Shown: piece by piece, positions 1 through 64,000 of the stretch | Layout: each line of letters begins with the position of its first letter | Position numbering within the stretch: position 1 is the stretch's first letter | Translations under genes and position numbers: made by a program | Notes under the pieces: generated by a model | What the model was told of the DNA's origin: nothing | What the model saw: only the letters and a program-made list of their open reading frames with translations | Database searches by the model: none | Origin: Alkalisalibacterium limincola | Lineage (GTDB): Bacteria > Pseudomonadota > Gammaproteobacteria > Xanthomonadales > Xanthomonadaceae | Direction of reading: 5' to 3' | Assembly (NCBI RefSeq): GCF_008017755.1 | Contig: NZ_VRTS01000001.1 | Location: 62,001-126,000, forward strand | DNA length: 64,000 bases

Positions 1-867
1 CGGCGTTGGACGCGAAAAGACGGGCGATGCATGGTTGGCGGGTGGCGTGGTCGTGGCCGCTTCCCTTGCGGGTGGCCTCGGCTGCGCGCTGGGCGTGGGG
101 TGCTCCCGGGGCGGGTGCTCGACCCGGGTCGCCACGGTTTCAACCTCGGCCTCGGCAGTCGCCCCGGCACCCGGTTCCACCCAGGGCACGCGCTCAAGCA
201 CGTACGGGCCTTGCGCCGCCGCGGGTGATGTTCCCGTCGGGTACCCGGGAACGGTTCCACCGGGCCCACCGGGTCCCCACATCGACCACGCCGCACCAAG
301 CGCCACAACAGAAACGAGCGCGCTTGTGATCCACGCGGCGCCGCGCCGAGACGGCGATGCCCTGTCCTCGGCCGGTAGCGCCTTGGCGGTCCACACCGGA
401 CGCAATGCCTGCCCCGCCATCGCCGGGACCCAGTCGTCCGCGTCGGCGATGTCCTCGTCGTAACCCGCTCGACGCGCTGGATCGCGCAATTGCTGCCAGG
501 CCTGCTGCACCCGGGCGGCGTACACGGCATCCCACTCGTCGGCCCGGTCGGGGTGCAGCCATTTCAGCAACCAGCGCCGGTGCTCGCGGATCTGCGCGCT
601 GTCGGCATCGGGCGCCACCCCGAGCACCCGGTAATGGTCGGCATCGGGATCGAACAGCACGTGCTTGAGGTAGAGCTGCGCGGCCTCGCACACGACGGTG
701 GCCTCGACCCCGCTGCGCGCCACGGCGGCATCGATGGCTTCGCCGTCGCCGGCGGCGATGCGGATGACTTCGAACACGTCCCCGGGCACCGGCCGCAGCC
801 GCGTGGCGGCGGCCAGCGACGGAGCCTGGTACAGGGCCAGCGCGGTTTCAAGCGCGCCCGGGCCCAT
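1..867 (-). CDS. Membrane-anchored J-domain (DnaJ-like) protein, 3' end cut by the window
   Basis: The reading frame starts at an ATG 3 nt after the stop of the tyrosine autokinase gene and stays open to base 1, so at least 289 codons are present and the C-terminus is missing. Residues ~77-138 form a J domain: a helix-I start (DHYRVLGVAPDADSAQI), the diagnostic HPD triad at ~105-107 and a helix-IV-like end (RDPARRAGYDED). One hydrophobic segment at ~178-197 would anchor it in the inner membrane. A Pro/Thr/Ala-rich tail follows. J domains stimulate Hsp70 (DnaK) ATPase. The near-zero spacing to the wzc-like gene implies co-expression with the polysaccharide export machinery. The domain call is firm; the client is unknown. 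Confidence 0.8.
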   Translation of the reverse strand, partial: MGPGALETALALYQAPSLAAATRLRPVPGDVFEVIRIAAGDGEAIDAAVARSGVEATVVCEAAQLYLKHVLFDPDADHYRVLGVAPDADSAQIREHRRWLLKWLHPDRADEWDAVYAARVQQAWQQLRDPARRAGYDEDIADADDWVPAMAGQALRPVWTAKALPAEDRASPSRRGAAWITSALVSVVALGAAWSMWGPGGPGGTVPGYPTGTSPAAAQGPYVLERVPWVEPGAGATAEAEVETVATRVEHPPREHPTPSAQPRPPAREAATTTPPANHASPVFSRPTP

Positions 868-870
868 CGG

Positions 871-3171
871 TCAGCGCCTCCCGAGGCGCGCGACCCGGGG
901 TTCCTCCGCACCGTAGGCGTAGTAGCTGGCGTCACCGTAGCCGTAGCCGTAGGCGTGACCGGCCTTGCGCGCATCGAACTTGCTCAGCAGCGCGCCCAGC
1001 ACGCGCGCACGGGCCACGTGCAGGCGCTTGAGCGCCGCCTTGGCCACGGCATTGCGGGTGGATCCGGCCTCGATGACCAGCAGCGTGCCACCGGCGATGT
1101 TCGCCAGGATCGGCGCGTCGGCCAGGCCCATGACCGGGGGGCCATCGATGATGACCAGGTCGAACTTCTCCGAACCCACGGTGACCAGCGAGAGCATGCG
1201 CGGGCCCGACAGCAGTTCCGCCGGGTTCGGCGGCAGCGGACCCGAGCACATCACGCGCAGGCCCGGGGTCTCGGTTTCCTGGAACGCTTCCGGCGGGCGT
1301 ACCGCACCGGAAAGGTAGTTGGTCAGGCCGATGCTGTTGTCCAGGCGCAGCTGCTTGTGCAGCGACGGATTGCGCAGGTCGCCGTCGACCAGCAGTACGC
1401 GCTTGCCCAGCTGGGCGAAGTTGCGCGCCAGCGTGAGGGCCGTGGTGGACTTGCCTTCGGCCGGGCGCGGGCTGGTGACCAGCAGCGAGCGCGGCACGCC
1501 GGTCTCGGTCGAGAACTGCAGCGCGGTACGCACCGACCGGTACGCCTCGGAGAACGCCGAGCGCATGTCCAGCAAGGCCTCGGTCGGGGTGACCCCCTTG
1601 CCCAGCTTCGGGATGACGCCCAGAACGGCCAGGCCCAGCTGCTTCTCGACCTCTTCCGGCGACTTGATGCTGTCGTCCAGGAACTCCAGCACGAACGCGA
1701 TCAATACGCCGAGCATGCCGCCGACCACGAAGGCCAGCGCCAGGTTCAGCGACAGGCTGGGCTTGAAGCGGCCCATCGGCACTTCGGCGCGATCGACGAT
1801 GGAGATGTTGTTGGTGCCCACGCCACCGGCGACGCCGATTTCCTTGTAGCGCTGCAGCAGCCCCTCGTAGAGCTCGCGGTTGGTGTCCACCTCGCGCTGC
1901 AGGATGTTGTACTGGATGCTGCGGCTGCGCAGGTCCAGCACGTCGTCCTTGAGCTCGTCCACGCGCGTGGCCAGCAGCTGCTCCTGCGCCAGCGCGCCGT
2001 CGTACTCCGACCGGACCGAGGCCCGGATGTTGCCGAGTTCCGCCTCGATCAGCCGGTCGACCTCGTCCATCTGCGCCTGCAGCTGCTGCATCAGCGGGAA
2101 GCCCGGCTGGTAGACGCTGAGGTTCTCCTGGTAGCGCGCAGCGAGCTCCGCCCGGGTTTCCCGCAGCTTCTGGATCGACGGACTGTCGAGGTACTGGGCC
2201 AGGCCCAGGCCCTGTGCCGACTGCGCCTGCTGCCATCGCGCCTCGGCGCGGATGCGCTGGTCCTGCGCCTGCGACAGCGCGGCGTTGAGCGAGCCCAGGT
2301 TGGTGGACGCCAGCGATTGGCGGTCGTCGACGTTGATGATCTGCTCGGCCTGGGCATAGGCGACGAGCTCCTTCTCCGAATCCTCCAGCCGCAGCTTGAG
2401 CTCGCCCAGGCGCTCTTCGAGGAAGGTCCGCGCGTAGGACGTGGCATCGAACCGACGATCGAGGTTCGAGGCGATGAAGGCCTCGCTGTAGGCATTGACG
2501 ATGCGTTCGGACAGCTGCGCATCGGGGCTGTCGAAATGCAGCCGCACCAGGCGCGAATTGCGGATCGGTTCGACGCTGAGGTTCTGGGACAACCAGCCGA
2601 TCGCCGCCCGTTCGCGTTGTTCGAACGTCGGTTCCTCGACCTCGCCGCCACCGCGGACCGACGACACCAGGGCGCGCCACGGTGACGGCTCGCGGGCCGC
2701 GTGGTAGCGCGGGTCGCTGGTCAGGTCGAGCTGGGACACCACGCGCTGAGCCAGCGAGCGGCTCCTGAGCAGCTCGTACTGGGTCTGGTAGAAGTCGCGG
2801 TCGTTGGCCGCCTCGACCGGGACGACGCCTTCCACGTCGACGACGCGCGCGGAATCGCGCTCGATCTGCATCGTGGTGGAGGCACGGTAGATCGGGGTCA
2901 TCAGCAGCGTGCCGATCAGGCCGATGACGACCACGAAGGCGAGCACGCCCATGACCATCCAGCGCCGCTTGACCAGGATCCGCCAGTACTCCAGCAGGTC
3001 GATCTCGTCGTCGTTGCCGGGCCGCTCGGCCTGGTTGAGCTCCAGTGCCAGCGCCCGCGCCGAGCGCGGGTGCGCCACGACGGCCCGGCCACCCTCATGG
3101 GGTACCGGAAGGTCCGAAGGGTCGTTGCCTTCTCCGTCGCGCGGCGTGCCGTCGTCTTTGCGGTCAGTCAT
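871..3171 (-). CDS. Wzc-like polysaccharide chain-length determinant / BY-type tyrosine autokinase
   Basis: This 766-aa inner-membrane co-polymerase controls polymer length and export of a capsule or exopolysaccharide. A Wzz domain lies between membrane segments at ~71-91 and ~480-505, with coiled-coil-rich periplasmic sequence between them. The cytoplasmic BY-kinase domain shows Walker A (PAEGKSTTALT, ~570-580), Walker A' (LLVDGDLR, ~593-600) and Walker B (LVIIDGPP, ~672-679). The C-terminal tail carries a tyrosine cluster (six Tyr between ~741 and 753), the usual autophosphorylation site. It sits between a Wza-like exporter upstream and a J-domain gene downstream. The family is certain. The polysaccharide is unknown because no glycosyltransferases are in the window. 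Confidence 0.92.
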   Translation of the reverse strand: MTDRKDDGTPRDGEGNDPSDLPVPHEGGRAVVAHPRSARALALELNQAERPGNDDEIDLLEYWRILVKRRWMVMGVLAFVVVIGLIGTLLMTPIYRASTTMQIERDSARVVDVEGVVPVEAANDRDFYQTQYELLRSRSLAQRVVSQLDLTSDPRYHAAREPSPWRALVSSVRGGGEVEEPTFEQRERAAIGWLSQNLSVEPIRNSRLVRLHFDSPDAQLSERIVNAYSEAFIASNLDRRFDATSYARTFLEERLGELKLRLEDSEKELVAYAQAEQIINVDDRQSLASTNLGSLNAALSQAQDQRIRAEARWQQAQSAQGLGLAQYLDSPSIQKLRETRAELAARYQENLSVYQPGFPLMQQLQAQMDEVDRLIEAELGNIRASVRSEYDGALAQEQLLATRVDELKDDVLDLRSRSIQYNILQREVDTNRELYEGLLQRYKEIGVAGGVGTNNISIVDRAEVPMGRFKPSLSLNLALAFVVGGMLGVLIAFVLEFLDDSIKSPEEVEKQLGLAVLGVIPKLGKGVTPTEALLDMRSAFSEAYRSVRTALQFSTETGVPRSLLVTSPRPAEGKSTTALTLARNFAQLGKRVLLVDGDLRNPSLHKQLRLDNSIGLTNYLSGAVRPPEAFQETETPGLRVMCSGPLPPNPAELLSGPRMLSLVTVGSEKFDLVIIDGPPVMGLADAPILANIAGGTLLVIEAGSTRNAVAKAALKRLHVARARVLGALLSKFDARKAGHAYGYGYGDASYYAYGAEEPRVARLGRR

Positions 3172-3242
3172 ACATGCATGTCTTCAATGATCGAAGCGGC
3201 CGACAGGGCCGCCGAACCGGACTCAATATGGCCGGAAGAGGT

Positions 3243-3953
3243 TCAGGAATCCGGCGACTGGATGATCTCGCGCCAGGCGGAACGGGCACCGGATTCGTCG
3301 ACGACGATGATGTCGTCGCCATACACCTGCGGGTCCGGGGCGTCGCCGGCGCGGATCTGCCGCAGGTCGAACACGGCGGCCATGCGCTGCCCGCCAATGG
3401 TCCGGAACACGATGATGCCGCTTCGATTGGCAACGCGATCCAGGCCCTTGGCCAGCGCGATGGCCTGCAGCAGGCTGGTGTCGCCGGTGATGGGATAGAT
3501 GCCGGGCTGATTGACCGCGCCCTCGACGGTGATGCGCTGCGAGGTGAACTCGGCGACGAACACGGTGACCTGTGGATTCTGCAGGTACCCGTCCTTGAGC
3601 CGCTCGGAAATGTCGGTTTCAAGTTCCTGGACGGTCTTTCCCCCGGCCTCGATCGCACCGATCAGGGGCAAGGTGACCTGCCCGCTGGAATTCACCCGCA
3701 CGGTGCGCGAGAACTCCTCGATGCCGAACACCGAGATCTCGAGCAGGTCCAGTGCACCCACGCGGTAGTCGGACTTGCCGACGTAGCGGCCGTCGACCGT
3801 GGTGTCGGGTGCCGGCAATTCCTGCGAGCCCATGACAGCGCGTGCCGTTCCATCGGCGATGGGACGTGTGTTGCTGCCCGCACACGCCGTGAGCATCACC
3901 AGCACGCACAGCGCAACCAGCCACGTCCTTGTCTTCGATCCATTGAACATCAT
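3243..3953 (-). CDS. Wza-like polysaccharide export lipoprotein
   Basis: Outer-membrane polysaccharide exporter of the Wza/GumB type, ~236 aa. The N-terminus is a lipoprotein signal with lipobox LTAC followed by AGSNTRP. A poly-export domain begins around YRVGALDLLEISVFGIEEFSRTV, and an SLBB-like domain follows (RITVEGAVNQPGIYPI). I chose the ATG at 3953, which has GAAGAGG upstream. A TTG seven codons earlier is the alternative, but it would use that purine tract as coding sequence. It is short compared with full Wza (~380 aa), like GumB. It lies 71 nt upstream of the autokinase, its expected partner across the envelope. Confidence 0.88.
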   Translation of the reverse strand: MMFNGSKTRTWLVALCVLVMLTACAGSNTRPIADGTARAVMGSQELPAPDTTVDGRYVGKSDYRVGALDLLEISVFGIEEFSRTVRVNSSGQVTLPLIGAIEAGGKTVQELETDISERLKDGYLQNPQVTVFVAEFTSQRITVEGAVNQPGIYPITGDTSLLQAIALAKGLDRVANRSGIIVFRTIGGQRMAAVFDLRQIRAGDAPDPQVYGDDIIVVDESGARSAWREIIQSPDS

Positions 3954-4016
3954 TGCGGTCTGTTGCCTCTTCAAATCGTCACCCCAGCCAGCATGCTGCC
4001 GGCAGGCGACCGGTAA

Positions 4017-4814
4017 TTATGCCGTGCCGAACAGGCGCTGCCAAAAGCCGCCAGTTCCCGCGCCAACGGCGGTGGGTGCCGGCGGCGCCGGCAACTGGGA
4101 GGGCAAGAGGTTGTCGAGGATGCCCTGGGGCCGGGTGGACACCAGGTGCACCGCCTCCTCGTCGCCGAGGCGGCGCGCGGCGACGTCGCGCGCTTCGGCC
4201 AGGCGCGGCGCGCGCGAACCGAGGTTGTGCGCGTCGGTGGCCAGCAGGTGGACGATGCCGTCGTCCATCATGCGCTCGGTCCACTTCTTCACCCGGCCGC
4301 CGAAGCGGCCGGTGACCGCGCCGGCGGTGAGCTGCATCCAGCAGCCGGCATGGGCCAGGCGCTTGAACACGTCGTAATGGGTGTCGATCCAGCTCAGGCG
4401 CTCGGGATGGGTGACCACCGGCACGTAGCCTGCGGCCAACAGCGCGAAGGCGGAATCCTCGATGCGCGGCGGGGCGACGTGGTGCGGCGGCTCGAACAGG
4501 AAGTAGCGCGAACCGTTCAGGCTGGGCACCCGGCCGCTCTTGAGGCCCGCGACCAGGTCCGGCGCCAGGTGCACGTCGGCACCCTCGACCAGGCGCAGCG
4601 GGATGCCGGCCTCGTCGAGGTGCATCTGCAGCCGCACGATGGCGGCGCGGATGCCGTCGCCGTCGTTCTCGTACAGGCCGGGGTAGATGTGCGGGGTGCA
4701 GGCGGTCACGGTGATGCCGTCATCCACTGCGATCCGCGCCATCTCCAGGGCGGTCTCGAGGTCCGGCGCGCCATCGTCGATGCCGGGCAGGATATGGCAG
4801 TGCAGATCGATCAA
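4017..4814 (-). CDS. CpsB/YwqE-type PHP-fold tyrosine-protein phosphatase
   Basis: This 265-aa metal-dependent phosphatase of the polymerase-and-histidinol-phosphatase fold removes phosphate from the tyrosine cluster of BY-kinases. The metal motifs are visible: DLHCHILPG at the extreme N-terminus, CTPH at ~39-42, H-containing segments mid-protein (THPERLSW) and ATDAHN near the C-terminus. Because the first metal motif begins at residue 3, the start must be here; it is a rare TTG codon. The gene is first of the export cluster, 63 nt upstream of the wza-like gene, giving a phosphatase-exporter-kinase unit as in many capsule loci. Confidence 0.88.
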   Translation of the reverse strand: MIDLHCHILPGIDDGAPDLETALEMARIAVDDGITVTACTPHIYPGLYENDGDGIRAAIVRLQMHLDEAGIPLRLVEGADVHLAPDLVAGLKSGRVPSLNGSRYFLFEPPHHVAPPRIEDSAFALLAAGYVPVVTHPERLSWIDTHYDVFKRLAHAGCWMQLTAGAVTGRFGGRVKKWTERMMDDGIVHLLATDAHNLGSRAPRLAEARDVAARRLGDEEAVHLVSTRPQGILDNLLPSQLPAPPAPTAVGAGTGGFWQRLFGTA

Positions 4815-4931
4815 AGACCGGGTCCGTTACGCGGGAAGCGCACATTGTGGCCCGTGCAACGTGAACTTTAGCCCTTGATGCGTCCTTGAATTATTCCAGT
4901 TGCGGGCGCCGTCACAGTTGCCCGGGTGCCT

Positions 4932-7195
4932 TCACGCGCCCTCCTGGGAGCCCACCAGGCGCATTTTCGACACTTCCAGCCACTGGTCGGCGGGCACCGC
5001 GGGGCTGAACACGTAGCCCTGCATGTCGGCGCAGCCCTGCTGGCGCAGGAACTCCAGCTGGCCCGGGGTTTCCACGCCCTCGGCGACGATGGTGAGCTCC
5101 AGCTGCTGGCCCAGCGCGATGACCGAGCGGGCGATGGTGGCCGCGCGATGGTCGTCGGGCAGGTCGGCCACGAAGCGCGCGTCGATCTTCAGCGAGTCGA
5201 TCGGGAAGCGGGTCAGGTAGGCCAGGCTGCAGTAGCCGGTGCCGAAATCGTCCAGCGAGATGCGCAGCCCGGCCCGGCGCAGCGCCCCCAGCTGCTCGAT
5301 CGCGACTTCCGGGCGGTCCATCAGCACCGTTTCGGTGATCTCCAGCTCCAGGCTTGAGTGCTTCGCCGGCCAGCGCGAGCGGGCCTCGGCCACGATGTCG
5401 CCGAGGTCGCCGAGGTAGAACTGGCGCGCGGACACGTTCACCGAGACGATCAGGCCGCGCTGGCCGGCGTGCTCCCAGCGCTGCATCTGCCGGCACGCCT
5501 CCTCGATGACCCAGCGGCCGATGCGGTTGATCAGGCCGGAGCGCTCCGCCAGCGGGATGATGCGGTCCGTCGGCAGGTAGCCGCCGGCCTCGTCGTCCAC
5601 CCGCAGCAGTGCCTCGGCACCGACCACGCGGCCGGTCGCGATGCACACGCGCGGCTGGTAGTGCAGCTGCATGTGGCCGGCCTCGACCGCGCGGCGCATC
5701 TTCGACTCCAGGTCCAGTTGCCCCAGCGCGTCGCTCTTCATGGCCGGGGTGAATACATGGATCTGGTCGCGTCCGGCCAGCTTCGCCTCGTACATCGCGA
5801 CGTCGGCGAAGCGCAGCAGCTCCTCGGCACTGTCGCCGTGCTCGGGGAAGTGGCTGATGCCGATGCTGGCCCCGACGTAGATGTCGCGCTCGCCGATCTG
5901 GATGGGCTCGCGCAGGCGGTTGAGCAGGCCGCGCGCCACGATGTTGGCTTCCTCGGGCGCGCCCAGCGAAGCCAGCACCACGACGAACTCGTCGCCGCCC
6001 AGCCGCGCCAGCGTGTCCTCACCCCGCAGGCGGTCGCGCATGCGCAGCGCCACCTCCTTGAGCACGCTGTCGCCGATGGCGTGGCCGAGGCTGTCGTTGA
6101 TGGACTTGAAGCGGTCCAGGTCGACGAACAGCACCCCCGCCCTGCCCTCGCGCAGGCGGGCGCGCTCGATCGCCAGTTCCAGCTGCCCGGTGACCCGGCG
6201 CCGGTTGGGCAGCTCGGTCAGCACGTCGTGCTCGGCCAGGAACTGCAGCTGCGCCTCGGTGTTCTTCAGGCGGCTGATGTCGGTGCCGGCGGCCACGTAG
6301 TGGGTGGCACGTCCGTGCGTGTCGGTGACCGCGCTGATGCTCAGCCACTGCGGGTACTCGCCGCCGTCCTTGCGCCGGATCCAGTTCTCGCCATGCCAGT
6401 GGCCCTGCTCGCGAAGCGCCGTCCAAACGGCCTCGTAGAAGGCATCGTTCTCGCGGCGGGTGTCGAGCATCCGCGACGGCTGGCCGATCAGTTCCTCGCT
6501 GCCGTAGCCGGTCAGTCGCAGCACGGAGGGGTTCACCGCGACCATTAGGCCGTCGGAGTCGGTGACGATGATCGCGTCGCGGGCGGCCTCGAACACGGCG
6601 CGGGCCTGGCGCGCCTCGGCCTCGTTGCGCCGGCGCTCGATCGCCGCGCCCAGGCTGGCCGCGACGATGCGCAGGATGCGCTCGTCGTCGTCCGACCAGT
6701 GGCGCTCCACGCGCACGGCATCGAAGCCCAGGAAGCCCCACAGGCTGCCGCGGAGCATGACCGGCACCACCATGAGGCTGAGGATGCCCTGGCTGGACAT
6801 CAGTTCGCGCTCGCTGTCGTCGGGCGCGGTGCGCACCACCACGCGCAGCGACTCGCCGGCTTCCAGGCAGCGGCGATGGCGCGGCAGCACCTCGTCGAAG
6901 TCCAGGCCCTGCAGCTCGGGATTGTCGATCTCGGCGGCGATACCCTCGGCGGCCCACTCATAGCGCTGGTAACCCAGCATGTGGCCGCTGTCGGGATCGA
7001 TGCGGGTCTCGAACAGGTAGACGCGGTCCACGTCGTGCCTTGCCCCAGGCCCTCCAGGGCCTGCTGGACCACGTCGTCGAGCTCGTCGTTGCCCAGCAGC
7101 CGCAAGGTAAGCCGTGCGGACAACTCGAAGAGTTGTTCCGGGGTGGCGCGACCGCGCGTTGCGACCTCGGCCTGTTTGCGATCCGAAGTGGACAC
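4932..7195 (-). CDS. GAF-PAS-GGDEF-EAL cyclic-di-GMP signalling protein (one frame break)
   Basis: Predicted bifunctional c-di-GMP enzyme of ~754 aa. In order: a GAF-like sensor, a PAS domain (ARAVFEAARDAIIVTDSDG onward), a GGDEF domain with an intact RLGGDEF signature preceded by an RGED product-inhibition (I) site, and an EAL domain with EALLRV, ELEITETVLM, LDDFGTGY and AEGVET. Both catalytic halves look functional. The first ~50 codons are read from GTG 7195 (VSTSDRKQAEVA) in one frame and everything after ~7035 in another; one base is missing between 7030 and 7050. Total length is 3n+2, as a one-base loss predicts. Longer starts would run into the tRNA-Leu gene, so they are rejected. Confidence 0.85.
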
Positions 7196-7270
7196 GCCCG
7201 TCTTCACCTGTATCAAACGATGCCCGCAGTCTGTGGCGTGGCCTGCGCGCGTGCAAGCGCGTGGCCGCTT

Positions 7271-7356
7271 TGGTGCCCGGGGTGGGACTCGAACCCACAT
7301 AGCACGTGGCTGGGGGATTTTAAGTCCCCTGCGTCTACCAGTTCCGCCACCCGGGC
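7271..7356 (-). tRNA. tRNA-Leu (anticodon TAA)
   Basis: This 86-nt class II tRNA has acceptor GCCCGGG pairing with CCCGGGC, a long variable arm, T-loop GGTTCGAGTC and an encoded CCA end. The anticodon loop CTTAAAA gives anticodon TAA. It is the last of three tRNA genes on this strand, separated from tRNA-Cys by a pilin-like gene. Confidence 0.96.
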
Positions 7357-7416
7357 GCCGGGCAGCTGTACCTTAGCCGCTCGCTGGCGCGGCGCACAGC
7401 CCCTGCCGGCCAAGGT

Positions 7417-7872
7417 TCAGCGTTCCGCCTGGTGCAGCGCGGAGGGGAAGTTGCGGGTTGGCGGGTTCGACCCCTGGGTGCGCGCCGGCGCGGTGCGGCA
7501 TTCCGCCGGCATGTGTCGCGGGTCGCCGCTGACCTGGCGGCAGCGCCACGCCGGCTCATGCTGCGCGTCCGCCGACGGCGCCAGCTGGACCACGGGGGGC
7601 ACGCTGGCCCGGGTATCGCGGACGGTGACCACGACGCTGCCGTCGGTCCCGGGGCGCACGTCGGAGCAATGGGGCAAGGCGCCCAGGCGCTGCAGGGTCG
7701 CGTCGACGGAGGGATGCGCCGTGTTCGCCGCTTCCACGCACTCGGCCACGTTGGCGCGCACGCCCAGCCCCCGCTGGGCAGGCACGGCCAGTCCGATCAG
7801 CACGATGATGCCGACGACGGTGATCATGATTTCGACCACGCTGTGGCCGGGCTTCCCTTCGGAGATGGACAT
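7417..7872 (-). CDS. Orphan type IV pilin-like protein
   Basis: This ~151-aa protein has a type III signal sequence: a short charged leader (MSISEGKPG), the prepilin peptidase site G/H, Glu at mature position 5 (HSVVE) and a ~20-residue hydrophobic helix (IMITVVGIIVLIGLAVP). The C-terminus has WRC...PAEC, resembling the disulfide-bonded D-region of PilA-type pilins. The +1 residue is His instead of Phe/Met, and the globular part is Pro/Val/Ser-rich. I chose the ATG just before the leader; the longer frame upstream looks non-coding. It sits alone between tRNA-Cys and tRNA-Leu with no other pilus gene nearby. Confidence 0.7.
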   Translation of the reverse strand: MSISEGKPGHSVVEIMITVVGIIVLIGLAVPAQRGLGVRANVAECVEAANTAHPSVDATLQRLGALPHCSDVRPGTDGSVVVTVRDTRASVPPVVQLAPSADAQHEPAWRCRQVSGDPRHMPAECRTAPARTQGSNPPTRNFPSALHQAER

Positions 7873-8102
7873 GCGTTGGTCAGGCTGGACGTTGTCCGGT
7901 GCCTGCTTGCAAGCAGGGTTCGTGCCAACCGGCCCTCGCCCGGCGGGCAAAGGCCCTGGCACCGCACGGGGGCCCTGCCGGGGTTCGGCCGGTTCCGCTG
8001 CGCGCCCAGCGATGCCCTTGAGCGTCACTCCGTGTCACACGACGGTCATCGGGATGCCACGAACGAAAACGCCGCGCGGGTGCGTGGCGTTTCGTCGAAG
8101 CA

Positions 8103-8176
8103 TGGAGGCCTGGGTCGGAATCGAACCGGCGTACACGGCTTTGCAGGCCGCTGCATAACCACTCTGCCACCAGGCC
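8103..8176 (-). tRNA. tRNA-Cys (anticodon GCA)
   Basis: A 74-nt cloverleaf: acceptor GGCCTGG pairs with CCAGGCC, discriminator T, encoded CCA. The anticodon loop CTGCAAA reads GCA. The T-arm contains GGTTCGATTCC. It lies ~80 nt downstream of tRNA-Gly, beyond a terminator-like hairpin. Confidence 0.96.
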
Positions 8177-8217
8177 ATGTATCGGTGGCTGGCCGGAAAG
8201 CGTAGCGCCTCCGGCAC

Positions 8218-8249
8218 AAAAAACAAAACCCCGGCGAACCGAGGTTTTG
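8218..8249 (-). terminator. Intrinsic terminator after tRNA-Gly
   Basis: Read on the minus strand, CAAAACC and GGTTTTG pair around an inner CGG/CCG stem with a TTCG tetraloop and one mismatch, followed at once by six T. It would end the pgsA/tRNA-Gly transcript before tRNA-Cys. Confidence 0.7.
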
Positions 8250-8256
8250 TGTCAAC

Positions 8257-8332
<76 letters not shown>

Positions 8333-8379
8333 AGCTGAGGACGCGCATTCTACGGGGTTCACCGAACCTGTCAACACTT

Positions 8380-8958
8380 TCATTGCCCGCTGTCCTCGCC
8401 GTCATCGCGGCGCATGGCCGGCCAGGCGGCATGCAGGTAGTTCCAGCCCGACCACAGCGTCAGGATGGCCGCTGCACCCAGCAGGAACTCGCCGAACACG
8501 ATGGTGGGCAGGCCCATGATCGGGCTGCCGTAGAGCAGCACGACGATGGCCACCATCTGCACGATCGTCTTGATCTTGCCCACCCAGGCCACCTTGACCC
8601 GGGCACGCTCGCCCAGGGCGGCCATCCATTCGCGCAGGGCGGAGATGGTGATCTCGCGGCCGATGATGACCGCGGCCATGAGCACCATGAACCAGTCCGG
8701 GTGGCGCTGCACGATCAGCAGCAGCGCGACCGCCACCGCCAGCTTGTCGGCCACCGGGTCGAGGAAGGCACCGAAGGCGGAGTACATGCCGTAGCGCCGG
8801 GCGATCCAGCCGTCGGCCCAGTCGGTGAGCGCCCCCAGCGCGAACACCAGCGCCGCGGCGAAGTTGGTCCAGTTGAACGGCAGGAACCACACCAGCACCA
8901 GCACGGGGATCAGGGCGATGCGGAACAGGGTGAGCCAGGTGGGGATGGTCAGGCGCAT
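8380..8958 (-). CDS. pgsA: CDP-diacylglycerol--glycerol-3-phosphate 3-phosphatidyltransferase
   Basis: This 192-aa inner-membrane enzyme forms phosphatidylglycerophosphate from CDP-diacylglycerol and glycerol-3-phosphate, the committed step to phosphatidylglycerol and cardiolipin. The CDP-alcohol phosphotransferase signature D-x2-DG-x2-AR-x8-G-x3-D-x3-D is complete (DWADGWIARR then GAFLDPVADK, ~45-75). Several hydrophobic segments and an N-terminal MRLTIPTWLTLFRI match PgsA. It follows uvrC by 47 nt in the same direction, a common proteobacterial arrangement, and precedes tRNA-Gly. Confidence 0.95.
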   Translation of the reverse strand: MRLTIPTWLTLFRIALIPVLVLVWFLPFNWTNFAAALVFALGALTDWADGWIARRYGMYSAFGAFLDPVADKLAVAVALLLIVQRHPDWFMVLMAAVIIGREITISALREWMAALGERARVKVAWVGKIKTIVQMVAIVVLLYGSPIMGLPTIVFGEFLLGAAAILTLWSGWNYLHAAWPAMRRDDGEDSGQ

Positions 8959-9005
8959 GCGGGCACGTTACCCGCAATGCGCGTGAAGTGCATAGCGCAT
9001 GCGGC

Positions 9006-10832
9006 TCATACGCCGTGCAGGGCCGCGTAGATGCGCTCGGCCAGCGAGGCGTTGATGCCCTCCACGCGGGCGATCTCCTCTTCACCGGCGGCCTTGAGGC
9101 CTGCCAGGCCGCCGAAGTGCTTGAGCAGTGCGGCGCGGCGCCGCGGGCCGATGCCGGGCACGTCCTCCAGGCGGCTGGTCTCGCGGGTCTTCTGGCGCTT
9201 GCCGCGATGGCCGGTGATGGCGAAGCGGTGCGCCTCGTCGCGCACCTGCTGCACCAGCTGCAGCGCGGGTGACGCGCCGCCGGGACGGATTTCGCGACCG
9301 TCGGCCTCGATCAGCGTCTCGTGGCCGGCCTTGCGCGCCTCGCCCTTGGCCACGCCCAGCACCCGGACCCCCTCCACGCCCAGCTCGCCCAGCACGGCGA
9401 GCGCCTGGGAGAGCTGGCCCTTGCCGCCGTCGATCAGCAGCAGGTCGGGCAGCACGCCGTCGACCTGGCCCCGCTTGAAGCGCCGGGTGAGCGCCTGGTG
9501 CATGGCGGCGTAGTCGTCGCCGGGCTCGATGCCGGCGATGTTGTAGCGCCGGTACTGGGCGCGCACCGGGCCATCGGCGTCGAACACCACGCAGGAGGCC
9601 ACGGTGGCCTCGCCCATCGTGTGGCTGATGTCGAAGCACTCGATGCGGCGCGGCGGCTCGGCCAGCTCCAGCAACTGCGTGAGCGCGTCCAGGCGCGCCT
9701 TCTGGCTGGCGCGCGAGCGCAGCGTGTCGGCCAAGCTCAGCGCGGCGTTGCGGTCGGCCAGTTCCAGGTAGCGCGCGCGGTCGCCGCGCACGCTGGACTT
9801 CAGTTCCACCTTGCGCCCGACCTGGGCGGTCAGCACTTCGGCCAGCAGCGCCTGGTCGGGCACGGCGTGGCTGAGGATGATCTCGCGCGGGGGCTGCTGC
9901 TCCAGGTAGTACTGCGCCAGGAACGCGTCGAGCACCTCCTCGCAGCTGTCGGCCCCGTTGATCTTGGGCTGGAACGCGCGGGTGCCGAGGTTCATGCCGT
10001 TGCGGAAGCACAGCAGGGTCACGCAGGCGTGCCCGCCCTCGATCCGGCAGGCCAGCACGTCCATGTCGACCTGCTCGCCCTCGACGTACTGGCGTGCCTG
10101 GATGCTGCGCAGCGAGGCCACCTGGTCGCGCATGCGCGCGGCGTCCTCGAAGCGCAGTTCGGCGCTGGCGCGTTCCATCTCGGCGTTGAACTCGTTGACC
10201 AGTTCGCTGCTGCGCCCTTCCAGGAACAGCACCGCGCGGCGCACCGCCTGGGCGTAGTCCTGCTGGCCGACATAGTCCACGCAGGGCGCCAGGCAACGGC
10301 CGATCTGGTACTGCAGGCAGGGCCGCGAGCGGTTCGCGAACACGCTGTCCTCGCAACTGCGGATGCCGAACAGCTTGTGCATCAGCGTGAGTGTCTCGCG
10401 CACGGCGCCGGCGCCCGGGAACGGCCCGAAGTAGCGCCCCGGGGCCTTGCGCGGGCCACGGTGGAAGCCCAGCTTGGGCCAGTCGCCGGCACTGAGGTGG
10501 ATGTAGGGGTAGCTCTTGTCGTCGCGCAGCAGCACGTTGTAGCGCGGCTTGAGCGACTTGATCAGCTGGTTCTCCAGCAGCAGCGCCTCGGCCTCGGTGC
10601 GCGTGGCGGTGACCTCGATGCGGGCGATCTGCGCCACCATGTTCTGCTGGCGGTACGGCAGGGCCTTGGTGAAGTAGCTGGCCACGCGCTTCTTGAGCGA
10701 GCCGGCCTTGCCCACGTACAGCACGCTGTCGTCGGCGGCCAGCATGCGGTACACGCCCGGCGCGCTGGTGAGCTTGCGGGCGAACGCGCGCCCGTCGAAA
10801 CCCTCCACCGGGTTGTCCTTGCCGCCGTTCAT
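9006..10832 (-). CDS. uvrC: UvrABC excinuclease subunit C
   Basis: This 608-aa nuclease makes both incisions in nucleotide excision repair. An N-terminal GIY-YIG-type nuclease domain (PGVYRML...VLYVGKAGSLKKRV, ~20-50) is followed by a UVR domain (FEDAARMRDQVASL, ~210), the RNase H-like second nuclease (CFDISHTMGE, LLIDGGKGQL) and tandem helix-hairpin-helix motifs (VPGIGPRRR, VEGINASLA) at the C-terminus. I chose the ATG at 10832, which overlaps the stop of the upstream thioredoxin/NHL gene by 4 nt and begins [14 protein letters not shown]. Sequence further upstream has shadow composition. Confidence 0.95.
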   Translation of the reverse strand: MNGGKDNPVEGFDGRAFARKLTSAPGVYRMLAADDSVLYVGKAGSLKKRVASYFTKALPYRQQNMVAQIARIEVTATRTEAEALLLENQLIKSLKPRYNVLLRDDKSYPYIHLSAGDWPKLGFHRGPRKAPGRYFGPFPGAGAVRETLTLMHKLFGIRSCEDSVFANRSRPCLQYQIGRCLAPCVDYVGQQDYAQAVRRAVLFLEGRSSELVNEFNAEMERASAELRFEDAARMRDQVASLRSIQARQYVEGEQVDMDVLACRIEGGHACVTLLCFRNGMNLGTRAFQPKINGADSCEEVLDAFLAQYYLEQQPPREIILSHAVPDQALLAEVLTAQVGRKVELKSSVRGDRARYLELADRNAALSLADTLRSRASQKARLDALTQLLELAEPPRRIECFDISHTMGEATVASCVVFDADGPVRAQYRRYNIAGIEPGDDYAAMHQALTRRFKRGQVDGVLPDLLLIDGGKGQLSQALAVLGELGVEGVRVLGVAKGEARKAGHETLIEADGREIRPGGASPALQLVQQVRDEAHRFAITGHRGKRQKTRETSRLEDVPGIGPRRRAALLKHFGGLAGLKAAGEEEIARVEGINASLAERIYAALHGV

Positions 10833-12265
10833 GCCTCGGCGTCGACCACCTCGAGTTCGCTCACCTCGCCGCTTTCCAGGTCCATGCGCAGCACCTGGTG
10901 GGCATCGGTGTTGACCAGCCAGACCGCGCCGGCGCCGGAAGCGATCGCCTCGGGCCGCGACAGCGCGTGCTCGATGCGCGCCGTGGCCACCGAGCCGCCG
11001 CCCAGCCGCAGCGTTCGCAGGCGGTCGTTGCCGGCATCGGCCAGCCACAGCACCGGGCTGTCCACCTGCAGGGCCAGGCCCTGCGGGCAGGTCAGGCTGG
11101 CCCGCTCGCGCGGGCCATCCTCGTGGCCGAATTCGAACAGGCCGCCACCCACCAGCGTGCGCAGCTGGCCGTCGTTGAACGACAGCCGCCGCAGCGACGC
11201 GCTGCCGGATTCCACGATGTAGAGCGTGTTCTGCAAGGCCGCCAGGCCGGTGGGATGGGCCATGCGGGCGCTACGGGCATGGCCGTCGGCGTGGCCGAAC
11301 TGGCCGCTGCCGGCGACATGCACCAGCGCGCCGGAGGCCATCTCCCACGCCCACACCTGGTTCTGCCCGGCCAGGCTGATGTAGAGGCGCTCGCCGTCCA
11401 GCGCCAGGCCCCAGGGACGGTTGAGGTCGGCCTCGCGCGGGTTGTCGATGCGCGCGCCCGCGGGCGTGCCCGGGCGACCGGTGCCGGCCAGCGTCTCGAC
11501 CTGGCCGGTGCGCAGGTTGAGGCGGCGCAGGGCGTGGTTGCCGGTGTCGGCGATGTAGAGCGCTTCGCGGTGCAGCAGCAGGCCGTGGGGGGCGTCGAAC
11601 GCACACTCCTCCGGCCCGCCGTCCACCAGTTCGGCATGGCCTGTGCCGTAGCGGGTCAGCACGCGGCCATGCAGGTTGCACTCCAGCACCTGGTGGTGGC
11701 CGGCGTCGGCGATGTACATGCGCTCCTCGCCGATGGCGATGCCGGCCGGATGGTGCAGCACCCGGGTGCCCGCCTGGCGACGCCCGGGGATGGACTCGGG
11801 CCCACCGTCCAGCGGTATCGGCGCCTCGTCGAGCAGCGGCTGCAGCGTGTCCTCGACCAGCTGCGCCGGGACATCGCCCGCCAGCACCTGGCGCAGGCCG
11901 CCGGTGGCATCGATGAGCGCCAGCGACGGCCAGCCGTGGATGCCGTAGTGCTGCCAGACCACGTAGTCGGGGTCGCTGGCGACGGGAAAGCGGATGCCCA
12001 TGCGGCTCACGCCATCGTGCACGCGGGTGGTGTCGCGCTCGAAGGGATACTTCGGCACGTGGATGCCGATGACCTGCAGCTGCTGCGGGTGTTTCAGGAC
12101 GAGGTGGTGCAGCGTTTCAAGCAGGTTGTGGCAGTAGGACGAGGACTGGTTGAAGAAGGCCAGGACGACCACGCGCCCGGTGCATTCCCCCAGCCGGATG
12201 CGATCGGCGTTGATCCAGTCCAGCTGGTCGCTCAGTTCCGGGGCAAGGGGGCTGGCCTGGTTCAT
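10829..12265 (-). CDS. Thioredoxin-like/NHL-repeat protein (NHLRC2-like)
   Basis: A 478-aa protein with no signal peptide, so probably cytoplasmic. Residues ~1-150 have a thioredoxin-like fold ([15 protein letters not shown]..., [16 protein letters not shown], a [20 protein letters not shown] cis-Pro region). The redox motif is degenerate, with a single Cys instead of CxxC. Residues ~170-460 are NHL beta-propeller repeats with recurring units such as [26 protein letters not shown] and [14 protein letters not shown]. This matches the NHLRC2 family. It overlaps kdsB upstream and uvrC downstream by 4 nt each. No catalytic role can be read from the sequence; a scaffold is as likely as an oxidoreductase. 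Confidence 0.8.
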
Positions 12266-13065
12266 TCGTCCTCCGTGCGGGTGGATCCCGGGGCTGCGTC
12301 CCGGGAGGAGATTATGCGCGACTCGGCGCGCGCCAGGTCGGCCTCGGTGTCCACGCCCGGCGGGAACGCCACCGGGGTGGGTGCCACGGCGATGCGGTAT
12401 CCGGCCTCCAGCACGCGCAACTGCTCGAGCGCCTCGGCCTGTTCGAGCTGGCCGTGCGGCAGCGCAGCGAATTCGGCCAGGAAGCCGGCGCGGTAGGCGT
12501 AGATGCCGATGTGCCTCAAGCCCGGTTGCGGCAGGGCGCTGACGCGGTCGCCGGCGTAGCGGTCACGGTGCCAGGGCAGCGGCGCCCGGCTGAAGTACAG
12601 CGCATGGCCCTGCGCGTCGCGGACCAGTTTGACCGCATTGGGATCGAACGCGGTGCCGGTATCGGTGAACTCCGCGTACAGCGTCGCCATCGGTGCATCG
12701 CTGTCGGCCAGCCGGCGGGCCACGGCCCGGATGCCTTCGGCCGGCGCGAACGGTTCGTCGCCCTGCAGGTTCACGACGATGCGGTCGGGGGCCCAGCCGA
12801 GCTGCCGTGCGCACTCGGCCAGGCGGTCGGTACCCGAGGCGTGGTCGGCGCGGGTCATGCACACGGACACGCCGTGGCCGCGGACGGCTTCGGCGATGCG
12901 CTCGTCGTCGGTGGCCACCACGACTTCGGCCGCGCCCGCGGCCAGCGCGCGGCGGGCCACGTGAACCACCATCGGCTCGCCGGCCAGCAGCCGCAGCGGC
13001 TTGCCCGGCAGGCGCGAGGCGCCGTAGCGCGCGGGGATCGCAACGAGGAAATCGAGTGTATCCAT
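12262..13065 (-). CDS. kdsB: 3-deoxy-manno-octulosonate cytidylyltransferase
   Basis: This 267-aa cytosolic enzyme activates Kdo with CTP for transfer onto lipid A. The nucleotide-binding start [23 protein letters not shown], the substrate motif [14 protein letters not shown] and NLQGDEPF are all present. The C-terminal part ([26 protein letters not shown]) also matches. It lies 6 nt after lpxK and overlaps the NHL gene by 4 nt, so it belongs to the LPS-biogenesis operon. Confidence 0.95.
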
Positions 13066-13071
13066 GCGGGC

Positions 13072-14123
13072 CTAGAACAGGTCGATGCCGGCCATGCCGG
13101 CCTGGAAGCGGGTGAGCTGGCCGGCCAGCATGGCGTAGAAGGCGCCGGGAAGCTCGGCGCTGACCGGCAGCACCCACACGTCGGTGGCGTCGGGGACGAC
13201 GTGGCGCAGCTTGATCGCGTCCTTCTCGGTGACCAGCACCGGCAGGTCGTCGCCGAAATCGAGGTCGGCGGCAGTGAAGGCGTGGTGGTCGGGGAACGGA
13301 TGCTCGATCGGTTCCAGGCCCGCCTCGCGAAGCGTGGCGAAGAAGCGGTCCGGGTGGCCGATGCCGGCGACGGCGTGCACGCGCTGGCCGGCGAACGCCG
13401 CCAGCTCGCGGGCGTGCGTGCCCTGCCCTTCGCGCCCTTCCTGCCCGGCCGTGGCGACGGCGTGCAGCGGCTGCAGCGGCAACGGGCGCAGCAGCATCGC
13501 CCACTTGCCCTCGGTGTCGGCTTCCCCGCCGTTCACCACGTGTGCGTCGCACTGCCGGCCCGCTCGAGTGGCTCGCGCAAGGGGCCGGCCGGCAGCATGC
13601 GGTCGTTGCCGTAGCGCGGCGGCCGTCGATCATCTCGATCTCCAGGTCGCGCGCCAGGCGGTAGTGCTGCAGGCCGTCGTCGCTGACGATGATGTCGGCA
13701 CCGGCGGCCAGCGCGGCCTCGGCGGCAGCGACGCGGTCGCTGTCCACCACGACCACCGCGCCGGTGCGCGCGGCGATCAGGCAGGGTTCGTCACCCCCCT
13801 GGCGCGGCGTCGTGCCGGGGCCCACGCGCACCAGGCCACGCGAGCGCGGCCGTGGCCGCGACTGACCACGCCGGGGTTCCAGCCACGTTGCTGCAGCCAT
13901 TCCACCAGCGCGATGGTCAGCGGTGTCTTGCCGGTGCCGCCCACGGTCAGGTTGCCGATGACGATGACCGGTGCCGAGACGCGGTGTGCCTTGAACCAGC
14001 GCCGGTGGAAGCCCAGGCGACGCACGCCCACGATCGCGGCGTAGACCTTCTCCAGCGCCGACAGGACCAGTCCCGGCGGGGTGTCGCCGTACCAGCGGCG
14101 TGCCAGCCAGTCCGGCAGCGCGC

Positions 14124-14127
<4 letters not shown>
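13072..14127 (-). CDS. lpxK: Tetraacyldisaccharide 4'-kinase (three single-base frame breaks)
   Basis: LpxK phosphorylates the 4' position of the lipid A precursor at the inner membrane. The protein is spread over three frames. The N-terminus (GTG 14127; [20 protein letters not shown]-loop [12 protein letters not shown]) reads to ~13850. The middle ([26 protein letters not shown]) follows a one-base loss at 13835-13855. A short tract ([18 protein letters not shown]) and the C-terminus ([21 protein letters not shown]) need two more missing bases at ~13613-13620 and ~13553-13559. With three bases restored the product is ~352 aa and uninterrupted. LpxK is normally essential, so errors in the sequence are likelier than a pseudogene. 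It overlaps msbA by 4 nt (GTGA). Confidence 0.85.
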
Positions 14128-15880
<1,753 letters not shown>

Positions 15881-15884
<4 letters not shown>

Positions 15885-16303
15885 GGCGCCTCCCCGGCCT
15901 GGGTGGCGATCGAGATGCGGGTGAAACCCAGTTGCCCCAGCGCGTCCATCGCCGTGACCACGGACTGGTGCTGGGCGCGCGCGTCGGCGCGCAGGGTGAC
16001 CGGGCGCGTGCGGTCCTCGCCGGCCACCCGCGCGATCGCCGCACGCAGCGACTCCACGTCACGGCGCAGTACCTCCTGGTCGCCGACGAAGAAGCGGCCT
16101 TCGCCGTCCACCGCCACCACCAGCGTCTCGTCGGGTTCCAGCGCGGTGGCTGCGCTGGACTCGGGCAGGTTGAGCTCGATCGCGGCGCGCTCGTCGAAGG
16201 TGGTGGTGATGACGAAGAAGATGATCAGCGTGAACACGACGTCGATCAGCGAGGTCAGGCTGATCTCGGGTTCGTCGCGCAGCCGGCCGGTATCCAGGCG
16301 CAT
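15881..16303 (-). CDS. exbD: ExbD/TolR-family biopolymer transport protein
   Basis: This 140-aa protein has a short cytoplasmic N-terminus (MRLDTGRLRDEPEISL), one membrane segment at ~18-38 (LIDVVFTLIIFFVITTTF) with the conserved proton-pathway Asp in SLIDV, and a periplasmic domain. It works with ExbB in a proton-driven motor energizing TonB, or in the Tol system. I chose the ATG at 16303, 4 nt after exbB; the longer upstream frame is a shadow of exbB. ExbD versus TolR cannot be separated from sequence alone. No tonB or tolA is adjacent. Confidence 0.9.
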
Positions 16304-16307
16304 TGCG

Positions 16308-16934
16308 TCAAAGCTTCCCGCGCTTGATCGGGAGGCTCTGGTCGAGGGTGTCGATGAGCACCATCGCCTGCTTTTCCATGTCGATGACGTACTCGCTGAC
16401 GCGGCCGCGGAAGTAGCGGTAGAACGCGAGCGCGGGGATCGCGACGACCAGCCCGGCCGCGGTGGACACCAGCGCCTCGCCGATGCCGCCGGCCAGGCGG
16501 CTGGCATCGCCCACGCCGTACTCCAGCACGCCCAGGAACATGCGAATCATGCCGGTGACGGTGCCCAGCAGGCCCAGCAGCGGCGCCACGCCGGCGATGG
16601 TGCCGAGCGTGTTGAGGAAACGCTCGAGCTGGTGGATGACGTGGCGGCCGGTGTCCTCGATGCGCTCCTTGATCTGTTCGCGCGGGCGGTGGCGTACGTC
16701 CAGCCCGGCTGCCAGCAGCTCGCCCAGCGGCGAGTTGCCGCGCAGCACGTCGATGTGGACCGGGTCGAGCTGCCGGTTCGCCGCCCAGGCCTGCACTTCC
16801 TGGCCCAGGCCGGGCGGGATGACGGCCTGCCGACGCAGGGTCCAGAAACGCTCGATGATGATGGCGATGGCGATGGCGGAGAGCGCCAGGATGGGCCACA
16901 TGACCCAGCCGCCCGCAAACAGGAGTTCCAGCAC
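16308..16934 (-). CDS. exbB: ExbB/TolQ/MotA-family proton channel protein
   Basis: A 208-aa inner-membrane protein with three hydrophobic segments (FAGGWVMWPILALSAIAIAI near the N-terminus, GVAPLLGLLGTVTGMIRMF mid, TAAGLVVAIPALAFYRYF late). The family motif GLLGTVTGM is intact. The start is GTG at 16934, preceded by GAGG at 7 nt. It forms the stator-like channel with the ExbD encoded next, and is probably the first gene of the lipid A operon; the 116 nt upstream would hold its promoter. Confidence 0.9.
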   Translation of the reverse strand: MLELLFAGGWVMWPILALSAIAIAIIIERFWTLRRQAVIPPGLGQEVQAWAANRQLDPVHIDVLRGNSPLGELLAAGLDVRHRPREQIKERIEDTGRHVIHQLERFLNTLGTIAGVAPLLGLLGTVTGMIRMFLGVLEYGVGDASRLAGGIGEALVSTAAGLVVAIPALAFYRYFRGRVSEYVIDMEKQAMVLIDTLDQSLPIKRGKL

Positions 16935-17050
16935 AGGGTGTCCTCGTTGATGGGCCCGTGGGGGCAGGCCCGTTTCAAGCCGTTGGCTAGGATAGCGGCA
17001 CTGGCGCTCTTGTGCCTGCCTGCGCGACAGCGCCGGCCGGCTGCAGGCGC

Positions 17051-18790
17051 CTAGACCAGGGCGTCGATGGCCTCGGAGGCATTGCCCGGGCGGGCGGCCC
17101 GTTGCTCGTCCAGCGCCGCCAGGCTGCTGGGGCGGCCCAGGAAGAAGCCCTGGAACTGGTCGCAGCCGATGCCACGCAGCAGGTCGAGCTGGGCGCGCGT
17201 CTCAACGCCCTCGGCCACGACCGGCAGGTTCAGCGAGGCCGCCAGCGAGACGATGGCGCGCACGATGTCGATGCTGCTGCGGTCGACCTCGAGGCCGGCG
17301 ACGAAGCTGCGGTCGACCTTGAGCTTGTCGACCAGGAAGCGCCGCAGGTAGGCCAGGCTGGAATAGCCGGTGCCGAAGTCGTCGACCGAAAGCCGGAAGC
17401 CCAGCCCGCGCAGGCGCTGGATCTGCAGCTCCGATTCGCCGGTATCGTGCATCAGCACGGTTTCGGTGATCTCCAGCTCGATCGCATCGGTGGGGACGTC
17501 GGCGGCGACTGCGGCCGCGGAAAGCTGGTCGGCGAGGTGCACGTCGGAGAACTGCGCCGCGGAAATGTTGATCGACATGAACAGCTTCGAGCCATGGGTC
17601 CGGCGCAGGTGGGCCAGCGCGGCGGCCGCCTGGCCGAAGACCCATCGACCCAGTTCCAGGATCAGTCCGGTTTCCTCGGCCACCGGGATGAACTCCGCCG
17701 GAGACACTTCGCCCAGTTCGGCGTTGTGCCAGCGCAACAGGGCCTCGAACCCCTCCACCTCGCCACAGCCGGCCAGGATGGGCTGGAACACGAGCCTGAG
17801 TTCGTCGCGCGCGATTGCTCCGGCGAGTTCCTTCTGCAGGGTGATGCGCGTCTGGGCCAGGCGGCCCAGGCGGGGGTTGTAGAAGGTGATCTGCCGAGAC
17901 CGGGTCCGCCGCGACTCGGAATAGGCCATGTCCGCGGCCCGCAGCAGCTCGTCGACGTGGCGGCCGTGCTGGCGCAGGCGTGCCACCCCAAGCGCCGAGA
18001 CGATGTGCAGCTCGAGCCCGGCCGCCTCCAGGCGGGTGTCGACGATGCCGGCCAGGCCGTTGATGCGGTCGCCATCGACCTCCCCCTCCAGCTCCATGAG
18101 CACGGCGAACTGGTGCTGGCCCATGCGTGCCGCCAGGTGGCGGTGCCCGGCCAGCAGCGAGACCAGGCGTTCGGCGTAGGCGCGCAACAGCGCATCGGCG
18201 AACTCGAATCCGAAGACGTCGCGGAAGTCGTGGAAGCGACGCGGCGCCAGCCGTACCAGCACCGCGCTGCGATCCTCGGGGACGGACTCGATGAAGGTCT
18301 GCCCGCGCAGGCGCAGTCCGTGGTCGTTGAGCAGGCCGGTGAGTTCGTCGAACTCGGCCTGTGCGTAGCGGTCGGCGGCGGTGACCGAGCGCACGGCCAG
18401 CACCTCGCCGAGCGGGATGACCTCATGCCACATCCAGTGCCGGCCGCCATCAGGTGCGGTGATCTCGAACTCGGAGAACTGGGCCTCGCCGCTCTTCAGC
18501 GCGCGCTCGCCCTCCTCGAGGAAGGCCTCCAGGCGACCGGGGCTGACCAGTTCACCGACCCGGGTGCCGGGCGGCGTGTGGGCATCGAGCCCGAGGAAAC
18601 CCAGTGCGGTCGGGTTGAGGTGTTCGACGACGAAGTCGACCAGCCGGCCTTCCGCGTCGTGCAGCGGACGGACCAGGTGCAATCCCACGCGCACGCACGG
18701 GGAAGCTTCGGGGGCTGTCACCAGCGAGTCGATGTCGGACATTTCCGGCCCATGGCCGGCCTCGGTAGGAACGACTGTGGAAGTGGACAA
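17051..18790 (-). CDS. PAS/degenerate GGDEF-EAL protein, probable c-di-GMP phosphodiesterase
   Basis: ~579 aa. A PAS-like sensor (~30-150) precedes a GGDEF fold whose catalytic motif has become GQHQF (RMGQHQFAVLM), so cyclase activity is unlikely. The EAL domain keeps the residues expected for hydrolysis: EALLRW, Asn in SINISAAQF, ELEITETVLM, VDDFGTGYSSL, DRSFV and AEGVET. It would therefore degrade c-di-GMP, possibly with GTP bound in the dead GGDEF as an allosteric input. The annotated start is a TTG; an ATG at 18742 (MSDIDSL) with GGAA upstream is an equal or better candidate. Confidence 0.85.
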   Translation of the reverse strand: MSTSTVVPTEAGHGPEMSDIDSLVTAPEASPCVRVGLHLVRPLHDAEGRLVDFVVEHLNPTALGFLGLDAHTPPGTRVGELVSPGRLEAFLEEGERALKSGEAQFSEFEITAPDGGRHWMWHEVIPLGEVLAVRSVTAADRYAQAEFDELTGLLNDHGLRLRGQTFIESVPEDRSAVLVRLAPRRFHDFRDVFGFEFADALLRAYAERLVSLLAGHRHLAARMGQHQFAVLMELEGEVDGDRINGLAGIVDTRLEAAGLELHIVSALGVARLRQHGRHVDELLRAADMAYSESRRTRSRQITFYNPRLGRLAQTRITLQKELAGAIARDELRLVFQPILAGCGEVEGFEALLRWHNAELGEVSPAEFIPVAEETGLILELGRWVFGQAAAALAHLRRTHGSKLFMSINISAAQFSDVHLADQLSAAAVAADVPTDAIELEITETVLMHDTGESELQIQRLRGLGFRLSVDDFGTGYSSLAYLRRFLVDKLKVDRSFVAGLEVDRSSIDIVRAIVSLAASLNLPVVAEGVETRAQLDLLRGIGCDQFQGFFLGRPSSLAALDEQRAARPGNASEAIDALV

Positions 18791-18854
18791 CTCCGCAAGT
18801 ATGCTGCGGACCGGGTGCGCGAATCCACGATGCGGTCACAGTTTGACCCAGCTT

Positions 18855-21322
18855 TCACTCGCGGGACGGGGCTTCGTGCCAGAAGCGTCGCCGCACCTCG
18901 CGCCGGCGCTCGACGGCGGGCGGCGCGCCGGGATCCACGCGCACCCGGACGTATCCATGATCTCCGGTGTCCGACAGCGGCACGTTCCTTTCGCGCAGGC
19001 GGACGAGCACGTCGGGATGGGGATGGTTGAACCGCGACGCGTGCGCGGACGCGTTGAGCGCCACGTGCGGGGCAACCGCATCCAGGAACCCGGGGCTGCT
19101 GGAGCCGCGGCTGCCGTGGTGGCCCAGCACCAGCACGTCGCTGCCGAGCCCGTCACCGTGCAGGCGCAGCAGGCGACGTTCGACGACATGGCCGATGTCG
19201 CCGGTGAGCAATGCGCTGCCGCCCTCGCCGCGGATGCGCAGCACGCAGCTGCCTTCGTTGCCGACATCGGGGAAGAATGGCGTGGGGTGGAGGAAGCTGA
19301 ACTCGACGCCGTCCCAGTGCCATTGCACGCCGGCAAGACAGGCCCTGGAAGGACCTGGACACCCGGCGGCCGCGGCGCCGCGCGCCTGGAGAACGGCATC
19401 GTGCCGGCGCAGCGCGTGGTGCGCGGTTCCCTTTCCAGCCACGGCGCCTGGCCCCAAAGGGGGGTGCCGGGGAAGGCGCGCAGCACGCTGGGCATGCCGC
19501 CAACGTGGTCGTTGTCGCCGTGGCTGATGACCAGCGCATCCAGGCGATCCACGCCCAACGCGTGCAGCGTCGGCACGACGGCCGTGGCGCCCATGTCCAT
19601 GCCGCCACCCGCGTTCGGCCCGGTGTCGTACAGCAACGCGTGCGCGTGCGTGCGCACCAGCAGGGAAAGGCCTTGGCCGACGTCGATGACGTGGATTTCG
19701 AACCCGCCCGGCGCGGGCGTGGGCAGGCGCGGCCACAGCAGCGGCAGGAACAGCGGCAGCGCCATCGCCCGTCCCGGCGTGCCGCGCGGCATGAGCAGCC
19801 AGGCGGCACCGCCCAGCGCCAGCAGCAGAGCGGGCAGCCCGGGCGCCGGCAGATGCCGCATCGCGCCTGGCCACTGCGCCAGCGCGCGCATGCCCCGGGC
19901 ACCCTGCTCGACCAGCGTCGCCGCAGTCCACAGCAGCGCCTCTCCGCCGGCGCTCCAGGCCAGCGACAGCAGCGTGCCGAGCAAGGCCAGCGGCACGACG
20001 ACCAGCGTGACCAGCGGGATGCCGAGCAGGTTCGCCAGCGGACCGACCACGGACGCCTGCCCGAAGAACCACACCGTGAGGGGCAGCAGGCCCACGCTGG
20101 CCACCCACTGCGTGCCCAGCAGTGCACCCAGGTAGCCCGGTGGCTTCGCCCCGCCCTGGCTGCCGCCCAAGCACCACAACAACCAGCCCACGCCGAGGAA
20201 GCTGAGCCAGAAGCCCGGCGAAAGCACCGCCAGCGGATCCACCAGCAGCACCGCCAGCAGCGCCAGCGCGAAACTGTTCGCAGCCACGACCGGGCGCCGC
20301 GCCAGCCGGGCCAGCAGCGCTGCGGCGATCATCAGCACCGCCCGCTGGGTCGGCAGCGAGAATCCGGCCGCGGCGGCGTAGACGATCGCGCAGGCCAGGG
20401 CGGTCCACGCCATGAGCATTGGCCGCGGCAGCCGCCGCGTCATCGCCGGCCACAGGCGCGACAAGGCACCGGCCAGCAAGGCGCCAAGCCCGGCAACGAC
20501 GCCGACATGGAACCCGGAGATGGCCAGCAGGTGGGTCAGCCCGGTGGCGCGCAGCGCATCCCAGTCCTGTGGCTGCATCTGCCGCGTGTCGCCCAGCGAC
20601 AGGCCCAGGACGAAGCGCATGCCGGGATGCGCGACGCGCTGGCCCAGCCGTTCGCTGGTGCGGCTGCGCCACGCATCCAGCCCGCCGCCATCGGACAGCA
20701 GCCGGGCCTGGTCGGGCTGGCGCACGTAGCCGGTGGCGGCGAGGCGCTGCTCGAGCGCGCGGCGTTCGCGGTCGAAGCCGCCCGGATTGAGCACGCCGCG
20801 CGGACGCCTGAGGCGCAACTGCATTTCCCAGACCTGGCCGGGGGCGAGTCCGGGCGCCGGCCCGTACCAGCCCAGGCTGACGCGCCGCCCTTCCAGTTCC
20901 GGCACCTGCGGTACCGACACCAGCACCGCATCGAAACCGGTGAAGCCACGGCCCGACCCGCTGGCTGCGACGGTCCCCTGCCGCACGAGGCCGGTGATGC
21001 GCAGTTCGACCTCCAGGTCGACCCCGACCACGTCCGCGTCGATCCGCTGCGCCAGCGCGTGGTGGCCGTGCAGTCCGGCCAGCCCCAGCCCCACCGTGAA
21101 CGCACCGGCCAGGCGCAGCGCACGACGTCCCCGCCACCAGGCCGACGCGCCCGCCAGGCAGGCCACGGCGAACCCGCCCGCGGGCGGCAGTTCGGGAAAA
21201 CCCATGAGTACGGTGATGCCGGCGAGCAGCGCCAGCGCGCTGGCCAGGCCGAGCGGTGGCAGGTGGCGGCGCGGGGCCGGCCGCTGCAGCATGTCGTGCG
21301 TCCGTGGATCGATCCAGTCCAC
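18855..21322 (-). CDS. comEC: DNA internalization-related competence protein ComEC/Rec2 (one frame break)
   Basis: Polytopic inner-membrane channel for uptake of single-stranded transforming DNA, ~822 aa. The N-terminus has membrane segments and an OB-like domain (DVVGVDLEVELRITGL). The competence core follows (GLTHLLAISGFHVGVVAGLG, SLPTQRAVLMIAAALLAR). The C-terminal metallo-beta-lactamase domain has VIDVGQGLSLLV, SHGDNDHVGGM, LLTGDIGHVVE and LVLGHHGS. The MBL domain is split between two frames by one missing base between about 19330 and 19400; length is 3n+2. Start is GTG 21322 or ATG 21292. No other competence gene is close. Confidence 0.87.
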
Positions 21323-21423
21323 GACGTTGCCGCGCCGACGCGCCTGCGCCTATCAACGGGCGCGGCGATCGCGGGTAGGAAAAGCCCTCGCCGCCCGGGT
21401 TCAACCGGGCCGACGCGAACCGC

Positions 21424-22137
21424 TCAGGCGGGCAGCGGCCGCAGGTTGCCGCCGGTCAGCTCCAGCGTGCGGTCCAGCCGCCGCGCCAGGCGCGGGTCGT
21501 GGGTGACCAGCACCAGGCTGGTGCGCTGCGCCCGGTTGAGCTCGAGCATCATCTCGAACACCTTGGCCGCGGTCTTCTCGTCGAGGTTGCCGGTGGGTTC
21601 GTCGCCCAGCACGCAGGCCGGGCGCGTCACCAGCGCGCGCGCGACGGCGGCACGCTGGCGTTCGCCGCCCGACAGCTCGCCGGGCTTGTGCTCCAGCCGC
21701 GCACCCAGGCCGACCCGCTCGAGCAGTTCGCGCGCCGGCACCACGGCCTGCTCCACCGGCATGCCGCCGATCAGCAGCGGCATCATCACGTTCTCCAGCG
21801 CGGTGAACTCCGGCAGCAGGTGGTGGAACTGGTAGATGAAGCCCAGCGCCTGGTTGCGCAGGTCGCCGCGGGCGGCGTCGGAGAGTTTCGACATGCGCTG
21901 GCCGGCCACGTAGACCTCGCCGGCGGTCGGCACGTCCAGGCCACCGAGCAGGTGCAGCATCGTGGACTTGCCGGCACCGGAGGCGCCGACGATGGCGACG
22001 GTCTCGCCGGGCGCCACGGCCAGGTCGAGCTGGTCGAACACCGGCGTGCGCAGCTTGCCTTCCTGGTAGACCTTGCCGAGTCCGACGCATTCCAGCACGG
22101 CGTCTTCGGGCGCGAGGGGGGCGGTGGTGTCGGTCAT
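21424..22137 (-). CDS. lolD: Lipoprotein-releasing system ATP-binding protein
   Basis: A 237-aa ABC ATPase that powers extraction of outer-membrane lipoproteins from the inner membrane. It has Walker [11 protein letters not shown]-loop [20 protein letters not shown] (a LolD hallmark), signature LSGGERQR, Walker [13 protein letters not shown] and switch VTHDPRLA. The ATG at 22137 lies 5 nt after the stop of the permease gene. Confidence 0.95.
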
Positions 22138-22142
22138 CGTGC

Positions 22143-23387
22143 TCACTCGTAGCGCAGCGCTTCGGCCGGGGCCGTGCGCGAGGCACGCCAGGCCGGGTAC
22201 AGGGTGGCCAGCAGCGCCATGACCAGGCCGATGCCGGCGATCAGCGCCACTTCGTCCCAGTACAGGGCCGTGGGCAGGCCGGTGATGTAGTACACGTCCT
22301 TGGGCATCACCTCGATGCCGAAGGTGGATTCCACGGCGGTCACGATGAGGTCGAGGTTGAGCGTCAGCAGCACGCCGCCGACCACGCCTATCAACACGCC
22401 CAGCGTGCCGATGATGACGCCCTGGATCATGAAGACGCGCAGCACCGTGGCCGGCCGGATGCCGAGCGTGCGCAGGATGGCGATGTCGGCCTGCTTGTCG
22501 GTGACCAGCATGACCAGGGAACTGACCAGGTTGAACGCGGCCACCGCGACCACCAGCGCGACGACGATGAAGATCATGATCTTCTCGATCTTCATGGCCC
22601 GGAAGAAATTCGCGTGGTCGCGGCTCCAGTCGCTGATGCGGTAGATGCCGCCGAGCTGGTCGGCGAGGTCGCGCGAGACCTGGTTGGACTGGAACATGTC
22701 GTGCAGCTTCAGGCGCACTCCGGTGACGCCCTCGCCCATGCGCAGCAGCCGCTGGGCATCCTGCATGTGGATCAGGCCGATGCCGCGGTCGGCGTCCTGG
22801 TAGCCGGTTTCGAAGATGCCGACCACGTTGAAGCGGCGCACCTGCGGCAGCACGCCCACTGGCGTGGTGCGGAAGCTGGGCACGAACACGTTGACCGTCT
22901 CGCCGACGCTGACCTGCGCCCAGTTGGCGAGCTCGCGGCCGAGGATGATGTTGTACTCGCCCGGCTGCAGCAGCTCGATGTCGCCGACGACGATCTTCTC
23001 GGCGAACTCCGACACGCTGGGTTCGGCCTCGGGCAGCACGCCACGCAGCATCGCGCCTTCCTCGCGCCGGCCCTGGAGCAGCGCGGCGCGCTCGATGTAG
23101 GGGGCGGCACCGGCCACGCGCGGGTCGGCGCGGGCGATGTCGACCGCACGCGGCCACTCCTCCATCGGGCTGCCCGCGGCACTCACCGTGGCATGCGCGA
23201 CCATGCCCAGCAGTCGGCCGCGCACTTCCTCGCCAAAGCCGTTCATGACCGAGATGACGGTGATCAGCGCGGCCACGCCCAGCGAGATGCCGGCGATCGA
23301 GACGAAGGAAATGAAGGAGATGAAGCGGGTACGGCGCTTGGCCCGGGTGTAGCGCAGGCCGATGGCGAGGGAAAGTGGTTTGAACAT
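22143..23387 (-). CDS. lolC: Lipoprotein-releasing system transmembrane protein LolC/LolE
   Basis: A 414-aa MacB/FtsX-type permease. An N-terminal signature ([20 protein letters not shown]) precedes the first membrane segment, a large periplasmic domain (~50-265) and three C-terminal segments ([55 protein letters not shown]). It pairs with LolD. Only one permease gene is present here, so it may act as a homodimer (LolF-like), or a second subunit may lie elsewhere. Confidence 0.92.
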
Positions 23388-23393
23388 GGGGCC

Positions 23394-23840
23394 TTATCCT
23401 GCCACCAAGGGCAGTGCCGAAGGGGAAACGATGCCCGGGCGCTTCAGCAGCCGGAGGGTCCTGCGTACATCGGGGGTCAGCGTCGGCGGGCACCAGGTGA
23501 GCACCCTGCGCCGGGAATCGCACTGCAACACCATGACCGCGACAGGGCCGCGAAGGTTCACGCGAAGCAGGCGTGCCGGGCGTCCGTCGAGCGTGGGCGC
23601 GAGCCCTTCGTCGGTGGCGGTGAACACCACGACGGCTGCCGGGCGCTGCGATTCGCGCCAGGCCAGCCACAGCCCCTGGCCGAGCAGCAGCAGCGCCAGC
23701 GGCCAGGCGGCGGGTCGTGGCATGGCGCTGGCGAGCAGCGACAGCGCGGCCAGGAAACCCAGCAGCGCCAGCGCCGCGACCATCAGGGGCGCCGGCCGCC
23801 AGTCAATGCGGCAGTTCAAGAATGCGTTCGACGAGGGCAT
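23394..23840 (-). CDS. YgfX/CptA-like small membrane protein
   Basis: 148 aa with two hydrophobic helices (~18-40 and ~44-58: [35 protein letters not shown]) followed by a soluble basic C-terminus ([16 protein letters not shown]). Position and architecture match YgfX (CptA), which is encoded directly after sdhE in many proteobacteria. Its frame overlaps the end of sdhE by 38 nt if the first ATG is used; a later start is possible. The sequence is too divergent to be sure by eye; context is the main support. Confidence 0.65.
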
Positions 23841-24063
23841 GGAGGTCCTTCTCCTGGGGTGTCTCGCGGCCCATGAACCAGCGCCACAGGCGGTCGTCCT
23901 CGACCTCGAGCAGGCGCTCGAAGGTGGCCCGCTCCTCGACCCCGGCCTGGCGCCAGCGCTGGTCGAGGTAGCGGAGCATCAGCTGGTCGAGTTCGCGCAT
24001 GCCGCGGCGGCAGCGCCAGCGCAGGCGCCGCAGCTCGGCTTCGTCGTCGGCTGGCATGCCCAT
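23803..24063 (-). CDS. sdhE: FAD assembly factor SdhE
   Basis: An 86-aa cytosolic protein that promotes covalent FAD attachment to SdhA. The conserved RGxxE motif is present as CRRGMRELDQL (~19-29), with the acidic helix LLEVEDDRLWRWFMGRE typical of SdhE. It lies 13 nt downstream of sdhB, so its target flavoprotein is encoded in the same operon. A second ATG two codons in (MPADDEAEL) is an alternative start. Confidence 0.92.
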   Translation of the reverse strand: MGMPADDEAELRRLRWRCRRGMRELDQLMLRYLDQRWRQAGVEERATFERLLEVEDDRLWRWFMGRETPQEKDLHALVERILELPH

Positions 24064-24076
24064 GCCGCGCCAGCGC

Positions 24077-24859
24077 TCAGGCGGCGCGACGCTGGAGCAT
24101 CAGCTGCTTGATCTCCGCGATCGCCTTGGCCGGGTTGAGTCCCTTCGGGCAGGTGCGCGTGCAGTTCATGATGGTGTGGCAGCGGTAGAGCTTGAACGGG
24201 TCTTCCAGGTCGTCCAGGCGCGCACCGGTGTCCTCGTCGCGGCTGTCGACGATCCAGCGGTAGGCCTGCAGCAGCACGGCCGGGCCGAGGTAGCGCTCGC
24301 CGTTCCACCAGTAGCTCGGACAGCTGGTCGAACAGCACGCGCACAGGATGCACTCGTAGAGGCCGTCGAGCTTCTTGCGGTCGGCCGGCGTCTGCAGGCG
24401 CTCGCGCGTGGGCGCGGTGGACTGGGTGCGCAGCCACGGCTTGATCGAGGCGTACTGGGCATAGAAGTGCGTGAGGTCGGGCACCAGGTCCTTGATGACC
24501 GGCATGTGCGGCAGCGGGTAGACCGGCACTTCCTTCTTGCCGCAGTCGTCGATGGCCTTGGTGCAGGCCAGCGTGTTGGTGCCGTCGATGTTCATCGCGC
24601 ACGAACCGCAGATGCCCTCGCGGCAGGAGCGGCGGAAGGCCAGCGTCGGGTCGATCTCGTTCTTGATCTTGATCAGCGCGTCCAGGACCATCGGCCCGCA
24701 GCTGGCCAGGTCGACCTCGTAGGTGTCCACGCGCGGGTTCGCCGCGTCGTCGGGGTTCCAGCGGTAGATCTTGAAGGTGCGCACGTCCTTGCCGCCCTTG
24801 GCCGGGAAGTGCTTGCCCTTGGTGATCGTGGAGTTCCTGGGAAGGGTGAACTCAGCCAT
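24077..24859 (-). CDS. sdhB: Succinate dehydrogenase iron-sulfur subunit
   Basis: The 260-aa electron-transfer subunit of complex II. The N-terminal [2Fe-2S] ligands are in [15 protein letters not shown] plus a later Cys (LACTK). The C-terminal domain carries [33 protein letters not shown] for the [4Fe-4S] and [3Fe-4S] clusters. It follows sdhA by 65 nt. Confidence 0.97.
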
Positions 24860-24924
24860 TTCGTGTTCTCGCGTGGGTGCCGGTCAGGGCGCGCGGTGCG
24901 CGCCCACGGGTGCCGCAGTGCAAA

Positions 24925-26711
24925 TCAGTAGGTGCGCGCCTTGGGCGGCACCACCTCGACTTCGTCGGTGAGCGTGTACATGTGCACCGGGCGGTAGTCG
25001 AGCGTGGTCTTGCCCTTCTCGTCGACCCAGCACAGCGTGTGCTTGTGCCAGTTGTCGTCGTCGCGCTCGGAGTAGTCCTCGTGGGCATGGGCGCCGCGCG
25101 ATTCCTTGCGGTTCTCGGCCGACACCATCGTCGCCACCGCCTGGCCCAGCAGGTTCTGCAGCTCCAGCGTCTCGATGAGGTCGGAGTTCCACACCATCGA
25201 GCGGTCGGACACCTTCACGTCGGCGAAGCTGGCGTGCACGTCGGCGATCTTCTTCACGCCCTCGGCCAGCACCTCGGAAGTACGGAAGACCGCGGCATGG
25301 TCCTGCATCGTGCGCTGCATGGTGTTGCGGATTTCCGCCGTGGACGTGTTGCCCTTGGCGTTGCGCAGCGTGTCAAGGTTGTCGAGCGACTTGTCGCAGG
25401 CCGAGGCCGGCAGCGCCTTGTGCGTGGCGCCGGGCTTGATCGTCTCGGCGCAGCGGTTGGCGACGGCGCGGCCGAACACGACCAGGTCGAGCAGCGAGTT
25501 CGAGCCCAGGCGGTTGGCACCGTGCACCGACACGCAGGCGGCTTCGCCGATGGCGTACAGGCCGGGCACAACGGAGTCGGGGTTGCCGTCCTTCAGCGTG
25601 ACCACCTCGCCGTGGTAGTTCGTCTGCAGTCCGCCCATGTTGTAGTGCACGGTCGGCAGCACCGGGATCGGCTCCTTGGACACATCGACGCCGGCGAAGA
25701 TCTTCGCGGTCTCGGCGATGCCGGGCAGGCGCTCGTTGATGACCTCCGGGCCGAGGTGCTGCAGGTTGAGGTGGATGTGGTCGCCGTGCTCGCCGACGCC
25801 ACGGCCCTCGCGGATCTCGATGGTCATCGAGCGGCTGACGACGTCGCGCGAGGCGAGGTCCTTGGCGTTGGGCGCGTAGCGCTCCATGAAGCGCTCGCCC
25901 TTGGAGTTGGTCAGGTAGCCGCCCTCGCCGCGCACGCCCTCGGTGATCAGGCAGCCGGCGCCGTAGATGCCGGTGGGATGGAACTGCACGAACTCCATGT
26001 CCTGCAAGGGCAGGCCGGCACGCAGCGCCATGCCGCCGCCGTCGCCGGTGCAGGTGTGGGCCGAGGTGGCGGAGAAGTAGGCGCGGCCGTAACCACCGGT
26101 GGCCAGCACGGTGCCGTGGGCGCGGAACAGGTGCAGTTCGCCCGAGGCCATGTCCAGCGCCAGCACGCCGCGGCAGGCGCCCTCCTCGTCCATGATCAGG
26201 TCGAGCGCGAAGTACTCGATGAAGAACTCGGCCTGGTGCGCAGCGACTGCTGGTAGAGCGTGTGCAGGATGGCGTGGCCGGTGCGGTCGGCCGCGGCGCA
26301 GGTGCGCTGCGCGGTGCCCTTGCCGTAATGCGTGGTCATGCCGCCGAAGGGACGCTGGTAGATCTTGCCGTCCTCGGTGCGCGAGAACGGCACGCCCTGG
26401 TGCTCGAGCTCGATGATGGCCGGGATGGCCTCGCGGCACATGTACTCGATGGCGTCCTGGTCGCCCAGCCAGTCCGAGCCCTTGATGGTGTCGTAGAAGT
26501 GGAAGCGCCAGTCGTCCTCGCCCATGTTGCCCAGCGCGGCGGAGATGCCGCCTTGCGCGGCGACCGTGTGGGAGCGGGTCGGGAAGACCTTCGACAGGCA
26601 GGCCGTCTTCAGGCCCTTCTGCGCCAGGCCGAAGGTGGCGCGCAGGCCGGCGCCGCCGGCGCCGACGACGACCATGTCGTACTGGTGTTCGTGGATCTTG
26701 TAGGCAGACAT
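24925..26711 (-). CDS. sdhA: Succinate dehydrogenase flavoprotein subunit (one frame break)
   Basis: The catalytic FAD subunit oxidizing succinate to fumarate. The N-terminus from ATG 26711 has the dinucleotide fold [18 protein letters not shown] and the FAD-linking motif [10 protein letters not shown]. It then reads to HTLYQQSLR, where one base is lost at ~26238-26245 (CTGCG-CACCAG). The rest continues in another frame from [14 protein letters not shown] through RGEGG and [19 protein letters not shown]. Length is 3n+2; restoring one base gives ~595 aa, the usual size. The conserved residues on both sides make a sequence error much more likely than a real mutation in this central enzyme. Confidence 0.93.
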
Positions 26712-26727
26712 TCTTGTTTCCTTGGGC

Positions 26728-27111
26728 TCAGCCGGCGCTCAGCGCGATGCGGACGATGGCGAGGATCGCGGCGACAGCGGCGACGAGGGTGGCGAAACGC
26801 ACCAGCAGCTGCAGGGTCACTTCCAGGAACGGGGTGTGCACGTAGTCCTCGATAACCACCTGCAGGCCGAGCTTGGCGTGGTAGAAGTTCGCGCCGACCA
26901 GCAGCAGCAGCAGCGTGGCGTTGAGCGGCGAGGCCACGGCCTCGTACACGGCGGCGTGGTCGGCCAGCGGCAGGCGAAGCAGGAAGACGATGAACCACGG
27001 CACCAGGAAGGCGAGCGCGATCGCGCTCACGCGCTGCATCCACCAGTGGTGGACGCCCTCCTTCGCCGAGCCGAGGCCGCGGGCGCGGGCAAGCGGGTTG
27101 CGCAGGCTCAT
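26728..27111 (-). CDS. sdhD: Succinate dehydrogenase membrane anchor subunit
   Basis: 127 aa with three membrane segments ([59 protein letters not shown]). The [17 protein letters not shown] region holds the conserved heme/quinone-side residues. I chose the ATG at 27111, which overlaps the sdhC stop by 4 nt; it begins [20 protein letters not shown], as in related SdhD. Confidence 0.93.
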
Positions 27112-27518
27112 GCCACACCTCCCAGGGCCACGACCCAGATGGCGATGGTCAGCAGCAGCGACACGGCCAGCACCGCGTACCCGCTGCGGTAGGCGGCGTC
27201 GATCTCCAGGCCCTTTCCGGCATCCCACAACAGGTGCCGGATGCCGTTGCACAGGTGGTACATCAGCGTGGCGGTGATGGCGAACAACACCACCTGGCCC
27301 AGCAGCGAGCCGGCGAAACCGGTGAACGTGGCATACGCCTCCGGACCGGCAGCCAGGGCCACGAGCCACCACACCAACGCGAACGCTGCGACCGAGAGCA
27401 CGACACCGGTGATGCGGTGCGCGATCGACATCGTGCTGGTGAGCTGCGGCTTGTAGACCTGCAGGTGCGGTGAGAGGGGACGTTGTACTGCGGGGCGTTC
27501 AGGCGTCGCCATGGGCAT
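27108..27518 (-). CDS. sdhC: Succinate dehydrogenase cytochrome b556 subunit
   Basis: 136 aa. RPLSPHLQVYKPQLTSTMSIAHRITG is the SdhC signature. It is followed by three hydrophobic helices and the heme-ligand region HLCNGIRHLLWDAGKGL. It is the first structural gene of sdhCDAB, with a 4-nt overlap to sdhD. Confidence 0.95.
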   Translation of the reverse strand: MPMATPERPAVQRPLSPHLQVYKPQLTSTMSIAHRITGVVLSVAAFALVWWLVALAAGPEAYATFTGFAGSLLGQVVLFAITATLMYHLCNGIRHLLWDAGKGLEIDAAYRSGYAVLAVSLLLTIAIWVVALGGVA

Positions 27519-27602
27519 TCCAAAGGCTTGATCGGGTGATCTGGCAGAAGTTTCCCGGGTCGGCGTGCCGCTCGCGTCAACGCCGGACGGCCGGGGCGTG
27601 TT

Positions 27603-27800
27603 TCAGAAGTCGATGCAGCGTCCGTTCTTTTCCCAGTCGCCGTAGCGCACCGGGTCCGGCCCCGGGCGGCCGCCGAACTCCTCGGGCCGCGTTTCGCCAT
27701 CCGACGACGGTTCCGCTGCGTTCCCGGTGTCCGGGTGGCGGGGTTCGTCGTGCTCGGCGTCAGGCTGGTCACCAGCCCGCTTGGGGTCTTGACCTATCAT
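27603..27800 (-). CDS. DUF1674 / SDHAF4-like succinate dehydrogenase assembly factor
   Basis: 65 aa, hydrophilic. The C-terminal ~25 residues carry the DUF1674 signature: GGRPGPDPVRYGDWE then KNGRCIDF. In eukaryotes the same domain defines SDHAF4 (Sdh8), which binds flavinylated SdhA and protects it before assembly. Here the gene sits 84 nt upstream of sdhC on the same strand, so genomic context independently supports an SDH role. It is divergent from ygfZ, with 78 nt between the two start codons. Confidence 0.85.
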   Translation of the reverse strand: MIGQDPKRAGDQPDAEHDEPRHPDTGNAAEPSSDGETRPEEFGGRPGPDPVRYGDWEKNGRCIDF

Positions 27801-27878
27801 GGGGTTTCCCGGACTTTCAGCCGCTCAAGGGTAGCCCCTGACCCGGTCTTGTTCAAGCCGCATACAGGTTTCCGACGC

Positions 27879-28745
27879 ATGCCAAACCCGCTTCGCTCCG
27901 CGCCCCTCAACGGTTTCGACCTGCTGGCCCTGGAGGGGCCCGACGCACTGGCCTTCGCGCAGGCGCAGTTCTGCAACGATGTCCGCGCGCTCGAGGTGGG
28001 CCAGTGGCAATGGAGTGCCTGGCTGACCCCGAAGGGCCGCGTGCAGGCGCTGTTCGCGCTGCTGCGCACCGGCGAGGACGCGTTGTGGCTGGTGCTGCCC
28101 GACGCCCCCGCCGCGGCGCTGGCCGAAGGGCTGCAGCGCTTCGTGTTCCGTTCCAAGGTGGTGCTGCGCCAGCCCACCGACTGGATGGTGTGCGGCGCGA
28201 TGGACACCCCGCCCCTGGAACCGCCCCATCGCGCGGGCGGCGATGCCCGCGCGGGCTGGCAGCTCGATTGCGGCGGTGAAGGTGGCGGCCGCGGCCTGCA
28301 GGTGCTGCCGCGCGAGGGCACGGCGGTGGAAGCCGACGCCGGGCTCGACGCCGCCTGGCGGCTGTTCGACATCCGCCACGGGCTGCCGCGCATCGCCTTC
28401 GACGCCGAGCACGGCTGGACCCCGCAGATGCTGTCGCTGGACCGGCTGGGCGCCTACAGCGTGAAGAAGGGCTGCTATCCCGGCCAGGAGATCGTGGCCC
28501 GGACCCATTTCCTGGGACAGGCCAAGCGCGGCCTGGTGCGCCTGCGCTCGGCGCAGCAGCTGCCGACCCAGGGCAAGGTGGTCGATGCCGACGGCAACGC
28601 GCTGGGCCCGCTGGTGTGCGTGGCGAACGATGCCGGGGGCAGCGAAGCGCTGGCAGTGATTCCCCTGCTCACGCCACACGCCGGGATGCAGGTCGATGGC
28701 GCGAGCGTGGAACCGATGCCCGTGCTCGGGGGTCTGAGGCGCTGA
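27879..28745 (+). CDS. ygfZ: Folate-binding protein YgfZ (Fe-S cluster maturation)
   Basis: 288 aa, GcvT-like fold. The defining motif K-G-C-Y-x-G-Q-E is present (VKKGCYPGQEIVAR, ~200). An N-terminal LALEGPDALAFAQAQFCND region also matches. YgfZ supports repair or assembly of a subset of Fe-S enzymes in a tetrahydrofolate-dependent way. I chose the ATG at 27879 (MPNPLRSAPLNG); the frame upstream overlaps the divergent DUF1674 gene. SdhB and the class I fumarase in this window are plausible Fe-S clients, but that is inference. Confidence 0.9.
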   Translation: MPNPLRSAPLNGFDLLALEGPDALAFAQAQFCNDVRALEVGQWQWSAWLTPKGRVQALFALLRTGEDALWLVLPDAPAAALAEGLQRFVFRSKVVLRQPTDWMVCGAMDTPPLEPPHRAGGDARAGWQLDCGGEGGGRGLQVLPREGTAVEADAGLDAAWRLFDIRHGLPRIAFDAEHGWTPQMLSLDRLGAYSVKKGCYPGQEIVARTHFLGQAKRGLVRLRSAQQLPTQGKVVDADGNALGPLVCVANDAGGSEALAVIPLLTPHAGMQVDGASVEPMPVLGGLRR

Positions 28746-28830
28746 CCCTGCCGGCGCACAGTGACCCGCGTCATGACAGGCAATCGTAAAATCTGTTGAA
28801 ATGGCCGTGAATACGGGGAGTCCAGTCCAC

Positions 28831-29667
28831 ATGAAGCATCGATTCGGTCCACTCATCCTGGCCCTGGCCACGGCCTTGGCTGCTTCCGCGTCGGCCCAGG
28901 CGGCCGACTTCCGGGTCACCGTCGAGCCCAGTTTCCCGCGCGGCCAGGCCGCCGAGGTCTACCAGCCGCTGCTTGATTACCTCGGCCAGGCCACCGGCCA
29001 TCGATTCGAACTGCACGTGCCGTCGAACTACCACGCGCTGTGGCGCGAGATCCGCATCGACTCGGCCGTGGACTTCGCGTTCGAGGAAGCGCACTTCACC
29101 GACTACCGCGCCAAGCGCACCGGGTTCACGCCGCTGGTGCGCACGATCGAGCCCACGCGCTTCTCGCTCATCGCGATGCCGCATGTCGCCGACGAGGGCG
29201 CCAATGGCCTGATCGGTCATCGGGTGGTGTCGATGCCGGCGCCCTCGCTGGGTTCGGCGGTGCTGGGCGAGGTGTACCCGAACCCGATCGCGCAGCCCGA
29301 GATCGAGTCCTCCGCCGCCAGCTGGCGCGACGGCGTGGAGATGGTCTTCGCCGACGAGGCCGAGGCCGCGATGGTGCCCAACTACATCGCCGACCTGTAT
29401 CCCAACCTGTTGCCGATCAGCGAGAGCCGGGCCTTCCCGGGACGCGCGTTCTCGGCGGCACCGATGGTGCCGGAGGATGTCCGCGCGGCGGTGCGCGAAG
29501 CGCTGCTGGCCCTGGACCAGCAGGACGAGCTGTACACGTTGCTGGCCGAACTGGGCATCAGCGGCTTCGTCGACGCGGAGCCCGGCGAATACGACGGCAA
29601 CGACGAGATGCTCCGCGGCTTCTTCGGCTTCAAGGCCGCACCGGTGGCCTACGACGCCGGCAACTGA
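28831..29667 (+). CDS. Periplasmic phosphate/phosphonate-type substrate-binding protein
   Basis: ~278 aa with a Sec signal peptide (MKHRFGPLILALATALAASA, cut after AQA). The mature part resembles the PhnD-like binding-protein superfamily: FRVTVEPSFPRGQAAEVYQPLLDYL, then a substrate-loop region ALWREIRIDSAVDFAFEEAHFTDYR. I chose the ATG at 28831, with GGGGAG upstream, over an ATG ten codons earlier that would disrupt the signal peptide. No ABC permease or ATPase gene is adjacent, so it may serve as a sensor input or an orphan binding protein. The ligand is unknown. Confidence 0.75.
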   Translation: MKHRFGPLILALATALAASASAQAADFRVTVEPSFPRGQAAEVYQPLLDYLGQATGHRFELHVPSNYHALWREIRIDSAVDFAFEEAHFTDYRAKRTGFTPLVRTIEPTRFSLIAMPHVADEGANGLIGHRVVSMPAPSLGSAVLGEVYPNPIAQPEIESSAASWRDGVEMVFADEAEAAMVPNYIADLYPNLLPISESRAFPGRAFSAAPMVPEDVRAAVREALLALDQQDELYTLLAELGISGFVDAEPGEYDGNDEMLRGFFGFKAAPVAYDAGN

Positions 29668-30005
29668 GCACGGCGGGAAAAAAAAACGGCGACAGCCAGG
29701 GGAGTGGCGTCGCCGCGGGGAGCACAAGGATGTGCGGAAATCGAGGCGATGCACGTGCTGCATCGCGTTGGCGCAGAACATAACCCGGCATTCCAGACTG
29801 TCACGCCGATGTGCGCGCTGCGTCACGATCCAGTCAGGTAATCGTGCGGCGGGCGCATCGAACCGTGCGCTGCTTCCTGTTTCCGCCTGGCGGCGGCAGG
29901 CCCGCTCCGCCGTCGCGGCACTGACAATGCGCGGCATTTAGTGACCGGGCAGTTGCTGACGCGGGCACGCCGCGCCGGCAGGCGGCCGGGGCGGGACACC
30001 TGCCC
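29668..30005. other. Gene-free gap of ~340 bp
   Basis: It lies between two convergent genes. It contains one strong leftward terminator hairpin (29678-29715). In the remaining ~290 bp I see no supported coding frame, RNA gene or repeat. Confidence 0.6.
29678..29715 (-). terminator. Intrinsic terminator, leftward
   Basis: On the minus strand, CGGCGAC/GTCGCCG and GCCA/TGGC stack into an 11-bp stem with a single bulge and a 6-nt loop, followed by nine consecutive T. It is the best terminator for the E1 gene although it lies ~290 nt past that stop codon. It also separates the convergent binding-protein gene. Confidence 0.75.
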
Positions 30006-32267
30006 TCAGGCGATCTCCAGCGCCGCCGCGACGATGTCGTCCTCGCCCGGCAGCACCAGCAACGCGGCATCGGCCAGCGGTGTGAACGTGTCGGCACCGA
30101 CCACGCGGCGCACCGGTTTGCCACCCTGCCCGCCTTCGAGCAGTGCCGCCAGCACGCCTTCGCCGATGCCGGCGGAGTGCCGGCCCTCGTCGACCACCAG
30201 CACGCGGGCGCACCCACTGGCGTGGGCGACGATGGCCGCGGCGCTGAGCGGCACCAGCCAGCGCAGGTCCAGCACCCTCACCTTGTGGCCGGTTTCCGCC
30301 TCGATGCGCCGCGCGGCGCGCAGGCTCATCGGCACGCCGTTGCCGTAGGTGATCACCAGCAGGTCGTCCGCGTCTTCCGCGTACACGCGCGGCTCGCCCA
30401 CCACCAGCGCCTGGTCGGGCGCGGGATAGGCGAACTGCCACTGGCCGTCGCCGGGTTCGTGCAGGTCCTTGGTCATGTACAGCGCGATCGGCTCGAGGAA
30501 GATGCTGACGCGGCCATCGACCTTCGCCTTGGCGGTGAGCGTGCGCAGCATCATCGCCGCGTCGTCGCCGCGGCTGGCGCAGCCGACGATCAGGCCGGGG
30601 ATGTCGCGCAGCGCGGTGATCGAGTTGTCGTTGTGGAAGTGCCCACCGAAGCCCTTCTGGTAGCCCAGGCCGGCGATGCGCACGACCATCGGATTGCGGT
30701 ACTGGTCGTTGGAGAAGAACTGCAACGAGGCGGCCTCGCCGCGGATCTGGTCGCAGGCGTTGTGGAAATAAGCCAGGTACTGGATCTCGGGCAGCGGCAG
30801 CAGGCCCATGTTGGCGTAGCCCTGGGCCAGGCCGAGGACCATCGTCTCGTCGAGCAGCGTGTTGAACACGCGATGGCCCTTGAAGGCCTTGTGCAGGTTC
30901 TTGGTGACGGTGTACACGCCACCCTTCTGCGCGACGTCCTCGCCGAACAGCAGGGCCTCGGGGTACTTGCAGAACAGATCGTGCAGTGCCTGGTTGATCT
31001 GGATCGCCAGGTGCCGGGGCGGGAGGTTCTCCGGTAGCTTCTCCTCGCTGCCGAACACGGCCAGGCGCTTGGCGGCGTAGTCGGCGCGGGTGGCCTCGGC
31101 GTGCACCTCATCGGGCGTGTCGGGCGCCAGCGGGGCCACCACGGCCTCCAGCGTCATCAGCTTGGGCCGGTTGTACGCCTCCTCGGCGGCCTCGAAACAG
31201 CGCTTGCGGATCGTCTCGTAGCGCTCGAGGAGTTCGGCCTTGTCCATCAGCCCCGAGGACAGCGCGATCTCGGCCGAGCGCAGCAGCGGGTCGGTCGATT
31301 CGACCGTGACCAGTTCCTCGATCGGGCGCCATTCGATCTCGAAGTCGGTGCCGGCGTGGCCCATGATGCGCGTGGTGCGCAGGTGCAGGAAGGTGGGGCG
31401 GCGCGTGCGGCGGCAGTGCTCGACCGCGGCGCGCACGTTGTCGTGGCCGGCGGCCAGGTCGAGGCCATCGGCGTGGAAGTAGTCCAGCCCGGGCATCGAA
31501 GAAAAGCGCTCGGCGATCCAGCCCCGCGGCGTCTTCACCGAGATGCCGATGCCGTTGTCCTCGCACACGAACAGCACCGGCGCGGGCAGCTTCTGGTAGG
31601 CCGTCCAGGCCGCGGCGTTGAATGCGGTCTGCGCGGTGGCGTGGTTGGCGGAGGCGTCGCCGAAGGAACACACCGCGATGGAATCCTCCGGCACCGGCAG
31701 GCCGTGGCCGATGCGCCGCGCCTGCTCGATCGCCAGCGCGGTGCCCATGGCCTTGGGCAGGTGCGAGGCGATCGTGGAGGTCTGCGGCAGCACCCACAAC
31801 GGCTTGGAGCCCCACACCTTGTGGCGGCCGCCCGAGGCCGGATCGTCCTTGCTGGCGGCAAAGCTGAGCGCGGAATCCATGATCGGGTCCATGCCCGGCA
31901 GCTTGCGGAAGCGCTCGGCCATGAACGCGCCGGAGCGGTAGTGCAGGAAGGCCGGGTCGGTGTGGCGCGTGAGCCGCGCGACCAGCGCGTTGCCCTCGTG
32001 GCCGGAGGAGCCGATCGTGTAGAAAACCTTGTTCTGCAGCCGCAGCACGCGCGCCATCAGGTCGAGGTGGCGGGAGATGAGCTGGGACTCGAACAGTTCC
32101 AGGAAGGCCGCGGCGGTAAGCGTGCTGCCGGCCATGACCGGCGAATCGTCCTCCGGCGTCGGGAAGCCGGGCCCGTCCCAGGCTTCGACGTGTTCGCGGA
32201 AGTTCCTGTCGCAGATCTCGGCGCGGTTGAGACTGCGGCGCCAGGTGGGGATTCGGGCAGTGGTCAA
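30006..32267 (-). CDS. Fused E1 alpha/beta subunit of a 2-oxoacid dehydrogenase (TPP-dependent)
   Basis: A 753-aa single-chain E1. The alpha half (~1-380) has the ThDP motif GDASANHATAQTAFNAAAW followed by ENGIGIS-type closure (CEDNGIGIS). The beta half (~400-753) has LLFGEDVAQKGGVYTVTKNL, DETMVLGLAQGYANMG and a transketolase C-terminal domain (VRVLDLRWLVPLSAAAIV, VVDEGRHSAG). It resembles branched-chain 2-oxoacid dehydrogenase E1, normally encoded as two genes. The TTG start has GGAG at 6 nt. No E2 or E3 gene lies in the window, so the substrate is open. Confidence 0.88.
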   Translation of the reverse strand: MTTARIPTWRRSLNRAEICDRNFREHVEAWDGPGFPTPEDDSPVMAGSTLTAAAFLELFESQLISRHLDLMARVLRLQNKVFYTIGSSGHEGNALVARLTRHTDPAFLHYRSGAFMAERFRKLPGMDPIMDSALSFAASKDDPASGGRHKVWGSKPLWVLPQTSTIASHLPKAMGTALAIEQARRIGHGLPVPEDSIAVCSFGDASANHATAQTAFNAAAWTAYQKLPAPVLFVCEDNGIGISVKTPRGWIAERFSSMPGLDYFHADGLDLAAGHDNVRAAVEHCRRTRRPTFLHLRTTRIMGHAGTDFEIEWRPIEELVTVESTDPLLRSAEIALSSGLMDKAELLERYETIRKRCFEAAEEAYNRPKLMTLEAVVAPLAPDTPDEVHAEATRADYAAKRLAVFGSEEKLPENLPPRHLAIQINQALHDLFCKYPEALLFGEDVAQKGGVYTVTKNLHKAFKGHRVFNTLLDETMVLGLAQGYANMGLLPLPEIQYLAYFHNACDQIRGEAASLQFFSNDQYRNPMVVRIAGLGYQKGFGGHFHNDNSITALRDIPGLIVGCASRGDDAAMMLRTLTAKAKVDGRVSIFLEPIALYMTKDLHEPGDGQWQFAYPAPDQALVVGEPRVYAEDADDLLVITYGNGVPMSLRAARRIEAETGHKVRVLDLRWLVPLSAAAIVAHASGCARVLVVDEGRHSAGIGEGVLAALLEGGQGGKPVRRVVGADTFTPLADAALLVLPGEDDIVAAALEIA

Positions 32268-32359
32268 GTCGGACTCCGTCCGTGTGTGAGCCGAGGTGTG
32301 GGCCCGCTATTGTAGGGGCGCGGCGGGGCCCGTTGCCCACCCTCGGGCACACGTACGTG

Positions 32360-32387
32360 CGGAGGCCGCCCCTGCGGACGGCCTCCG
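32360..32387 (-). terminator. Hairpin downstream of the Asn/Pro-repeat protein gene
   Basis: CGGAGGCCG pairs with CGGCCTCCG around a 10-nt loop, 22 nt after the stop of the minus-strand gene. No T tract follows, so terminator function is uncertain. Confidence 0.35.
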
Positions 32388-32408
32388 GGATCCGCTGGCT
32401 GGCGTGGT

Positions 32409-32888
32409 TCACAGCAACAGCAGCGGGGTCCGGCCAGGCAGGTAGGAGTCTTCCCTGACCGCGCGGCGCTGGCTGGCCAGGGCCTCGGCGTGATGCTCCG
32501 GGCTGTCCTCGTAGCAGGCCGGCAGCGGAACGTCGAGCACCTGCGATCCGTGCAGCCAGGCGTCGAACCGGCGCGTGTGGCACAGGTGCCGGTAATGGAC
32601 GACATCGCACTGCCCTGCCGCATCCTGGGCCGGACCGGCGTCGTTCGCGGCGCGAAGGCTGGACGCGCCGCCTGCATCGATGACCGACCCGATGCGCCCT
32701 TGACGTTGGACGGGGCACGACGCTGCGTCCTTCGCAACGCCTGCAGGGGCCGGTTCGCCGGGCAGCCGGGAATCCGGGCTGAAGACCTGCGGCGACGTGG
32801 AATCGACCGGCACCGGGTTCGAGTTGCCTGGAACCGGGTTGTTGGGAATCTGGTTGTTGGGAATCTGGTTGTTGGGAATCTGGTTCAT
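32409..32888 (-). CDS. Hypothetical protein with N-terminal NQIPN repeats
   Basis: 159 aa; I do not recognise a family. The ATG at 32888 has a textbook ribosome site (AAGGAG, 7-nt spacing), the best reason to call it a gene. Directly after Met come three perfect copies of the pentapeptide NQIPN and one decayed copy (NPVPG), then a low-complexity Pro/Ser/Ala stretch. The C-terminal ~65 residues look globular (HYRHLCHTRRFDAWLHGS, VPLPACYEDSPEHHAEALAS) and end in LLLL. There is no signal peptide or membrane helix. It is divergent from a winged-helix/TPR regulator 151 nt away, which may control it. Confidence 0.6.
   Translation of the reverse strand: MNQIPNNQIPNNQIPNNPVPGNSNPVPVDSTSPQVFSPDSRLPGEPAPAGVAKDAASCPVQRQGRIGSVIDAGGASSLRAANDAGPAQDAAGQCDVVHYRHLCHTRRFDAWLHGSQVLDVPLPACYEDSPEHHAEALASQRRAVREDSYLPGRTPLLLL
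32841..32885 (-). repeat. Three perfect 15-bp tandem repeats
   Basis: The unit AACCAGATTCCCAAC (minus strand) occurs three times without change immediately after the start codon of the hypothetical gene; 32826-32840 is a degenerate fourth copy. The unit is in frame, so copy-number change would alter the protein by five residues at a time. Confidence 0.9.
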
Positions 32889-33039
32889 GACGGTACTCCT
32901 TGGGTGGTCGTTGGCTGGCAACGCACGGACATCCGGCGCAGCGTCAGATTCCGCCAGGCGCACCAGGGCAGTCATGAGGTCGCAGCGATTCTTCAGTGAG
33001 CTTTCTCGTCGCTCATGAGGAAGCCATGAGGAAGAGGTG

Positions 33040-35226
33040 ATGAAACGCGATTCCCCGCCGCCCCACGAAGGAGATCCCCCGGGCCTGTACCGGTTCGACG
33101 ACATCGAGGTGGATGTCGCCGGGCACACCCTGGTCAGGGACGGCCAGCCCCGGGCGCTGGAACCCAAGGCGTTCGCGGTGCTGCTCATGCTGCTGGCCCG
33201 GCCGGGCGAGCTGCTGGGCCGGGATGAACTGATGGACGGGGTGTGGGGCCACCGCCATGTCACCCCCGGGGTGCTGACGCGAGCGATCGCGCAGCTGCGG
33301 GCGGCACTCGGCGACGATCCGCACGACCCGCGCTACATCCAGACCCAGCACTCGGTCGGCTACCGGTTCATCGGCAGCCTGCAGGCGGAGCAAGCCGGGG
33401 CGGCGGAGGCCGGGGACGCCACTGCACCGGCGGACGACGTGCCGGCCGATGCGCCCGCCGCAGCCGCCGCGCCGCCCGAAGCGGCACCGGCGCCTCCCTT
33501 CCGCGACCGGCGGGCACCCGTGGCGGCCCCGGGCCGATGGCGCGGGTGGCTCGGTGGCGCGATGCTGCTATGCATCATCGCGCTCGCCCTGTGGTTGTGG
33601 CGCCTGCCTCCCACCGGGCCCCCGGCAGGCCAGGCCCCGCCGGTCGCGTCGATCGCGGTGCTGCCCTTCACCAACCTGGGCCAGGACCGCGACGACGACT
33701 ATTTCGCCGAGGGCCTGGCGGTGGAGATGCACGATGCACTGGCCGGGGTGGACGGCCTGGTGGTCGCGGCGCGCATGTCCCCTGCCCTGGCGGCCCGGGG
33801 CGACATGGACGTGAAGGCCATCGGGGAGCGACTCGGGGTCGCCACCGTGCTCGATGCCACCGTGCGCCGCGACGGTGCCCGACTGCGGATCAACGCGCGG
33901 CTGGCCGACTGCAGCAGCGGATACACGCTGTGGAGCCGGTCCTACGACCGCGAGCTGACCGACGTCTTCGCCACCCAGAGCGAGATCGCCGAGGAGGTGG
34001 TGACGGCCCTGCTCGGCGTGATTCCCGAGACCCGCACGCAGCTGTCCCGACGCCTGTCGCCGACCACGAACTTCGCCGCCTTCGACGCCTACCTTCGCGG
34101 GCTGCAGCAGCTGCGCATCTCCGCGGGCAGTGGGAACGTCGACACCGCCGTGGGCTACTTCAACCGGGCCCTGGCGGAGGACGGCGACTTCGCCCGGGCG
34201 CAGGCCGGCATTTGCCGCTCGGAGCTGCTGAGGTTCACCAGCCTGCGCAGCGCGGATGCCTTCCAGGCGGCGCGGACGGCGTGCCGGCGCGCGCAGGAGA
34301 TGAGCCCGGATTCCGGCGAGGTCCACCTGGCCCTGGGCGACCTGCACCTGGCCCAGGCGGAGTATGCGGAGGCGACGACCCATTTCATGCGCGCCCAGGA
34401 CGACCCCGCGCACGAGCCCAGCGCGTACGTGGGCATGGCCCGGGTTCATGCGGCCCAGGGCCACCACGAGCAGGCCCTGCCCTATTTCCAACGCGCCCTG
34501 GCAATGCGCCCGGGCAGCGTCGCCATCCACGGCTGGCTAGGCTACGAACAGTTCCTGGCCGGCGACGTGCCCGGAGCCATCGCTTCCTACCAGGAGGCGC
34601 TCAGGCTGGACCCCGGCGATGCCGGCATGTGGAGCAGCCTGGGTGGGCTGCACCTGCTGGCCGGGAACGAGGAGGATGCGATGCACGCGTTCGAGCAGTC
34701 GATCCGGATCCGGCCGACCGGCGCGGTGCTGAGCAATTACGGTGCACTGAAGATGCAGTCCGGCGATTTCGCGGACGCGGCGACGCTGTTTCGTCGGGCG
34801 CTGGAGCTGGAGCCGGGCGACTTCCTGATCTGGGGACACCTGGGCGACGCGTTGCTGGCCGAACCCGCCACGAGGGCGCAGGCCCGCGAACCGTATTCGC
34901 AGGCCGCGCAAATGGCGCGGCGCTACCTGGAGATCAACCCCGACGACGCGAAGGCACTGGCCGCACTGGGTTGGTACACCGCCAACCTCGACGACCACGC
35001 CCAGGCCCGCGCCCTGGTGCGCCAGTCCGAGGCACGCGCCGGCATGGACGGCTCGATCGCGCTGGTCAACGCCCAGACGCTGTCCGTCGTGGGCAGCGGG
35101 GAGGAAGTGCAGGCGCGGATCGCCCTGGCGCGCGAGGCCGGGATCGCAGACACGATGATCGCTTCCAACGCGTTCCTGAAACACGCGGCGGAAGGCGAGC
35201 CAACCGGGCACCCACCCGCCCGCTAG
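33040..35226 (+). CDS. CadC-like membrane transcription regulator with TPR domain
   Basis: 728 aa. Residues ~15-110 form an OmpR-type winged helix (YRFDDIEVDVAGHTLVRDG, ALEPKAFAVLLMLL, YIQTQHSVGYRFIG). A Pro/Ala linker leads to one membrane segment (~170-190, GGAMLLCIIALALWLW). The periplasmic part starts with a FlgO/TolB-like domain (SIAVLPFTNLG, DYFAEGLAVEMHDAL) and ends in ~10 TPR-like units (GEVHLALGDLHLAQAEYAEA and so on). This is a one-component membrane regulator sensing through its outer half. The ATG at 33040 is preceded by AGGAAGAGG. Its target may be the divergent repeat-protein gene; the signal is unknown. Confidence 0.88.
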   Translation: MKRDSPPPHEGDPPGLYRFDDIEVDVAGHTLVRDGQPRALEPKAFAVLLMLLARPGELLGRDELMDGVWGHRHVTPGVLTRAIAQLRAALGDDPHDPRYIQTQHSVGYRFIGSLQAEQAGAAEAGDATAPADDVPADAPAAAAAPPEAAPAPPFRDRRAPVAAPGRWRGWLGGAMLLCIIALALWLWRLPPTGPPAGQAPPVASIAVLPFTNLGQDRDDDYFAEGLAVEMHDALAGVDGLVVAARMSPALAARGDMDVKAIGERLGVATVLDATVRRDGARLRINARLADCSSGYTLWSRSYDRELTDVFATQSEIAEEVVTALLGVIPETRTQLSRRLSPTTNFAAFDAYLRGLQQLRISAGSGNVDTAVGYFNRALAEDGDFARAQAGICRSELLRFTSLRSADAFQAARTACRRAQEMSPDSGEVHLALGDLHLAQAEYAEATTHFMRAQDDPAHEPSAYVGMARVHAAQGHHEQALPYFQRALAMRPGSVAIHGWLGYEQFLAGDVPGAIASYQEALRLDPGDAGMWSSLGGLHLLAGNEEDAMHAFEQSIRIRPTGAVLSNYGALKMQSGDFADAATLFRRALELEPGDFLIWGHLGDALLAEPATRAQAREPYSQAAQMARRYLEINPDDAKALAALGWYTANLDDHAQARALVRQSEARAGMDGSIALVNAQTLSVVGSGEEVQARIALAREAGIADTMIASNAFLKHAAEGEPTGHPPAR

Positions 35227-35277
35227 GTCGCGGGCACCACCCGCTCCATGGAGGGAGCCTGATGAAGGAGACACGAC

Positions 35278-35472
35278 ATGGGCACGAAGGACAGCGACAA
35301 GCGCAACATGGGCGCAGGGGGCGACAAGCCCCGCAGCACGGGCGGCAAGGACGCGAAATCCACGCACGACGCCACCGGCAAGTCCGGCAGGCGAAAGGAC
35401 GAGGAAGGACGCGACGCGCCGTCCGGCGAGACCGAGTCGGTGATCGTCAGGCCGCCGGGCACCACCTACTAG
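35278..35472 (+). CDS. Small hydrophilic protein, probably disordered
   Basis: 64 aa, rich in Lys, Gly, Asp, Ser and Thr with no hydrophobic core (GTKDSDKRNMGAGGDKPRST). It ends in a short apolar tail (SVIVRPPGTTY). AAGGAG at 7-nt spacing supports the start. It lies 51 nt after the TPR regulator in the same direction and is probably co-transcribed. Composition recalls small stress-associated hydrophilic proteins, but I cannot assign a family. Confidence 0.6.
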   Translation: MGTKDSDKRNMGAGGDKPRSTGGKDAKSTHDATGKSGRRKDEEGRDAPSGETESVIVRPPGTTY

Positions 35473-35498
35473 GCGGGCCGCCCGGCACGCCGGGCCGA

Positions 35499-36662
35499 TC
35501 AGAACGCGTTGATGCCGGTCAGCTCGCGGCCCACCACCAACTGGTGCACGGTCTCGGTGCCCTCGTAGGTGATGACCGACTCGAGGTTGAGCATGTGCCG
35601 GATCGGGCAGTACTCGGTGGTGATGCCGGCACCGCCCAGCACATCGCGCGCCTCGCGCGCGATGTCGATCGCCATGCGCACGTTGTTCCACTTCGCCAGG
35701 CTGACCTGGGTGGGCTGCAGGCGGCCGGCATCCTTCAGGCGCCCCAGCTGCAGCGACAGCAGCTGGGCCAGGGTGATGCGGCGCGCCATTTCCGCCAGCT
35801 TGATCTGCACCGCCTGGGTGGCGGCGATCGGGCGGTCGAACAGGATGCGGTCCTTGGAATACTTCACCGCCTCGTCGAGGCAGGCGATGGCCGCGCCGAT
35901 CGGGCCCCAGGTGATGCCGTAGCGGGCCTGGGTCAGGCAGCCCAGCGGCCCCTTGAGGCCCTTCACGTTGGGCAGCCGGTTGGCGTCGGGCACGCGCACG
36001 CCGTCGAAGAACAGGCCCGAGGTGACCGACGCGCGCAGGCTCATCTTGTGCTTGATCTCCTGCGCGGTGAAGCCCTTCGCATCGGTGGGCACGATGAAGC
36101 CCTGGATGCCGTCCTCGGTCTGCGCCCAGACGATCGCGATCTGGGCGACATTGCCGTTGGTGATCCACATCTTGGAACCGTTGATGACCCAGTCGTCGCC
36201 GTCGCGCTTGGCGGTGGTCTTCATGTTCGCCGGGTCGGAGCCGCCGTGCGGCTCGGTGAGGCCGAAGCAGCCGATGACTTCGCCGGCGGCCATGCGCGGC
36301 AGCCATTCCTGGCGCTGCTCCTCGGTGCCGTAGGCGTAGATGGGATACATGCACAGCGAGCTCTGCACCGAGACGAAGCTGCGGATGCCGGAATCACCGC
36401 GCTCGAGCTCCTGGCAGATCAGGCCGTAGGCGACGGAGTTCAGGCCGGCGCAGCCGTATTCGGTCGGCAGGCTGGAACCCAGCAGGCCGAGGCCGGCGAT
36501 CTCGGGGATCAGCTCCTTCGGGAAGCGGCCCTCGTCGAAGCACGCGCCGATGATCGGCAGCACCTTCTCGTCGGTGAAGCGCGCGACGGAGTCCTGGATC
36601 ATCCGCTCCTCGTCGCTGAGCTGGGAACGGACGTCGTAGAGGTCGTAGGGGTTCAGGGCCAT
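35499..36662 (-). CDS. Acyl-CoA dehydrogenase, glutaryl-CoA dehydrogenase-like
   Basis: A 387-aa FAD enzyme. The acyl-CoA dehydrogenase order is clear: an N-terminal helical domain, FGLTEPHGGSDPANMKTTA (FAD/substrate loop), WITNGNVAQIAIVWAQ, and the C-terminal catalytic Glu in VITYEGTETVHQLVVGRELTG. The segment RDVLGGAGITTEYCPIRHMLNLESVITYEGT closely resembles GcdH, which converts glutaryl-CoA to crotonyl-CoA in lysine/tryptophan breakdown. The ATG at 36662 begins MALNPYDLYDV. Substrate specificity is inferred. Confidence 0.88.
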   Translation of the reverse strand: MALNPYDLYDVRSQLSDEERMIQDSVARFTDEKVLPIIGACFDEGRFPKELIPEIAGLGLLGSSLPTEYGCAGLNSVAYGLICQELERGDSGIRSFVSVQSSLCMYPIYAYGTEEQRQEWLPRMAAGEVIGCFGLTEPHGGSDPANMKTTAKRDGDDWVINGSKMWITNGNVAQIAIVWAQTEDGIQGFIVPTDAKGFTAQEIKHKMSLRASVTSGLFFDGVRVPDANRLPNVKGLKGPLGCLTQARYGITWGPIGAAIACLDEAVKYSKDRILFDRPIAATQAVQIKLAEMARRITLAQLLSLQLGRLKDAGRLQPTQVSLAKWNNVRMAIDIAREARDVLGGAGITTEYCPIRHMLNLESVITYEGTETVHQLVVGRELTGINAF

Positions 36663-36751
36663 GTTCGGTCGCCGGTCGGTCAAAGCGGGGATTGTAGCGT
36701 GCCGCCGGAAACGGCGGCAGCGCGATGCACCCTGGCGGGGGCTGGAAACGA

Positions 36752-36781
36752 AACGCCCCCGCCATGGCTGGCGGGGGCGTT
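36752..36781 (-). terminator. Hairpin terminator after the glycine-zipper gene
   Basis: A perfect 13-bp stem AACGCCCCCGCCA/TGGCGGGGGCGTT with a 4-nt loop, followed on the minus strand by TTTCGTTT. It sits 40 nt past the stop codon. Confidence 0.6.
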
Positions 36782-36820
36782 CGTTGATGCAACGGTTCCG
36801 GGCGTTGGCCCGGGCGCGGC

Positions 36821-37512
36821 TCAGCCGCGCGGTGCCTCGTCGGTGGTGGCGACGATCACGCGACCGTCCTCGACCGGCAGGCGACGGCCCGGCTCCTCTT
36901 CCATGAAGACGGTGTCGGTGCGGTCCTTGTACTGCCAGGTCACCTCGTAGCCGATGGTCTCCTCCTTCTCGCCCATCGGGATGCGATCGGCCGGGCGGGC
37001 GTCCATGCGCTGGCGCTTGGTCTCGCCCTCGAAGGTGTAGGTGACGTTGTAGCCGACGACGTCCTCGCGGGTTTCGGTCACGGTGCGGCACTGGGTCTCG
37101 GTGCGCTGCTCGACACGCTGGTTGCCCGCCTGCTGGCGGCCCTGGACCTCGCGGCCGGCGTAGGCGCCACCGGCGGCGCCGGCCACGGTGGCCAGTCGAC
37201 GGCCACTGCCGCCGCCGACCTGGTTGCCGATCAGGCCACCGACCACGGCGCGGCGACGGTGCCGGTGATGCGGTTGGGATCCTTGGGCTGGGAGACGTAC
37301 TCGACCACGCGCTCCTCGCAGACCTCGCGCGGACCGGTGCGGGTCTCGGTGATCGCGTCGACGTTGGTGACGTCGGCGAACAGCTGGACCTGCTGGGTGA
37401 CCGGCACGGATTCGATGACCTCGGCGTATTCGCCGCGGTTGGTCTGGTAGGCGGCAATCGCGACGCCGCCCACCAGCACTGCGGCGATGGCTGCAACTAG
37501 CGTCTTGCTCAT
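36821..37512 (-). CDS. Glycine-zipper 2TM envelope protein (one frame break)
   Basis: ~230 aa. A cleavable or anchoring N-terminal hydrophobic segment (TLVAAIAAVLVGGVAIAAYQ) precedes a periplasmic stretch with paired Cys (REVCEERVV...). A glycine zipper follows (VVGGLIGNQVGGGSGRRLAT), and the C-terminal ~110 residues are hydrophilic (EDVVGYNVTYTFEGETKRQR). One base is missing at ~37250-37262 between RITGTVA and VVGGLIGN; length is 3n+2. It resembles the Rickettsia 17-kDa antigen-like family seen in xanthomonads. Role unknown, probably envelope stability. AGGAG at 8 nt supports the ATG at 37512. Confidence 0.75.
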
Positions 37513-37699
37513 GGTGAAGTCTCCTCGTGTAGGGGATGGGCGCCCAACAACCAACCAGGCGCCCTTGGTGTTCCATGCAGATTGCAACAGGAGTTGGCTG
37601 AACGGGAGCCGATGCCGCGCCCTGCCTCGTTCACCGACGTGATTCCGGGGTGAAAACAGCTTCGATCCGGGATCAACCCGCCTCGCGTAGGATGCCGGC

Positions 37700-37933
37700 A
37701 TGGCCAATCCACTCCTCATTCCGCTCTGGCGATGGCTCCGCCGCCGGCGCTTCCCCACCCTGCTCAAGATCACCGCGACGGTGTTCTTCGTGAACCTCTT
37801 CATCCCCGACCCGATCCCGCTGATCGACGACATCCTGCTGGGCCTGGCGACCCTGACGCTGGCCTCGATGCGCCGGCCGCGCGAGCAAGACGGGGAGCGC
37901 GACGGCGCGGGACGCACGCCACCGGGCGACTGA
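37700..37933 (+). CDS. Small inner-membrane protein (DUF6116-like)
   Basis: 77 aa: a basic N-terminus (MANPLLIPLWRWLRRRRFPT), two hydrophobic segments (LLKITATVFFVNLFI and LIDDILLGLATLTLASM) and a charged tail. It resembles the DUF6116 proteins of xanthomonads, from memory only. It ends 1 nt before tatD, so the two are probably translated together. Confidence 0.65.
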   Translation: MANPLLIPLWRWLRRRRFPTLLKITATVFFVNLFIPDPIPLIDDILLGLATLTLASMRRPREQDGERDGAGRTPPGD

Positions 37934-37934
37934 C

Positions 37935-38711
37935 ATGGACCTGATCGACAGCCACTGCCACCTCGACCTGGAGGCGTTCGATGCGGACCGCGACGACGCA
38001 ATCGCCCGTGCGCGCGATGCCGGCATCGGAGAATTCGTGGTGCCGGCGGTGAGCCGGCGTCGATGGGCCGGGCTGGAGCAGCTGTGCGCGCGAAACGAAC
38101 GGTTGCACCCGGCCTACGGCATGCACCCGATGTTCATGGACGAGCATGCCGAGGGCGACCTGGCGGCGCTGTCGGACTGGCTCGATGACCACGCGGCGGT
38201 GGCGGTGGGCGAATGCGGCCTGGACTTCCACGCCGGGGACGAGGACCGCGACGCGCAGTGCATGCTGTTCGAGGGCCAGCTGGAGATCGCCCGCGAACGG
38301 GAGCTGCCCGTCATCATCCATGCGCGCAAGTCGGTCGAGGACGTGATCATCGCGATCCGGCGCGTGGGCGGGTTGCGCGGCGTGGTGCACAGCTTCCCCG
38401 GCAGCTTCGAGCAGGCCCGGCAACTGTGGGACAACGGCTTCCTCGTCAGCCTCGGCGGGCCCCTGACCTACGAGCGGGCACGCAAGCTGCGCCGGCTGGT
38501 GGCCGAGATCCCGCTGGAATGGCTGATGCTGGAGACGGACTCGCCCGACCAGCCCCTGTGTGGCCACCAGGGCGAGCGCAACGAACCGGTATACCTGCGC
38601 AAGGTGCTGGCGGTGGTGGCCGGGCTGCGCGGCGTCGACGAGGCGGTGGTGGCCGCGGCGACCAGCGCGAACGCACGCGAGTTGTTCGCCCTGCCCGACC
38701 GCCGGGCGTAA
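37935..38711 (+). CDS. TatD-family hydrolase (putative 3'-exonuclease)
   Basis: A 258-aa TIM-barrel metallohydrolase. Metal ligands appear in order: IDSHCHLD at the N-terminus, VGECGLDF (~92), PVIIHAR (~130), VVHSFPGS (~153) and LETDSPD (~204). TatD proteins are Mg-dependent 3'-5' exonucleases linked to DNA repair and quality control, but substrates of individual paralogues differ. It could be the YjjV paralogue. Confidence 0.88.
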   Translation: MDLIDSHCHLDLEAFDADRDDAIARARDAGIGEFVVPAVSRRRWAGLEQLCARNERLHPAYGMHPMFMDEHAEGDLAALSDWLDDHAAVAVGECGLDFHAGDEDRDAQCMLFEGQLEIARERELPVIIHARKSVEDVIIAIRRVGGLRGVVHSFPGSFEQARQLWDNGFLVSLGGPLTYERARKLRRLVAEIPLEWLMLETDSPDQPLCGHQGERNEPVYLRKVLAVVAGLRGVDEAVVAAATSANARELFALPDRRA

Positions 38712-38715
38712 GCCG

Positions 38716-39497
38716 TCAGGCCTTGAGCAGCCGCTCCATGACCCGTGCCACGGCGGCAAAGGCGAACGCGCCGGTGACGTGCGTGGCGGCCCCCAGGCCG
38801 GCGCCGCAGTCGAGCTTGAGCGCCGCGTCGGGGTCGAGCCTGGGACGGGTGCCGCACACGCTGCCGTCGGCCTGCGGGTACTTGACGTTCTCCAGCGAGT
38901 ACACCGCCGACACGCCAAAGTAGCGGTCCTTGTTGCGTGGGAAGTTGAAGTCCGCGCGCAGCTTCTTGCGCACCAGCGCCAGCAGCGCATCGTGCTCGGT
39001 GCGCGAGAGGTCGCGCACCCGCACCTGCGTGGGATCGGTGCGGCCACCGGCGGAACCCACCGTGACCATGGGCTGCTTGCGGCGGCGGCACCAGGCGATC
39101 GCCTCGACCTTGGTGCGGAAGCTGTCGGCGGCATCGAGCACCACGTCGAAGCCCGGTTCGAGCATCTCCGCCAGGTTCGACGGGGTCAGGAACCGCGCCT
39201 CGACCTGCACTTCGATGCCCGGGTTGATCGCGCGGCAGCGTTCGGCCAGCACCTCGGCCTTGCCGCGCCCGTACTGCCGTCGAGGGCGTGCAGCTGGCGG
39301 TTGGTGTTGGACAGGCAGATGTCGTCGGCGTCGACCAGGGTCAGCCGGCCAACCGCCGAGCGGGCCAGGGCCTCCACCGCCCAGGAACCCACGCCGCCCA
39401 GCCCCACCACGCACACATGGCTGCCCGACAGCGTCCGCACGCTGCCTTGCCCGTAGAGGCGGTCGACACCTGAAAACCGATCGGCAAGCACATTCAT
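38716..39497 (-). CDS. tcdA: tRNA threonylcarbamoyladenosine dehydratase (one frame break)
   Basis: An E1-like ThiF/MoeB-fold enzyme that cyclizes t6A37 to ct6A in ANN-decoding tRNAs. The N-terminus has RFSGVDRLYG, the ATP site VVGLGGVGSWAVEALARS and LVDADDICLSNTNRQ. After LHALDG one base is missing at ~39270-39276. The other frame then gives YGRGKAEVLAERCRAINP, VLDAADSFRTKVEAI, VTVGSAGGRTDPTQV and DFNFPRNKDRYFGVS. Length is 3n+2, ~260 aa when corrected. I chose the ATG at 39497; an ATG ten codons upstream is possible. Confidence 0.88.
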
Positions 39498-39544
39498 GGG
39501 CGGCGATTGTACCTTTGTGTCTTCCATCCACTCGGGAGAATCCG

Positions 39545-39952
39545 ATGCGTGCTGCGATCCTGCTGGCCCTGGGGCTGTTCATCGGCGTCGTGGCCACGGT
39601 GATGACCCTGGGCGCCCTGCGCCAGGGAACGCCTTTCCACCAGGGCCTGATGAGCGTCATGGCCCACCACCTGGGCAGCCTGCGCGCGATGGGCGAACCC
39701 GGCACGCCCGCCGACGCATGCAGCTCCCAACGGGTGGGCGCACACCTGGCCATGCTGCGCCTGGCGGGGGACGACCTGGAGGCGGCCTTCCTGCCGACGA
39801 TGAACGACGAGCGCTTCCGCCAGTACGCCAGCAACTACCGCGACGCGCTCGACGCCGCGATCGCGCAGCCGGCGCAGTCGTGCGAAACGGCGGCGCAGCA
39901 GGCCGCCGCGCTGGGCGACAGTTGCAGTGCATGCCACCGCGACTTTCGTTAA
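39545..39952 (+). CDS. Membrane-anchored cytochrome c'/c556-like protein
   Basis: 135 aa with an N-terminal signal-anchor (AAILLALGLFIGVVATVMTL) and a single heme-binding motif at the extreme C-terminus (CSACHRDFR). C-terminal placement of CxxCH followed by xxFR is typical of the cytochrome c'/c556 four-helix family. GGGAGA precedes the ATG. Its electron partner is not evident; neighbours (tcdA, glycine-zipper protein) are unrelated. Confidence 0.78.
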   Translation: MRAAILLALGLFIGVVATVMTLGALRQGTPFHQGLMSVMAHHLGSLRAMGEPGTPADACSSQRVGAHLAMLRLAGDDLEAAFLPTMNDERFRQYASNYRDALDAAIAQPAQSCETAAQQAAALGDSCSACHRDFR

Positions 39953-40098
39953 CCGCAGCTGGCCGGTTTCGAGGGGATACAAACCCCGTTCAGGCGGGCA
40001 GGACAACTATCGGAGTCAACACGGGGTGGCTGGATGGATGCAGCGCCCAACCGTTCCACTCAATCGATGACGCGCGCAGCGTCGGCAAGGAGGACGCC

Positions 40099-40563
40099 AT
40101 GAAGTACCGACTGATCCTGATCGCCCTGGCTTCGTTGTTCCTGGCCGCTTGTGCCACCGGTCCGACCGGCGGCTATGGCGGACCCGGCTACAGCCAGGGT
40201 GGCTACCATGGTGGTGGCCAGGTCCGCTGCAACAACTGCGGCACCGTCGAGGACATCCGCGAGACGTACGGTGACGGCCGCACCAGTGGTGGCGGCGCGG
40301 TGCTCGGTGGTGTCGTCGGCGCGGTAGCCGGCAACCAGGTGGGTGGCGGCTCGGGCCGCACGGCGGCGACCGTCGCCGGTGCCGCGGCCGGCGCGATGGT
40401 GGGCAACACCGTCGAGCGCAACCGCAACCAGGCACCGACCTATGACATCTACGTGCGCATGGACGATGGCCGCCGCGTGGTGATCAACCAGCGCGACCTG
40501 GGCGCGATCCGCGTGGGTTCCTACGTCGAGACGACCGCTACCGGCAACCTGCGCCTGCGCTGA
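40099..40563 (+). CDS. Glycine-zipper 2TM lipoprotein (17-kDa antigen family)
   Basis: 154 aa. The lipoprotein signal MKYRLILIALASLFLAAC has lipobox LAAC. A Gly/Tyr-rich spacer, CNNC, and a glycine-zipper region follow (GAVLGGVVGAVAGNQVGGGS, TAATVAGAAAGAMVGN). The C-terminal domain is SlyB-like (YDIYVRMDDGRRVVINQRDL). AAGGAGG lies 5 nt before the ATG. It is a paralogue in architecture of the 36.8-kb glycine-zipper gene. Expected to be an outer-membrane lipoprotein. Confidence 0.85.
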   Translation: MKYRLILIALASLFLAACATGPTGGYGGPGYSQGGYHGGGQVRCNNCGTVEDIRETYGDGRTSGGGAVLGGVVGAVAGNQVGGGSGRTAATVAGAAAGAMVGNTVERNRNQAPTYDIYVRMDDGRRVVINQRDLGAIRVGSYVETTATGNLRLR

Positions 40564-40597
40564 TTGCCAGCGGGCTCGACAGCCCCTGCGACACCCT

Positions 40598-40625
40598 GGA
40601 AGGGCCGGCTCATGCCGGCCCTTCC
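40598..40625. terminator. Bidirectional hairpin between convergent genes
   Basis: A perfect 12-bp stem GGAAGGGCCGGC/GCCGGCCCTTCC with loop TCAT. It lies 35 nt past the glycine-zipper stop. The stop codon of the convergent hydrolase (40610-40612) lies in its loop. Only a short T tract follows on the plus strand. Confidence 0.55.
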
Positions 40626-41511
40626 GCTTTGTGGGGAAGCGATGCCCACCAGCCGTCGACTTCGGCGGCCACCCGGCCGGGGTGCTTCATCCACGCGAAA
40701 TGGTCCGCCGGGGCCTGCAGGTGGTCGGGCCCGAGCATCACGATGCTCGGCGACGGCGTGGCCAGTTTCCCCAGCAGGTGGTCGAGTGCGCTGCGCGGCC
40801 CGAACGCGTCGTCGCGCAGGTGCAGCGCCAGCACGGGGTGGTTCAGCCGGGACAGCGCGGCTTCCAGGTCCTCCACGAGGCCATCGGCGTGGTAACGGCC
40901 GGTGCGGACACAGCGCAGCCAGTCGCGCATGACGCCCCGCGCCTCGCGCCCGCCGAATCCGATATGCCGCCCCGGCAGGAAGCCCATCGCAGCCGTCAGC
41001 ACGGGGACGCCGGCCATCGCCGCCCACAACGCGGCTGCTATCGGAGGACGCTGCGCGCGCCAATAGGGCGCGCCGCTGCCCACCAGGACCAGGCCCGACC
41101 CGTCCTGCGGTCGGCGCGCCAGGTGCAGGGTGGCAAGTTGCCCACCGAGGCTGTGACCGCCCCAGCACAGCGGCAGCCCGGCGAGCTGCGAGGCCGCCGA
41201 CGCGGCCGTGGCGGGAAGGTCGCCCGAGAGCAGTTGCGCGTAGCCCCAGTCCACCCCGCGCGAGGCGCGCACCGAGCTGCTGCCGATGCCGCGCCACTCG
41301 TGCACCAGGGTGCTGATGCCCTGCCCGGCCAGCTGGCTGGCGAGCGCAAGGTAGGCCCGCGCCGGCACGCCGAGTGCCGGCAACCACACCAGGCCCATGC
41401 GCGGTTCGCTCGCCGGCACCAGCAGGGTTTCAACCCGTGCGCCGTCGGCAGCTCGAGCGTGGTCGCCCGTGCGGCATTGGAGATGTGGGGCAATGCGCGC
41501 GCCTGCGACAT
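40610..41511 (-). CDS. Alpha/beta-hydrolase (one frame break)
   Basis: ~300 aa when corrected. The N-terminus from ATG 41511 (MSQARALPHISNAARATTLEL) is in one frame. One base is missing at ~41438-41450, and the remainder reads ETLLVPASEPRMGLVWLPAL, the oxyanion/HEWRG region (LVHEWRGIGSSS), nucleophile elbow CWGGHSLGGQLATLH and a late Asp/His pair (LRDDAFG, GPDHLQAPADHFAW). Length is 3n+2. The sequence is of the serine-aminopeptidase/YheT-like hydrolase type. Substrate unknown. Confidence 0.78.
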
Positions 41512-41688
41512 GCGGTGCTTCCGTTCCCGAGGCGGGCATGGTGCGGCATCGGCGCCGCGCCTTCCAGCGCCGGGCGGTGTGAAGAACGGCTTGACCTGCC
41601 CTGTACGCGGCCTGCACCGGCCTCCGTGCAGGATGCGTGTGTCGCGGGCACTCCCGCCCCGGACCAAACCCCCTCCAAGGAGTTGCAT

Positions 41689-42189
41689 ATGAACCTGTCG
41701 ATCCGATCCACGATCCTCACCGCCGCCATCGGCGCCGTCGTGATGTCCGGTGCGGCGTTCGCCGGCCACCACGAGGACAAGAAGAACATCGTCGAGACCG
41801 CTGCGGGCAATCCGGACTTCTCCACCCTGGTGGCCGCCGTCCAGGCCGCCGGCCTGGTCGACACGCTCAGCGGCGAAGGCCCGTTCACGGTGTTCGCACC
41901 GACCAATGCCGCGTTCGAGAAGCTGCCCGCAGGCACGGTCGACTCGCTGCTGCTTCCCGAGAACCGCGACCAGCTGGTGTCGGTGCTGACCTATCACGTG
42001 GTTGCCGGCGAAGTGACCGCCGAGCAGGTCGTGACGCTGGACTCGGCCACCACGGTCAACGGCCAGGACGTGACGATCAGCGTCGACGGCGAGACCGTCA
42101 AGATCAACGACGCCACTGTGACCACGGCGGACATCAAGGCGAGCAACGGTGTCATCCACGTGATCGACACTGTCATCCTCCCGCAGTAA
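41689..42189 (+). CDS. Secreted fasciclin (FAS1)-domain protein
   Basis: 166 aa with a signal peptide (cleaved after AFA, leaving GHHEDKKN) and one FAS1 domain. The H1 box GPFTVFAPTNAAFEKLP and the H2-like VLTYHVVAGEV...NGVIHVIDTVILP are both clear. FAS1 proteins mediate adhesion or surface interactions. AAGGAG at 6 nt supports the ATG. A strong terminator follows, so it is monocistronic. Confidence 0.92.
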   Translation: MNLSIRSTILTAAIGAVVMSGAAFAGHHEDKKNIVETAAGNPDFSTLVAAVQAAGLVDTLSGEGPFTVFAPTNAAFEKLPAGTVDSLLLPENRDQLVSVLTYHVVAGEVTAEQVVTLDSATTVNGQDVTISVDGETVKINDATVTTADIKASNGVIHVIDTVILPQ

Positions 42190-42236
42190 TGAAGCCCTAG
42201 TCTTCATCGGGCGGATTCATTCCCCGCTCTCCAGCA

Positions 42237-42270
42237 GACCGCGCCGATCGTTCGGCGCGGTCTTTTTTTT
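42237..42270 (+). terminator. Intrinsic terminator of the fasciclin gene
   Basis: A perfect 11-bp stem GACCGCGCCGA/TCGGCGCGGTC with a 4-nt loop, followed by eight T. It lies 48 nt after the stop codon. Confidence 0.93.
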
Positions 42271-42339
42271 CGGCTCCCTTCACTGGGCCGATGAATGTGC
42301 AGCGGGTATGGTTGGCGCAGCGCAAGGGGAAACCACCGA

Positions 42340-43630
42340 ATGAGCAATGCCGTCTACCGCTGGCTGACCGGCGACCGGACGCTGCCCGACGCCGGCGACT
42401 TCGACGAAGCCACCCGCAGGGCGATCCCACGAAACTTCCTGGCCTACATCGGCGCCCACCTGCTGACCAAGATCGGCGACGCGCTGATGAACCCGAAGAC
42501 GACGCTGACCTGGCTCGCGGGTGCCCTGGCGGTTCCGACCTGGATCATCGGCCTGCTGGTGCCGGTGCGCGAGGCGGGTTCGATGCTGCTGCAGATCTTC
42601 TTCGCCGGCTGGGTGCGCGGCTGGCACCAGCGCAAGTGGGTCTGGGTGGCTGCCTCGGCGCTGGAGGGGGTGAGCGTCATCGCGATGGGGCTCGTGGCGC
42701 TGACGCTGCAGGGCCGCGCCGCGGGCCTGGCCCTGCTGGGCCTGCTGTCGGTGTTCGCGCTGGCCCGATCGCTGGCCTCGGTGGCGTCGAAGGATGTGCT
42801 GGGGCGTACGGTGCCGAGGACGCGTCGCGGCCGGGCCACGGGCTGGGCGTCCAGCCTGGCGGGCATCATCACGATCGCCGCCGGCACGGCCTTCTACCTG
42901 CTCTCGCCCGATGACCTCGGCACGCGCGGCCTTGCGTTCCTGCTGGCCGTGGCCGGCACGACGTGGCTGGCGGGCGCCGCGGTTTTCGCGCTGGTGCGCG
43001 AGCCCTCCGCGCACGGCGAGTCCGGCGGCGAGCCCCTCGCCGGCCGCTTCGGCCTGCTGGCGCGCGACGCGCTGCTGCGTCGCTTCGTGCTGACCCGCGC
43101 ACTGCTGCTGTGTTCGGCCCTGTCGGCGCCCTACTACGTGATGATCGCGCAGCGCGAGCTGGGCAACGGCAGCCGCCTGCTGATCGCCTTCATCATCGCC
43201 GGCGGGCTGGCGGCGATGCTGGGCGGTCCGGTGTGGGGGGCGCCTGGCGGACCGCTCCAGCCGCAAGGTGATGATCGTCGCCGCGGCGGTCAGCGCCGCG
43301 CTGGGCCTGGCGGTGGCCGCGGGCGGATGGTTCGCTCCCGGGATGCTGGCCATGGCCTGGCTGCTGCCACTGGCCTTCTTCCTGCTTTCGGTTGCGCACG
43401 AGGGCGTCAGGGTCGGCCGCAAGACCTACCTGGTCGACATCGCCGAAGGGGCAAGGCGCACGGACTACGTGGCGGTGAGCAACTCCGCGATCGGTGTCGT
43501 GCTGTTGCTGTTCGGCGCGGCTGGCGCGGCACTGTCCGCGTTGTCGCCGGAGGTGGCCCTCGTGGCCTTGTCGATGGCCGGCCTGGCCGGCGCGGTGTTC
43601 GGTACCGGCCTACCCGAAGCCGACGCCTGA
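42340..43630 (+). CDS. MFS-type transporter (one frame break)
   Basis: ~429 aa when corrected. About ten to twelve hydrophobic segments are visible, starting after RNFLAYIGAHLLTKIGDALM. A cytoplasmic loop (VPRTRRGRATGWASSLAGI) and a second half with MMIVAAAVSAALGLAVAAGG follow. The frame changes at a run of six G (43235-43240); reading five G gives PVWGRLADRSSRKVM, the classic MFS loop motif between segments. Length is 3n+1, as one extra base predicts. The ligand is unknown. Confidence 0.78.
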
Positions 43631-43650
43631 TCCGACGCGGCGCGTCCGGC

Positions 43651-44409
43651 TCAGTCGCCGGCCAGGACCTCGGCGATGCGCTGGTTGCCCGAACGTGCCA
43701 GGAAGCGCCAGCGCAGCCGGGCAATCATCGGCAGCATGCTGGCCTCCGGCACTTCTTCGCTGTAGAGGGCCAGTGCGTCGGCGCGCACGCCCAGGTCGAC
43801 GGCGGCAGGCAGTGCCTCCGGACCGCCGATGACCAGTTGCGAGAACGATGGGGCGCGGCCGTTCCACTCCACCCGCCCGTCGACGTGCACGCCGTAGCCC
43901 CAGTGGCGGCCCTCGCGGATCAGGCGCAAGCGGGCGGCCTCGAAATAGACCGGGTCGACGACGAAGCTGTCGCAGGCCAACCATTGATCGCCAAGCCACA
44001 CTTCGACCACGGCATGGTCGTAGCGCGGCATGGGCAGGTCGATGAGGCCGGAGAGCAGGTCGGAGCCCACCGAGACGAAGTGCATGCGCGCCGGCACCCC
44101 CACCGCCCGCAGCATGGCGGTGAACAGCGTGGCCTTGGGCAGGGCGTGGCCGCGTCCGGCCTGCAGCACCTCGGAGGCCTTGAGCCGCCAGAAGTGGGAG
44201 CCGAAGCCGAAGCGGACCTGGTCGCGCACGTAATCGTGCACGTGCCGGGCCCGGGTGATCTGGTCGCCCTCGCCGGCGACTTCACGGGCGGTGTCGCGCA
44301 GGTGCTCCTCGCCGATGTCGAGCAAGGCGGTCTCGCCCAGCGGGTTGGGCATGTTGATGTCCGCCAGCACGCCGTTGAGCGCTGAAAGGGTACCTGTGGA
44401 AAAGGCCAT
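43651..44409 (-). CDS. Transglutaminase-like protein lacking the catalytic cysteine
   Basis: 252 aa. The transglutaminase core is recognizable: HVHDYVRDQVRFGFG, the helix after the active site (KATLFTAMLRAVGVPARMHF), the His block YDHAVVEVWLGDQW and the Asp block ACDSFVVDPVYF. Where active enzymes have GxC, this has GHALPKATL, so the nucleophile appears to be Ala. AAAGGA at 7 nt supports the ATG. No signal peptide. It may be non-enzymatic, or may use another nucleophile. Confidence 0.78.
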   Translation of the reverse strand: MAFSTGTLSALNGVLADINMPNPLGETALLDIGEEHLRDTAREVAGEGDQITRARHVHDYVRDQVRFGFGSHFWRLKASEVLQAGRGHALPKATLFTAMLRAVGVPARMHFVSVGSDLLSGLIDLPMPRYDHAVVEVWLGDQWLACDSFVVDPVYFEAARLRLIREGRHWGYGVHVDGRVEWNGRAPSFSQLVIGGPEALPAAVDLGVRADALALYSEEVPEASMLPMIARLRWRFLARSGNQRIAEVLAGD

Positions 44410-44523
44410 CCCGGAGTCCTTTGGGCTGAACGCCAGACTATCCCCGAATTCATGAGCGCGCTATGAAGCACATCGAGGATCCGGGCTAGACTGGGCCGTC
44501 CCCCCGCCTGCGCCAGGAAACCC

Positions 44524-45816
44524 ATGGCTCGACGCTTCACCCTCGGCCGCGTCCTCGTGCTGTGCCTGGCCAGTGCCGGGCTGGTCGTCTTCCTGACCCT
44601 GTTGTGGCTGAACCTGAGTGCGCCGCCGCGACAGCTCAGCGAAGTGCTCGAACACCGCTATTCGGTGTCCGACCGCCAGTTCCTGCATGAACTCGGAGCG
44701 CTGCTGGGGCCCCCGGTGGCGTTGGGCAACGATGTGCAGGACCTGCACAACGGTGTCGAGATCTTCCCGGCGATGCTCGAGGCGATCGAGTCCGCCGAGC
44801 GCACGATCACGTTCGAGACCTACATCTACTGGTCCGGCGAGATCGGCGAGCGCTTCACCCGGGCACTGGTGGATCGCGCCCGTGCGGGCGTGCGGGTGCA
44901 CGTGCTGATCGACTGGGTGGGCAGCCAGAAGATGGAGGCTGAGAAGATCCAGGAGATGGAGGACGCCGGCGTGGAGGTGCGTTACTACCACCCGCTGCGC
45001 TGGTACCACCTCTCGCGCATGAACAACCGCACCCACCGCAAGCTGCTGGTCGTCGACGGGCACGTCGGCTTCACCGGCGGCGTGGGCATCGCCGACGAGT
45101 GGCTGGGCGATGCCCGCAACCCCGACGAGTGGCGCGAGCTGCACTTCCGCGTGGAAGGGCCGGTGGTCGCCCAGATGCAGGGGGTGTTCGCCAGCAACTG
45201 GACCAAGACCACCGGCACCGTGCTGCAGGGCGAGGAATACTTCCCGCGGCCACGACTGGCCGGCGGCATGCCTGCGCAGATGTTTTCCAGCTCGCCGACC
45301 GGGGGCAGCGAGAGCATGCACCTGATGTACCTGCTGTCGATCGCCTCCGCGGAGCGCTCGATCGACCTGGCGGCCTCGTATTTCGTTCCCGACGAACTGG
45401 CACGCGAGTCCCTGGTGCAGGCCATGGAGCGTGGGGTGCGCGTGCGCATCCTGCTACCCAATGAATATATCGATGCCGGCGTCGTGCGCTATGCCTCGCG
45501 CGCGCAATGGGGGGAGCTGCTGGAGGCGGGTGCGGAGATCCGGGAATACCAGCCGACCATGTTCCACGTGAAGATGTTCATCGTCGACGCGCTGCTGGTA
45601 TCGGTGGGCTCGACCAATTTCGACGCGCGCTCGTTCAAGCTCAATGACGAGGCCAACCTGAACGTCTACGACGCGGGCTTTGGCGCGCGAATGGTCGAGG
45701 TGTTCGAGCGCGACCTCGCACTCGGCGATCCGATAACGCTGGAGGAATGGCGCAATCGCCCCCTCTACCAGCGCGTGAAGGACCGGGTCAGCAGCGTCCT
45801 GAGCCCCCAGCTGTAG
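44524..45816 (+). CDS. Cardiolipin synthase / phospholipase D-family protein
   Basis: 430 aa with one N-terminal membrane anchor (VLVLCLASAGLVVFLTLLWL). Two HKD motifs are present: HRKLLVVDGHVGFTGG (~167-182) and HVKMFIVDALLVSVGSTN (~348-365), the second followed by FDARSFKLNDEANL, typical of Cls. The order and spacing fit ClsB/ClsC-type synthases that condense phosphatidylglycerol. PgsA, which supplies the precursor pathway, is also in this window. Confidence 0.9.
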   Translation: MARRFTLGRVLVLCLASAGLVVFLTLLWLNLSAPPRQLSEVLEHRYSVSDRQFLHELGALLGPPVALGNDVQDLHNGVEIFPAMLEAIESAERTITFETYIYWSGEIGERFTRALVDRARAGVRVHVLIDWVGSQKMEAEKIQEMEDAGVEVRYYHPLRWYHLSRMNNRTHRKLLVVDGHVGFTGGVGIADEWLGDARNPDEWRELHFRVEGPVVAQMQGVFASNWTKTTGTVLQGEEYFPRPRLAGGMPAQMFSSSPTGGSESMHLMYLLSIASAERSIDLAASYFVPDELARESLVQAMERGVRVRILLPNEYIDAGVVRYASRAQWGELLEAGAEIREYQPTMFHVKMFIVDALLVSVGSTNFDARSFKLNDEANLNVYDAGFGARMVEVFERDLALGDPITLEEWRNRPLYQRVKDRVSSVLSPQL

Positions 45817-45871
45817 GGCTATCGGGCCGCTGCGGGCGCACCTTGCGCGGTGCCCTTGTCCCGGCCCAATG

Positions 45872-45898
45872 AAAAACCCCGGGCGCGGACGCCCGGGG
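45872..45898 (-). terminator. Intrinsic terminator of the first cold-shock gene
   Basis: CCCCGGGCG/CGCCCGGGG stem (9 bp, tetraloop) followed on the minus strand by five T. It lies 25 nt past the csp stop. Confidence 0.85.
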
Positions 45899-45922
45899 CT
45901 TGGAAATACGCCGGCCGCCGAC

Positions 45923-46132
45923 TTACAGCGGGGTGACTTCCTCGGCCTGCAGGCCCTTCTGGCCCTGCACCACTTTGAAGCTCACCTTCTGGCCTTCCTG
46001 CAGCGACTTGAAGCCGGTGCCCTGGATGGCGCGGAAGTGGACGAAGACGTCCTCGCCGTTGTCACGGCTGATGAAGCCGAAGCCCTTGGCGTCGTTGAAC
46101 CACTTGACCGTACCCACCTGATGATCCGACAT
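45923..46132 (-). CDS. Cold-shock protein, CspA family (copy 1)
   Basis: 69 aa, a single cold-shock domain. RNP1 KGFGFISR and RNP2 VFVHFRAI are intact, with the start [11 protein letters not shown]. It binds single-stranded nucleic acid as an RNA chaperone. It differs from copy 2, ~450 nt upstream, at about a dozen positions. The long leader with a conserved element suggests temperature control at the RNA level. AGGAGT is the ribosome site. Confidence 0.96.
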
Positions 46133-46301
46133 GACTTTGCTACTCCTACAACTGTTTGGATTGAACTCCGGAGTGACGCCCCGGATTGCGTTGCTGGTTG
46201 CCAGGAGTTAAGCATGGAACGTCGATGCAGCGGATCGCAGATCTACTTCATCGGGCCACGGACTCAAAGTGACCCAAGCAAACTCAGCGACTTGGATACT
46301 A
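46133..46301 (-). promoter_or_regulatory. Leader and promoter region of csp copy 1
   Basis: A -10-like TAGTAT lies at 46296-46301, predicting a ~157-nt leader. Positions 46221-46287 match the leader of csp copy 2 at most bases. The segment 46197-46213 can pair with 46139-46152, which contains the AGGAGT ribosome site (GCU/AGC, ACUCCU/AGGAGU, CAAC/GUUG), hiding it. The promoter call is tentative; the conserved block and pairing are read directly. Confidence 0.6.
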
Positions 46302-46515
46302 CCCCGGCTTTTTTTCAATTGCGAGTAGGTGCGGAAACCGCCGCCGAGTCGAATGGAAAGGAGTAAACGCGGTTAACCGGGATAATCGGCCAACCGGATG
46401 CTTCAGGATCCTGAAACACTGGTGGCGCAGTGCAAGGGTGCCGCGGGCGGGTTCGCGCTTTGAATCGATACCCGACCGCGCGGGTCGCTGCATCCGCCCA
46501 CAGACATCCGCCCAC

Positions 46516-46545
46516 AAAAAAGCCCCGGACGATGCCGGGGCTTTT
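46516..46545 (-). terminator. Intrinsic terminator of the second cold-shock gene
   Basis: AGCCCCGG/CCGGGGCT stem with a 6-nt loop, followed on the minus strand by five to six T. It sits 34 nt past the stop, so each csp gene is its own transcript. Confidence 0.88.
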
Positions 46546-46578
46546 CCTGGTTCGGCGCAAGCGCCTAGCCGATGCTGC

Positions 46579-46788
46579 TTACAGGGCCTGAACTTCTTCA
46601 GCCTGCAGGCCCTTCTGGCCCTGCGTCACCTTGAAGGTGACCTGCTGGCCTTCCTGCAGCGACTTGAAGCCGTTGCCCTGGATGGCGCGGAAATGGACGA
46701 ACACGTCCTCGCCGTCGGCGCGGCTGATGAAGCCGAAGCCCTTGGCATCGTTGAACCACTTGACGGTACCGGTCTGACGATCGGACAT
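46579..46788 (-). CDS. Cold-shock protein, CspA family (copy 2)
   Basis: 69 aa with KGFGFISR (RNP1) and VFVHFRAI (RNP2). It differs from copy 1 mainly in the loop [13 protein letters not shown] and the last residues. The start is preceded by AAGGAGT. The tandem arrangement and matching leaders suggest an old local duplication including the control region. Confidence 0.96.
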
Positions 46789-46964
46789 AGCATAACTCCT
46801 TGAAACAGTTGACTAAAGGTTGATCCAACGCACGCTCTGGCGCGCTGGGTACTGTTTTGCAAGGAGTAAAGACTAGCGAGATGTACGCGATGTAGCGGAT
46901 CAACGACCTACCGCATCGGGCCACGATTCACAGTGACCCCAGCAAACACAGTGGGTGCACTGTA
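46789..46964 (-). promoter_or_regulatory. Leader and promoter region of csp copy 2
   Basis: A possible -10 TACAGT is at 46959-46964, giving a ~164-nt leader. Positions 46887-46951 are the counterpart of the copy 1 element. The arm 46851-46867 pairs with 46795-46809 over ~15 bp (ACUCCUUG/CAAGGAGU plus AAACAGU/ACUGUUU), covering the ribosome site at 46795-46802. The remaining ~160 bp to the next gene hold only its probable upstream promoter DNA. Confidence 0.6.
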
Positions 46965-47126
46965 CGCCCTTCCCTGCATAAAAGCGACTGTTTCCAGCGC
47001 GCCCTGAATAGACAACGTCCGTCCGTTCAGAATGCGGCCAATGCGGCATCCATGACCACCGCCACACACGCCCTGCACGGCACCTGGCCTATGCTTGGAA
47101 ATTGCCTTCACGCTGAGGAATGCCCG

Positions 47127-48371
47127 ATGACGCGATTGATCCTGGCCACCGCAATTGCTTTCTCACTCGCCGCCTGCGGCGGGACCGGCAACGAGGAACC
47201 CGCCGCCGGTGAACGCGACGCGGCCTCGGCCACCCCGGAAACCCGGGCCCAAGCACCTGCCGCACAGGCCGAGCCCGCCACGCCTGCCCAGGCCCCTGCC
47301 GGCGAGACGCGCGAGTTCGAAAGCGAACAGGGCACGGTCCGGGTGACGACGCTGACCAACGCGCTGCAGAACCCCTGGGGCCTGGCCTTCCTTCCCGATG
47401 GCCGTGCGCTGGTGACCGAGCGGCCCGGCCGACTGCGCTTCATGGACGCCGACGGCACCCTCTCCGACCCGGTCGAAGGCGTGCCCGAGGTGATGGCCCG
47501 CGGCCAGGGCGGACTCCTCGACGTCGCCCTGTCGCCGGACTTCGACAGCGACGGCCTGGTCTACCTGAGCTACGCCGAGCCCGGTGGGGACGGCGCGGGA
47601 ACCGCCGTGGCGCGTGGACACCTCGTCAACGGCGAGTTGCAGGATGTCGAGGTGATCTTCCAGCAGACGCCGAAGCTCGACTCCGGGCACCACTACGGCT
47701 CGCGCCTGGTGTTCCACGACGGCTACCTGTTCGTGACGATGGGCGACCGCGGCCAGCGTCCCATGGCGCAGGAGCTCGATGGCCACCAGGGCACCGTGGT
47801 GCGCATCCACCCGGATGGCAGCGTGCCCGAGGACAATCCCTTCGTCGGCGACGACGAGGCGCTCGACGAGATCTGGAGCTACGGCCACCGCAACATCCAG
47901 GGCGCGGCCGTGCATCCGGGCACGGGCACGCTGTGGACGCACGAGCATGGCCCGCGCGGCGGCGACGAGATCAACCTGCCCACCCCGGGCACCAATTTCG
48001 GCTGGCCACTGGTCACCCACGGGATCAACTACAGCGGCGATCCGATTCCCGAAGCGGTGGGGACCGAGATGGACGGCGTGCAGCCGGCCCACTACGTCTG
48101 GGAGGTGTCACCCGGCGTGAGCGGCATGGCCTTCTACAACCACGATGCCGCACCGCGCTGGCAGGGCAACCTGTTCGTCGGCGCGCTGGCGCAGACCGAA
48201 CTGATCCGCCTTGAACTCGAAGGCGAGCAGGTGCGGCACGAGGAGCGTCTGCTGGGCGAACTCGGACGTCGCATCCGCGACGTGCGCGTGGGACCCGACG
48301 GCGCGCTTTACCTGCTGACCGACCACGGCGACGGTGAAGTGTTGCGTGTGGAGCTGGTGCGACGCGACTGA
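47127..48371 (+). CDS. PQQ-dependent aldose sugar dehydrogenase-like lipoprotein (YliI/Asd type)
   Basis: ~414 aa. The lipobox SLAAC (Cys17) is followed by an Ala/Pro/Glu-rich linker and a six-bladed propeller beginning NPWGLAFLPDGRALVTERPG. Hallmarks include GQGGLLDVALSPDF, GSRLVFHDGYLFVTMGDRG, SYGHRNIQGAAVHP and HEHGPRGGDEINLP...NFGWP. The family oxidizes sugars with PQQ in the periplasm. I chose the ATG at 47127 because it begins the lipoprotein signal. Confidence 0.9.
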   Translation: MTRLILATAIAFSLAACGGTGNEEPAAGERDAASATPETRAQAPAAQAEPATPAQAPAGETREFESEQGTVRVTTLTNALQNPWGLAFLPDGRALVTERPGRLRFMDADGTLSDPVEGVPEVMARGQGGLLDVALSPDFDSDGLVYLSYAEPGGDGAGTAVARGHLVNGELQDVEVIFQQTPKLDSGHHYGSRLVFHDGYLFVTMGDRGQRPMAQELDGHQGTVVRIHPDGSVPEDNPFVGDDEALDEIWSYGHRNIQGAAVHPGTGTLWTHEHGPRGGDEINLPTPGTNFGWPLVTHGINYSGDPIPEAVGTEMDGVQPAHYVWEVSPGVSGMAFYNHDAAPRWQGNLFVGALAQTELIRLELEGEQVRHEERLLGELGRRIRDVRVGPDGALYLLTDHGDGEVLRVELVRRD

Positions 48372-48377
48372 TCCGGA

Positions 48378-48863
48378 ATGGATCCGGTCCTGGCGTGGAA
48401 CATCCTGGCCGGCCTGCTGGTCGTGGTCGGCCTGCTTGGCGTGGTGCTGCCGGTGCTGCCCGGGGTGCCGATCCTGTTCGCCGGGCTGTGGCTGGCCGCC
48501 TGGGCTTCGGGCTTCGAGCACGTGGGCTTCTGGACCTTGCTGATCCTGGGCAAGCTGGCGGTGCTTTCGATCCTGGTCGACCTGCTGGCGAGCCTGCTGG
48601 GTGCAAAACGCTCCGGCGCCAGTACCGCAGGCATCGTCGGTGCCGGCCTGGGCGCGGTGGCCGGGCTGGCGATGGGCCTGGTGGGCGTGCTGGTGGGGCC
48701 CTTCGTCGGCGCGGTGCTGGGAGAGATGGTGCACGGTCGGCGGCTGGACCACGCCTCGCGCGTGGGCGTGGGCACCTGGATCGGCATCATCGTGGGGACG
48801 GCGGCCAAGGTGGCGATCGCGTTCACGATGCTGGGCCTGTTCGCGCTCAGCTGGTGGCTGTAG
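48378..48863 (+). CDS. DUF456 membrane protein
   Basis: 161 aa, almost wholly hydrophobic with about four to five membrane segments and glycine-rich helices (GIVGAGLGAVAGLAMGLVGV, VGPFVGAVLGEM). N-terminal LAGLLVVVGLLGVVLPVLPG is the DUF456 signature. It follows the sugar dehydrogenase by 6 nt. Function unknown. Confidence 0.85.
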   Translation: MDPVLAWNILAGLLVVVGLLGVVLPVLPGVPILFAGLWLAAWASGFEHVGFWTLLILGKLAVLSILVDLLASLLGAKRSGASTAGIVGAGLGAVAGLAMGLVGVLVGPFVGAVLGEMVHGRRLDHASRVGVGTWIGIIVGTAAKVAIAFTMLGLFALSWWL

Positions 48864-48870
48864 CGCAATG

Positions 48871-48900
48871 AAAAACGCCCCGGCCATGGCGGCCGGGGCG
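48871..48900 (-). terminator. Intrinsic terminator, leftward
   Basis: CGCCCCGGCC/GGCCGGGGCG stem (10 bp) with a 5-nt loop, followed on the minus strand by five T. It serves the DUF2383-like gene and separates it from convergent DUF456. Confidence 0.8.
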
Positions 48901-48982
48901 ATCGACCCGAACGGGGGGCCGCAAGAAAAGCAGTGTCGTGGAAGCGTCCTTGCTTCGTGCCTGGCCTGTTCCGGCCGGCTTC

Positions 48983-49432
48983 TTACTTGCCCTTGCCCAT
49001 CGCGTCCTTGAGGGCCTTCATCTCGTCGTGGTCACGACGCACCTCGGGCATGTACTTCGTGGCAATCGAGCGCACCTCGGCGTCGTCGGTCTTCTCGATG
49101 GCGTCGCGGAATTCGTCGAGGATGCGGTCCTCGAACTCTTCGAGCTGGGCCACGTACTCGGCCTGCGTGTCGCTGACCAGGGAAGCCTTGAACTCCGCAT
49201 AGGACTTGCGGATCGATCCGGCGAAGCTGCCGTCGGAGGGCTCCTTGCCGCTGTAGACGACCTTGTTCTTGAGGTCGTTGGCGATCGCGGACTTGGTGCG
49301 GGCCATGCGCTCGAACAGTGCCTTGAGATCGGCGCGATCGACCTTCGTCACCGCATCGGCGTAGAAGTTGCGGCCGTCCTCCAGGACATCGATGAGGTCG
49401 TTGAGTGTGCTGGTATCGGTATCAGTGGACAT
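48983..49432 (-). CDS. PA2169/DUF2383-type four-helix-bundle protein
   Basis: 149 aa, acidic and helical: LNDLIDVLEDGRNFYADAVT, FERMARTKSAIANDLKNKVV, GSIRKSYAEFKASLVSDTQA, DEFRDAIEKTDDAEVRSIAT. This pattern matches the ferritin-like PA2169 family. I chose the ATG at 49432 (MSTDTDTSTLND). Members are often stress- or stationary-phase induced; the function here is unknown. Confidence 0.82.
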   Translation of the reverse strand: MSTDTDTSTLNDLIDVLEDGRNFYADAVTKVDRADLKALFERMARTKSAIANDLKNKVVYSGKEPSDGSFAGSIRKSYAEFKASLVSDTQAEYVAQLEEFEDRILDEFRDAIEKTDDAEVRSIATKYMPEVRRDHDEMKALKDAMGKGK

Positions 49433-49610
49433 GCATGACTCCATTGCGTTGGGGGAGTTCCCGGCTCTCGGGCCGGCTCCAACCATTACGCAAGTTTGGT
49501 GCCAGACATGGTCCCCGCATGGTTGCGCGCGATGCGGCAGGGACGCTTGTGGACATCGTTGCAGCCTGCAAGGCATCGCGGGCCCAATCATGCAGGCTGC
49601 ATGCGTGCTG

Positions 49611-50090
49611 CTAGAGGAGCTTCTCGATGTCCTTGCGGATCGCGGCCGGCTTGTCGGTGGGGGCGTAGCGCGACACCACCCTCCCCTCGCGGTCGACGAG
49701 GAACTTGGTGAAGTTCCACTTGATCCCCTGCATTCCCAGCAGGCCGGGCTTCTCCTTCTTCAGCCACTGCCACAGCGGATGCGCGCCATCGCCATTGACC
49801 TCGACCTTGGCGAACATCGGGAAGCTCACGTCGTAGGTCAGGCTGCAGAAATTGCGGATCTCCTCCTCGTCGCCGGGCTCCTGGTGGCCGAACTGGTCGC
49901 AGGGAAACCCGAGGACGGACAGACCCTTGGGCCCGAGCTCGCGATGCAGCTGCTCCAGCCCCTCGTACTGCGGGGTGAAGCCGCATTTCGAAGCGGTGTT
50001 CACGATCAGCAGGACCTGGCCCTTGAAGTCGGCCAGCGCGGTGTCTTCCCCGTCGATGTTGCGGGCGTTGAAGTCGTGGGCGGTCGTCAT
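49611..50090 (-). CDS. Glutathione peroxidase
   Basis: A 159-aa thiol peroxidase of the GPx/BtuE type. Catalytic Cys is in NTASKCGFTPQYEGL, then GFPCDQFGHQEPGDEEEI (Gln) and WNFTKFLVDREG (Trp, Asn) complete the active site. Bacterial members usually use thioredoxin rather than glutathione. The ATG at 50090 lies 31 nt after the MBL-fold gene stop, so they may share a transcript. Confidence 0.93.
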   Translation of the reverse strand: MTTAHDFNARNIDGEDTALADFKGQVLLIVNTASKCGFTPQYEGLEQLHRELGPKGLSVLGFPCDQFGHQEPGDEEEIRNFCSLTYDVSFPMFAKVEVNGDGAHPLWQWLKKEKPGLLGMQGIKWNFTKFLVDREGRVVSRYAPTDKPAAIRKDIEKLL

Positions 50091-50121
50091 GATGCGGTCC
50101 TTGCAGGAAGGGATGGGCGGC

Positions 50122-51076
50122 TCAGTGCCGGTCGCGGTCCAACCAGATGCCCAGGCCCTGGGCATTGAGTTCGATGTCCATCGCCAGGACCTCGACGATG
50201 GCCTGGCGGTCCATCGACACGCCATGGGCCAGGGCGCGTGCGACGTAGTAGTCGGCCAGGCGGCCGGCGATGGCTTCGTGGCGGCCATCGCGGGGCTCCT
50301 GTGCATCGCAGCTGCGGGCGATCTGCACCATCGCCTCGACCTGTTCCACCATGTCGTCGGCCAGCCGCTCGACGTCGGTGACGCGCCCGAAGTGGGTCAC
50401 GTACATCGCCGAGGGCCGGTAGGACAGCATGCGCCGGACCGATGCCACCAGCGCGTCGGGCTCGAACTGCACCGGCGATGTGGTCGGCACGATGAAGGCA
50501 CCCTGGTCGGTATCGAACTCGCGGTAGGACAGGCCGAAGGTGTCGCCGGTGAAGAAGGCGTCGCTGCGCGGGTCGTGCACGACGAAGTGGTGGCGCGCAT
50601 GGCCCGGCGCATCCAGGCAGGTCAGCGACCGACCGCCGAGGTCGACCACGTGCCCATCCGGCGCCTCGTCCACCCGCTCGGCCGGCACCGCGAGGATGTC
50701 CCCGTAGCTGCGCTCCATCTCTTCCTCGCCGTACACCGCGGTGGCGCCGGCGATCAGCTTCGACGGGTCGATCATGTGCCGGGCGCCCCGCGGATGCACC
50801 ACGAGCCGCGCGTTGGGCAGTTCGCGCATCAGCGCGCCGGCGCCCCCCGGCATGGTCGAGGTGCACGTGCGTGAGCAGCACGTGGTCGACGGCCTCGACG
50901 CCCAGGCCCTGTGCCTGCAATGCGTCGAGCAGCCGCGGCACGGAATGGTTCGTGCCGACGTCGATGAAGGCCGCGCGGCCCTGCTCGACGACCAGGTAGG
51001 CGGCATCGAAGCGGGGTCGGAAGAATCCGGTGTCGATGGTGGTGATGCCGGTGTCGCTTTCGGTGCTGTGGTCCAT
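50122..51076 (-). CDS. Metallo-beta-lactamase-fold hydrolase (one frame break)
   Basis: ~317 aa when corrected. The N-terminus MDHSTESDTGITTIDTGFF leads to FIDVGTNHSVPRLLDAL and the metal motif LLTHVHLDHAGG. There the frame changes at a run of six C (50843-50848); reading five gives GGAGALMRELPNARLVVHPR. The rest has DAPGHARHHFVVHDP, FFTGDTFGLSYREFD and YVTHFGRV. Length is 3n+1. The substrate is unknown; glyoxalase II-like chemistry is possible given the GPx neighbour. Confidence 0.82.
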
Positions 51077-51217
51077 GCGCCAAGCCTCGCCGGGTGCGGG
51101 CCGCGATGCAAGCGGCGGACACAGCGTTCCATCCGTGGGACCTGTGATACGCCGGGATGCACCCATGTAGTGGAGTCATGGCCGAGCCTGCGGCGCCCCC
51201 CTATTGAAGGATTTCCG

Positions 51218-52335
51218 ATGAGCGAACCGGCCACCCCGAGCCACCCGCTGTTCCAGCCCACCCGCCTGGGCGCGATCGAGATGCGCAACCGCATCGTCAT
51301 GGCGCCGTTGACCCGGAACCGGGCGCGCCGGGCGGCGTGCCGTCGCCACTAGCGCCGGAATACTACGGCCAGCGCGCCACGGCCGGACTGATCATCACCG
51401 AAGCCAGCCAGGTGGACCCGCTGGCCCAGGGCTATCTCGACACTCCGGGCATCCACAGCCCGCAGCAGGTGGCCGGATGGCGCGCGGTGACCGACGAGGT
51501 GCACCGCCGTGGCGGGCGCATCGTGATCCAGCTGTGGCACGTGGGCCGCGTGTCGCACACCAGTCTGCTGCCGGAAGGCGAGGTCCCGGTTGCCCCCAGC
51601 GCCATCCGTGCGAACACCAAGACCTTCACCCGCGAGGGTTTCGTGGACGTGTCCGGACCGAGGGCGCTGCGTCCCGACGAGATCCCCGGCCTGATCGGCC
51701 AGTTCCAGCGCGCCGCACGCAATGCCCGTGAGGCCGGCTTCGACGGCGTCGAGGTGCACGCGGCCAACGGCTACCTGCTCGACCAGTTCCTGCGCGACGG
51801 CAGCAACCAGCGCGACGACGCCTACGGCGGCAGCATCGAGAACCGGACTCGCCTGTTGCTCGAGGTGGTCACCGCGGTGGCCGACGAGCTGGGCGCCGAC
51901 CGCGTCGGTGTCCGCCTGTCACCGGTCGCACCGGCCAACGACTGCCACGACTCCGACCCGCAACCGCTCTTCGAGCGCGCGGTGGAACGGCTTGCCCCGC
52001 TGGGCTTGGCCTATGTCCACGTCATCGAGGGCGCAACCGGCGGTGCGCGCGACAACGTGGCCTTCGACTACACGGCACTTCGGCGCAAGTTCAAGGGACC
52101 GTGGATGGTGAACAACGGATACACCGGTGACATGGGCGCTGCGGCCATCGGCTCGGGGCAGGCCGACGCGGTGGCCTTCGGCATGCCGTTCATCGCGAAC
52201 CCGGACCTGGTGCGCCGCCTCCGCGAAGGCGCGCCGCTCAACCCGGTCGATACCGACACGCTGTACGGCGGCGGGGCCAGGGGCTACACCGACTACCCCG
52301 ACCTCGAGGCGATGGCGGCGCCAGCCGAACCCTAG
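51218..52335 (+). CDS. Old Yellow Enzyme-family NADH:flavin oxidoreductase (one frame break)
   Basis: ~372 aa FMN enzyme reducing electrophilic alkenes. The N-terminus (HPLFQPTRLGAIEMRNRIVM, APLTRNRA) is followed by one missing base at ~51318-51332. The other frame then reads PSPLAPEYYGQRATAGLIIT, QLWHVGRVSHTSLLPEG, FDGVEVHAANGYLLDQFLRD with the HxxN pair, SIENRTRLLLEV and NNGYTGDM. Length is 3n+2. NemA/OPR-like. It converges on cfa with a 4-nt overlap. Confidence 0.88.
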
Positions 52336-53471
52336 CGCGGGGCCACGTAGCCGCCGGGCACCCCATGGGGCGAGAGCACCAGCTGCCACAGCTGGGCCCG
52401 GCGGCTGCGGAACAAGGCCATCGAAGCGGCAAGGTAGAAGCGCCACATGCGCCGGAAGCGCTCGTCGTAGCGTTCGCCCAGACGATGCCACGAGGCCTCG
52501 ATGTTGTCGCGCCAGGCCTGCAGCGTGAGGTCGTAGTCGGTGCCGAAGTTGTGCCAGTCCTCGATGACGAAGCGGTCCTCGGACGCGGTGGCGATCTGAA
52601 CGGCCGAAGGCAGCATCGAGTTCGGGAAGATGTAGCGGTGGATCCACGGATCGGTGTGGTGGGTCGAGCGCTCCGCGCCGATCGTGTGCAGCAGCATCAG
52701 GCCGTCGGGGTCCAGGCTGCGGCGGGCGACCTCGAAGAAGCTGTCGTAGTTGCGGACCCCCACGTGTTCGAACATGCCGATGGAGACGATGCGGTCGACC
52801 TGCACGTCGAGTTCGCGGTAGTCGCACAGGCGGATCTCGACATCGAGCCCGCGGCACAGCGCACGCGCGTACTCGGCCTGCTCGCGCGAGATCGTCACGC
52901 CGACACCTTTCACGCCGTACTCCCGGGCGGCGAACTTGAGCATTTCGCCCCAGCCGCAGCCGATGTCGAGCAGCCGCATGCCACGCGCCAGTCCCAGCTT
53001 GCGGCAGCACAGGTCGAGCTTGGCCTCCTGGGCGCTGTCCAGGTCGGTGGCATGGCGCCAGTAGCCGCAGCTGTAGACCAGCCGCTTGCCCAGCATCGCG
53101 CCGTACAGGTCGTTGCCGAGGTCGTAGTGGCGTTCCGCCACGGCACCTGCCCGGTCGGGGGATTGCAGGTTGAGCAGGCGCGCCGCCACCGCATCGAGGA
53201 TGGCACCGATGCCGAGGACCCGCTTGTCGAGCCGCGCCACGAGGAGCCGGTACAGCACCCCGTCAAGCGAACCGGTGGTCCACCACCCGTCCATCCAGGA
53301 TTCGCCCAGGCCCAGCGAACCCTGGGCCAGGACGCGCCGATAGAAGCGCTGGTCGTGGACCTGGATATCGAAGGGCCGGTCGCCGTTGACGCGCACGCCG
53401 GCGCTCTCCAACAAGCCGTGCACGCGCCGTTCCAGGCGCCCCTGTCGTGGTATCGCAACCAGACCGTGCAT
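52332..53471 (-). CDS. cfa: Cyclopropane-fatty-acyl-phospholipid synthase
   Basis: 379 aa. The N-terminal lipid-binding part (GESWMDGWWTTGSLDGVLYR) precedes a SAM methyltransferase domain with YSCGYWRHATDLDSAQEAKL, LLDIGCGWGEMLKFAAREYG, GVTISREQAEYA and SIGMFEHVGVRNYDSFF. It adds a methylene bridge to unsaturated acyl chains in the inner membrane. I chose the ATG at 53471 because GGGAGG lies 8 nt upstream; a GTG eleven codons earlier is weaker. Confidence 0.95.
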   Translation of the reverse strand: MHGLVAIPRQGRLERRVHGLLESAGVRVNGDRPFDIQVHDQRFYRRVLAQGSLGLGESWMDGWWTTGSLDGVLYRLLVARLDKRVLGIGAILDAVAARLLNLQSPDRAGAVAERHYDLGNDLYGAMLGKRLVYSCGYWRHATDLDSAQEAKLDLCCRKLGLARGMRLLDIGCGWGEMLKFAAREYGVKGVGVTISREQAEYARALCRGLDVEIRLCDYRELDVQVDRIVSIGMFEHVGVRNYDSFFEVARRSLDPDGLMLLHTIGAERSTHHTDPWIHRYIFPNSMLPSAVQIATASEDRFVIEDWHNFGTDYDLTLQAWRDNIEASWHRLGERYDERFRRMWRFYLAASMALFRSRRAQLWQLVLSPHGVPGGYVAPR

Positions 53472-53581
53472 CGGACGAACCTCCCACGCTTGCGCAGGTG
53501 CCACGACCAGCCTAGCGCCTCGACCGCCGCCGTGACAATCGGGGCTGGACGCGGTCGGCGTGTCGGTCGCATCCTTGGCCC

Positions 53582-54304
53582 ATGGACAGACTGGCCATCA
53601 TCAGCGGGGGGTCGCGCGGCCTCGGCGCGGCGCTATGCAGCCACTACCGCGACGCCGGGTGGCAGGTGGTGGCGTTTTCGCGCAGTGGCCGGGGCGGTGG
53701 CGACGTGGCCCTCGACCTGGGCCGTCCCGAACAGGCGGCGCGCGTGCTGGCCGGCACGCTGGCCCTGCTCGCCGAACAATCCTGGGACGAGGTGGTCGCG
53801 ATCAGCAATGCCGCGCAACTCGGGCCGGTGGGCCCGCTGGCCGGCAAGGGCAATGCGGAGATCCTGGCCAGCCTCGACGTCAACGTCGCCGGCGGCATCG
53901 TCTTCATGAATTCCGTCCTGCGCGCGTTCGCCGCGCACGCCTGCGACAAGACCCTGGTGAACATCAGTTCCGGCGCGGCGCAGCGGCCGTTCCACGGCTG
54001 GTCACTCTACTGCGCGGCCAAGGCCGGCCTGGAGCGCTTCGTGGAATGCGTGGCCCTCGAGCAGGCTTCCAGCGACCACCCCTTCCGCGTGGTGAACATC
54101 AGCCCGGGCGTGATCGATACCGGCATGCAGGCGGAGATCCGCGGCAGCGACGACCGGGACTTCCCGGACCGGGAGCGATTCGTCGGCCTGAAGGAGGACG
54201 GCGTGCTGCAGGCCCCGGCGGCGGTGGCCGGCATCATCGCCCGCATCGTCTCCGAGCGGCCGGACAACGGCGGCCGCTATGAAGTCGCCGACTACGCCCG
54301 CTGA
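53582..54304 (+). CDS. Short-chain dehydrogenase/reductase
   Basis: A 240-aa Rossmann oxidoreductase. Cofactor motif SGGSRGLGAALC, SNAA in place of NNAG (ISNAAQLGPVG), catalytic Ser in NISSGAAQ and YxxxK as YCAAK. PGVIDTGMQ follows. It most resembles the sepiapterin-reductase-like SDRs. Divergent from cfa by 110 nt. Substrate unknown. Confidence 0.88.
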   Translation: MDRLAIISGGSRGLGAALCSHYRDAGWQVVAFSRSGRGGGDVALDLGRPEQAARVLAGTLALLAEQSWDEVVAISNAAQLGPVGPLAGKGNAEILASLDVNVAGGIVFMNSVLRAFAAHACDKTLVNISSGAAQRPFHGWSLYCAAKAGLERFVECVALEQASSDHPFRVVNISPGVIDTGMQAEIRGSDDRDFPDRERFVGLKEDGVLQAPAAVAGIIARIVSERPDNGGRYEVADYAR

Positions 54305-54346
54305 ATCCGGCTCGGACACATGAGCCGCGCGCGCCGGCGGCGGGGC

Positions 54347-56233
<1,887 letters not shown>

Positions 56234-56248
56234 GGCCCCATTGTATTC

Positions 56249-57115
56249 CTAGCGGCCGGCCAGTGCCGACATCACGGCCTGGTCGGGCTCGGGAAGCACC
56301 TCGACCCCGGGCCGGGCGAACAGGTAGCCCTGGAACAGGCTGATGCCCATGCCCCTGAGGGCCTCGGCTTCGGCGAGCGTTTCCACGCCCTCGGCAATGA
56401 CCCGGCAGTCCAGCGCCCGGCACGTGCCGATGACGCCCTCGACGATCGCCCGACGGATGCGGTCGCTGTCGATGTCGCGAGTCAGGGCCATGTCCAGCTT
56501 CACCAGGTCGGGCTGGAACTGGGCCAGCAGGTTGAGGCCGGAGAAGCCCGCGCCGAAGTCGTCGATGGCGGTGATGAAGCCGCGGCGCTGGTAGTCGCGG
56601 ATGATCGAGAGGGTGTGGGCCGTATCGCGGATCTGCTCGCCCTCGGTCATCTCGAAGATCAGGCGTTCGGTGTCGAAACCGTAGTGCTCCGCGGCCGCCA
56701 GCGTGATGCGTATGCAGGTGGCCGGGTCGTAGACGGCATTGGGCAGGAAGTTGATCGACAGGCGCGTGTCCAGGCCCAGGCGCACCGCGGTCTGGATCGC
56801 GGCCACGCGGCAGGTCTGGTCGAAGGAATACAGTTGCTGCGGCGTGACCGCGCCGATGACGGCACCCGCCGACTCGCCGTTTGGGCCCCGCACCAGCGCT
56901 TCGTGGGCGAAGATGTCGCCACGCTCGACGTCGACGATGGGCTGGAAGGCCATGCGGATCGGAGCGGAATAATGCTCGCCGCCCTGGCAGCGCCGGCATC
57001 CGGACACCTCGCCGACACTGTCGAGGAATCGCTGCAGGATGTGCCCCGGGCCGTCGTCGGATCGATTTGAAAGGTCTTCCCTGTCCACCACCATCACGCC
57101 CTCGCTTGAATGCAT
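56249..57115 (-). CDS. Stand-alone EAL-domain c-di-GMP phosphodiesterase
   Basis: ~288 aa. A short N-terminus has the pair GCRRCQGGEH, which could bind metal. The EAL domain follows: MAFQPIVDVERGDIFAHEAL, INFLPNAV (Asn), IFEMTEGEQI, IDDFGAGFSGLNLL, VKLDMAL and AEGVETLAEAEAL. All catalytic residues appear present. I chose the ATG at 57115 (MHSSEGV). It lies 15 nt upstream of uup and may be co-transcribed with it. Confidence 0.88.
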   Translation of the reverse strand: MHSSEGVMVVDREDLSNRSDDGPGHILQRFLDSVGEVSGCRRCQGGEHYSAPIRMAFQPIVDVERGDIFAHEALVRGPNGESAGAVIGAVTPQQLYSFDQTCRVAAIQTAVRLGLDTRLSINFLPNAVYDPATCIRITLAAAEHYGFDTERLIFEMTEGEQIRDTAHTLSIIRDYQRRGFITAIDDFGAGFSGLNLLAQFQPDLVKLDMALTRDIDSDRIRRAIVEGVIGTCRALDCRVIAEGVETLAEAEALRGMGISLFQGYLFARPGVEVLPEPDQAVMSALAGR

Positions 57116-57249
57116 CGCGCCGCCATCCGGCCACCTTTGGACTTTGGATGCGGCCCCGAGGATGGTAACCGGGTCGGCTTCGCCTTTCTTGGCAGGGGTT
57201 TCACGCCGGCAGGGGTGTACTGTGCTTCCCGTCGCGGAATCCAACGCCG

Positions 57250-58068
57250 ATGAGCACCCTCCACCTGCCTGCCGTCCTCAAGCGCCTGATGGTGCTGCCT
57301 GCGTGTGCCCTGCTCGCCGCGTGCGTCAACACCGGCGACCGGAACATGCCGATACCCACCCGCACCGCCCTGGCGGGCGCCTCGCCCGGCGACACGCTGG
57401 TCATCGTGCTTCCCGGGCGCTGGGACAACGTGGAGGTGATGGCCGGCGCCGGCGTGGTCGAAGCCGTGCAAGGCGCATGGCCGGAGGCCGACGTGCTGCT
57501 GACCAGCGCGACGATGGCCTACTACACCGATGGCCGGCTGGCCGAGCGCCTGCACGAGCAGGTGGTGGCCCCGGCGCGCGAGAGCGGCTATCGCACCGTG
57601 TGGATGATGGGTGCCTCGATGGGTGGGCTGGGTACGCTGCTCTACGAACAGGCCTATCCGGGACAACTCGACGGGCTGGTGCTGCTTGCGCCCTATCTTG
57701 GCCGCAGTCGCCTGTTGCGCGAGATCGCCGACGCCGGGGGCATCCAGGACTGGTCGCCGGGCCCCGTGCCGGCCGAGCGCAACCGCTCGAACTTCGACCG
57801 CGAATTGTGGCGCCACCTCCAGACCTGGCTGTCCGATCCGGCCAAGGGCGAGCGCACCTGGCTGGCCTACGGTGCCGAAGACCGCCTGCGCGACGCGGTC
57901 CCGGTGTTCTCGCCATTGATACCCGAGGAGCAGGTAATGGAACGTCCCGGCGGCCATGCCTGGACCGTCTGGACCCCCGCGGCCGGCGAGGTGCTGTCCT
58001 CTGCCCGCCAGGGCCAGGCCGCGGGAAGCACCGACGACCGCGATGGCTCGACAAGGAGTACGCCATGA
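57250..58068 (+). CDS. Alpha/beta-hydrolase-fold lipoprotein
   Basis: 272 aa. Lipobox LLAAC (Cys25), then VIVLPGRWDNVEVMAGAG and the nucleophile elbow GASMGGLG. An acid/His region is less clear (YGAEDRL; RPGGHAWTVW with a candidate His). Likely an envelope esterase or lipase; the substrate is unknown. It overlaps the META gene by 4 nt, so translation is coupled. Confidence 0.8.
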   Translation: MSTLHLPAVLKRLMVLPACALLAACVNTGDRNMPIPTRTALAGASPGDTLVIVLPGRWDNVEVMAGAGVVEAVQGAWPEADVLLTSATMAYYTDGRLAERLHEQVVAPARESGYRTVWMMGASMGGLGTLLYEQAYPGQLDGLVLLAPYLGRSRLLREIADAGGIQDWSPGPVPAERNRSNFDRELWRHLQTWLSDPAKGERTWLAYGAEDRLRDAVPVFSPLIPEEQVMERPGGHAWTVWTPAAGEVLSSARQGQAAGSTDDRDGSTRSTP

Positions 58069-58529
58069 CACGCCAACTGTTGCTCGCAGGCCTCGCATCC
58101 CTCAGCCTCCTGGCGCTGCCTGGATGCACCCGGACCACGCAGACCCCCTCCGGGACGGACGAAACAGCCGGTTCCCCGGCACCTGGGACCCTCGGGGCGG
58201 CCCTGCTGGGCAGTCGATGGGTCGTTCTCTCGGCCGATGGACGCGAGCTCGCCGCTGCGCGCGGCGAGGTGGACATCCACTTCCCCGAACCCGGGCGCAT
58301 CGCCGGGCAGGGCCCGTGCAACCGCTACATGGGCAGCTACGACGAGCCCGATGGCGAGTTCCGCGTCGGCCAGGCCGCCAGCACGATGATGGCCTGCGAG
58401 GAGGAAGCGATGAACGACGAACAGGCCTTCCTCGCCCTCCTCGGGGAGGTGGAGCGGGCGTGGATCGATGGCGATCGCCTGCAACTGGTCACCGGCGACG
58501 GGCGGCAGATCTACGCCGAACGGCGCTAG
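58065..58529 (+). CDS. META/HslJ-domain lipoprotein
   Basis: 154 aa. Lipobox LPGC (Cys21) and a META domain: LLGSRWVVLSADGREL, GQGPCNRYMGSYDEPDG, AASTMMACEEEAMNDEQAFL, DRLQLVTGDGR. HslJ relatives are linked to heat or novobiocin resistance in the envelope. AAGGAG at 7-8 nt precedes the ATG inside the upstream gene's 3' end. It converges on the YfcC-like gene with a 4-nt overlap. Confidence 0.87.
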   Translation: MTRQLLLAGLASLSLLALPGCTRTTQTPSGTDETAGSPAPGTLGAALLGSRWVVLSADGRELAAARGEVDIHFPEPGRIAGQGPCNRYMGSYDEPDGEFRVGQAASTMMACEEEAMNDEQAFLALLGEVERAWIDGDRLQLVTGDGRQIYAERR

Positions 58530-60082
58530 GCGAAGCCCACCGCCACGGCGATCGCCAGCACCAGCAGTGCCAGCGCGCTGAGGCCGAGTACGAACGGCAG
58601 GATGAAGCGCAGCCAGGTGGTCCACTCCAGTCGGGCCACGCCAAGCACGCCCATCAACTTGGCGCTGGTGGGCACGATCAGGTTGGTGATGCCGTCGCCG
58701 AGCTGGAACGCCAGCACGCTGACCTGCCGCGTGACGCCGACCAGCTCGCCCAGCGGCGCCATGATCGGCATCGTCAGCGCCGCCTGGCCCGAGCCCGAGG
58801 GCACCAGGAAGTTGATCGCGGTCTGCACGCCGAACATCAGCCAGGCCGACACCAGTTCCGGGACGCCATCGACGACGCTGGCCAGGGCGAACAGCACCGT
58901 GTTCATCACCGCCGGCGTTTCCGGATCCGTGCCGCCGAGCAGCACCACCAGGCCCTTGGCCACGCCCACCACCAGCGCCGCCGGCAGCAGCGTGGCCGCG
59001 CCGTCACGGAAGGATTGACCCAGGTCGTTCACGCGCATGCCGCCGACCCCGAACACCAGGCTGCACAGCCCGATCAGCAGGCCGGTGGCGAACAGCTGGG
59101 CGGCGATCTCGGGGATGTAGTACTCGTGTACGACGACGCCCCAGACCACCCAGGCCAGGCCGGCGAAGAGGATGAGGACGTTGAGCGCATCGGCGCGCGA
59201 GAACGACGCGCCGTCCTCGACCACCGCCCCGCCGCCGCCCTGGCGGAACCAGGCGTCGGTCGCGTAACTGAGTGACTTCTGCGGATGCCGCTTGATGCGC
59301 TGCGCGTACCACACGGTGAAGCCGGCGCCGATCGTGGTGAACACCAGCCACATGACGATGCGGAACCCCGAGCCCGACAGGGGCTGCACGCCGGCGATGC
59401 CCTGCGCGATGGCGACCGAGAACGGGTTCATCCAGCTGGTGGCGAAGCCCACCTGGGTGGCGACGAAACACACCAGCACCGCGGTGATCGCGTCGTAGCC
59501 CAGCCGCACCAGGATCGGCACCAGCAGCAGCATGAACGGGATCGTCTCCTCGCCCATGCCGAACACCGCGCCGCCCAGCGAGAACAGGAAGAACAGCACC
59601 GGCAGCACGCGCGTGGGGTTGCCGGTGGTGCGCTTGATCAGCGCACGCAGGCCGCGGTCGACGCTGCCGCTGCGCAGGATGATGCCGAATGCGCCGCCGA
59701 CCACCAGCAGGAAGGCGATGATGCCGACCGCTGAACTGGTGCGCGTGCCCGAGGCCAGGCCGTCGAACACCATGTTGAGCAGGCCGCGGCCCTCGCCCTC
59801 GCCTGAGAACAGCCGTACCGCCGGAGGAGGTTCGTCCGCGCGCTGGTAGCTGGCCAGGTCGATGCTGGCGCGCCCGTCCTCGAGCACCTGCACGTCGAAC
59901 TGCCCCGCAGGCACCACCCAGGTGAGCGCCGCGAACAGCATGCCGAGCCCGAACAGCAGCACCAGCGTGTCGGGCATCCACACGCCACTGCCGGGAGCCG
60001 CCTTGTCCGGCGGGGTGGTGGCGGGGGCGCCGATGCGCCCTACTCCACCACGACCGGGATCTTGCCGATCCGGGCCTGCCAC
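58526..60082 (-). CDS. YfcC-family (AbgT/DcuC-like) membrane antiporter
   Basis: ~518 aa, about twelve hydrophobic segments. MPDTLVLLFGLGMLFAALTW and VVPAGQFDVQ begin the YfcC pattern. GMGEETIPFMLLLVPILVRL and ATSWMNPFSVAIAQGIAGVQ match family loops; SGSGQAALTMPIMAPLGELV is a re-entrant-type motif. Proposed substrates are basic amino acids or arginine/ornithine; this is inference. The GTG start overlaps the fumarase 3' end by 43 nt. The ATG at 59977 is the alternative but leaves almost no residues before the first membrane helix. Confidence 0.85.
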   Translation of the reverse strand: MAGPDRQDPGRGGVGRIGAPATTPPDKAAPGSGVWMPDTLVLLFGLGMLFAALTWVVPAGQFDVQVLEDGRASIDLASYQRADEPPPAVRLFSGEGEGRGLLNMVFDGLASGTRTSSAVGIIAFLLVVGGAFGIILRSGSVDRGLRALIKRTTGNPTRVLPVLFFLFSLGGAVFGMGEETIPFMLLLVPILVRLGYDAITAVLVCFVATQVGFATSWMNPFSVAIAQGIAGVQPLSGSGFRIVMWLVFTTIGAGFTVWYAQRIKRHPQKSLSYATDAWFRQGGGGAVVEDGASFSRADALNVLILFAGLAWVVWGVVVHEYYIPEIAAQLFATGLLIGLCSLVFGVGGMRVNDLGQSFRDGAATLLPAALVVGVAKGLVVLLGGTDPETPAVMNTVLFALASVVDGVPELVSAWLMFGVQTAINFLVPSGSGQAALTMPIMAPLGELVGVTRQVSVLAFQLGDGITNLIVPTSAKLMGVLGVARLEWTTWLRFILPFVLGLSALALLVLAIAVAVGFA

Positions 60083-61569
60083 TTCGCCGGGCCGGTGCGG
60101 TGCACCGATTCGCCGCTGGAGTCCACCGCCACGGTCACCGGCATGTCGCGCACGTCGAACTCGTAGATCGCCTCCATGCCCAGGTCCTCGAAGCCGACGA
60201 CCTTCGCCGACTTGATCGCCTTGGACACCAGGTAGGCGGCACCACCGACCGCCATCAGGTAGACCGAGCGATGCTTCTTGATCGCCTCGATCGCCGCCGG
60301 CCCCCGCTCGGCCTTTCCGATCATGCCCAGCAGGCCGGTCTGCTCGAGCACCTGGTCGGTGAACTTGTCCATGCGCGTGGCGGTGGTCGGGCCGGCAGGG
60401 CCCACCGCCTCGTCGCGCACCGGGTCGACCGGGCCGACGTAGTAGATGAAGCGGCCCCGGAAGTCGACCGGCAGCGGCTCGCCGCGGTCGAGCATCCCGA
60501 CCATGCGCTTGTGGGCGGCATCACGGCCGGTGAGGATCTTGCCGTTGAGCAGGATCACTTCGCCCGGCTTCCAGCTGGCGACGTCGTCGCGGGTCACGGT
60601 CGACAGGTCGACGCGACGGCCCTTCGAGGCGTCATAGGTCAGCTTGGGCCAGTCCTCCAGCGACGGCGGCTCCAGGCTGACGGGACCGCTGCCGTCGAGC
60701 ACGAAGTGCGCGTGGCGGGTGGCGGCGCAGTTCGGGATCAGCGCCACCGGCAGGTTCGCCGCGTGGGTCGGGTAGTCCTTGATCTTGATGTCGAGCACGG
60801 TGGTCAGCCCACCCAGGCCCTGCGCGCCGATGCCCAGCGCGTTGACCTTCTCGAAGATCTCCAGGCGCAGCTCCTCCAGCCGGTTCGACGGGCCGCGGGC
60901 CTGCAGGTCGGTGATGTCGATCGGCTCCATCAGCGCTTCCTTGGCCAGCAGCATCGCCTTCTCGGCCGTGCCGCCGATGCCGATGCCCAGCATGCCCGGC
61001 GGGCACCAGCCCGCGCCCATCGTCGGGACCGTCTTGAGCACCCAGTCGACGATCGAGTCGGACGGGTTGAGCATGGCGAACTTCGATTTCGCCTCCGAAC
61101 CACCACCCTTGGCCGCGACGATGACGTCGACGGTATTGCCCGGCACCACGCTGACGTTGATCACGGCGGGCGTGTTGTCCTTCGTGTTGGTGCGCTTGCC
61201 GGCCGGGTCGGCCAGCACGCTGGCGCGCAGGCGGTTGTCGGCGTGGTTGTAGGCACGGCGCACGCCCTCGTTGACCATGTCCTCCACGCCCATCGTGGCG
61301 TCCCAGCGCACGTCCATGCCGATCTTCAGGAACACCGTGACGATGCCGGTGTCCTGGCAGATCGGCCGGTGGCCCTCGGCGCACAGGCGCGAATTGATCA
61401 GGATCTGGGCCATCGCGTCCCTGGCCGCCTCGGATTCCTCGCGCTCGTAGGCGGCGGAGAGGTTCCGGATGTAGTCGACGGGGTGGTAGTAGCTGATGTA
61501 CTGCAGCGCGTCGGCGATGGAGGTGATGAAGTCGTCCTGCGCGATGGTCGTGGGCTGGCTGGCGGTCAC
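60040..61569 (-). CDS. Class I (iron-sulfur) fumarate hydratase
   Basis: 509 aa. The alpha region has RPICQDTGIVTVFLKIG and a Cys-bearing GAGWCPPGMLGIGIGG, VALIPNCAATRHAHFVL. The beta region has GEVILLNGKILTGRDAAHKR, GPAGPTTATRMDKFTDQVLE. This is the 4Fe-4S heat-labile type (FumA/FumB). It hydrates fumarate, the product of the SDH encoded at 24-27 kb. The start is GTG. Followed by the antiporter gene. Confidence 0.94.
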   Translation of the reverse strand: MTASQPTTIAQDDFITSIADALQYISYYHPVDYIRNLSAAYEREESEAARDAMAQILINSRLCAEGHRPICQDTGIVTVFLKIGMDVRWDATMGVEDMVNEGVRRAYNHADNRLRASVLADPAGKRTNTKDNTPAVINVSVVPGNTVDVIVAAKGGGSEAKSKFAMLNPSDSIVDWVLKTVPTMGAGWCPPGMLGIGIGGTAEKAMLLAKEALMEPIDITDLQARGPSNRLEELRLEIFEKVNALGIGAQGLGGLTTVLDIKIKDYPTHAANLPVALIPNCAATRHAHFVLDGSGPVSLEPPSLEDWPKLTYDASKGRRVDLSTVTRDDVASWKPGEVILLNGKILTGRDAAHKRMVGMLDRGEPLPVDFRGRFIYYVGPVDPVRDEAVGPAGPTTATRMDKFTDQVLEQTGLLGMIGKAERGPAAIEAIKKHRSVYLMAVGGAAYLVSKAIKSAKVVGFEDLGMEAIYEFDVRDMPVTVAVDSSGESVHRTGPAKWQARIGKIPVVVE

Positions 61570-61709
61570 GGCGGGCCTGGGGCATGGGGAAGCCCGGCAT
61601 TTTAGGGGATCGCGCCGTCTCGTGCCGCACTCGCCCCGGGCGCGGGACCAGGAGTCATCCGGTCCGCTACCCCGTAGACTCCGCCTTCTTGCCCCCGACG
61701 GACTTCGTG

Positions 61710-62792
61710 ATGACCCTGCGTCCCCTTTGCCTGCTCACCGCGCTCGCGGCGCTGGCGGCCATGCCACCGCTGCAGGCCCAGTCCGGCTACGACCCGGCGT
61801 CCCCCGAGGCCTGCGTCGGCATCGAGATCGATTCCGAGCGCCTGGCGTGCTACGACGAGGCCCACGGCCGCGGGCGCAGCCTGCCCCCGCAGACGACGCC
61901 GCTGTCGGAGGTGTTTGGCGCCGAGCCCGAGCCCGGCTCGCTGCGCTGGCGCGTCGAGCACGCTGGTGAAGCCACCAAGCCCTCGCTGCTGGATGCGCGC
62001 TGGGAACTGCAGCCCAATTCGAAGCTGGGCCTGTTCAACCTGCGCACCCACCGGCCGGTCTATCTGCTGCCGGGCTTCTGGAGCTCGAGCCCGAACAGTC
62101 GGCCCGCCAGCGAGAATCCCGCCAACACCGTCGGGGACGACGTGCCGCTGCGTTCGGTCGAGCAGAAGTTCCAGCTGAGTTTCAAGACCAAGGTGCTCGA
62201 AAGCATCTTCGGCGACAACGGCGACCTGTGGCTGGGCTATACCCAGTCCTCGCGCTGGCAGGTCTTCGACGGCGACAACTCGCGACCCTTCCGCGAAACC
62301 AACTACAACCCCGAGGCCATGCTGGTGTTGCGCACCAACTACCGCGTTGCCGGCTGGAACGGCCGGCTGGCAGGCATCGGCCTGGCCCACCAGTCCAACG
62401 GCCGCAGCCTGCCGCTGTCGCGCAGCTGGGACCGGGTCGTGGCGCAGCTGGGCTTCGAGCGCGACGACTGGGTGGTGACGCTTCGTCCGTGGTGGCGCAT
62501 CCCCGAGGGCGAGTCGAGCGACGACAACCCCGACATCGAGGACTACATGGGCCGTGGCGACGTGCACGTCACCCACCTGCGCGGGAACCACAGCTATACG
62601 CTGATGGCCCGGCACAGCCTGCGCGGCGGCGAGCGCTCGCGCGGCGCGCTGCAGTTGGACTGGTCTTTCCCGCTGCACCGCAACCTGCGCGGGCACATGC
62701 AGGTGTTCCACGGCTACGGCGAAAGCATGATCGACTACAACCACAAGGCCACCTACTTCGGCCTGGGCATGTCGCTGGTCGACTGGTACTGA
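61710..62792 (+). CDS. pldA: Outer-membrane phospholipase A (OMPLA)
   Basis: 360 aa with a signal peptide ending PPLQAQ. A ~70-residue N-terminal extension with paired Cys (ACVGIEIDSERLACYDEAHG) precedes the 12-strand barrel. The active-site signature is HQSNGRSLPLSRSWDRV (His, Ser, Asn). The barrel ends in an aromatic residue (LVDWY), as outer-membrane proteins do. It hydrolyses phospholipids that reach the outer leaflet. The ATG at 61710 starts the signal peptide. Confidence 0.93.
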   Translation: MTLRPLCLLTALAALAAMPPLQAQSGYDPASPEACVGIEIDSERLACYDEAHGRGRSLPPQTTPLSEVFGAEPEPGSLRWRVEHAGEATKPSLLDARWELQPNSKLGLFNLRTHRPVYLLPGFWSSSPNSRPASENPANTVGDDVPLRSVEQKFQLSFKTKVLESIFGDNGDLWLGYTQSSRWQVFDGDNSRPFRETNYNPEAMLVLRTNYRVAGWNGRLAGIGLAHQSNGRSLPLSRSWDRVVAQLGFERDDWVVTLRPWWRIPEGESSDDNPDIEDYMGRGDVHVTHLRGNHSYTLMARHSLRGGERSRGALQLDWSFPLHRNLRGHMQVFHGYGESMIDYNHKATYFGLGMSLVDWY

Positions 62793-62818
62793 CGGGCCGG
62801 AAAAGGGAGGCCCAGAAA

Positions 62819-62851
62819 CGAAGAAGGCCGCGCTGTGCGCGGCCTTCTTCG
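62819..62851. terminator. Bidirectional terminator between pldA and the FKBP gene
   Basis: A perfect 14-bp stem CGAAGAAGGCCGCG/CGCGGCCTTCTTCG with a 5-nt loop. It lies 26 nt past pldA and 16 nt past the convergent FKBP gene. The T-rich distal arm supports termination from both sides. Confidence 0.8.
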
Positions 62852-62867
62852 TACGATGCGGCAAACC

Positions 62868-63347
62868 TCAGTGGGCGCCGCCGGCACCGTGCGCGTGGCC
62901 GTGCTCGAGCTCCTCGGCCGTGGCCTCGCGAACCTCGGTGACTTCGATGTCGAAGTGCAGGGTCTCGCCAGCCAGCGGGTGGTTGCCGTCGACGGTGACC
63001 TGGCCGTCCTCGATCTTGGTCACGGTGACCGACATGACGCCCTGGTTGCTCTGGGCCTGGAACTGCATGCCCGGCTGGATGTCGTCCACGCCCTGGAAGG
63101 CATCGCGCGGCACCACCTGGACCAGCGCGTCATGGCGCTCGCCGTAACCTTCCTCCGGGGCGACGTCGACCTTGAAGGTCTCGCCGGCGCTCTTGCCCTC
63201 CATCGCCTTCTCCAGGCCGGGGACGATGTTGCCGGCACCGTGCAGGTAGGCCAGCGGCTCGCGGCCGTTGGACGTGTCGAGCACGTCGCCGGCGTCATTG
63301 GTCAGGGTGTAGTTGAACGAAGCAACGCAACGATCGGCAATCTGCAT
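62868..63347 (-). CDS. FKBP-type peptidyl-prolyl isomerase, SlyD-like
   Basis: 159 aa. FKBP signatures YTLTNDAGDVLDTSNGREPL, YLHGAGNIVPGLEKAMEGKS and an inserted flap domain (VAPEEGYGERHDALVQVVPR) define the SlyD class. The C-terminus has a short His-rich tail (HGHAHGAGGAH), so some metal binding is possible. It is a cytosolic folding catalyst and, in hydrogenase systems, a nickel donor; no hydrogenase gene is here. AGAGGA precedes the ATG. Confidence 0.92.
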   Translation of the reverse strand: MQIADRCVASFNYTLTNDAGDVLDTSNGREPLAYLHGAGNIVPGLEKAMEGKSAGETFKVDVAPEEGYGERHDALVQVVPRDAFQGVDDIQPGMQFQAQSNQGVMSVTVTKIEDGQVTVDGNHPLAGETLHFDIEVTEVREATAEELEHGHAHGAGGAH

Positions 63348-63572
63348 GGGAAATCCTCTTTGACGGGTGCTTCGGATTCAGGCGTCTATCAACCGGGCAC
63401 CAAGCGGCCAATCGCCAAGAAGGGGCGCAAGGCTACGGGCGTGGGGAGCGGGGTTCAAGTTCCGTCGCCATGCCGCCTGCGTCGCCCCACCAACATGGGG
63501 ACGCCGGGCCCGGGCTCAACCCACCCCGGCGAATCCGCGGGAAAACCGCTGGCGGCCGCACCGCGCCTGGTT

Positions 63573-64000
63573 TCAGGCGACTTCGCCGGCGGCGTGGCCC
63601 GAAGCCCAGGCCCACTGGAAGTTGTGCCCGCCCAGGTGGCCGGTGACGTCGACGACCTCGCCGATGAAATACAGGTTGGGCTGGTCGTTGAGCGCCATCG
63701 TCCGCGAGGACAGGTGGCGGGTGTCGAGTCCGCCCAGCGTCACCTCCGCCGTGCGGTAGCCCTCGGTGCCCGACGGACGCACCTGCCACCGGTGCACGCC
63801 CTGCACGATGCGCTCCACGTCGGCACGGGCCAGCTGTCCAGGGGCCGGTCGGGCAGCCAGAGTTCGCACCAGCGTTGCGCCATCGAGCGCGTCCAGCGCT
63901 CGGCCAGGAACGTGCGCAGGGCGATCCTGGGGCGCTGCGCCCGGGCCGTGGCCAGGTCCTCGGCGATGTCGGCATCGGGCCACAGGTCGAACACCACCGG
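63573..64000 (-). CDS. HI0933/YhiN-type flavoprotein, C-terminal part (one frame break, 5' end outside the window)
   Basis: Only the last ~142 codons are present. The segment VFDLWPDADIAEDLATARAQ, then LRTFLAERWTRSMAQRWCEL, reads in one frame to PLD. One base is missing at ~63830-63842, and the C-terminus continues QLARADVERIVQGVHRWQVR, TAEVTLGGLDTRHLSSRTM, NLYFIGEVVDVTGHLGGHNF, QWAWASGHAAGE. GGHNFQWAWASG is the C-terminal FAD motif of this family of aminoacetone-oxidase-like proteins. Function not established. Confidence 0.85.
   Translation of the reverse strand, partial: GGVRPVARCRHRRGPGHGPGAAPQDRPAHVPGRALDALDGATLVRTLAARPAPGQLARADVERIVQGVHRWQVRPSGTEGYRTAEVTLGGLDTRHLSSRTMALNDQPNLYFIGEVVDVTGHLGGHNFQWAWASGHAAGEVA

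Follow-up and report, generated by a model that had tools for sequence, protein, structure and literature searches.

The cspA mRNA of Escherichia coli is the textbook cold-sensing RNA, and heat-type zipper thermometers such as ROSE and fourU hold the Shine-Dalgarno (SD) sequence occluded in a helix. Sections of one report (PMC6386945) describe a cspA 5′UTR that in the cold keeps a fold likely identical to that of its transcriptional intermediates, fragments shorter than 190 nt folding alike at all temperatures and longer ones diverging at 37 °C, and passages of another (PMC9947658) indicate that CspA helps the translation of cspA mRNA in its closed form. Our searches of open-licence papers returned no account of a csp leader of the type described below, and the text of a Xanthomonas csp paper (PMC6637868) uses neither UTR nor untranslated nor transcription start.

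The locus compared here with these systems lies in a 64,000-nt window of Alkalisalibacterium limincola DNA (the whole stretch that was analysed), which has a G+C content of 69% and belongs to a draft genome of 3.03 Mb. Two csp genes encoding 69 amino acids each lie on the reverse strand, as do all features given below, in tandem and 446 nt apart: copy 1 at 45923–46132, identified by its open reading frame, Csp motif and neighbours, and copy 2 at 46579–46788, identified by its open reading frame. The two proteins are 85% identical, and a search of the same genome with the Csp protein at E ≤ 0.001 returned these two genes only. A GC-rich hairpin followed by a U-run stands downstream of each gene, so that each looks like its own transcript.

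The leaders of the two genes are homologous, with lengths of ~156 nt (copy 1) and ~164 nt (copy 2). A preliminary description of the locus had pointed to a match outside the coding regions between 46221–46287 and 46887–46951, and this is upheld by local alignment of the sequences upstream of the two genes: the top alignment scores 69 over ~70 columns, whereas none of 500 shuffles scored above 27. The 65-nt conserved element described there is likewise real, with the correction that it consists of two stem-loops (SL1 and SL2) and a 5′-terminal strand complementary to the anti-SD arm. Its start had been placed just after a candidate −10, a placing that is supported by a conserved promoter (TTGCAT, 17 nt, TAnnnT) found directly upstream of the element in 73 related leaders. 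The next conserved base past the −10 in these leaders is a purine after C, seven bases below the −10, which we take as +1 and which coincides with the first base of the element; the predicted RNA would accordingly start RCUGUGUUUGC. Judged by this promoter profile and by matches to a covariance model of related leaders (R1, below), the leader of copy 1 spans 46133–46288 with a predicted +1 at 46288, and that of copy 2 spans 46789–46952 with a predicted +1 at 46952. Read from the sequence and the −10/−35 profile of the relatives, the candidate −10 of copy 2 is TACAGT (46959–46964), and that of copy 1 is TAGTAT (46296–46301), which is off the consensus register by one base and accompanied by a poor −35.

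The 73 leaders have a common layout. SL1 (GGGUCAC/GUGGCCC) and, after it, SL2 (GAUG..GAUC/GAUC..CAUC) stand at the 5′ side and are joined by a linker to the anti-SD arm (CUCCUUGCAACCAGY), beyond which lie a variable hairpin, the SD arm (GUUnCAAGGAG) and the AUG, in this order. In copy 1 the 5′-terminal strand that pairs with the anti-SD arm in a helix here called P0 lies at 46271–46288 (assigned by duplex energy and first-base covariation), SL1 (GGGUCAC..GUGGCCC) at 46253–46275, SL2 (GAUG..CAUC) at 46224–46252, the anti-SD arm common to P0 and the SD helix at 46193–46208, and the SD arm at 46140–46158 with AGGAG at 46143–46147. The corresponding parts of copy 2 are the 5′ strand of P0 at 46935–46952 (assigned by duplex energy), SL1 at 46918–46939, SL2 at 46889–46917, the anti-SD arm at 46851–46867, and the SD arm at 46793–46811 with AGGAG at 46796–46800. 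Copy 1 also contains in hairpin 3 a second anti-SD-like stretch (ACUCCGGAGU, 46163–46180), which can pair with the SD or decoy the anti-SD arm.

Related leaders precede csp genes in the Lysobacterales and Pseudomonas and constitute a family. A profile of 28 relatives matches 136 of 173 csp leaders, obtained from Csp-protein searches and including many from Pseudomonas genes, at E < 1e-3 and mostly at a constant distance to the start codon; 26 of the 173 lack any profile match. A covariance model (R1) of 150 positions was built from 73 non-redundant leaders in a sequence-only alignment (A2). One leader with a cut 5′ end (L049) and near-duplicates were dropped before alignment; another, L112, has its SD arm misplaced in A2 yet was kept in the tests. 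R1 finds just the two leaders in the genome of the window, and searches with strict filters, the counts from which are therefore lower bounds, gave matches in at least 80 of 200 genomes of the order and at least 13 of 274 genomes of the class. All 56 order matches from outside the family of the window, counted with the three weakest left out, stand directly before a Csp gene. The 13 class genomes comprise three of the window's family, one of another family (G279) with two R1 matches beside csp genes, and nine with weak matches (L177–L185) that were set aside as chance, the Csp motif being absent from the fetched DNA. R1 also matches 20 of 21 csp loci mainly from Pseudomonas, and none of 28 csp loci from other gammaproteobacterial families.

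Two SD-sequestering helices had been proposed, 46197–46213 with 46139–46152 in copy 1 and 46851–46867 with 46795–46809 in copy 2, and both are present, at −17.6 and −22.2 kcal/mol, respectively (25 °C). The accompanying remark that the arms differ in a covariation-like manner is borne out by alignment counts and partner-swap tests. On A2, SL1, SL2 and the SD helix together have 88.0% of cells paired, compared with 85.4 ± 0.3 in shuffles and 31–46% when the helices are slid, and 49 doubly changed cells, compared with 21.5 ± 4.0 in shuffles; by helix, the paired cells amount to 95.7% in SL1, 92.9% in SL2, and 79.0 and 76.9% in the SD helix. When SD arms were exchanged among the 73 leaders at 25 °C, a permutation that leaves shared ancestry in place, native anti-SD:SD partners gave −15.84 against −13.70 for permuted ones, with 0 of 20000 permutations as low and the native partner better in 86% of rows. 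The same exchange among 56 new leaders gave −12.06 against −11.13 (14/20000 as low). In L140, L118 and L160, which are among the clear compensated cases, CUUGCAAC/GUUnCAAGG is replaced by CUUGGAGC/GCUCCAGGG or CUUGGAAC/GUUCCAGGG. We regard the SD helix as a likely real element.

The anti-SD arm is also complementary to the 5′ end of the mRNA (RCUG..UUGC..GGG), forming P0, a competing pairing missed in the preliminary description, where the arm was paired with the SD only. P0 came to light through RNAalifold, which for 28 leaders returned a long-range rod joining the 5′ end with the anti-SD arm and not the SD helix. On the fixed columns of the alignment, the rod without its outer helix showed no covariation (84.7% vs 84.6% in shuffles); covariation emerged after the outer RCUG:CAGY helix was added, in some measures only, doubly changed pairs and pair types not being above shuffles. 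At the outer pair itself, columns 2 and 135 hold G-C in 43 of the 73 leaders and A-U in 23, with 6 other combinations and one gap, and when the first RNA base is compared by motif with the base after CAG the pairs are G-C in 46 and A-U in 24 of 70 scorable leaders, plus one G-A and two unscorable leaders. Among 56 leaders of other families the outer pair is A-U in 36, G-C in 9, G-U in 10, G-A in one and A-C in none (Fisher p 1.5e-5), two matches of low score that were truncated or lay on the opposite strand having been dropped beforehand (L297:1-113, A-C; L290:281-396, A-T). R1, as built from A2, treats the two columns independently, and the combination of first base and arm was therefore not selected by the model. 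Over 134 scorable leaders outside Pseudomonas, which overlap the earlier 73 and 56, the counts are A-U 71, G-C 52, G-U 10, G-A 1 and A-C 0; for this count a false pattern match (L246) was left out, the arms of L282, L287 and L050 were re-read by eye, and the csp genes left unscored were 59 without the 5′ pattern, 5 without an arm, 2 without a start and one that was short.

Exchanging whole 5′ ends among arms gave −18.88 for native against −17.03 for permuted partners in the 73 rows (0/20000) and −18.43 against −17.42 in the 56 rows (3/20000), compared with 6282/20000 for a control swap of 5′ end and SD. The inner part of P0 alone gave a weak result in this test (711/20000). Tree-aware contrasts yielded 2 and 7 starred pairs, none opposing and too few for significance, with b differing in only about 1.8/7 in the second set. 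A swap by clade, with Luteimonas-type leaders set against all others, gave a mixed outcome: this clade's 5′ ends pair worse with other arms, and the reverse combinations are no worse. One Pseudomonas clade (L058–L104) has an A mismatched with CAGC in 19 of 22 scorable leaders and a CAGU 5–6 nt later in most rows printed; the register of P0 may be shifted in this clade. The duplex energies of P0, −19.8 kcal/mol in copy 1 (25 °C) and −20.9 kcal/mol in copy 2, are similar to those of the SD helix. One anti-SD arm has two exclusive conserved pairings, the inner portion of P0 being weakly supported; we regard P0 too as a probable element, with somewhat less confidence than the SD helix.

Folds of whole mRNAs predict the SD to be closed in both copies at 10, 25 and 37 °C (0.99–1.00). 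Equilibrium folds of Lysobacterales leaders predict no temperature dependence, and opening of the SD is predicted to be costlier in the cold, with a mean of 8.1 kcal/mol at 10 °C and of 5.0 kcal/mol at 37 °C. As the SD is predicted to be closed at equilibrium over this whole range, induction in the cold cannot come from melting, and cold-favoured translation, if the leader confers any, must come from kinetics or helpers. Folds of growing transcripts, which are equilibrium folds of fragments and carry no kinetics, follow the same order in both copies. SL1 is present at 40–70 nt. In transcripts that include the whole anti-SD arm, this arm is paired mostly with the 5′ end and SL1 is open; in those that also include the whole SD arm, the 5′ end is free again and SL1 is back. 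Another fold intervenes in copy 2 at one intermediate length, and in copy 1 the second anti-SD-like stretch competes and prevails at 10 °C when the leader is folded by itself. When the 73 leaders are cut 12 nt downstream of the anti-SD arm, pairing of this arm with the 5′ end exceeds 0.4 in 52 at 10 °C and 55 at 30 °C; at full length, where P0 is minor, it does so in 14 and 15, respectively. The arm pairs with the 5′ segment at >0.4 in 73% of the 73 truncated leaders, and in 23% after shuffling of that segment. What the computation shows is the leader's anatomy and conservation, covariation both in the SD helix and at the outermost pair of P0, and the succession of predicted folds.

We propose that the leader is a bistable RNA that would control Csp translation as a kinetic cold-ON switch, its anti-SD arm having two mutually exclusive partners, and assign this model as a whole a probability of about 0.5. 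During transcript growth SL1 would form first. The emerging anti-SD arm would then capture the 5′ end of the mRNA in P0 and open SL1, leaving the SD free, after which the emerging SD arm could displace the 5′ end, allowing SL1 to re-form and closing the SD. In the warm this last exchange would be fast, so that the message would be mostly off; in the cold it would be slow, so that new messages would stay in the P0 form and be translated. Messages that have closed may be opened again with the help of Csp or a helicase. The presence of both forms in cells, and a choice between them that depends on temperature in the direction given, are inferred.

Weighed against this model, a rival account would have a constitutive or autoregulated SD hairpin keep Csp low until it is opened by a helicase or by Csp itself, which is an RNA chaperone, the complementarity of P0 being a by-product. 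Such a hairpin agrees with the SD helix being the predicted equilibrium at all temperatures and having covariation of its own, and according to passages of PMC9947658 the CspA protein of E. coli promotes translation of its own mRNA in the closed form; however, the conservation of RCUG, its co-variation with CAGY and the excess of 5′ pairing in truncated leaders over shuffled ones would all be left unexplained, and we consider this account unlikely. Alternatively, the 5′ element could act otherwise, in transcript stability, as a site for a protein such as Csp or in attenuation ahead of the gene, the SD helix then being of secondary importance. SL1 and SL2 are indeed the best conserved parts of the leader, but a terminator-like U-run between the element and the gene was not seen by eye in the two leaders, and P0 ties the 5′ end to the partner of the SD arm; we give such roles slightly less credence still.

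The occlusion of the SD by a helix, shared with ROSE and fourU, could also suggest a zipper thermometer of the classical kind, in which warming would melt the SD helix. The helix here is far too stable for this, opening of the SD still costing 4.6–5.8 kcal/mol at 50 °C in the two copies, such a thermometer would switch a cold-shock gene on by heat, and no Rfam thermometer family except cspA reached threshold in the window. A zipper thermometer is very improbable and was rejected for its high predicted stability. Switch-type (two-state) RNA thermometers likewise have two exclusive pairings around the ribosome site, but differ in that no temperature response is predicted here at equilibrium.

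The closest likeness is to cspA (Rfam RF01766). Both have a csp mRNA with a leader of ~160 nt and an SD-sequestering helix, the upstream arm of which lies ~50–60 nt away, and such a helix is present in both window copies. In our folds of E. coli cspA, a transcript of 160 nt has the arm (nt 83–95) paired with nt 1–60 at both 10 and 37 °C. Transcripts of 175 and 190 nt keep this 5′ pairing at 10 °C but have the arm on the SD arm at 37 °C, and at 205 nt the SD arm is its partner at both temperatures. In E. coli, then, short length or cold goes with 5′ pairing and greater length or warmth with SD pairing; the exchange of partners with growing length is shared with the leaders described here. The preliminary description had called the locus a distinct, simpler-looking design, a judgement that is not supported, given the nearly identical position of the SD-sequestering helix in RF01766 and the same kind of competing pairing in cspA, whereas its homologous leaders, conserved 5′ element and covarying SD helix stand. 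Unlike here, where both competing strands lie in the leader, the 37 °C form of E. coli pairs the 5′UTR with coding sequence.

R1 gave no match to E. coli cspA at E ≤ 10 or E ≤ 1, and the cold box (TGACGTACAGA) was not found within 45869–46990, the window as a whole having six matches with two mismatches, a chance-level number. The RF01766 model scores 99.6 bits on copy 2 and 76.2 on copy 1 (gathering 78; E. coli 500.8), its printed alignments match mainly the coding part and terminator, and it places the wrong stretch of copy 2 on the anti-SD arm; no other Rfam family reached threshold in the window. With the cold box absent and no homology to the E. coli leader recognisable at the sequence level, we do not file the leader as a member of RF01766, yet hold that it probably works like cspA. 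It is possible, and we suggest it tentatively, that the leaders of Lysobacterales and Pseudomonas represent an unlisted RNA family acting as a self-contained kinetic switch, with first nucleotides that mimic the SD arm, so that each leader would retain a memory of its transcription temperature by way of a three-step strand exchange (SL1, P0, SD helix). Such a family would be a counterpart of the E. coli cspA thermosensor, either independent or far-diverged.

The two paralogous leaders first described belong to a wider leader family, supported by covariation, in which a single arm has two pairings that compete. An apparently unrelated sequence with the same two-partner logic as cspA, wide in xanthomonads and Pseudomonas, offers a natural comparison; its leaders are compact, with both competing strands upstream of the gene, and single-base swaps at the first nucleotide make the proposed mechanism directly testable.

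Some minor observations concern individual relatives. Rehaibacterium (L007 / L033) resembles the window in having a tandem csp pair with two leader copies, one of the G-C and one of the A-U type. A 3.7-kb contig titled Bacillus subtilis SK7B5 (L056) and a 26-kb contig of a Candidatus Eremiobacteraeota MAG (L036) each carry a csp gene and leader of the Lysobacterales type, which suggests that these records are contaminated or mis-binned. Upstream in a Pseudomonas nitroreducens csp locus (L042:202-251) there is a match to the Guanidine-II riboswitch (36.3 bits; gathering 32). A second Pseudomonas leader type (L063, L093, L097, L100, L105, L107, L111) starts with ACUGUGUUGC and has the arm end GCACUCAGU, and its SL1 looks rebuilt.
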